Shown: one piece after another, positions 1-36,802 of the stretch
Position numbering within the stretch: the stretch's first letter is position 1
How the letters are laid out: every line of letters begins with the position of its first letter
The notes under the pieces: generated by a model
Databases searched by the model: none
What the model saw: the letters and a program-made list of their open reading frames with translations, nothing else
Told to the model about the DNA's origin: nothing
Position numbers and translations under genes: made by a program
DNA from: Desulfuromonas sp.
Lineage (GTDB): Bacteria; Desulfobacterota; Desulfuromonadia; Desulfuromonadales; Desulfuromonadaceae
Length of the DNA: 36,802 nucleotides
Direction of reading: 5' to 3'
Assembly: GCA_028685815.1 (NCBI GenBank)
Contig: JAQUDG010000013.1
Coordinates: forward strand, 1 to 36,802

Positions 1-348
1 CCCCAAGGGACCGGCCAACCCCCCCCCCCCCCCCCAATCCGTCCCGTCGCGGGTGACGAACTCCTCAATCATCCTCTGCATCGTCACTGAATCGATGCGC
101 GTGAAAGGAATCTCGATTCCTATTTCCTGCTGTTAATCCAGACGTTTCTGATCCACCCATCACCTCACTTGGCCTGCTCCCGCCCACATGCGATCCACCC
201 AGATGGATGATGAAAGTCACACCGGACGAATATTTTTTGTTCATCCTGACCCAAATGTTGTTTTGCGACAAGGCCTTATCCGGCGAGCAGGTCAGCTTCG
301 TAATCATAGAATCTATAGTGTCAGGCTTGCAAGGAGTACTAATTTAAA

Positions 349-1720
349 TGCCTCGCCCGCAGAATCTGTGGGTAGGTAGCGGTAAAAAATAGAGCATTGT
401 CTCCCCGGTTGGATAAGATGGTTTTAGCCGAAACTATCAAACCCTAACCAAAAGAAGACAATGCTGATAAAGACTTTACTCAACAAGGTAGAACGGTTCA
501 AGTCGTTTGTTTACACCTGCCGTGTATCTGATGCTGATTAACGGTAGGGATGCGCTGGTTATTGATATTGAACTGCGCCGCAACAGTCGCCCTATATGCC
601 CTGAGTGCGGCAAACGTTGCGCGGTTTACGACCGGCAGCCGCAGCGTTTATTTGAATATCTGCCGATCTGGTCATTTAAAGCATTCTTTCGCTATGTTCC
701 GCGCCGGGTCAAATGTTTGGAGCATTGCGTTAAGGTTGAGGTTCTGCCCTGGGCTCACGGTAAGGAGCGCACGACCGTTTCATACCAGGTGTTTCTGTCC
801 CGCTGGGTAAAAAGGCTCTCCTGGCAGGAAACCGCGAGAGTATTCGAAACCAGTTGGGATACCGTGTTCCGCGCCGTTAAGTTTGTTGTCGATTACGGTC
901 TTGCCCACAGAAACCTTGAGGGTATCACCGAGATCGGTGTGGATGAGGTTGCTGTTTTTAAGGGCCACAAGTACCTGACGCTGGTGTATCAGGTTAATGC
1001 CGGTGCCAGACGGCTTTTGTGGAGCGGCCCTGAGCGTAGAGCCAAGGCTCTGCTGAAGTTTTTCAGAGAGTTCGGTCTAGAGCGAAATGCTAAGCTCCAG
1101 TTTGTCTGCAGTGACATGTGGCCGGCGTATCTCAAGGTCATTGCCAAGAAAGCTCCACAGGCTCTGAATGTTCTCGATCGCTTCCACATTATGGGTAAGT
1201 TCAACGAGGCGATTGATGAGATCCGCCGCAGCGAAGTAAAAGAGTTAAAGCAGGTGGCAAGTTAAACGTTTCAGAACGCAAGCGTTGGTTGTTGCTCAAG
1301 CGCCCGGAAAATCTATCTGAGAAGCAGACAGCCCGGATGTCGGAGCTACTGAGCCTGAACCTGGCGTCGATTAAGGGTTACCAGCTGCGCGAAGACTTTC
1401 AGCGTTTCTGGGAATATAAACGCTACGACTTCGCTGATAAGTTTCTTGAAAACTGGGTAACCAGAACATTACAAACCGACCTGGAACCGATGAAGAAGGT
1501 AGCCAGGATGTTACGCAAGCATAAGCCGCTGATTCTCAATTGGTTCAAAGCCAAAGGCGAGGTTTCAAGCGGTGCCGTTGAGGGCATGAACATGAAGTTA
1601 AAACTCGCTATGAGAAAAGCCTACGGTTTTAGAACCACAGAATGCCTGCAAATCGCCCTATATCATGAACTTGGCAAGTTGCCGGAACCTGATTTTAACC
1701 ACAGATTCTGCTGACGAGCC
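349..1720 (+). mobile_element. ISL3-family-like insertion sequence, approximate limits
   Basis: Transposase ORFs flanked by a 13-bp perfect inverted repeat GCAGAATCTGTGG (359-371) / CCACAGATTCTGC (1699-1711), extending imperfectly outward (CTCGYCMGCAGAATCTGTGG). Confidence 0.75.
507..1714 (+). pseudogene. ISL3 family transposase, frameshifted (ORFs 507-1265 and 1289-1714)
   Basis: N-part has zinc-finger-like CPECGKRC and ISL3-like DDE residues (GVDEVAVFKGHKY, CSDMWPAY, LDRFHIM); C-part GAVEGMNMKLKLAMRKAYGFR continues it. Frame change near 1245-1265: AAA GCA GGT GGC AAG TTA AAC reads on into the second ORF. Confidence 0.85.
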
Positions 1721-1887
1721 ATTTTTTAAAAGATCAATGTAGTTTCGGTATATTGCACCGTTTAGTTCGGTGCGAAAGTTGAGTAACAAACAATTTAAAA
1801 TCAAGTGGCCCTCTGGTTATGCCTGGTTATAACCATGCTGAAAATCCGCTGTCTATTTTTAACCAAGATATTCACTATCGTAACGTA

Positions 1888-2883
1888 TTAAACCTTCCAG
1901 ATACGAGAAGGACCGCGTTGAATTTTCCAGTCGAGTTCCCAGAACATGGTTTCAAGCTCGCTGACATTATGAGCACGGCCCTCTTCGGTACGGGCAATCG
2001 TATCGCGGGGGTTTGCGCCCATTTCAGCCCAGAAGAAAGTTGCTCCACCCATGCCGGGTAAAACACCTGGTTCGTGGGTACAATTGGCGATTGTTGTGTG
2101 GGGCATGGCAAGGCGGGTGACGGCGACCACCTGTGCTTGGCGTATCTCTGGGATGGTTCCTAGCTCACCCATACGGGTACCTGGTATGGGAATACGACGT
2201 GCCGCGCCGCTAAAGACAGGATTGAGGCTCGCGGTGTAATGGATCATCTCGGCAATCTCCTTATCGCTGTGTTCAGGTCCTAAGGGTTCAACGCAAACGC
2301 CGAGCTGTAATCCTGCCTTTTGAAATTTTTCAATACTGTCACGGCGCTGTTGTGGTGGGATATTGGTATCGATACCTTCACGTAAACGTAGGGCATGGTA
2401 GACGCCATTGACGCCAAGTTGAACCAGCTCCTCGGCATTTTCAGCGCACTGATCACCGATATTAACGATCAGAGGCGTCTCTTTTTTCACTACTTGGCGA
2501 ATTGCTGTCAGGTAAGGAGCGATCTTCTTGAACGGAAAGTTGGCTGTGGTCATCAAGACGATGGCTTGACAACCCACATCTTCAAACTGCTTGGCCATCG
2601 TGACCGCTTCATCGATGGGTACTTCGGTTGCTTTAGTGAAAATTTTATTACTCTTAGCAAAGGAGCAAAATTGACATTCTTCAGGGCAGGGGGCGAGGTT
2701 AAGTGCGAGCTGTCCGTGGACTTCAGCCTCGTTGTTTTGCAGTTGGCGCGCAAGATCACTGGCCGCAGACATCATCTTAAAATTTTGTGCGCTGTGAGGT
2801 GGAAAGCTGAGCAAGTATTCGATCTCTTGAGGCGTCAGCGTTTGGCCATTGGTTCCTTTGTTAATTAGATCTGTTGCTGTCAT
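1888..2883 (-). CDS. Radical SAM protein, biotin-synthase-like
   Basis: CPEECQFCSF = CxxxCxxC cluster motif; overall BioB/HydE-like order (VNIGDQ, RIPIPGTRMGELG). Likely start is MTATDLINKG at 2883 rather than the longer ORF start at 3048. Confidence 0.7.
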   Translation of the reverse strand: MTATDLINKGTNGQTLTPQEIEYLLSFPPHSAQNFKMMSAASDLARQLQNNEAEVHGQLALNLAPCPEECQFCSFAKSNKIFTKATEVPIDEAVTMAKQFEDVGCQAIVLMTTANFPFKKIAPYLTAIRQVVKKETPLIVNIGDQCAENAEELVQLGVNGVYHALRLREGIDTNIPPQQRRDSIEKFQKAGLQLGVCVEPLGPEHSDKEIAEMIHYTASLNPVFSGAARRIPIPGTRMGELGTIPEIRQAQVVAVTRLAMPHTTIANCTHEPGVLPGMGGATFFWAEMGANPRDTIARTEEGRAHNVSELETMFWELDWKIQRGPSRIWKV

Positions 2884-3326
2884 TTCAATAAAACCCTTCA
2901 AAGATAAAATGTCAGAATGGACGACAGGCCATCGGTTGTGGCTTGCTCGTTGCCCGTCTGACAGCGGAGAAGATGTGCTCGTGTAGAAAGGGAATAGTGT
3001 AATGATTTTTGCCCACCAGTTCCAATAGAAAAAACCTGTTGGTTGCATGGAACTGATTGGATTCTCTGATGATACATGCGCAAGCTGGGTTCATTGGGGG
3101 TTCTTTTGATCTGTTTGGCGAGCAAAATAATTTGTTGTGTGTCAACACTTATCCAGACACAAGTTTACGCAATTTCTTATCTCTGTTCAAATACCAGTGG
3201 GTCGAGCCTCTTGCAAAAGAACATGCAAAAAGCTGAATACAATATGCAAAAAGCTGCATAAAAGTCGAGCTTCAAAGGCAACTATCTGATATTATTGAGT
3301 TACCACACAAAACAATAACAGAGGAG

Positions 3327-4428
3327 ATGCCGATGAAGCTCAAGGAAAGAATATCATGGTTAATGGGAACAATCCAGCACAGCCTGTTCCCCTATCTTGA
3401 CGAGAATCTGCCCAGTCCACAGGCTGAACCGGAAAAACGTCTGGTCAAGATCCTTGAGCTTATTGAGATTGAGCAATATGTTCCTGTAAGTCGGCGTTAC
3501 CAATGGACTGGACGCCCAATCAAGTAACGTGAAGCGATTGCCAGGGCTTTTATAGCCAAAACATTACTTCGGTATCAGCATACCAGTACCTTGCGCAACG
3601 CTTTGCTGAGCACCCCGAATTTGCGCCTAATCTGCGGATTTTCTGAGCGTAGGGATGTTCCATCAGAGTCAACGTTCTCTCGCGCTTTTGCAGAATTTGC
3701 CACAGCGGGGCTTGGTACCGAAATCCACGATGCTTTGGTCAAAGAGAACCTCGGCACTGAACTGATTAGCCATATCAGCCGCGATTCTTCAGCCATTATT
3801 GGGCGGGAGAAACTGGCAAAGAAAGTCAAGGCACCTAAGGTTGCAAAGAAACGCGGTCGCCCGCCCAAAGGGGAAGTCAGGCCACCGGCAGAACCGAAGC
3901 GACTTGAACTGCAGCGCCATCAGTCTGCTGAAGAAGCGCTAGTACAGTTACCGAAAATCTGTGATCGCGGGGTTAAACGCAACGCCAAAGGATATACAGA
4001 AACCTGGAACGGCTACAAACTGCATCTGGATGTAAGCGATTGCGGATTCCCGATCAGCGCAGTGTTAACCTCTGCATCTGTACATGACAGTCAGGTAGCA
4101 ATTCCGATGATGAAGCTCAGCGCTGCCAAAGTAAGATCCTGCTATGATCTCCTATGATGCAGCGCAGATCCGCGAACAAAGCCTGAAGCTCGGTCATGTA
4201 GCGATCATAGATCGCAACCCGCGCGGCAAGCAGGCAGTACCAATGGCGCCGCATGAAGCAGTACGATACCGAGAGCGAAGCGGCGTAGAGCGTTGCTTTG
4301 GACGCTTAAAAGATGAATTTGGAGCCCGCAACATACATGTTCGCGGTCCGGACAAAGTCATGATGCACAACATGTTCGGAGTCATCACGCTGTTCGCGGA
4401 TCAGTTGCTTAAAGTCACTGGCTGCTGA
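3327..4428 (+). pseudogene. DDE transposase (IS1182/IS5-like), interrupted
   Basis: ORFs 3327-3527 and 3591-4157 share a frame and are separated by a TAA at 3525; readable sequence (REAIARAFIAKTLLRYQHTSTLRN) bridges them. Frame is lost again near 4144-4157 and the C-part (RYRERSGVERCFGRLKDEFGA) continues in another frame. Confidence 0.8.
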
Positions 4429-4641
4429 CTGTCAAAGAGCAAAAAACGGGTCAAAAATGCCCTCAGAGGGAGTAGTATGTCTTAATTTAGAAAAATCGCG
4501 GTCAAAAGTCGATATGCAACGGGTTTTTGCTCAAAAAGCGACTTGAGACCTGTTTCGCAAACAATTGACCGCTACTGGCGGAATATTAATTTACAGCACT
4601 ATACGGACATAACCACTGAATCAGTGTTACCGAATAGAAAC

Positions 4642-4674
4642 TTGACATCTCTTTAACAATTTCACCATAAAGCT
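4642..4674 (+). promoter_or_regulatory. Pho-box-like 11-bp direct repeats upstream of pstS
   Basis: TTGACATCTCT (4642-4652) and TTAACAATTTC (4653-4663), then a degenerate third unit. Confidence 0.6.
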
Positions 4675-4730
4675 AAAACATTTTTTGTTTATCCTCCCTG
4701 CATAAATCATTTAACACTGGAGGAAACAAC

Positions 4731-5732
4731 ATGAAAAATTTGCTACTTGTCTTGTCAGTACTCTTGCTACTGGCAACCTCATCCTTTGCAGCCTCGACCA
4801 TTAACGGTGCGGGTGCTTCTTTTCCCTACCCGGTCTATTCTGCCTGGGCCTTCCAATACCAAAAAGATACTGGGACAAAGATCAATTATCAGTCGATTGG
4901 CTCTGGTGGTGGGGTTCGTCAGATCACAAGTCGAACGGTCGATTTCGGTGCTTCGGATGCACCGGTTAAGCCTGCAGATCTCAATGAAAAAGGACTGTTG
5001 CAATTCCCAGCGATCATTGGTGGGGTCGTGCCGATCATCAATGTTAAGGGGATAGACAGTGGCCAGTTAAAACTAACTGGTGATCTTCTGGCGCGTATTT
5101 TCCTTGGTAAAATCAACAAGTGGAATGATCCAGAAATTGCCGAACTTAACCCTGGCCAGCAACTTCCTGACGCTGATATCACCGTCATCCACCGCTCTGA
5201 CGGATCGGGAACTACGGCAATTTTTACCAGCTATCTTGCTGAGGTCAGCAACGACTGGAAAGAAACCACCGGCGCGGGAAAGTCTGTGAACTGGGCAGTC
5301 GGGATTGGCGGTAAAGGGAACGAAGGGGTAACCAACTACGTTAAGCGGGTGAAAAACTCAATCGGTTATGTCGAGTTCGCTTACGCCAAACGGAATAAAC
5401 TGGCCGATGTCAGGTTGCAAAATCGTGAAGGAGGTTATGTCAGCGCGTCTTTCGCCAGTTTTAAGGCGGCCGCTGCGGGTGCTAAGTGGCAGCAGGACGA
5501 GGGCTATTACCTGTGGCTTGTCAATGCACCAGGCAAAGAATCATGGCCGATTGCTGGTGCCTCTTTTATTCTGCTTGCCAAGGATAAGACGGCGTCAAAT
5601 CAGCAGGCAATAAAGTTTTATGACTGGGCGTTTGAAAACGGTGACGAAATGGCGGTCAAGCTGGTTTATGTGCCACTGCCGCAGAACCTAAAAGAGGATA
5701 TTCGTAGCTACTGGAAGGCCAACGGCTTGTAA
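4731..5732 (+). CDS. pstS: Phosphate ABC transporter substrate-binding protein PstS
   Basis: Signal peptide, INGAGASFPYPVYSAWAFQY, SGGGVRQI, HRSDGSGTTAIFTSYL. Confidence 0.97.
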   Translation: MKNLLLVLSVLLLLATSSFAASTINGAGASFPYPVYSAWAFQYQKDTGTKINYQSIGSGGGVRQITSRTVDFGASDAPVKPADLNEKGLLQFPAIIGGVVPIINVKGIDSGQLKLTGDLLARIFLGKINKWNDPEIAELNPGQQLPDADITVIHRSDGSGTTAIFTSYLAEVSNDWKETTGAGKSVNWAVGIGGKGNEGVTNYVKRVKNSIGYVEFAYAKRNKLADVRLQNREGGYVSASFASFKAAAAGAKWQQDEGYYLWLVNAPGKESWPIAGASFILLAKDKTASNQQAIKFYDWAFENGDEMAVKLVYVPLPQNLKEDIRSYWKANGL

Positions 5733-5758
5733 CTATCAGATAGTCTTTAGCGTTTTCG

Positions 5759-5795
5759 CCCCGTGGATCTTTTGGTTCACGGGGATTTCTTGTTC
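5759..5795 (+). terminator. Hairpin after pstS (terminator or attenuator)
   Basis: CCCCGTG-N12-CACGGGG followed by a T-rich tract (ATTTCTTGTTCTT). Confidence 0.6.
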
Positions 5796-5817
5796 TTAAT
5801 CCGATACGAATCAATAG

Positions 5818-5861
5818 TTTACAACGTTTTAACCGTCCGTTGACAGTTATCTAACAGCCAG
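5818..5861 (+). promoter_or_regulatory. Four Pho-box-like 11-bp direct repeats upstream of psiE
   Basis: TTTACAACGTT / TTAACCGTCCG / TTGACAGTTAT / CTAACAGCCAG. Confidence 0.65.
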
Positions 5862-5945
5862 CAGCTATAAATTCATTACATATCAAGAAATTTTATACTA
5901 ACAACATGAATCGCCAGAGGATCTGGCCAAAGTAGGAGAAGAAAA

Positions 5946-6401
5946 ATGACCAAAGAGACAATCAGAGTCGCCTCAGATCTCTTTTTTGAAACACTCTGCC
6001 GCGCCCTCTTAAGCCTGTTGCTGGTGGTGTTGCTGGCGGCAATGGCGGTTGGAATTTTTGGCGCAGCTGCTGATCTGTTGGCAGATTATAACAGATTGTC
6101 CCTCAATAATGGATTACACAATACCCTTAAACATTTGGTAACAAATGTGCTGATGGTGCTAGCGGTGGTCGAACTGTTCCGTACGGTAAAAGCCTATTTC
6201 ACTGAAGGGCGACTTAAGGTGACCTATATTATTGACACCGCGCTTGTGGTGGTCATCACCGAACTGATGGGGTTCTGGTATCGTGAAGTCGATGAGGCTC
6301 GGGTGGGGTTGGCCATTGCCCTGGTTGTTGCTTTGATGTTTGTTCGGATTATGGCGATCCGTTTTTCGCCCAAACGGCGAGAATTACTGGAAGGGCTGTA
6401 G
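5946..6401 (+). CDS. psiE: PsiE-family phosphate-starvation-inducible membrane protein
   Basis: Four-TM protein with LKHLVTNVLMVLAVVELFRTVKAYFTEGRLKVTYIIDTALVVVITELMGFW; sits within the pst locus. Confidence 0.8.
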   Translation: MTKETIRVASDLFFETLCRALLSLLLVVLLAAMAVGIFGAAADLLADYNRLSLNNGLHNTLKHLVTNVLMVLAVVELFRTVKAYFTEGRLKVTYIIDTALVVVITELMGFWYREVDEARVGLAIALVVALMFVRIMAIRFSPKRRELLEGL

Positions 6402-6450
6402 TCATCTCGAAGATACATTGATCGGTAGGGTGCCGCCGGTGCAAATTTAT

Positions 6451-6494
6451 TTGACAACTCTTTAACATCTTCGTGACAACGCGTTAACAACCGC
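6451..6494 (+). promoter_or_regulatory. Four Pho-box-like 11-bp direct repeats upstream of pstC
   Basis: TTGACAACTCT / TTAACATCTTC / GTGACAACGCG / TTAACAACCGC. Confidence 0.7.
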
Positions 6495-6530
6495 ATGTTA
6501 GAACTATCAAAACCTTCAAATGGATAGGGC

Positions 6531-7463
6531 ATGGCAACGACTATAAAACGTGAGCAAACATTCGAAAAACTTTTCTCTGGAATAACCTTTTCGGCAGCCT
6601 TTTTAATTCTGGTGATTATTGCCAGCATCTTTATTTCGCTGTTCCGTGAGTCGCTGATGGCTATCGATTCCTTCGGGTTTTTTGGTTTTGTTAGTAGTAC
6701 CGCCTGGGATCCGGTACGGGAGCAGTTTGGTGCAGCAACCACTCTGTACGGTACCTTGGTTACGACTATTCTAGCGTTGGTAGTGGCAGTTCCAGTATCG
6801 CTAGGAATTGCAATTTTTATCACCGAACTGTGCCCTAAATTTCTCAAACCGATCGTTAGCACCGCTATTGAACTGCTGGCCGCAATTCCAAGTATTATCT
6901 ACGGTATGTGGGGTCTGTTTACCTTTGCCCCGCTGATGAGTGACTGTGTTGAGCCGCTGTTACAGAAAATTTTCGAACCAATCCCGTTGTTCGGGCAACT
7001 GTTTACTGGTGTTCCATTAGGGATCGATATCTTGACCACCAGTATTATTCTTAGCATCATGATTACCCCTTTTATCGCCAGTATTGTTCGAGACACCTTT
7101 GCGCTGACCCCGGTCCAGCTTAAGGAGTCGGCCTATGGCATCGGAGCGACCCGCTGGGAAGTGATAAAAGATGTGATGATCCCGTATTCGAAGACCGGGA
7201 TTTTCGGCAGCGTTATTATCGCCATGGGGCGGGCGCTCGGTGAGACGATGGCGGTCGCTTTTGTGTTGGGGAACAAGCATGCGATTGCCACCTCACTGTT
7301 CGATGCCTCAGCGACAATTACCGTGACTCTGGCCAACGAGTTTACCGAGGCCGACAGTGATCTCTACCTGTCGTCGCTGTTTTATTTGGCGTTGATTCTG
7401 CTCGGGATGAACTTTTTACTCTTAGCGGTCGCTAAAATGTTTCTGGCACGCAGGGACAAGTGA
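6531..7463 (+). CDS. pstC: Phosphate ABC transporter permease PstC
   Basis: Multi-TM permease; AIPSIIYGMWGLF and the permease loop GATRWEVIKDVMIPYSKTGIFGSVIIAMGRALGETMAV. Confidence 0.95.
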   Translation: MATTIKREQTFEKLFSGITFSAAFLILVIIASIFISLFRESLMAIDSFGFFGFVSSTAWDPVREQFGAATTLYGTLVTTILALVVAVPVSLGIAIFITELCPKFLKPIVSTAIELLAAIPSIIYGMWGLFTFAPLMSDCVEPLLQKIFEPIPLFGQLFTGVPLGIDILTTSIILSIMITPFIASIVRDTFALTPVQLKESAYGIGATRWEVIKDVMIPYSKTGIFGSVIIAMGRALGETMAVAFVLGNKHAIATSLFDASATITVTLANEFTEADSDLYLSSLFYLALILLGMNFLLLAVAKMFLARRDK

Positions 7464-8314
7464 TGAATCTTATGAGCGAAATCGGCAAACGAAAAGCTGT
7501 CAACCTTCTCTCCCTGAGCCTCGCCTGCGCCGCAGCCGGGCTGGGGTTGTTCTGGTTAATTTTTATCCTGGCCGATGTTTTACGCCACGGTATCGCTTAC
7601 ATCACACCGGAACTGTTTCTGAGTGAAGCAGCTCCTCCCGGAATGGAAGAGGGCGGCCTGAAGCATGCCTTTATCGGCCAACTGCTGATCACCCTGTTCG
7701 CGGTGCTGATCGGTATTCCACTGGGGATTCTTGGTGGTACCTGGCTGGCTGAATACGGGCGTCATCACAAGCTCGGCCGCTTTATCAGCACCCTGTCCGA
7801 TATTATGATTAGTGTCCCCTCAATTGTTATCGGCACCTTTGTCTATGCCGTGTTCGTCAAGCCGCTCGGCCATTTCAGCGGTTTTGCCGGCGCTCTAGCG
7901 CTCGCAATTATCATGATTCCCGTGGTGCTACGAACCACGGAAGAGATGATGGGGTTGGTGCCGTGGGAAATCCGCGAGGCAGCCTTTGCCCTCGGGGCGC
8001 CCTATTACAAGGTGATCCTACAGGTGGTCTATCGCGGCGCGGCAACGGGTATTTTTACCGGAATTCTGCTGGCGATTGCTCGGATTGCTGGTGAAACGGC
8101 GCCGCTGCTGTTTACCTCGTTTAACAATATGTTCCTGACCACCAATATGAATGAACCGATGCCTTCTCTGACTGTTACCATCTATCAGTACGCGATGGGC
8201 CCGTACGACGATTGGCATGAAATGGCCTGGGCGGCGTCCTTTGTTATCACTGTGTTTATTTTAGGACTGACAATTCTGGGCCGATTGATTATCCGGTGGA
8301 AATACAAGAATTGA
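7463..8314 (+). CDS. pstA: Phosphate ABC transporter permease PstA
   Basis: SVPSIVIGTFVYA, GAPYYKVILQVVYRGAATGIFTGILLAIARIAGETAPLLFT; ATG overlaps the pstC stop (GTG at 7460 also possible). Confidence 0.95.
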   Translation: MNLMSEIGKRKAVNLLSLSLACAAAGLGLFWLIFILADVLRHGIAYITPELFLSEAAPPGMEEGGLKHAFIGQLLITLFAVLIGIPLGILGGTWLAEYGRHHKLGRFISTLSDIMISVPSIVIGTFVYAVFVKPLGHFSGFAGALALAIIMIPVVLRTTEEMMGLVPWEIREAAFALGAPYYKVILQVVYRGAATGIFTGILLAIARIAGETAPLLFTSFNNMFLTTNMNEPMPSLTVTIYQYAMGPYDDWHEMAWAASFVITVFILGLTILGRLIIRWKYKN

Positions 8315-8394
8315 TGGTGACGATCATAAAAGGCCACCACGTAATGCAGGATGGTTTTTTGTAACTTAGCCACAAAAGCAGGAGCTTAACAAAT

Positions 8395-9153
8395 ATGTCC
8401 GATTCGATCATGAGCGTGAATAATTTGAATTTTTACTACCAGGGCAATGTGCATGCGGTTAAAAATATGTCTTTGCCGATAAAGCGTCATCAGGTCACTG
8501 CCCTGATCGGGCCTTCAGGCTGCGGCAAAACGACTTTTTTGCGTTGTTTTAATCGGATGCACGATCTGTATCCTGGCCATCGTCAAGAGGGGGAGATCCT
8601 CTTCGAGGGCAGTAACTTGCTGACTAGAAAAGATATTATTGAACTGCGAAGCCGGATCGGTATGGTTTTTCAAAAGCCGACTCCGTTCCCCATGAGCATT
8701 TTTGATAACATTGCTTATGGCTTAAGGCTAAAAGGGATAAGGAACCGTGCGGAACTGTCCGATCGAGTCGAGAAGGTTCTGAAGCAGGCGGCTATCTGGC
8801 AGGAGACCCACGATCGTTTGAAACAATCAGCTAATAGCTTATCTGGGGGACAGCAGCAACGCCTCGTTATTGCACGAGCTTTGGCGGTAGAGCCAGATGT
8901 GTTGCTGTTTGATGAACCGACCAGTGCCCTAGATCCGATCTCGACGGGTAAGATCGAAGAGTTGATGGTCAGCTTAAAGCAGGAGGTCACAATCCTCATC
9001 GTCACCCATAATATGCAACAGGCAGCGCGTATCTCAGATCATACTGCATTTATGTACATGGGCGAATTGATTGAGTTTGGACAAACCGAGACACTCTTCA
9101 CCAACCCCAGTGAAAAACTGACCGAAGAATATGTGACCGGCCGCTTTGGTTAA
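8395..9153 (+). CDS. pstB: Phosphate ABC transporter ATP-binding protein PstB
   Basis: Walker [20 protein letters not shown], signature [15 protein letters not shown], Walker [14 protein letters not shown]. Confidence 0.97.
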
Positions 9154-9189
9154 CCTTGAGTTGGCAGATTTGCAGCTCAACAAGAGAGG

Positions 9190-9870
9190 ATGCAAGTAAT
9201 GAAAAAAGTAGAGCAGGAATATATTCAATTAAAAACTGAGTTGACCAACATGTGTCAGGTGACAACATCTATGCTTCAGGATGTCACCACCGCACTAGTA
9301 ACACGCGACACCGCTTTGGCCGAAAGTGTCATCCAGCGTGATGATGAGGTTGATGATCTCGATACCAGCATAGATGAGCATTGCTTGAAGATGCTGGCAC
9401 TTTACGAACCGAAAGCAGTCGATCTGCGTTTTGTCGTAACTGCGCTGCGGATTATCGTTGATCTGGAACGCGTTGGCGATCATTGCACCAGCATCGCTGA
9501 GCAGGTGAAGCGGCTCAATGAATCCCCACCGGTCAAGCCGTATATCGACCTACCGAAAATGGCCGAGGCCACTATCGGTATGATTCAGGATGCCATTACT
9601 GCCTATTTCAACAAGGACGTCGATGCGGCCCTCGAAATTATCCAGCGCGATGATATTATTGATCAATTTGATAGCAAGATCACAGAGGAATTGCTAGGGT
9701 ATATGGGGACAGACCTCACCACCACCCGCAATGTTATTTCGTTACTGTTCATCGTTCGTAGTATTGAACGGGTCGCTGACTACGCAACCAATATTGCCGA
9801 GATGATCTATTTCATGGCAACCGGAGAAATTATCAAACACCGCTCACCCTACAAGGCAACCGATGGCTAA
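9190..9870 (+). CDS. phoU: Phosphate signalling complex protein PhoU
   Basis: Duplicated PhoU domain (DLERVGDHCTSIAEQ, SIERVADYATNIAEM). Confidence 0.95.
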   Translation: MQVMKKVEQEYIQLKTELTNMCQVTTSMLQDVTTALVTRDTALAESVIQRDDEVDDLDTSIDEHCLKMLALYEPKAVDLRFVVTALRIIVDLERVGDHCTSIAEQVKRLNESPPVKPYIDLPKMAEATIGMIQDAITAYFNKDVDAALEIIQRDDIIDQFDSKITEELLGYMGTDLTTTRNVISLLFIVRSIERVADYATNIAEMIYFMATGEIIKHRSPYKATDG

Positions 9871-10534
9871 AATACTGCTGGTCGAAGATGAAGACGCGTT
9901 GCGGGAGATCGTCACCTTCAATGTGAAAAATGCTGGGCACACGATTGTCGGTACCGATAATGCCAACGATGCGCTGATGATTCTTGAAGACTTTTTGCCC
10001 GACCTGATCCTGCTTGATATTATGCTGCCAGGGTTAAAAGGGGATCAGTTTTTGACGTTGATTCGAGCCAATGCCAAATTTGCCAGGATTTCAGTCATCG
10101 TTATTTCGGCCAAAAGCAGCGAGGAAAATATTGTTCATGTTCTCGAAGCGGGAGCGGACGACTATCTGACTAAGCCGTTCAGTATGAAGATTTTGTTGGC
10201 CAAGATCATAGTTGTCCTGAAACGGTCACGCGTTGAGGAGCCCGGGGATTTTCTCAACTACAAACAGATTTCTGTCGACGAAACCAACCACAAGGCTTTT
10301 GTCAATGGCCAGAAGATCATCTTGACCAACAAGGAGTTTGATCTGCTGTTGCTGTTTGTCAAATATCCCCGACGGGTGTTCACGCGTAATCAGATACTAA
10401 CGACTGTCTGGGGGTACGATGCTGATGTCTTCACCCGTACCGTCGATTCCCATATCTCAACCCTGCGCAAAAAGCTTGGTGGGTCGGGTCAAGTCATTAA
10501 GTCGATCGCCAAAATCGGTTATAAGGTGGAATAG
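9863..10534 (+). CDS. phoB: PhoB-like response regulator (REC + winged helix)
   Basis: REC (VEDED, LLDIMLPG, KPFS) and OmpR-type wHTH (LTNKEFDLLLLF, RTVDSHISTLRKKLG); overlaps the phoU stop. Confidence 0.9.
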   Translation: MAKILLVEDEDALREIVTFNVKNAGHTIVGTDNANDALMILEDFLPDLILLDIMLPGLKGDQFLTLIRANAKFARISVIVISAKSSEENIVHVLEAGADDYLTKPFSMKILLAKIIVVLKRSRVEEPGDFLNYKQISVDETNHKAFVNGQKIILTNKEFDLLLLFVKYPRRVFTRNQILTTVWGYDADVFTRTVDSHISTLRKKLGGSGQVIKSIAKIGYKVE

Positions 10535-12238
10535 ATGCGCTCTTTTGCCAAGGTATTTCTGGTTCTGTTTGTCCCGATTTTCATTGCCCTGGTGCTTACC
10601 TTCTACTTCAGCTATGGCATGATGATGAGCAATGCTCGTAACGAGCTGCTACAGGAAATGAAAAACAAGTGGATTATTTTAGCTCTGCAAAGTGGTGACC
10701 TCAGCCGTGTCACCCGTAAGAGCCATGAAATTTTGACTGATATCACCCGACAGACTTCGTTGCGAGTTACTCTGGTTAATTGTTCTGGCAAAGTGCTTCT
10801 CGACTCACTGGTTCCCTTTGACCAGATCTCCAAAATGGAAAACCACAAGGGGCGCCAGGAAATCAAGGATGCTATCTATTCTGGTGACGGGTTCTCCAGT
10901 CGCTTCAGCAGTACCACTGACATGCAGATGTTTTATTTTGCCAAAACGCTCGCCAACGATCAAATTCTGCGCTTAGCCTATCCAGCCACTTATGTCAAAT
11001 CATTGCAGAACAAATTCACCGAGCAGGCAGTCTGGGCTCTGTTCTATCTGAGTTTTGTGGTTTTATTGCTTGCTCTCTACTTTGCTCGTAAGGTGTCGCT
11101 GCCGGTTCAGAAGTTAAATTACATCGCCGACAATATCGAAGCGGGTAAGACCAACGTTCATTTCCCCCACTTTAAAGACCCGTCGATGGCTAAGATTGCC
11201 GGTCTGATTTACCGGATTTATGCTGGAATGCAGAAGCAGAATCTTGAACTAGCCCGTGAGCAGCAGAAGCTCAGCCACATTTTTACCAGCATGGATCAAG
11301 GTGTACTCTTGCTCGACAAAGAAGATATCATTCTTCACGCTAACTCATGGCTAGAAAAAGAATTCGGTACAAAGTTCACTACTGGTAGTAGTCTTTTTTA
11401 TGCGACCAATGACATCCACCTGATTAATTTTTTTAGTGAAATTCTCAAGCAGAATCAGGAATCAGTTAGGATTTCACTTCACCAAAATGTCTTCGATGTT
11501 AGTATTAAGCACGTCGCAGAACAGAGACTTTTGCTCCTACGCAATGTGACCAAGCTGATCGAATATGAAGCGTTTAAGGCGGAGCTAACGGGAAATATTT
11601 CCCACGAACTAAAAACTCCTTTGGCAATGATAATGGGCTACGCCGAAACCTTACGTGACACTCCAAACATTGACAAGGTGACCAGAAGCCGTTTTATTGA
11701 CAATATTTATTGTTCAACTGTGCGCCTAAACAGATTAATTAACGATATTATCGAATTGCACAGACTGGAATCGGTCGGAGATGGATTTGCCGTCGATGAA
11801 GCGATTTCGCTCGGTGATATAACAGATGAAATAAGATCATTTTATGCAGATACTAGTGGTAAAACGTTAACTCTCGAATCCAAAGATGCCGAGGCTTGGA
11901 TTCTCCAGGAACACCTACAGAGCATTCTGACCAACTTGATTGATAATGCAATCAAATATTCTGAGGGAGAACATGTCACTGCCAGAATACAAAGTAGTGT
12001 TGGTCGATTGACAATCATGGTAGACGATCAAGGGCCACTGATTGCAAGGGCTGAGATGCAAAGAATTTTTGAGCGCTTTTATACCTGCTCACAGTCACGT
12101 AATAAGCACCATTCTGGAACAGGGTTGGGTCTCTCAATTGTCAAGCATATCGCCAAACTTTATAATGGAACAGTGCGCGTTGAAGCCAACAGTGAAGGAG
12201 GAAATCGCTTTTTAGTCGTTTTGGCTGAAAAAAATTAG
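10535..12238 (+). CDS. phoR: PhoR-like sensor histidine kinase
   Basis: Two TM, PAS-like region, H-box GNISHELKTPLAMIMGYAETL, N-box NLIDNAIKYS, GTGLGLSIVKHI; start directly abuts the phoB stop. Confidence 0.9.
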   Translation: MRSFAKVFLVLFVPIFIALVLTFYFSYGMMMSNARNELLQEMKNKWIILALQSGDLSRVTRKSHEILTDITRQTSLRVTLVNCSGKVLLDSLVPFDQISKMENHKGRQEIKDAIYSGDGFSSRFSSTTDMQMFYFAKTLANDQILRLAYPATYVKSLQNKFTEQAVWALFYLSFVVLLLALYFARKVSLPVQKLNYIADNIEAGKTNVHFPHFKDPSMAKIAGLIYRIYAGMQKQNLELAREQQKLSHIFTSMDQGVLLLDKEDIILHANSWLEKEFGTKFTTGSSLFYATNDIHLINFFSEILKQNQESVRISLHQNVFDVSIKHVAEQRLLLLRNVTKLIEYEAFKAELTGNISHELKTPLAMIMGYAETLRDTPNIDKVTRSRFIDNIYCSTVRLNRLINDIIELHRLESVGDGFAVDEAISLGDITDEIRSFYADTSGKTLTLESKDAEAWILQEHLQSILTNLIDNAIKYSEGEHVTARIQSSVGRLTIMVDDQGPLIARAEMQRIFERFYTCSQSRNKHHSGTGLGLSIVKHIAKLYNGTVRVEANSEGGNRFLVVLAEKN

Positions 12239-12428
12239 AATCAAGGAACATAAACTATCCAAGTGATTTTTGTTTCGTGTTGAACTAATTGTAAGACAGC
12301 AACGGTTGAACCTAAAATTTGGGTATCAGGCTGGCGAGATGCCGTTATTTAGAGGATTGATGAAGGTTAAGCTGAGGCTGCCGACGCTAGAGTTTACAAA
12401 ATACAGCATGGCTAGAGAGTTTATTTAG

Positions 12429-13920
12429 TCGATAGTTCAAAAACCCGAATTCAGCCTCAGATGGTTAACTGAGCAGGGCTGCAAAATAAAAGTTCCATCA
12501 ATTTCCTGCCCAGAATCTGCAGGAAGGGTAAAAAACGCTCTTTTACAAAAGACAACAAAAGGCCGATGGCCTTCAAGATCAACCGCAGGTTGTATCCGAT
12601 TGCTGCCATGAGTGGATTGATCTTGTCTCCAAGGATTCCATGGAGTCGATTTCTCCCTAAGCAGCCTTCGGTTTTCTGATGCCCGATTATGGCTTCTATC
12701 GCGCTTCTGCGTTTGAGCTCTCGTTTGATCGTGGGGGTTACGTTTCTGCGTTGTCCGGATATGAAGACGTCGGTATCAGTTACACCATGACCGCGGTATC
12801 CGCGGTCTACGTAGCAGCGTTTTGCTCTGACGCCACTTAAGCGCGTTGCCTGGTCAAGTGCCCCTTGCAGGGTATGTCCATCATACGGGTTGCCTTCAAG
12901 GCCCTGGCTACCGATGATGAAGCCTTCTTTGTTGGTAGCGCAGATACTGACTTTATTGCCGAATTCGTAGCGCTTATGCGCTTTGCCTTTGCTGATGCAA
13001 GACACATGGGGTTCATGCAAACTGTAGAGTTTATGACTGTCCTGTTGTTGTTGCTGCAGTAAACGTTTGGCGTGAGTCAGTGAGTTCTTGAGATCTGAGG
13101 ATACAATGTCGCTCTTGCGTTCAATATCACGTACTACGCGACCTAGATAGGTCTTAAGGGTTTTGAGCATGCGCCGCATCCGTTTGTACTGTTTGGCATG
13201 GGCATAGCGTCCGGCTTTAAGGGCGGCCTGAGGGCCTTTGCGCTCATAGCTCTGACGTAGTTTAATTCCATGCTTTTGGGCCAGTTTCACCAGGTGCTCT
13301 CTGCTGCGGTTTAAGAGTTTGGCATCTGTCGGATACGTGATGTTCTTGGGCTGTACCGTGGTATCCACACTGACGCGTTCTAAGCTGCGTTTGCTTACTG
13401 CACCCGTGGAGATACCTACCTTAAGGGTCTGCTGCAAAAGCGTTTCCATGCCGTGATCCTGGATGCGTTTGCGCCATTTACTCAGCCCGCTTCTGGCAAT
13501 GGGCTTTTCATGCACAAAGAATGTTTCACCGCATAGGTACTGCCAGTAGGGATTCTCAGCCCACCGGTTGACTACATCATCTTCACTTAAGGAGTACAGG
13601 CTCTGCAGAAGAGTAAGGCCAACCATCATACGTGTAGGAATTGCAGGTCTACCGGCTTCTGAATACAGGGAACCAAATTCCTGATCCAGATGCTCCCAGT
13701 CTATTTGATCTGCAAGTTTGACCAGAGCGTTGGCTGGATCGCAAATAGCTTCCAGGCGCACCTGGAATAATTCGTCTTGAGCTTGCTTTTGTTGTTTTTT
13801 AGGTCGCATAGTTTTGCCAGAAAATTGAGGGTTAACAACTAGTTTCTTGCAAAACATTGCAAGATGTTTTCTATTGTTTTTGTAGTCAATTCAGCGCGTT
13901 ATGGAGTTTTGAACTACGGA
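12429..13920 (-). mobile_element. IS5-family-like insertion sequence, copy 1 (complete)
   Basis: Terminal inverted repeats TCGATAGTTCAAAA (12429-12442) and TTTTGAACTACGGA (13907-13920) flank an intact 466-aa transposase. Confidence 0.85.
12457..13857 (-). CDS. IS5-family transposase
   Basis: PTRMMVGLTLLQSLYSLSEDDVVNRWAENPYWQYLCGE, VSVDTTVQPKNITYPTDAKLL, CYVDRGYRGHG, KRRSAIEAIIGHQKTEGCLGRNRL. Confidence 0.93.
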   Translation of the reverse strand: MFCKKLVVNPQFSGKTMRPKKQQKQAQDELFQVRLEAICDPANALVKLADQIDWEHLDQEFGSLYSEAGRPAIPTRMMVGLTLLQSLYSLSEDDVVNRWAENPYWQYLCGETFFVHEKPIARSGLSKWRKRIQDHGMETLLQQTLKVGISTGAVSKRSLERVSVDTTVQPKNITYPTDAKLLNRSREHLVKLAQKHGIKLRQSYERKGPQAALKAGRYAHAKQYKRMRRMLKTLKTYLGRVVRDIERKSDIVSSDLKNSLTHAKRLLQQQQQDSHKLYSLHEPHVSCISKGKAHKRYEFGNKVSICATNKEGFIIGSQGLEGNPYDGHTLQGALDQATRLSGVRAKRCYVDRGYRGHGVTDTDVFISGQRRNVTPTIKRELKRRSAIEAIIGHQKTEGCLGRNRLHGILGDKINPLMAAIGYNLRLILKAIGLLLSFVKERFLPFLQILGRKLMELLFCSPAQLTI

Positions 13921-14265
13921 CTAATCCAGAATTTCCGTACTGCAGCAGCGTTTGAAGCGGTGATAGATACCGACAGTCGCATAGTGCCTGATTATCACCT
14001 TATAAGTGATCTGCGCGCCTTTTATAGCAGCTATACCCACGCGCGGAATAATCGCGGTAACCCCGTGGTAGAAGTGGAATTTGACGTGCAGTTGACAGAC
14101 GCATACACCCGCACCATTGTGGCGCAGCGCTGCTTCAGCGTGGTGGAACCGAGTAGTGGTACGGATGTGGAAGTGGTGGTGCAGGCGTTTAATCGTGCAA
14201 CCGCGATCCTGAGTGCAGAGCTCTTGGAATGGACGACGCAGAGTATTGCACCGCATGAGGGGTAA
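13921..14265 (+). pseudogene. ABC-transport-associated auxiliary lipoprotein (PqiC/DUF330-like), 5'-truncated by the IS5 copy
   Basis: LIQNFRTAAAFEAVIDTDSRIVPDYHLISDLRAFYSSY...VEVEFDVQLTDA fits the C-terminal part; ORF 13864-14265 gets its start from IS sequence and lacks a signal peptide/lipobox. Confidence 0.55.
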
Positions 14266-14323
14266 CCTTTAGCGCATCGAACCGAGTTTTCTTAATCCGC
14301 ACAGGGCGCAGAAAGGAATCCCC

Positions 14324-15085
14324 ATGAGCGACCTTTTGAATCACCCTCTGATCAGTAAACGGTATTTCTTCCCCCGCAAGGGAACTTTTGCAGATCCCTT
14401 TCTGGTTATCTGTAACGACGGCACCCAGCTGGCCTGCAGCTACCATGAGGTTGATCCCCGGGCATTGACGCTGGTCCACTTTCACGGCAACGGTGAAATC
14501 GTGGACGACTGGCAGGGAGACTTTGTGGATATTGTTCAGCAGATGGGCTGCAATCTGTTCCTCGCCGAACTGCGTGGCTACGGACAATCCGGCGGGACGC
14601 CCCAACTGGGGAAAATGCTCGACGATGTGGTTCCGACTATTCAAGCCCTTAAGCAGCCACAACAGCAGCTGATTTTTTTCTGACGCAGTGTCGGATCAAT
14701 TTTTGCGCTCGAAGCTGCAGCACAGTTCCCTCATGCGCGTGGGTTGATACTTGAAAGCGGTGTCGCCGATGTTATGGAGCGTCTCCTGCTGCGCATCACG
14801 CCCGCAGAACTCGGCATCGATCGGCAGACCCTGCAACATGCGGTAGACACCCGTCTCAACCACCAACAGAAACTGCGGCAGTTTCAGGGACCGGTTCTGG
14901 TCCTGCATACACGCCATGACGGCCTGGTAGATGTCAGCCATGCGCAAAGACTGTACGACTGGGCTGCAGAACCCAAACAACTGAAAATCTTTGCACAGGG
15001 CAATCACAACGACATTTTGCTTGTCAATGCGCGCGAATACCTCAACCTGGTTGCCGAATTTATCGCCGCCCTTAAATCGGAATAA
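14324..15085 (+). pseudogene. Alpha/beta hydrolase with in-frame TGA at 14681-14683
   Basis: ORFs 14324-14683 and 14744-15085 share a frame; reading through gives LIFF[TGA]RSVGSIFALEAAAQFPHARGLILESG, then LHTRHDGLVDVSHAQRLYDW and GNHND. Confidence 0.85.
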
Positions 15086-15105
15086 ATGGAGATGGAAGTG
15101 GTGGG

Positions 15106-15300
15106 ATGAAACTGGCCAGAAAAGATCTGGCCTTTGGCGCTTGCGCGCTTGCGATACTCCTTGTTGTGGTGCTCGGCACCGGCAAAAACCTCGGGCCGGA
15201 TGTGCCAGACGACACGGAACATCAGGTATTCTTTGCTCAGCTGGAACAGCGCCAGAGCCGCCACCCTCTACAAGTGTTGCCCCATATCGTCCTGCAATAA
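15106..15300 (+). CDS. Short protein with N-terminal membrane anchor, possibly a truncated periplasmic protein
   Basis: ORF with hydrophobic N-terminus (ACALAILLVVVLGTG); no family motif. Confidence 0.3.
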   Translation: MKLARKDLAFGACALAILLVVVLGTGKNLGPDVPDDTEHQVFFAQLEQRQSRHPLQVLPHIVLQ

Positions 15301-15451
15301 ATTGCCAGCTTAACATTAAAGAAGGTTGTGGGCTGTGTAAGCCCTATGATATCTTCCTCTAATATATTGACGGTCTTTTCTCGCCGGAAGGAAACAGTGC
15401 TTTTTGAAATCCGTAGACTTGACCCAATTTCTCCGATGGATGGTTTGTAAA

Positions 15452-15478
15452 CCGGTTTATACAGTCTGTATATACCGG
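15452..15478. promoter_or_regulatory. 27-bp near-perfect palindrome (candidate operator)
   Basis: CCGGTTTATACAG-T-CTGTATATACCGG: 13-bp arms with one mismatch; TTTATACAG recurs at 15556-15564 and 15588-15596. Confidence 0.55.
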
Positions 15479-15612
15479 AGAGCGTAAAACCCAATTCTAC
15501 CGTAACTCTCTAAATCTATGGCAAAAATGTGTTTCTAAGTAATTTAGCGGGTAGTTTTATACAGCTTGGACTTTCTGTGTTTACAGTTTTATACAGAACT
15601 GTCTATTTATAG

Positions 15613-17130
15613 TTAGATTCCCGTTGCCACAAAGGAGGTTGTTTTGAACAAAGAGATCAAAGTTTTATCGAAAGATGAAGTGGCAACGAGTGTCGATCAA
15701 TTCACGGCGGGATTGACGCAGTACCTCAGAGAGCTAGGGTTACCGAATGAACATGTTCTCGTTCCTGTTCAGGAGCGCCAGCGGGTGATTGCTAACGTGC
15801 CTGATGTGATTGAGTTGATCGACGCTAATAGGAAATCAACTTCTATCTATTTGTCTAAATTTATTGCTGCCTGCGGCGCTGGCTTGTTTGATGCCGCCCT
15901 TAACTTCATCTGGGATGAAACTGTTGTAAATCTTCGAAATAAAGTGGCTCGTTTCGATTTGGAGTATTTTTATGACAGTGTGGTTACCGATACCAAGCGC
16001 AGAGCAAAGCTTAAAGACGAAGATGATCTTCAAAAGATTGAAGAATGGGAATTGGTTAGGGGTTGCCATCTTACAGGTATACTTTCCGACATTGGATACA
16101 AGCACTTAGACTATATAAGGGATATGCGAAATTGGGCCAGCGCAGCGCACCCAAACCAGAATGACCTCACTGGTTTTCAGTTGATAGCTTGGCTGGAAAC
16201 TTGTATCCGAGAAGTCATTGCTAAGGAGCCTGAGGGGCCGGTAATCGAGGTCAAGCGCTTTCTCAATAGTATTAGAAACACCACGCTCACTGAGCAGGAT
16301 GCCCAGTATATCAGGGCAGGAATTGAGTATTTGCCACCTGAGTTGGCAACTTCCGTACTCAGAACTCTATTTGGTATGTACACAACCAAAGATGCGGCAG
16401 TCCAGATTAAAAGCAATATTAAGCTGGTGGCTGGCTCCGCATGGAATGTGGCGCCCGATGAAGTTAAATACGAATGCGGCTTTAAATACGCGACCTTTGC
16501 GTCAAACGGGGAAGTAGATAGAAAAGAAGCTGCTAACGAGTTTCTTTCGGTTGTGGGGGGACTGCCGTTCCTTCCGAATGATACGTTGGCACTCGAAATG
16601 GCAGACAAAATCGAGAGTCTTTTTTCCGCGCATACGGGATTCAACAACTTTCACAACGAGCCGGCTCACGCCCGGGCTCTCGATGCCTACGTTTCTGCTG
16701 CCGGCACAGTACCTGATGCCGTGCGAAAATTTTATGTTAAGACACTCGTTATGGCCCGAATTGGCAATGGTCACGGAACATCAGAAATGGCTGTGCCATA
16801 TTACGAGCGCCTGATCACAAAGTTTGGTGAGGCCGAGTTACGAGAGGTGGCACTTCTTTTAACTGATCGTGAGTTTTCGTCTCGTATTGGGTTGCGATCT
16901 TGTCTTTCGAATTTCAGAGCATTGCTGGATCGGCTGGCGCCTCGAACTACTAATCAAGTGACTCAACAAGCGTTTGCTCAGATTCAAGGCGCTACCGATG
17001 CGCAAATTCCCAATCTGGGGAAAGACAGCGCATATAAACGGCTTCTGGGATTGCGGTAAATCTAACCAAGCCATGCACCGGATGCCAAAACCTGCGCGTC
17101 GCTCCGGTTTCGTCACCGGTGACGGCAGCG
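15613..17130 (+). mobile_element. Integron gene cassette 1 (HEPN-like)
   Basis: 5' boundary GTTAGATT (15612-15619) is the exact reverse complement of the R'' box AATCTAAC (17059-17066) of the downstream attC. Confidence 0.75.
15644..17059 (+). CDS. HEPN-like domain protein, otherwise uncharacterised
   Basis: 471-aa ORF; IRDMRNWASAAHPNQND matches the HEPN RNase-type R(N)x4-6H motif in helical context. Confidence 0.5.
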   Translation: MNKEIKVLSKDEVATSVDQFTAGLTQYLRELGLPNEHVLVPVQERQRVIANVPDVIELIDANRKSTSIYLSKFIAACGAGLFDAALNFIWDETVVNLRNKVARFDLEYFYDSVVTDTKRRAKLKDEDDLQKIEEWELVRGCHLTGILSDIGYKHLDYIRDMRNWASAAHPNQNDLTGFQLIAWLETCIREVIAKEPEGPVIEVKRFLNSIRNTTLTEQDAQYIRAGIEYLPPELATSVLRTLFGMYTTKDAAVQIKSNIKLVAGSAWNVAPDEVKYECGFKYATFASNGEVDRKEAANEFLSVVGGLPFLPNDTLALEMADKIESLFSAHTGFNNFHNEPAHARALDAYVSAAGTVPDAVRKFYVKTLVMARIGNGHGTSEMAVPYYERLITKFGEAELREVALLLTDREFSSRIGLRSCLSNFRALLDRLAPRTTNQVTQQAFAQIQGATDAQIPNLGKDSAYKRLLGLR

Positions 17131-17136
17131 TTATGT
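17060..17136 (+). other. attC recombination site
   Basis: R'' ATCTAAC, R' GTTATGT; long imperfect stem CACCGGATGCCAAAACC / GGTTTCGTCACCGGTG. Confidence 0.75.
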
Positions 17137-17315
17137 TCTACTCGAGGCATAGTTAAGTGTTTATAGATTACGAGAACCCGGAGCAGTATTTTACAGGTGA
17201 GCCGACGTCTGTTAGCACCCTTATTTTAGGTAGACGACTCTGGCGATTCTCAGCATTTGCCCAAGAACAAAAGTGACGGCAGAGCATTAATTGTTGTTAT
17301 CAATAAGGAAATACC

Positions 17316-17738
17316 ATGAAATTTACCAAGCTGTTTAGCGCAATCGCTCTTTTCGGTTCGATGGCCGCCACCGCGCACGCCAGCACTGTCGTGACTGTTA
17401 ACGTTAAAAACTCGACTGCCACACAAGCGGAATATACCTACGAATATTTCGCTGGCAGCGTCAATCCTACACCAGGAACCATTCAGCCATCTGCCACATC
17501 AACATTCCAGCTGACCAGTGGTTCCGAATTGGTATCGGGAATGCGCTTTGTCTACACCTCCGGCTCCAAAAAGTGCCGGTTTGCAGCATCGCATACAGTA
17601 AACCCTATGAACGGCGTGCCTACTTTTAATAAGTCAGGCGCAAGTATTGGCACATCTCGCGCCACCTGCAACGCCAATATTTCTGCCGTTCAACCGACCC
17701 CACCCTTTAACTTTACGGTCGCTTTCGAGATCAAATAA
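17316..17738 (+). CDS. Secreted protein of unknown function
   Basis: Signal peptide MKFTKLFSAIALFGSMAATAHA; two Cys in the mature part. Confidence 0.65.
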   Translation: MKFTKLFSAIALFGSMAATAHASTVVTVNVKNSTATQAEYTYEYFAGSVNPTPGTIQPSATSTFQLTSGSELVSGMRFVYTSGSKKCRFAASHTVNPMNGVPTFNKSGASIGTSRATCNANISAVQPTPPFNFTVAFEIK

Positions 17739-17794
17739 TTTCATAGTCGCCTGGGTTGGCTATGACATGGCCAACCCAAACACTGGAGAAAATA

Positions 17795-18628
17795 ATGAAC
17801 GTATCCATCCAGTCTTACCAGACAAATTATCTGGCAAAATCACCTACACTGGCAAAAACCAGTGCCGAGGCTGCTCCCAAGAACGATACCTCGTCTTCAG
17901 CTCAAAACTCCGGTGATACCATTACCCTCTCCAGTTCGGCCAAGGAGCTTTATAACCTGAGCAGCGCCGCCGAGCGGCAGGCATCCATGACGCCAAGTGA
18001 ACTTAGCCGTCTGTATGCAAAAGGGCAAAAAGATATTTATAACTTTGGCCAGCTACTTGCTAGCGGTAATTACAAAGACGAAGACCTACTACCAAAAACT
18101 GATGATCTCGAACGGCTAGCGATAGCACAACAAGCGCTTGATTACGCTATAGGGAACTCTCAAGTTCCTCAAAAAAATATACCTAATCCATTTGCGAATA
18201 TGGCTCGCAATGATCTTAGCGCCATCCTCTACGACGATACAGACACCTATAGCATAGTTGAACGAAATGCGGCTCATGCTGAGTTAAGCAAGCAAGACTA
18301 TGAGTACTTCTCTCAACTATTCGCCAGAACAGCCAATAACGATGACCGCCGCGAACTGTTTAAGGGCATTCTAGAGTATTTCGATGAGTTGCCACCCGTT
18401 GAAAAAGCAGCCTATCCCGAAGGCCACAGAGAAACCATGCAAAATCTGCTCGATAAGGAAATAGAACGCTGGGGGCCATTGACACTCCTGCAACTCGCAG
18501 CAGAAGAAGCCGCTGAAGAAGCCGCCGCCGAGAAACGGTTCGAGAGCATCCTGAATCAGGAACAAACCACGGCAGAAATGCTGCAAGCCATTTTGGCCAA
18601 AGCACAAGAGCTTGACGTCACCGAGTAA
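17795..18628 (+). CDS. Hypothetical protein, alpha-helical, Ala/Glu-rich C-terminus
   Basis: ORF 17756-18628; likely start MNVSIQSYQTNYLAK at 17795. Confidence 0.6.
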   Translation: MNVSIQSYQTNYLAKSPTLAKTSAEAAPKNDTSSSAQNSGDTITLSSSAKELYNLSSAAERQASMTPSELSRLYAKGQKDIYNFGQLLASGNYKDEDLLPKTDDLERLAIAQQALDYAIGNSQVPQKNIPNPFANMARNDLSAILYDDTDTYSIVERNAAHAELSKQDYEYFSQLFARTANNDDRRELFKGILEYFDELPPVEKAAYPEGHRETMQNLLDKEIERWGPLTLLQLAAEEAAEEAAAEKRFESILNQEQTTAEMLQAILAKAQELDVTE

Positions 18629-18728
18629 AGGCTGTGAAAACCATGGCAAAGGTGGCCTGGTTAGCCTTTCAGTTAAAAGCTGGCGACCAACAGTCTCTGA
18701 TTCCTCTAGTAAAGTAACTAGCCTCAAG

Positions 18729-18753
18729 CACCGACGTGATTGTCGGTGTTTTT
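18729..18753 (+). terminator. Rho-independent terminator-like hairpin
   Basis: CACCGAC-GTGATT-GTCGGTG-TTTTT. Confidence 0.65.
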
Positions 18754-18781
18754 ATGTACTTTTAAAGTTGCCTATCGAGGC

Positions 18782-18879
18782 ATATAACCAGTCGTTGTAG
18801 TTCGTTCCGGGCCTGCGGCCCTGCACCGGACGCCCATTGCGCTGCGCTCCATGGGCGCCGCTAAACCTGTGCGTTAGGC
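18782..18879 (+). other. attC recombination site
   Basis: R'' ATATAAC, R' GTTAGGC; internal GCGCCCAT/ATGGGCGC-type stems. One mismatch to the ACATAAC expected from the cassette boundary at 17130. Confidence 0.65.
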
Positions 18880-18936
18880 GTTTAAAAACGTCCAGCGTCT
18901 GACTACTCATTAACAATTGGACGGGGATTAATTGAA

Positions 18937-19230
18937 ATGAAAAAAATATTCTTAGCAACTAGCGTCGTTGGGGTTTTGTTGAGTAACAATTTATATGCTA
19001 ATGACTCAACAACTTACGGAGGAAATAGTCCTTATTACAATGCTCAAGAAAAAGATTACAGTAATGATAGAGGCGGAAACAGTCCTTACTATAATTCTCA
19101 AAACAATGACTACAGTAATTATCGTGGAGGGAATGACAGAGACTACAACCCTTATGATAATAGAAAAGAAGAAATCTATGGAGATGAGAATTCTTACAGA
19201 AATTCAAATGGAATGATCATCAACAGGTAA
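18937..19230 (+). CDS. Small secreted Gly/Asn/Tyr-rich repeat protein (cassette gene)
   Basis: Signal peptide MKKIFLATSVVGVLLSNNLYA, then GGNSPYYN(A/S)Q..DYSN repeats. Confidence 0.55.
   Translation: MKKIFLATSVVGVLLSNNLYANDSTTYGGNSPYYNAQEKDYSNDRGGNSPYYNSQNNDYSNYRGGNDRDYNPYDNRKEEIYGDENSYRNSNGMIINR
19021..19128 (+). repeat. Two tandem imperfect 54-bp coding repeats
   Basis: GGAAATAGTCCTTATTACAATGCTCAAGAAAAAGATTACAGTAATGATAGAGGC and GGAAACAGTCCTTACTATAATTCTCAAAACAATGACTACAGTAATTATCGTGGA. Confidence 0.85.
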
Positions 19231-19378
19231 CTTCAAAGTTTGGTGCTGTTTTAGTTCAAAAATGGCCAGGCCTGGTATAAAAAACAGGTTTTGGTTTTTT
19301 GTTCAAATTCATCAATATTTTTTTTAAATCAGCAAAGTCGTTTAGCGGCAAGAGCACTTGTTTTCTGAACTACTTTGC

Positions 19379-19444
19379 TTTAACAAGACACTAAAGCGCT
19401 CGGTGCTACGCACCGCGCTTATCTAGGGCATTATGCGTTAATGG
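19379..19444 (+). other. attC-like site (possibly relic)
   Basis: R''-like CTTTAAC, R' GTTAATG, hairpin AAAGCGCTCGGTG/CACCGCGCTT; boundaries do not self-match neighbours. Confidence 0.5.
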
Positions 19445-19728
19445 AAGGTAAAAAAGTGGAAATTTACACTGGTACTCAAATGGTTCCAAAAAAACATGCG
19501 AAAATCATTTCGCAGCAACTTAGAAAATTAGGTTCCAAAACACCTAGCGGTTTGAAAATATCCAAAGATAGGTCTTTAGCTAACCTCTTGTATCTTGCTT
19601 GTGGTGGAGGTAAATACAGTTTAAAAGTAAAAAAAATTTTGACTATTGGTAACAGTGAATTTTGTTTAGATGAAAAAGGCATAAAAGATTTGTGCAAAAA
19701 GTCTATAACTCGAAGTTTAAGCGCCTAA
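19441..19728 (+). CDS. Small basic protein of unknown function (cassette gene)
   Basis: 95-aa Lys-rich ORF ending inside an attC R'' box. Confidence 0.5.
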   Translation: MEGKKVEIYTGTQMVPKKHAKIISQQLRKLGSKTPSGLKISKDRSLANLLYLACGGGKYSLKVKKILTIGNSEFCLDEKGIKDLCKKSITRSLSA

Positions 19729-19783
19729 CAAATCGCTAAACCCGACCGCGCTAGCGCGCGGCTGGTTAGCTAAAACGTTAGAA
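19723..19783 (+). other. attC recombination site
   Basis: R'' GCCTAAC, R' GTTAGAA, stem around CCGCGCTAGCGCGCGG. Confidence 0.7.
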
Positions 19784-19812
19784 CTCTCGAGTAAATGGTG
19801 CAGAACCTGAGT

Positions 19813-20310
19813 ATGGAAAATCTAATATCAATAATTGGATCGATAGCTTCAATAGGTGCTGCTATATGGGCTTTTGTGGAGGCTAGAAAGTCATCAGACG
19901 CAGCTAAAAAAGCTGAGCGTCTTCATGACGAGCTAATTCATCGTAGGGAAATGGTAGAGGCTTCTCAGGTTCATTCTGAAACAAGAAGAATTTTAGCGGT
20001 TGTTTCGAAGGTCGGCCCATCATGCAATCAAAAACTACTGAAGGGGGTTAACTGCGCTGAAATAGCTAGAGAGGTTGAGAGCTTTTCTATCTTTATATTG
20101 GAGCAAAGTGAGCACTTCTCGGATTTCTTCGTGAATAAAGCAAGAGAGCTAAACGAAGATTTAAAGTTAAACATTGAGGGGCTTTCAGAGGCATCGACAT
20201 TTGAAGAAAAGAAGCATCACGGTAAAAGCATGTTTTACAAAATCCAAAACTTCATGCCCGCCGTAAAGAAAGTATCCGATGAGAAGCGTGAGCGTGCAAT
20301 AAAACAGTAA
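19813..20310 (+). CDS. Single-TM / coiled-coil protein, partner of the YfbU gene
   Basis: N-terminal TM IISIIGSIASIGAAIWAFVEARKS-like followed by charged helices; 12 nt before the next ORF. Confidence 0.6.
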   Translation: MENLISIIGSIASIGAAIWAFVEARKSSDAAKKAERLHDELIHRREMVEASQVHSETRRILAVVSKVGPSCNQKLLKGVNCAEIAREVESFSIFILEQSEHFSDFFVNKARELNEDLKLNIEGLSEASTFEEKKHHGKSMFYKIQNFMPAVKKVSDEKRERAIKQ

Positions 20311-20322
20311 GCAGGAGTTAGA

Positions 20323-20883
20323 ATGAAAATTTCAGACGGTGAAAAGCTCATCATCCTTATGTTGAGCGAGTTGTATGAAAAGCTAGGTGTTGAGGGGGAA
20401 ATAGAGCCGGATTTTATAAAGTCTGCAATTTACAGCGACCAACTTTGGGGGATTAAGTGGAGGTATAGCGGTATTCCATTTGAAGAGTCAGATGACCCAA
20501 GTATTGTAAAAGAAGTGGTTGATATTCTCGATATGTGGAGCTTTGTCGAGCGTGCATTTAAAGAACTAGATGCTGAAGAAAAGATTAAATTGAAAGCGGA
20601 TGCAGCGCCCTTCGGAGATGACCCTAAATTTCGTGGATTCGACGGAAATAACGAGACCGAATATATGGGGACGGCCATGTTTCTAGTCAATGAGCTAGAA
20701 AGATTTCAAGAATTTCAAGGGCGGAGTTTCAATTCACACTCTCCTTCGATAGACATGCATCGCAGGATGCTCGCCGAGTTTGAACCGATACGAAGAACTT
20801 TGGGACATGGTCGGCCAATGTCACTCGACGACCTAACAGTAATTCTTAAGGCGATCATTCACCCTAGCAGAAAGGAATCCTAA
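20323..20883 (+). CDS. YfbU-family protein
   Basis: VDILDMWSFVERAFKEL, KFRGFDGNNETEYMGTAMFLVNELERFQEF, FNSHSPSIDMHRRMLAEFEP match YfbU ([20 protein letters not shown]..., ...QRML). Confidence 0.8.
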   Translation: MKISDGEKLIILMLSELYEKLGVEGEIEPDFIKSAIYSDQLWGIKWRYSGIPFEESDDPSIVKEVVDILDMWSFVERAFKELDAEEKIKLKADAAPFGDDPKFRGFDGNNETEYMGTAMFLVNELERFQEFQGRSFNSHSPSIDMHRRMLAEFEPIRRTLGHGRPMSLDDLTVILKAIIHPSRKES

Positions 20884-20955
20884 CAATCGACTGCACAGCG
20901 ACCGGCTTTCCGCCGCTTCACGGCTCCAAACCGGCGCGTGAGCCGAGCGTTAGCT
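20878..20955 (+). other. attC recombination site
   Basis: R'' TCCTAAC, R' GTTAGCT, GC-rich hairpin between. Confidence 0.7.
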
Positions 20956-22825
20956 CTCAAAAAACACATACGGAGTACGAATGAACTTCACAGATAGGAT
21001 TCGCCCCACAGACAAAGGCATCACAACTTATTTGGATGAGTTGGAAAACCTTGATTACCAAATCCCAACATTTCAGAGGGATGTCGTGTGGGAAAAGGAA
21101 AATGTAAAGAAATTATGGGATAGCATTTACAAGTTTTACCCACTCGGAAGTATCTTGGTGTGGAAAACCGATATAAAACTTCAAAACCATAGAAAGATTG
21201 GTGGCCATATCATATCAGAAGGGACATTCAACCGAAGTGAATACCAATATATTTTAGATGGACAGCAGCGTACAACTTCGCTGCTGACATCTTTGTATGG
21301 GGGGGCAATTGAAGGAAAAGATGGATTTGATCCATCAATATACATTGATCTGTCGATTGAAGGTGAAACGGAAACAGACGATGAAAGTTACAAAAAGAGA
21401 TTTTTATACTGGGAGGAGATAGATGATAAAAACGGGGTTTTCTTAAGAAACACTGGAAGGCAAAAGAAATTCAACGCTGGCATCATCGTAAAACTCATCG
21501 ACATTAAAAACAATTTTGGATCCGTAGAACGTTCTTTGGTGGAAAGTGAGTTTGGCGATTACAAAGACTACGACCACCCAATACGTAAACAACTAAGAAG
21601 GCTCAAGCAAGTTCTTGATAACTACAGGCTTTCATTTATCGAGTTAAAAGGGATTCAAGTAGCGGAAGTTTGCCAGATTTTTGAGCGAATAAACCAGGCA
21701 GGTAAGCCACTTGATATATTTGATATTGTTGTAGCAAAAACATTTAGGCCCAAATCTGAAAACAAAGCCGGATTCTACTTGAGGGAATACATTGATAATT
21801 TCCGCAAGTTGAATAATAGCAATTTTATGCAGATCAGCGATTTTGATTATTTGCAAATCATTGCTATTTTGATCCGTGAAAACATTGAAAAATCGGGAAT
21901 ATGGAATATCACGCCACGTTACCTCAATGATATAAAAAATGAGCAAATTGAGGAAATTTGGGAGCCAGCAAAGAAAGCAATAAATAAAACTTTTGATTTC
22001 TTTGAAAACACATTAAACATTAAGGGCCCTCAGCTTATCCCGTACAGATATTTCTATCTAACAATTGCCTCCTATTTTTTCAAGAACTCAAGCCCGGATT
22101 ATGGGTTACTTAAAAAATACTTCTGGTTTCATAGCTTTCACAATGATGACCTTCTGAGCAATACCAGCGACGTCAATTTACATATTGAGTTTCTTAATGC
22201 ACAAAAGCAAAGTGGTAAAAGTGAGTTTCCAAGGTTTTTGATTGACAGAGATACCTTAAGAAATTCGTCGTATAGTTCAAAAGGTAGATTGTCCAGAGCA
22301 ATACTTTCTTTGTATGCCAGCAAACAACCAAAAGACTGGAAGTACACCGACAGAAATGTGATTGTTGATAATTTCTTCTTTTCTACTGACAAGCCAAATT
22401 TGCACCATATATTTCCAACAAACTATATTTCACAGAATCCCGGTTCAAATGAGCTGAATCATAACAGTCTAATGAATATCGCGTATCTCACACAAATAAC
22501 TAACTTAGAAATTAGTGATAAGAATCCGATCAATTACATTCAAGAATATGATTCAAACTCTGAGTTCGAGAACGTTATCAATAATCACTTTTTGCCAAGT
22601 GAGCTTTTGGAATGGTCAAGGCAGGAGAATATGCCACCTGATGCGCTGGATCAATTTATAGAAAAACGTGTCGATTTGATTATAGAAGAGTTAAAGAGGG
22701 TCTTAGCCGGGGTCAATATTGAAATTATCGACACAAAGCAAAAGAGCTAACAAACACATGCACTCGGACAGCAAAAAGCGGCGCTCGTTCCTCGCTATGC
22801 TTTTTGCTGCCGGTGATGTGAAGCG
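20950..22825 (+). mobile_element. Integron gene cassette (DUF262-HNH)
   Basis: 5' boundary GTTAGCTC reverse-complements its R'' box GAGCTAAC (22744-22751) exactly. Confidence 0.85.
20981..22750 (+). CDS. DUF262 domain protein with C-terminal HNH-type nuclease region (GmrSD-like)
   Basis: N-terminal IPTFQRDVVWEKENVKKLWDSIYKFYPLGSILVW and YILDGQQRTTSLL (ParB-like DUF262); C-terminal NLHHIFPTNYI...NSLMNIAYLT (HHxxP, HNH-like). Confidence 0.85.
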   Translation: MNFTDRIRPTDKGITTYLDELENLDYQIPTFQRDVVWEKENVKKLWDSIYKFYPLGSILVWKTDIKLQNHRKIGGHIISEGTFNRSEYQYILDGQQRTTSLLTSLYGGAIEGKDGFDPSIYIDLSIEGETETDDESYKKRFLYWEEIDDKNGVFLRNTGRQKKFNAGIIVKLIDIKNNFGSVERSLVESEFGDYKDYDHPIRKQLRRLKQVLDNYRLSFIELKGIQVAEVCQIFERINQAGKPLDIFDIVVAKTFRPKSENKAGFYLREYIDNFRKLNNSNFMQISDFDYLQIIAILIRENIEKSGIWNITPRYLNDIKNEQIEEIWEPAKKAINKTFDFFENTLNIKGPQLIPYRYFYLTIASYFFKNSSPDYGLLKKYFWFHSFHNDDLLSNTSDVNLHIEFLNAQKQSGKSEFPRFLIDRDTLRNSSYSSKGRLSRAILSLYASKQPKDWKYTDRNVIVDNFFFSTDKPNLHHIFPTNYISQNPGSNELNHNSLMNIAYLTQITNLEISDKNPINYIQEYDSNSEFENVINNHFLPSELLEWSRQENMPPDALDQFIEKRVDLIIEELKRVLAGVNIEIIDTKQKS

Positions 22826-22831
22826 TTAGGC
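22745..22831 (+). other. attC recombination site
   Basis: R'' AGCTAAC, R' GTTAGGC; stem GGCAGCAAAAAG-type arms (ACAGCAAAAAGC / GCTTTTTGCTG). Confidence 0.85.
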
Positions 22832-23646
22832 TTCTTAAAATAAAGGATGGGGAAAATGATTACAGCAGAATATGTAGAAAAGTATGTTGCACTTTGGGAA
22901 GCTCGTCATGATAGCTGGGTATCGCAATATTTAGCTAGCCTGCTAGGCACTGACAAAAAAACTATGTCGGAGATTCGACCTATCCTCAAAAAAAAGACGC
23001 TAACCGACTGGCGAGTAGCTCTTGCTTTTTTTATCGACAGAACTACCTACCAATCAAGGAAAGACATAATAAACCTCAGAACAGCGACCTATCTTTTCAA
23101 AAAAATAATCTCACTCCCCGAGGAGTTTTCAGTTGAAGAAAATGAAAAACTTTTACAAGAAATTAAAAAAGAGAAAGCAACAGGTCGCGTAACACACATC
23201 AGAGAAAGGGCTGACATCGAAAGGCTTGAAGCAGTTCTAAAATATTTGCAATTTTCGAAAGAAAAAAATTTCACAAAAATAATTCTAAGCATTCCATCAG
23301 AAAAGGAATTGTGGAAATTTCTGGACCAATTTCCTTTCGTAAGTAAAAACAAAACAGCGCCATTTTATATGAAATTCATATCTTGGGCGCACGATATAAA
23401 TATTGAACCCATTGCAATAGATAGGCATGTAATAAATTCACTTGCATCAAACGGTCTCAGCAACAAAAGTTCATCAAAAGCAATAATGGAAATAGCAAAT
23501 CAATTGAACATGCCCGCAGTAAAAGTCGAAACTGCGCTCTATGAAGATTCTTGGCGAAAATCAAACAACGACTTCTTTAAATGCAGATAAAGCCTAACGA
23601 ATAAGGATAGATAGCGCGAGGGACGAGCCGCGATCTTATCCTGTGG
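22826..23646 (+). mobile_element. Integron gene cassette (HhH-GPD-like)
   Basis: 5' boundary GTTAGGCT reverse-complements its R'' AGCCTAAC exactly. Confidence 0.85.
22856..23590 (+). CDS. HhH-GPD DNA-glycosylase-fold-like protein (tentative)
   Basis: FPFVSKNKTAPFYMKFISWAHDINIEPIAIDRHVINSL resembles the HhH-to-catalytic-Asp segment of HhH-GPD proteins (PxDxHV). ORF also open from 22847. Confidence 0.4.
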   Translation: MITAEYVEKYVALWEARHDSWVSQYLASLLGTDKKTMSEIRPILKKKTLTDWRVALAFFIDRTTYQSRKDIINLRTATYLFKKIISLPEEFSVEENEKLLQEIKKEKATGRVTHIRERADIERLEAVLKYLQFSKEKNFTKIILSIPSEKELWKFLDQFPFVSKNKTAPFYMKFISWAHDINIEPIAIDRHVINSLASNGLSNKSSSKAIMEIANQLNMPAVKVETALYEDSWRKSNNDFFKCR

Positions 23647-23652
23647 TTGGAC
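23592..23652 (+). other. attC recombination site
   Basis: R'' GCCTAAC, R' GTTGGAC; stem ATAAGGATAGATAGCGCG / CGCGATCTTATCC. Confidence 0.75.
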
Positions 23653-23859
23653 AAGCCCGGTCAGACTATATAGATAAAGCAAATATATCGATTTGTTTTT
23701 GCGGGTGGGAAGGTTTTGGTTTTTCAGGCACTTTTTTAAGACGAGCGAGGGCCGTCGCCTGCAGGCAGGCTAAAAATATCGCTGACGCTGACGTCCCCTC
23801 TGGTGCTACCGGTCCTCCTGTTTGAATGGTGAACGCAATGCGATGCCGTTTGTTTTAAA

Positions 23860-24939
23860 CTATCCCGATAACCACACCGGTCTTCGGAAGGCCGTAATCT
23901 CCATAACTGCTTTGCAGCGAGGGCATTGAAACACTGGTCTTGGCCGCAGGGGCTTCGGCTCAATCAACACTCGCAACACAAGCTGTACCAGACACAAGAG
24001 CCTTTTGGCATTGCCGTGCAAAAAGCCATAATCGCGCACGCGGCGAAACCCTTTGGGAAGGACATGTTGCAGCACCAGCCATAAAAAATCTTCCCCTTTC
24101 AGGGTGCGGACACATGTTTGGCCTGTGCCACTGTCACGGTAGCTAAAGGTTACCTCTCCATCCTGACAGGAAAGGATATTTTTCTCGGCAATGACCCCGC
24201 GATAGAGATAGCGGGAGAGGTATTTCAAGGCCGGTAAGCCCGTGCCGACATGCTGACAGTCGATCACCCATTTTTCAGGGACACCAGCCGGGATATTCAG
24301 TTTCACTTGGTTGGCCTCCGCCAGAAAGCGGGCGCGAAAGACCCGGGCCAGGTTGAACTCGTTAAACAGGTACTTGCCCTTGATCTTTCTCCATTGTCGG
24401 CGGCGCTTATCAATACCGCCGCCGGGCACGATGACATGGATATGTGGGTGATAATCAAGCCGCCGGGTTTGGGTATGCAGAACCGCCGTCATGCCCATAT
24501 CTGCACCCAGGTGCTTTGGGTTCAGGCCGAAATCCTTCAGGGTGCTGACCGCACAGGCGAACAGCATCGCGTAGACCTGTTCCTGAAAAGACCAGGCCAG
24601 CGCCCTGAGTTCATAAGGCAGAGTAAAGGTCACCATAAAGTAAGACACCGGCAACAATTTGGCCTGTTGCCGATCGAGCCACTGGCTCGCTTCATGGTTC
24701 TGGCATTGGGGGCAACTGCGGTGCCCACAGCTGAGAGGGCGCCACTGCGCCTGCTCGCATTCCGTACAGCGCACACGGAGTTCTCCCGAATCGGGAGTGC
24801 GACATCGCCTGATGGCACGTAGCGCGTTCCGCTGACTGGGGAGCAGCCGGTCAGCATATTGCGCGATAAAAGAATCATGAAATTGTTCAACGATAGAGAG
24901 CAGATTCATCATCGCCTCCCAGAACAAAAGGAAGGGCAT
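23860..24939 (-). CDS. IS91-family HUH transposase
   Basis: [10 protein letters not shown] zinc finger, [23 protein letters not shown] (HxH), [16 protein letters not shown]. Confidence 0.95.
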
Positions 24940-25812
24940 TGATCAAACCATTGATGGTGGTCAGAGAATCCTGCTCAGCGACCTCGGTCAGGTGCGCATA
25001 GCGGGCGGTTGTGATCGGACTCGAATGGCCAAGCAAGCTCTGGATATGGCGTAGACTTAAGCCACGTTCGAGCAGATGGGTGGCAAAACTATGGCGCAGG
25101 GAGTGAGTTGAGATTTTTTTTTAATACCGCACTCTGCAACAAGCAGCTTGATGGTTTTTTGCACACCGCCGCGATCCATGTGGGTGGTCGCCCTGCGGAT
25201 CGTTTCCGGCGAGCCGTTGGCATTGGGAAAGAGCAAGGCCGGGTGACGATGTATCCGCCACAAGTCCCGCAAGGCGTGGTAGGTAAGGTCGGGCAAAGGA
25301 ACCAGCCGATCCTTGTTCCCTTTACCGCGCCGCACATGCACCCGTTTCTGCTGAGCATCAATATCGCCGACCTGAAGGGACAGAGTTTCTTCCAGACGCA
25401 GCCCCAAGGAATAGGTGGTTAAGAAAAACACGCGGAAGCGCATTTTACGGGCAGCCCCGATCAATTTGACTACCTCAGATGGCGTCAAAATATCTGGAAT
25501 GGTTTGAATCCTGGGCGGCTTAACAATATTAACCCACTGCCAATTCCGTTTGAGGACGTGTCGCCAGAAGAATTGCAGGCCATTGCGGTCGACCTTGACC
25601 GTACTCCAGGAATGAGAATCCACCAGCTGGCCAAAGTAGTCCTCCAGTTGGTCCGGGGTCAGCCGGTCAGGGCAACAATCGAAATGCTTCGTCACACGGC
25701 GGACCGCACGCGCATAAACATCAATGGTCTTGTCGCTCTTTCCCTGCAGCTTCAGCATGCGCAGGTGACGTTGATACAGATCGTTAAAGCGGGATTGTTC
25801 AGATAAATCCAT
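24887..25812 (-). pseudogene. Tyrosine recombinase accompanying IS91; frame changes at a 9-A run
   Basis: MDLSEQSRFNDLYQRHL...YSLGLRLEETLSLQVGDID...GKGNKDRLVPLP; after A9 (minus strand, ~25113-25121) the other frame reads [49 protein letters not shown]. Confidence 0.85.
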
Positions 25813-25925
25813 GGTAAACTCCTTTAGCTAAAAGGCCCGGCATTGGGCCATTTAAAGAAGTTATACCCTGAAGTTTCAATAGTTAGGGATTGGAATTTGA
25901 TTTTTCCCGCCGCGATAGCGGCTTA

Positions 25926-26032
25926 GTTCAACAATCTAATCAACGCGGACGGAATATACGTCTGCTATTTAATTCGAATAATTTGGTAGTATGCGTAAGC
26001 TAGTCTGCCGCCGGTTATCAAAAACGTTATAA
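25926..26032 (+). other. attC-like site, partly degenerate, right of IS91
   Basis: R' GTTATAA at 26026; R'' candidate GTTCAAC at 25926 (1 mismatch to the GTCCAAC expected from the 23646 boundary). Confidence 0.5.
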
Positions 26033-26046
26033 GCAAGGAGTTCTAT

Positions 26047-26928
26047 TTGAGCATCAGTGACAAGTTCTCAAATTTTTGTACCGCCTTACGAATGAGCGAT
26101 ACAACTGTTTCGAATGTTCGTTATAGAGCAAAACAGATCACCAAAAGAGTTAATTCTGATTTTCGCGGGATCGACTCTGATACTAGGTACAGTTTATTTG
26201 TCGGTTCTTATGGTAGAGGTACTGATATTCATGTCAGTGACATCGATATGATTGTCGAGCTGCCATTCTCTGAGTATGAGAAATATGACAAATACAATGG
26301 AAATGGCCAGTCTGCGCTTATTCAAGCGGTAAAAGATTCAATAAAGAGAACCTACTCAACTACTCATGTGAGTGGTGATGGTCAAGTTGTAAAGCTGAAT
26401 TTCAATGACGGAATCTGCTACGAAATTGTCCCTGGTTTCATTAATAAAGATGGATCAAGTTATACCTATCCAGATAGTAACAACGGTGGTTCATGGAAAG
26501 TAACTAAACCACGTGAAGAAATTTCAGAGATCACAAGCGCGAATAATTCGTGGAATAAAAACCTAAAACGTCTGTGCCGTATGGCGCGGGCATGGAAAGA
26601 TAAGTGGGATGTGCCTATGGGAGGCCTTCTTATCGATACGCTCGCTTACAACTTCTTGAAGCAGTGGGAATACAAGGATAAATCCTATATTTATTACGAC
26701 TGGTTGACGCGAGACTTTTTCGAATATCTAAAGAATCAAGACCCAGGAAAAAATTACTGGCTTGCGCCCGGCAGTTCTCAATATGTGTGGCGAAAAGGCG
26801 CATTCGAATACAAGGCGCTCCGGTGCTACAACATTTCTAAAGAAGCGCTACAGTACGAAGAAGATAAAATGCCGTATTCAGCAAATCAAAAGTGGCGAGA
26901 AATCTATGGATCAAAATTCCCTTCCTAA
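26047..26928 (+). CDS. CD-NTase (cGAS/DncV-like nucleotidyltransferase)
   Basis: LFVGSYGRGTDIHVSDIDMIVELP (GS...DxD nucleotidyltransferase motif), third acidic segment CYEIVPGF, SWNKNLKRLCRMARAWKD. Confidence 0.9.
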   Translation: MSISDKFSNFCTALRMSDTTVSNVRYRAKQITKRVNSDFRGIDSDTRYSLFVGSYGRGTDIHVSDIDMIVELPFSEYEKYDKYNGNGQSALIQAVKDSIKRTYSTTHVSGDGQVVKLNFNDGICYEIVPGFINKDGSSYTYPDSNNGGSWKVTKPREEISEITSANNSWNKNLKRLCRMARAWKDKWDVPMGGLLIDTLAYNFLKQWEYKDKSYIYYDWLTRDFFEYLKNQDPGKNYWLAPGSSQYVWRKGAFEYKALRCYNISKEALQYEEDKMPYSANQKWREIYGSKFPS

Positions 26929-27481
26929 TGTGTTAGAAGAACAGCTACGAGAGTGTTTTGGTCGTGTCGCTTGGTCACATAAAACACACGAAAAATGCTC
27001 CGACATACTGAATACTCGGCTTAACCGTATAAAGCTCTGGCAGATCATACTGTCGGCAATTACAACAACGGGAATTATCGCTGCTGTTTTTGGTGAGTCT
27101 AAGGAAATAGGCATTCTTTCAGCAGTACTGTCTTTTGTTCTGACCGTTTTAAACACCTATGTAAAACAATATGATCTTGGTGGTTTGGCCCAGAAGCATG
27201 CAGATGCAGCAGTAGACCTGTGGAATATGAGGGAATCTTATCTTTCTCTCTTAACAGATATAAGGTCTGGTTGCGTAGAAATTGATGAAATAAGAAAGAA
27301 CAGAGACGATCTTCAGGATAACCTATTGGAAATATATAGGGGCTCCCCTAGAACTATTGCTAAAGCCTACAAAGAAGCTACGAAAGCTTTAAAAAAGCTC
27401 GAAGAGCTAACTTTTAGCGATACAGAAATAGATGCTATTTTACCGAAAGCTCTACGGAAGTCTGAGCGCAATGGCTTATAA
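26906..27481 (+). CDS. SLATT-domain 2-TM effector protein
   Basis: Two TM helices (IILSAITTTGIIAAVFG, IGILSAVLSFVLTVLNTYV), then DLGGLAQKHADAAVDLWNMRESYLSLLTDI; overlaps the CD-NTase stop. Confidence 0.8.
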   Translation: MDQNSLPNVLEEQLRECFGRVAWSHKTHEKCSDILNTRLNRIKLWQIILSAITTTGIIAAVFGESKEIGILSAVLSFVLTVLNTYVKQYDLGGLAQKHADAAVDLWNMRESYLSLLTDIRSGCVEIDEIRKNRDDLQDNLLEIYRGSPRTIAKAYKEATKALKKLEELTFSDTEIDAILPKALRKSERNGL

Positions 27482-27540
27482 CAAGGCGCTGCTGCCGGAC
27501 AAATTCTCCGCTGCGCTCCAAATTTGCCGCAGAGCGCGGC
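27476..27540 (+). other. Truncated attC of the CBASS cassette
   Basis: R'' TTATAAC and hairpin GCTGCTGCCGGACAAATT...AATTTGCCGCAGAGCGCGGC present; expected GTT core replaced by intI sequence ATTCCAC. Confidence 0.75.
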
Positions 27541-28072
27541 ATTCCACAGCCAGGTAGGTCAAAAAATCTCTGACCTCGGTGGGTGTAAGAATATGTGCAT
27601 CGCGGCTTTTTACAAACGTCTGGAACTTGCGTATCCAACTGCGATAGCTCTGCAACGTCCTTTTTGAATAATGGCGAACTTTGATCTCTTCTTCCAGTTT
27701 TGCGTAAATCCAGCGCCAGTCTTTTCCGGTATACGACTGCGCCTTCGTGCCCGTCGGTGTCTCCTCCTTCTGCATTGCAGGCAACGAAAGCGTTTTATTC
27801 TGCTTCCTTTCTTTTGTCGCCAACATCTGAAGATACACTTCGACCGCTTCCTGAGCCTGCACGCGGAGTTTTTGTGGTTGCCCTTTGTCCGAAAGTTTTT
27901 GCACAAATAGCTGCAGGCTGGCGGGATCCGAATAAGGGTGTCGGTATTTATGGCAAAAGTCCACGTAGAACCGCAGCCATTTCCGGAAATGGCTCTGCAG
28001 GGGGGCCGGAACACCGCACTTTACCATGTGGGCATTAAAGGCCTGAGTGAGCTTTTCAGGGAGTGCTATCAT
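27541..28072 (-). pseudogene. intI: Integron integrase, N-terminal ~175 aa only, catalytic domain lost
   Basis: FRKWLRFYVDFCHKYRHPY extension and YAKLEEEIKVRHYSKRTLQSYRSWIRKFQTF...LTPTEVRDFLTYLAVE match the SAM-like domain of IntI (cf. IntI1 [29 protein letters not shown]); sequence after LAVE is attC-derived. Confidence 0.85.
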
Positions 28073-28099
28073 GAATGTTTATAATATTCTTTAGCATGA

Positions 28100-28207
28100 G
28101 AAATAAGATGTTATGCAGTTAGGCTAGAACCATAGCATATGAATAAGTGTTGGCAAACTATAAGCGACGCGTTATGTTATGCAGGTTTTTATAATTACTT
28201 GTTATGA
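28100..28207 (+). other. Candidate attI region adjoining the truncated intI
   Basis: Lies between divergent intI start and first cassette; GTTATGCAG repeated at 28110-28118 and 28176-28184; crossover core GTTATGA at 28201-28207. Confidence 0.6.
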
Positions 28208-28981
28208 GTTAAAAGGAGTTATTAGTTGACTGAGATATTGGACTTTCTTAAACAGAATTCAGAAGCATTGACGGTAATATTTACTGCTGTTGTTACTTTA
28301 TCTACCGTCTTCTATGCCATCCTTACTGGACTCCTCGTTTCCGAAACTAGAAAAATGAGGGAAGTACAAACGGAGCCAAAAATACATATCACAATCGACA
28401 GCTTTGAATTTGCTATTCATATAATTCGGCTAAATATCCAAAACATTGGATTGGGTCCAGCTAGTGATCTGCAATTTGAACCTGCCGTCATAGAAGGCGG
28501 AGAGCCAGCAGAGAAGCTTCTTGGTGAGTTTACCGAGTCTAATTTCTTTAAAACAGGCCTTCGTCACTTTGGCCCTGGTCAGAATATCTACTCTACTTAT
28601 ACCCAAACGACAGAAGATTTCGAAGGAAAATCTTCTTCTATTTTGTCTTTCAAGCTTAGTTACAAAAGTGCGACGGGCAAAAAGTATACCGAAGAAATAA
28701 TTCTGGATATGAGTGAACTTAAAGGTCGCTATCAACTAGGTAAGCCAAGTTTATACGCCATCGCCCAGAGTATAGAAAAAATGCAAAAAGATATTGGCCA
28801 TGTTGTAAGCGGGTTCAAGCGTGTAAAAACAGACGTGTACTCTAGCGACGACCGAAGGGTGGAAAGAGAAGAAATGGAGAAACGGTTTGCAAAGCCGAAG
28901 GCGCAGCGTGAAAACTCATAACAAGTTGCTGCACACGGATAAATTACTCGCTACGCTCATAATTTACCGGTGAGCAAAGCG
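28202..28981 (+). mobile_element. Integron gene cassette (TM protein)
   Basis: 5' boundary GTTATGAG reverse-complements R'' CTCATAAC (28915-28922). Confidence 0.85.
28226..28921 (+). CDS. Single-TM protein of unknown function
   Basis: TM LTVIFTAVVTLSTVFYAILTGLLV followed by a beta-rich soluble domain; TTG start at 28226. Confidence 0.6.
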   Translation: MTEILDFLKQNSEALTVIFTAVVTLSTVFYAILTGLLVSETRKMREVQTEPKIHITIDSFEFAIHIIRLNIQNIGLGPASDLQFEPAVIEGGEPAEKLLGEFTESNFFKTGLRHFGPGQNIYSTYTQTTEDFEGKSSSILSFKLSYKSATGKKYTEEIILDMSELKGRYQLGKPSLYAIAQSIEKMQKDIGHVVSGFKRVKTDVYSSDDRRVEREEMEKRFAKPKAQRENS

Positions 28982-28987
28982 TTACAC
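28916..28987 (+). other. attC recombination site
   Basis: R'' TCATAAC, R' GTTACAC; stem CACACGGATAAATTA / TAATTTACCGGTG. Confidence 0.85.
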
Positions 28988-29037
28988 CTCACTAACTTAG
29001 CCTTGAGCTTTGTACGGCAATGCCGTATATTTTAGCT

Positions 29038-29349
29038 ATGCTATTCATTGAAACCTCAACATTCACCAAGCTGTTGCCGAGCTACCTCACGGACGAAGAA
29101 TATCGTGGGCTGCAAACATACCTTTTGAAGAAGCCTGATGCTGGAGACCTCATCAAAGGTTCTGGTGGTGTTCGTAAGGTTCGTTGGGCACCCGCCGGAT
29201 CGGGCAAGAGTGGCGGCATTCGAGCAATTTATTATTGGAAGAAGTCTGACCACGAAGTATGGATGCTGACGTTGTACAGTAAATCTGAGCGTGCCTCGAT
29301 TCCTGGGCATATGCTCAAACAGATAGCGGAGGCCATCAAAAATGAGTGA
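29038..29349 (+). CDS. RelE/HigB-like toxin
   Basis: FTKLLPSYLTDEEYRGLQTYLLKKPDAGDLIKGSGGVRKVRWAPAGSGKSGGIRAIYYW; ORF also open from 29020. Confidence 0.9.
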   Translation: MLFIETSTFTKLLPSYLTDEEYRGLQTYLLKKPDAGDLIKGSGGVRKVRWAPAGSGKSGGIRAIYYWKKSDHEVWMLTLYSKSERASIPGHMLKQIAEAIKNE

Positions 29350-29629
29350 TAGAAATCTTGGTGCGGAAATCCTTGCTGGGCTTGATGAGATCAAACAGTT
29401 CAAAAAGGGCAAGCTGGCGCTGCGAACTCATGAATTGTCCGAGCCCTCAGCGCCGCAGGTTATTCGGCTGAAACTAAAGATGTCTCAGTCTGCCTTTGCT
29501 GGTCTGATGGGGGTCAGCGTGCGCACGTTGCAAGACTGGGAACAAGGGCGTAGAGAACCACAAGGCCCTGCAGTCGCGTTGTTGCGTATAGCAGAACAAC
29601 ATCCGGAAGTTTTTAGCCAGCTACACTGA
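29342..29629 (+). CDS. NadS/HigA-like HTH antitoxin
   Basis: HTH IRLKLKMSQSAFAGLMGVSVRTLQDWEQGRREPQGPAVALLRIAEQHPEVF; overlaps the toxin stop. Confidence 0.9.
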   Translation: MSDRNLGAEILAGLDEIKQFKKGKLALRTHELSEPSAPQVIRLKLKMSQSAFAGLMGVSVRTLQDWEQGRREPQGPAVALLRIAEQHPEVFSQLH

Positions 29630-29641
29630 GCATGCTGCGAG

Positions 29642-29730
29642 GTGTAACCAAACGGTCAACCGGAACCAAAAGCCTTCTGCTTTTGGTTCCCTTCGCTGGC
29701 GCTCCGGTGCTGGTTACCTAAGCGTTAAGC
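29642..29730 (+). other. attC recombination site
   Basis: R'' GTGTAAC, R' GTTAAGC; stem ACCGGAACCAAAAG/CTTTTGGTTCC. Confidence 0.85.
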
Positions 29731-29780
29731 TCAGTTCAATTGCAATGAATAACGCAATTAGTCGAATCAAGTGAGTTGTA

Positions 29781-30188
29781 ATGAACGAATCAAAAGAAAT
29801 AATCGTTGTATCACCAGACCAGTACAAAGATTTAGCGAGAAAACTCTCACACAAAATTTCAAAGGTGCCAGGATGTAATGGTGCATTCTGGAGTATCAAA
29901 CAATTTGGGGACAATGAGTTTCAACTTGGGGGCAACCGCTACGCCATATTTATGGGCAATGCTGACGAAAATTCACTCACAAATGATTTTCTTCCAGTTA
30001 TCACAAATATTAGCAATCAGGCCGGCGCTTGTTACGGGTTTGATGGCACAAAAGCTGTAACATTCGGTGAAGGTAAGCTAGAACAGAAGGAAGCCTTCAA
30101 AGATGTACTTAAGAATAGTGCAGCAATTGCAGCAGGCACGAGTGCCTTCTCAACTGTTGGCGCCGGTATAGCGGTTATGTCCGTATAG
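29781..30188 (+). CDS. Cassette protein of unknown function, Ala/Gly-rich C-terminus; 3' end possibly cut by IS256
   Basis: ORF after an attC; no downstream attC before the IS256 element. Confidence 0.55.
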   Translation: MNESKEIIVVSPDQYKDLARKLSHKISKVPGCNGAFWSIKQFGDNEFQLGGNRYAIFMGNADENSLTNDFLPVITNISNQAGACYGFDGTKAVTFGEGKLEQKEAFKDVLKNSAAIAAGTSAFSTVGAGIAVMSV

Positions 30189-30276
30189 TGCTGTAAATTA
30201 ATAAGGCCATCGTGGCCTCAATCCCGTAAGATTGGTGTTAGCAGACATCAACCTAAAACGAGAAAGGAAAGCCACG

Positions 30277-31485
30277 ATGACCGATTATGAGATTACTGTT
30301 CCTGGCAACCTGCTGTCGAGCCTTTTATCCGACAAAAACGGGGTTGCAGCTTTACTCGAAGGAGTACTGAACCAGATTCTAGACGCACAGGCAACAGAAC
30401 AGATCGGTGCTCAGCGTTATGAACGAGCCGAAGAGCGGGTCGCTTACCGCAATGGCTATCGGTCTCGCCAGATCTATACGCGTGTTGGTCCGCTCACTCT
30501 ACGGGTGCCACAGCTGCGTGATGGCCAGTTTTCGACGGAGATCTTTTCACGTTACCAGCGTTCAGAGCAGGCGCTTGTGCTGTCGCTGATGGAGATGGTT
30601 CTGAACGGTGTCTCGACGCGTAAGGTCACCAGAATCACCGAAGAGCTTTGCGGGGCATCGTTTTCCAAATCAACGGTCAGCCAACTTTGTCTGGCCTTGG
30701 ATGGACGGGTGAAGGCGTTTAACGAGCGAGAATTGGGCTCATTTCCGTTTGTCATCGTTGACGCCATGTATTTCAAGGCTCGCGACGGCGATGCGGTACA
30801 ATCCAAAGCCGCGATGATCGCCACCGGCGTCAACAAGCAGGGATATCGTGAGATACTAGGGTTACGCATCGGAGATAGCGAATCGGAGGCATTCTGGCAG
30901 GAGACCTTTCGCTGGCTGAAACAGCGTGGTCTCAGTGACGTTCGCTATGTCGTGTCTGACGACCACAGCGGACTGGTCAATGCATCCCAGCGTTGCTTCC
31001 AGGGAGCCATATGGCAACGGTGTCAGGTCCACTTTATGCGCAATGTGCTCTCGCATACCAGTGCTCGGCACAAAGCAGAAATGGGCGACGGCCTGAAAAG
31101 AATTTTCAGTGCCGAGACCGCCAAAGAGGCACGGCAGCGGTTTGATGAACTAGCAGAGCAGATGGAAAAGAAGGCCGGCAAGGCGATTGATTGCCTTGAA
31201 CAAGGGTTGGAAGACGCTTTGGCCGTTCTGGCGTTACCAGGCAAATATCGCAAGCGCATGAAATCCTCAAATATGCAGGAACGCCTGATCCAAGAGGTTC
31301 GTCGGCGTGAACGCGTCATTCGCATCTTCCCCAACGAAGAATCGGCTGAGCGCCTGATGGGAGCGTTGTTGGCAGAGATCCACGAAGAGTGGCAAGGTCG
31401 GCGTTACTTGGATATGGACGATTTTTTCGATTGGGCGGATCAACAATCCTCTGCAGCACAGATGAGGGCTGCAGCAAACAGCTAG
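30277..31485 (+). CDS. IS256-family (mutator) transposase
   Basis: YERAEERVAYRNGYRSR, TRVGPLTLRVPQLRDG, YFKARDGDAV, WQRCQVHFMRNVL; ORF also open from 30232. Confidence 0.95.
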   Translation: MTDYEITVPGNLLSSLLSDKNGVAALLEGVLNQILDAQATEQIGAQRYERAEERVAYRNGYRSRQIYTRVGPLTLRVPQLRDGQFSTEIFSRYQRSEQALVLSLMEMVLNGVSTRKVTRITEELCGASFSKSTVSQLCLALDGRVKAFNERELGSFPFVIVDAMYFKARDGDAVQSKAAMIATGVNKQGYREILGLRIGDSESEAFWQETFRWLKQRGLSDVRYVVSDDHSGLVNASQRCFQGAIWQRCQVHFMRNVLSHTSARHKAEMGDGLKRIFSAETAKEARQRFDELAEQMEKKAGKAIDCLEQGLEDALAVLALPGKYRKRMKSSNMQERLIQEVRRRERVIRIFPNEESAERLMGALLAEIHEEWQGRRYLDMDDFFDWADQQSSAAQMRAAANS

Positions 31486-31534
31486 GAAAATTCCAATCAC
31501 GCGGGATGGAATTTTTAGCAACTTTTGGACTTGA

Positions 31535-32605
31535 CCTGGTCAAGTGCCCCTTGCAGGGTATGTCCATCATACGGGTTGCCTTCAAGACCCTGGCTACCAA
31601 TGATGAAGCCTTCTTTGTTGGTAGCGCAGATACTGACTTTATTGCCGAATTCGTAGCGCTTATGCGCTTTGCCTTTGCTGATGCAAGACACATGGAGTTC
31701 ATGCAAACTGTAGAGTTTATGACTGTCCTGTTGTTGTTGCTGCAGTAAACGTTTGGCGTGAGTCAGTGAGTTCTTGAGATCTGAGGATACAATGTCGCTC
31801 TTGCGTTCAATATCACGTACTACGCGACCTAGATAGGTCTTAAGGGTTTTGAGCATGCGCCGCATCCGTTTGTACTGTTTGGCATGGGCATAGCGTCCGG
31901 CTTTAAGGGCGGCCTGAGGGCCTTTGCGCTCATAGCTCTGACGTAGTTTAATTCCATGCTTTTGGGCCAGTTTCACCAGGTGCTCTCTGCTGCGGTTTAA
32001 GAGTTTGGCATCTGTCGGATACGTGATGTTCTTGGGCTGTACCGTGGTATCCACACTGACGCGTTCTAAGCTGCGTTTGCTTACTGCACCCGTGGAGATA
32101 CCTACCTTAAGGGTCTGCTGCAAAAGCGTTTCCATGCCGTGATCCTGGATGCGTTTGCGCCATTTACTCAGCCCGCTTCTGGCAATGGGCTTTTCATGCA
32201 CAAAGAATGTTTCACCGCATAGGTACTGCCAGTAGGGATTCTCAGCCCACCGGTTGACTACATCATCTTCACTTAAGGAGTACAGGCTCTGCAGAAGAGT
32301 AAGGCCAACCATCATACGTGTAGGAATTGCAGGTCTACCGGCTTCTGAATACAGGGAACCAAATTCCTGATCCAGATGCTCCCAGTCTATTTGATCTGCA
32401 AGTTTGACCAGAGCGTTGGCTGGATCGCAAATAGCTTCCAGGCGCACCTGGAATAATTCGTCTTGAGCCTGCTTTTGTTGTTTTTTAGGTCGCATAGTTT
32501 TGCCAGAAAATTGAGGGTTAGCAGTTGATTTCTTGCAAAACATTATACGACATTTTCTATTGTTTTTGTAGCAATGCAGCGCGTTATGTGCTTTTGAACT
32601 ACGGA
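31535..32605 (-). mobile_element. IS5-family-like element, copy 2, 3' part of tnp missing
   Basis: 31535-32543 aligns without indels to 12849-13857 (constant offset 18,686); right IR TTTTGAACTACGGA ends at 32605. Confidence 0.9.
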
Positions 32606-32614
32606 CGAATTTGA

Positions 32615-32770
32615 CTACCGGAAGAGCAGATAAGAAAGGTTGGAAACTCTGAGGTATTGAAATTTACACTGAGTGCCTGGTACCACCTGACTTTTCTCGG
32701 TGTTGACCTTGAGTTTCAAGTCTCTTTCGATAAATCGGGTGAGGCTTTGCATCACCCGCTATCCTGCGCG
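32615..32770 (-). pseudogene. Group II intron reverse transcriptase/maturase remnant
   Basis: Minus strand reads RAG*RVMQSLTRFIERDLKLKVNTEKSQVVPGTQCKFQYL, matching the conserved RAGxRVMxSxTRFLExKLKLxVNxEKS region; not in the ORF track because it has no start. Confidence 0.75.
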
Positions 32771-33015
32771 CTGGGGTATGGCATTACATCGCTCATCCCC
32801 ACAATGGGCAGATCAATATCGTGTTGAAAGCGGATCAGTTCCGGATCAGCGCAGGGCAAATGACCACAGTATTGTTCAAAAGGGAAGTCCGCTGTAATTC
32901 CGGCAAGCAGATAATTCTGATGTCCGCGCAAGTGCGCCTGTTGCATAGTCGCCTGGAGATAAAAACCACTCCCCGTGGCTGCTGGAATCTGGCTGAGAAT
33001 GTGCAGGATCTTCAT
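32770..33015 (-). pseudogene. N-terminal fragment of a GT4-like glycosyltransferase
   Basis: MKILHILSQIPAATGSGFYLQATMQQAHLRGHQNYLLAG...GMSDVMPYPS, ending at the RT-remnant junction. Confidence 0.7.
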
Positions 33016-33066
33016 GGCATTCTCCTGACAGTATACACAGTAGAAAAAGTAGTCCTGAGATCTTGA

Positions 33067-34569
33067 TTATCTATGTATAAATGTATCCGCTGCTTCCCTG
33101 AACGCAACCAGCGAAAAGCTTAAAGGGAAGATGCATAAAAATGGAATCGACGCCCAGTAGCCCATCTCAGGCACCAGGGTTACCGGCAGGCAAGAATACA
33201 GAATAAGCATGATATATAACGCAAGGCGTGGCACCGAACTGTGTACCGACAAGAGAGGATTGATAGCTACTCCCTTCCGACTGTGCACTCCGTACTTTGC
33301 GGTGCGATTAAAGGTGCCACCGCGCGTAAATAAGCCGGAAATTGATGCCGCAGCCAGACTGGGAGAAACTCCGAGGGTCAACAGGGGAAGCAACGGGAGC
33401 CAGCGCGCATGCTTGAACCCTGTAGTGCGGTAAGCGTAACAGAAGAAGTAACTCAGGATGGCACCACATGCCAACAGAAACAGCGGCAGATCAATGAGTA
33501 GGGCTTCAGCTGTGCTTATGGAGCCGCGACCGAGAAGGGCGGGATACAGAGTCAGACTGGCAACCGCTCCACATACCCAGCCGAAGTTGGCGAGCAGGTG
33601 CGCGCATGCTTCCAACTTCACGAGGAGGGGCTGCCTGGCTTTCAATACTGCAGGAAGGAGCTTGCGTGCTGTCTGGATCGAACCCTTGGCCCAGCGTTGC
33701 TGCTGGGCACGAAAGTCCGCCAGGGTAATGGGTAGTTCCGATGGAACCACTACCTCATCAACATATCTGAAGCGCCAGCCGCGTAGCTGCGCCCGGTAGC
33801 TCAGATCCAGATCTTCGGTAACCGTATCCGATTCCCAGCCTCCGGCATCAATAATGGCATGTTTGCGCCAAATTCCTGCTGTGCCGTTGAAATTGAAAAA
33901 TGCGCCCAGAGAGTTGCGGACCTGATGTTCGATACCGAAATGCGGGCCAAGGAGCAGGGCCTGTACGCGCGTGAGCCATGAGCTCTCCCGATTCAGAAAC
34001 CCCCAGCGAGCCTGCACCATCCCCGTCTCGGGGGTGGAGAAGTGGGGCAACATGCGGCGCAGGAAATCGCTGCGCGGCACGAAATCGGCGTCAAAAATGG
34101 CAACGAACTCCCCTTTGGCACTTCTCAGTCCCTCAGCCAGGGCTCCGGCTTTATACCCCGAGCGCTCGTTGCGCCGCAGGATTTCAATGTCGATCCCCCG
34201 CGCACGCCAGAACGCACTCACATTGTCAACAATGCCACAGGTTGCGTCCGTGGAATCATCCAGCACTTGAATCTGGAGCTGTTCAACTGGCCAGCGTAGT
34301 TGCGCAGCCGCATCAATGATACGTTTTGCCACAAATTGTTCATTATACATGGGCAGTTGTACCGTGACTGTGGCTGAAGAGCAGTCAATGCTGGGTGCCT
34401 CTAATGGCGCTGGCAGTTTTTTTAGCTTATGCCAATGGTACAGCATCCACAGGCGATGACACCCATACAGGGCAAGAACCCCCATTGCGCAAAAATGTAT
34501 CCACATCAATATGTTTATCAGCGTATGCATAAGGTCGTTTTCTAGCACAGATGCACGTGTAAAATACAA
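33067..34569 (-). CDS. Membrane GT2 glycosyltransferase (cellulose-synthase-like)
   Basis: VQLPMYNE, IQVLDDSTD, IFDADFVP, TEDLDLSYRAQLRGW, QQQRWAKGS, multiple TM helices. Confidence 0.92.
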   Translation of the reverse strand: MYFTRASVLENDLMHTLINILMWIHFCAMGVLALYGCHRLWMLYHWHKLKKLPAPLEAPSIDCSSATVTVQLPMYNEQFVAKRIIDAAAQLRWPVEQLQIQVLDDSTDATCGIVDNVSAFWRARGIDIEILRRNERSGYKAGALAEGLRSAKGEFVAIFDADFVPRSDFLRRMLPHFSTPETGMVQARWGFLNRESSWLTRVQALLLGPHFGIEHQVRNSLGAFFNFNGTAGIWRKHAIIDAGGWESDTVTEDLDLSYRAQLRGWRFRYVDEVVVPSELPITLADFRAQQQRWAKGSIQTARKLLPAVLKARQPLLVKLEACAHLLANFGWVCGAVASLTLYPALLGRGSISTAEALLIDLPLFLLACGAILSYFFCYAYRTTGFKHARWLPLLPLLTLGVSPSLAAASISGLFTRGGTFNRTAKYGVHSRKGVAINPLLSVHSSVPRLALYIMLILYSCLPVTLVPEMGYWASIPFLCIFPLSFSLVAFREAADTFIHR

Positions 34570-34707
34570 TAGATTTTATCCATGCAAATGCACAAAACTA
34601 TCGGAAAAAGCTATTGGACATATTTGATAGGCATATTGTATATCTCTCAACTTCGGCTGCCGCTTTAAGGTGTGCAACGTCATATTTATTGAAAACAGGA
34701 GGCGTTA

Positions 34708-35652
34708 ATGCAACAACGTATGCAACAGCAAAAGTCTAAAGGTTCAAAATTTACGTGCACCACGGGTGCTTTGTTTTTCATTATCGTATTTTTGCTTCTC
34801 GCAAGTGTTAGCACCACCTGGGCCGGAGCATGGACCATGCCTGCGGGTAAACTCTATACCCGTATGGCGTACAGTGAATACGAGGCACAGCGCTATTTTT
34901 ATGAAGATGGAAGCACTAAAGCATATGCTCCGCGTGATGGTAAGCAGCGCGATTTTGACTATGATGAGCAGACCTGGTCGTTTTATGCGGAATACGGCCT
35001 GTTTGATAATATTACGTTGATTGGATCATTTGATTACAAGGAAACGGAATGGACCTTCCAGTCTGGTGGGAGAAACGGGTTTGTCGCGGCAGACAAAACG
35101 GCCAAGTCCAGTGGCTTGGCGGATATCAATTTCGGACTCCGGTATCGTCTTGTCGCCATGGACTCCGGAGCATTGTCGTTGCAGGCGTTGTACAAGAGCG
35201 CAGAAGCCTATGACCATAAAGATGAGAACCTGAGCACAGATATCCGTTTGGGTGATGCACAGGACGATTTTGAAATACGTTTACAGTTCGGCCACTCCCT
35301 ATATCCTTACGTACCGGGGTATTTCAATGTCGAGGCTGGGTATCGCTGGCGGAGTAAGTATATGGCGGATGAGTTTGTATATCTGCTCGAAGCCGGAGTT
35401 GATGTGACAGAATCACTCTATATTCGCACTAAACTGGACGGAACTGCAAATGTTGGCAACGGAGATGATCCATTTGCCAATGAGACACATGCAAACGCGA
35501 ATGAAATAGACCTCGGTAAACTGGAGATCACCGCAGGTTACAAGCTGACTTCAAATTTTGCCCTCGAAGCAAGCTATTTCAACGAACTTTATGGCGCCAG
35601 CACCACCAAGGGTGAAACTTGGTCCGTTGCACTAGCCGCTATCCTGTTTTAA
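34708..35652 (+). CDS. Outer-membrane beta-barrel-like protein
   Basis: Signal peptide, alternating amphipathic strands (LADINFGLRYRLV, FNVEAGYRWRSKYM), terminal WSVALAAILF. Confidence 0.65.
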   Translation: MQQRMQQQKSKGSKFTCTTGALFFIIVFLLLASVSTTWAGAWTMPAGKLYTRMAYSEYEAQRYFYEDGSTKAYAPRDGKQRDFDYDEQTWSFYAEYGLFDNITLIGSFDYKETEWTFQSGGRNGFVAADKTAKSSGLADINFGLRYRLVAMDSGALSLQALYKSAEAYDHKDENLSTDIRLGDAQDDFEIRLQFGHSLYPYVPGYFNVEAGYRWRSKYMADEFVYLLEAGVDVTESLYIRTKLDGTANVGNGDDPFANETHANANEIDLGKLEITAGYKLTSNFALEASYFNELYGASTTKGETWSVALAAILF

Positions 35653-35733
35653 TCCCTGACTATTTTAGTTGAAGTTATTTGCGCGGCGCACAGCCATAAA
35701 GTTGTGCGCCCTTCTCTTTGTAAGGATCAGCGC

Positions 35734-36516
35734 ATGAACAATGGAATAAAATCACGCACCGCATTGATCATCCCTGCCCACAATGAAGCAGAATCTCTGC
35801 CGTTGGTATTGCGCCGCATTCCTGCGTGCATTGATGAAGTAGTTGTGGTTGATAACGGCTCAACTGATGCGACCGCTGAAGTGGCAATACGCTATGGAGC
35901 GCGCGTGGTGCAGGAGCCGGTTTTGGGCTACGGGAGTGCGTGTCTTGCAGGAATCGAGGCATTGCGCCCTTTGCCACCAGAATATATCGCGTTTGCTGAT
36001 GGCGATGGAAGTGACAACCATGTTGAACTCGGCGAGTTGTTAAAGCGTATGCAGGTTTTTGGACTGGACCTTGTTCTCGCACAACGGGTGCCGGTAAAGC
36101 GTGAGGCCCTGAGTCTGCAGCAGCGTTTTGGCAACGGCCTCGCAACAAGCTTGATTCATCTGTTGTGGGGTGGCCCATATCAGGATCTCGGCCCCATGCG
36201 CATTATTCGCTGGGAGGCCCTGCAGCAACTGAATATGCAGGATAGAAACTTCGGCTGGACCATCGAAATGCAGGTCAAGGCGCTGCAGCAGGGGCTGAGG
36301 ATCATGGAAGTGCCGCTGGCGTATCTGCCGCGCATTGCTGGTACGTCAAAAATCAGCCGCACCTTCTCCGGGGTGATCCGCGCCGGGGGTAAAATCCTGT
36401 GGGTCATAGCGCGGGAGGCGTGGCGTGATCGGGTGTATGTCTTTCAGCGCCTTGTGCGTCGCCGTGCTAAAAGCAGGGTGATGCACAACGCAGATATCGG
36501 CGCCGCAAACACATAG
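35734..36516 (+). CDS. GT2 family glycosyltransferase (dolichyl-phosphate mannosyltransferase-like)
   Basis: ALIIPAHNEAESLPLVLRRIP, EVVVVDNGSTDATAEVA, FADGDGSD; ORF also open from 35704. Confidence 0.9.
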   Translation: MNNGIKSRTALIIPAHNEAESLPLVLRRIPACIDEVVVVDNGSTDATAEVAIRYGARVVQEPVLGYGSACLAGIEALRPLPPEYIAFADGDGSDNHVELGELLKRMQVFGLDLVLAQRVPVKREALSLQQRFGNGLATSLIHLLWGGPYQDLGPMRIIRWEALQQLNMQDRNFGWTIEMQVKALQQGLRIMEVPLAYLPRIAGTSKISRTFSGVIRAGGKILWVIAREAWRDRVYVFQRLVRRRAKSRVMHNADIGAANT

Positions 36517-36802
36517 AAGCTCAACAGGGTACTTTCCTGCCAAATACCACTCATGACTCTGCTCGCCGCAACCTGATAGCTCAACAGCACTGCCCAGCTT
36601 AGCGTTATCCCCGCCGAGAATGATGCAAGAGAGGGTGCAAGGGGGATAAAAGCAAGGAGATACAGCGCATACCACGGATGCAGGGTAGGAGTGAGAAGCA
36701 GAAAAGCCAGGGTGATGTACATGCATGCGCCTACAAAGGGGGGTGCACACCTGTTGTTTGTGTGGGCATGGAAGGCGTACAGACGCAACCACTGCCATCC
36801 GA
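36444..36802 (-). CDS. Partial multi-TM protein (possible GT-C/GT87-type glycosyltransferase), 5' end beyond window
   Basis: LLLTPTLHPWYALYLLAFIPL membrane segment; frame open to the window edge (GWQWLRLYAFH). Confidence 0.55.
   Translation of the reverse strand, partial: GWQWLRLYAFHAHTNNRCAPPFVGACMYITLAFLLLTPTLHPWYALYLLAFIPLAPSLASFSAGITLSWAVLLSYQVAASRVMSGIWQESTLLSFYVFAAPISALCITLLLARRRTRR

Follow-up and report, generated by a model that had tools for sequence, protein, structure and literature searches.

A mobile integron cassette encoding a candidate HEPN-type RNase with a C-terminal helical solenoid and a possible role in abortive infection

The DNA analysed here (hereafter the window) is a stretch of 36,802 nucleotides from Desulfuromonas sp. 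(contig JAQUDG010000013.1), which harbors on its forward strand an integron gene cassette of 1518 bp (15613-17130, +), beginning with TTAGATT and ending on the G of the attC core GTTATGT. The left border lies in the core site GTTAGAT (15612-15618, +), the exact complement of the ATCTAAC that opens, at 17060, the 77-bp attC recombination site (ATCTAAC ... GTTATGT; 17060-17136, +), and the recombination points are G15612^TT and G17130^TT. The original prediction had reported an exact boundary match for a cassette ending at 17136. The match holds, with GTTAGATT from 15612 agreeing with AATCTAAC at 17059-17066 in inverted orientation (8/8), but position 17136 marks where attC finishes, and recombination takes place at G17130^TT.

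Near-identical copies in unrelated genomes (a Methyloprofundus MAG, L002; a Pseudomonadaceae MAG, L003; and Allopseudospirillum, L004), with proteins 94-96% identical, part from one another at exactly the borders of the window cassette. On the left, all copies, including that of the window, are alike starting at G^TTAGATT and unlike before it. On the right, the attC sites of the window, L003 and L004 are alignable through GTTA (window 17130-17133) and diverge directly after, while L002 runs to the contig end and thus informs on the left border only. Folding of the attC bottom strand beats all 200 dinucleotide shuffles (z = -2.67), and the attC scan score by itself falls within the range of shuffled sequence and is not significant; the cassette call is secure because of the comparison with relatives, and not because of the attC score. 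A GTTAAGT at 17152 was considered as the attC end and dropped, since the sites of the relatives finish at GTTA. The 471-aa ORF therefore sits in a genuine integron cassette, which, as had been proposed, is its own and is filled by one stand-alone gene.

No attC was found upstream of the cassette in this contig, and it is for this reason considered a lone cassette. The L004 copy is likewise lone, between other genes, and attC sites lie just upstream of the copies in L002, L003, L007 and L012, placing them in arrays. As read by eye from the sequences, rather than with a calibrated attC model, cassette borders or remnants are present in about 11 of 20 loci (window, L002, L003, L004, L006, L007, L008, L010, L011, L012 and L020); these loci, which include a Clostridia MAG, differ in their attC types. 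No empty site was found, the right flank being absent from 14 relatives. Elsewhere in the genome, two integron integrase genes score above the TIGR02249 cut-off (contigs C21 and C65), and neither adjoins the cassette.

The C21 integrase is of normal length, and that of C65 (G000 C65:3389-4324), which also scores above the cut-off, is extended at its N-terminus by about 170 residues (479-aa frame). Two broken tyrosine recombinases were identified in the window (24968-25812 and 27476-28072, both on the minus strand), one similar to an integrase interrupted by a stop and the other corresponding to the N-terminal portion of a long integron integrase; C65 harbors the same kind of recombinase pair, with its second gene intact (479 aa). 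The window also contains attC-like sites at 19723-19783 (+), 22831-22745 (-), 29730-29642 (-) and 23592-23652, all scoring within the shuffled range, and the contig seems to carry several scattered cassettes in both orientations.

The sole plausible gene in the cassette is a candidate HEPN-type RNase gene (15644-17059, +) of 471 aa, which, as originally described, contains the sequence RNWASAAH (R162-H169). It opens with a TTG start preceded, 5 nt upstream, by a Shine-Dalgarno-like AGGAGG (15633-15638, +; within AAGGAGG), and both elements are common to L002, L003 and L004. No sigma-70 promoter-like site was detected ahead of the gene on its strand, and the window yielded no Rfam match. Comparison with close copies resulted in dN/dS values of 0.026-0.050 (dS 0.35-0.94; dN 0.017-0.028), showing strong purifying selection on the protein.

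Homology searches revealed substantial matches in 20 further genomes and homologs in 79 plasmid records from Escherichia, Klebsiella, Shigella, Streptomyces, Bacillus, Rhodococcus, Listeria and others. Relatives of the 471-aa protein are scattered over at least five bacterial phyla, and the distribution of the gene is sporadic and often plasmid-borne: it is present in 1 of 58 relatives, in 7 of 277 genomes of the class and, for the form found in E. coli, in 50 of 5426 complete genomes of that species. All annotated homologs seen are listed as hypothetical proteins. No model in Pfam, NCBIfam or PADLOC (PADLOC 2023) matches the protein, a Pfam DUF693 match (E = 0.13) having been dismissed as chance, and the earlier statement of no recognisable family stands for these collections but not for PHROG_27609, of uncharacterised function, which matches it with E = 9e-66. 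The INPHARED phages contain no match to the protein.

Two arrangements among the relatives were observed in passing. In Virgibacillus (L021) the family gene appears split, its N-terminal part running into an 826-aa frame (7953-10433) and a second matching frame (12550-13146) lying 2 kb downstream, as if an inserted element interrupted the gene. In four E. coli and Shigella regions (L026, L030, L051 and L052) the homolog is preceded by genes for a BCCT transporter (betT) and a DUF2254 protein, and the order is the same on plasmids and chromosomes; the three genes seem to travel together as one block.

Based on AlphaFold models and on comparison of their layout with the HEPN survey of Anantharaman et al. 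(PMC3710099), residues 68-193 (15845-16222, +) constitute a candidate HEPN helical region. The models of the 471-aa protein are all-helical, and in them this region comprises a long helix with the conserved E92 and R98, a short-helix insert, a helix (149-167) ending at the motif and a further helix (177-193); the N-terminal model is of medium confidence, with a shallow alignment behind it. The R162-x6-H169 motif, RNWASAAH (16127-16150, +), retains its R and H in 22/22 sequences of alignment A1, and R162, N163, H169 and P170 are kept in 14 of the 15 sequences of the diverse alignment A3, six of which are at just 17-36% identity, with the motif kept in five of these. The same four residues, out of nine motif positions, rank among the 25 most conserved of 471 in A3 (hypergeometric P = 7e-4). 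The original prediction had been open to refutation by lack of conservation of the R/H pair in homologs, and the pair is conserved in both alignments.

By itself the R-x4-6-H pattern carries no significance: shuffles of the sequence contain 1.5 matches on average, and the stricter R[NDH]x3-5H is present in 17% of them. Because chance motifs are this common, it is conservation, and not the bare R-x6-H, that carries the HEPN case, and the initial designation of R-x6-H as a catalytic-type motif is supported on the former ground but not on the latter. In described HEPN domains the motif is placed at the end of helix 3 and the beginning of the loop toward helix 4, R is typically followed by a polar residue, R-x6-H spacing is allowed and an acidic residue is found in an upstream helix (PMC3710099). 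In the AlphaFold models helix 149-167 carries R162 at its end, and H169 falls in the loop that leads to helix 177-193, matching the HEPN position; the residue following R162 is the polar N, as is typical in HEPN, and the acidic E92, conserved in 12 of 15 sequences, is located in an upstream helix, again as described for HEPN.

HEPN families are very divergent. Foldseek searches against the PDB with full-length and domain models returned no significant HEPN structure match (none at E <= 0.001; 1wwp at E = 5), a viral fold search with the model yielded nothing significant, and no Pfam HEPN model reaches its cut-off (weak matches, E 0.045-0.23). The structural check proposed at the outset supports the helical fold and the position of the motif, but not the assignment to HEPN by structure search. 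Aligning A3 with hhalign to three known HEPN families placed the motif inside the aligned stretch each time, which was not the case for ferritin, at probabilities of at most 3.7% that derive from small alignments and are in no case significant. Pairwise comparison resulted in z = 4.7-5.8 with five members of the Abi_C family, with no ferritin control above 4, and one Abi_C (PF14355) protein presents RNRASGAHPN versus RNWASAAHPN here. Judging from sequence conservation and the predicted models, the N-terminal region is likely, though not proven, to be HEPN.

The C-terminal part of the protein, which had been described as long and helical, is indeed modeled by AlphaFold as an all-helical solenoid (residues 198-467; 16235-17044, +), mostly at pLDDT 86-96, and constitutes the candidate sensor or autoinhibitory part. 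In Foldseek it weakly resembles ARM/HEAT-like solenoids, importin alpha among them. The solenoid contains a second conserved site, N335-F336-x2-E339 (16646-16660, +), whose N, F and E are invariant in all 15 sequences (15/15), including the relative that lacks the R/H pair (L028), and G374 and G378 are conserved further along. Retention of the site after loss of the nuclease motif has the look of a sensor or scaffold. The relative in question, encoded on a plasmid of Vibrio sp. dhg (L028, 1900-3222), has lost R162 and H169 and kept the C-terminal N-F-x2-E; it might act as a regulator without catalytic activity, located near a PstI-type restriction system.

Several copies of the gene are found next to or near defense genes. 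An OLD nuclease gene lies 51 bp from the Vibrio tapetis copy and AbiJ directly adjoins that of Listeria, while Septu PtuAB and a type I S gene (Pseudomonas, L013), HerA-DUF4297 (Pantoea), a type IIG restriction-modification module (Alteromonas), PDC-S56 (Metabacillus), TIR-NLR (Rhizobium) and DRT3 (in a P4-like satellite of E. coli) are located near others. Defense matches at E <= 1e-30 were obtained for 8 of about 77 neighbor proteins, versus 0 of 67 in control regions taken from 12 of these genomes and plasmids (Fisher P = 0.007), an enrichment that is supportive and not conclusive, as the neighbor set was partly hand-picked for large ORFs. Counted by locus, the enrichment is modest (5/20 versus 0/12, P = 0.13; 7/22 with the AbiJ and TIR-NLR loci, P = 0.036).

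These results are best accommodated, at slightly better than even chances, by a mobile integron cassette representing an undescribed family of stand-alone, two-part HEPN-type RNases that act as abortive-infection effectors, the RNase and anti-phage roles being those we infer. Under this reading, the N-terminal helical region (approximately residues 68-193) would bear an R-N-x5-H-P active site, would presumably form a dimer and cleave RNA independently of metal ions, while the C-terminal solenoid, with its invariant N-F-x2-E, would keep the nuclease silent and free it on meeting an infection-linked molecule or protein. The freed RNase would then stop translation, so that the infected cell would no longer support the phage. 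No antitoxin gene accompanies the 471-aa ORF in the cassette, and therefore the switch would have to be internal, silence before infection being assumed to be built in. The initial suggestion of an undescribed HEPN defense gene is thus borne out as regards its defense-gene neighbors and the failure to find a described family, but the HEPN fold itself has no significant structure-search match. This last result, together with the medium-confidence N-terminal model, the Pfam HEPN scores below cut-off and the absence of R/H in L028, argues against the favored reading.

Purifying selection this strong is, moreover, unusual for a gene engaged in an arms race with phages and counts against the abortive-infection reading. 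It is compatible with an HEPN-type RNase whose role is not phage defense but dormancy under general stress or the stability of the cassette, a proposal made in 2013 for the HEPN protein of an integron cassette (PDB 3jrt; PMC3710099), and the many loci (about 11 of 20) at which the gene resides in cassettes or their remnants, often without adjoining defense genes, point in the same direction. Other copies do, however, adjoin OLD, Septu, HerA-DUF4297, AbiJ and TIR-NLR genes, and an addiction role would need an antitoxin, which the cassette lacks; we regard this explanation as rather unlikely, if the strongest of those weighed against abortive infection. It is less probable still that the helical domain is not HEPN and that R-N-x5-H-P serves structure or ligand binding in a wholly helical protein of different function. 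The lack of fold and family matches, the frequency of chance R-x4-6-H and the L028 relative without the motif would all fit such a protein, but the motif is conserved at low identity, is positioned at a helix end with a polar residue after R, is accompanied by a conserved upstream E and has a close local match in an Abi_C protein. That the 471-aa protein is a component or accessory of adjoining multi-gene defense systems, as its direct adjacency to AbiJ in Listeria and to OLD in Vibrio tapetis and the tight gene runs around the Vibrio dhg and Listeria copies might suggest, is improbable given that the neighbor differs in every genome and that in many genomes the gene moves by itself as a cassette.

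The abortive-infection reading can be extended, tentatively and with less confidence than the reading itself, to a new HEPN family spanning at least five phyla that would provide one-gene abortive infection, with the N-F-x2-E solenoid as a new infection sensor and with integron cassettes, plasmids and satellites as vehicles of its mobility. If correct, a compact single-gene defense, listed as 'hypothetical protein', would reside on plasmids of E. coli, Klebsiella and Shigella and circulate also as integron cassettes, backing the idea that integrons stock anti-phage genes besides antibiotic resistance genes, and the two conserved sites would make nuclease and sensor directly testable by point mutation.

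HEPN effectors, integron-borne HEPN proteins (PDB 3jrt) and integron defense cassettes are already known kinds. The family and its HEPN-plus-solenoid layout matched no model or solved structure tested, the defense papers of 2025-2026 being compared by description. According to PMC12409362, which cites Kieffer 2025, Darracq 2025 and Getz 2025, single cassettes protect against phages and integrons act as defense libraries; the 15613-17130 cassette is likened to these cassettes by description and not by sequence. The integron cassette HEPN family of PDB 3jrt (PMC3710099) similarly consists of an HEPN-type gene on integron cassettes that retains R-x4-6-H, and the cassette family has no meaningful sequence match to PDB chains, 3jrt included. 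The pEK499_p136 HEPN family (PMC3710099), named from an E. coli plasmid, is likewise found with defense genes, but no Pfam HEPN model scores the cassette protein or its E. coli homolog.

As described in PMC13092281, DS-11 (CBS plus HEPN) and other DefensePredictor HEPN systems also combine an HEPN nuclease and a regulatory part in one protein, and mutation of catalytic residues in these systems abolishes defense; the second part here differs from that of DS-11 in being a helical solenoid, and the remaining systems are compared by description only. A further likeness is to AbiJ/Abi_C (PF14355), a single-gene abortive-infection type that adjoins the cassette family in Listeria and shares with it the R-N-x5-H spacing (R-x6-H), with RNxASxAHPN in common with one Abi_C member, although the cassette protein has no match to PF14355 above cut-off. 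The HEPN domain of AbiJ/Abi_C proteins is C-terminal, after AbiJ_NTD, whereas in the cassette protein the motif lies in the N-terminal third and is followed by a predicted helical solenoid of about 270 residues.
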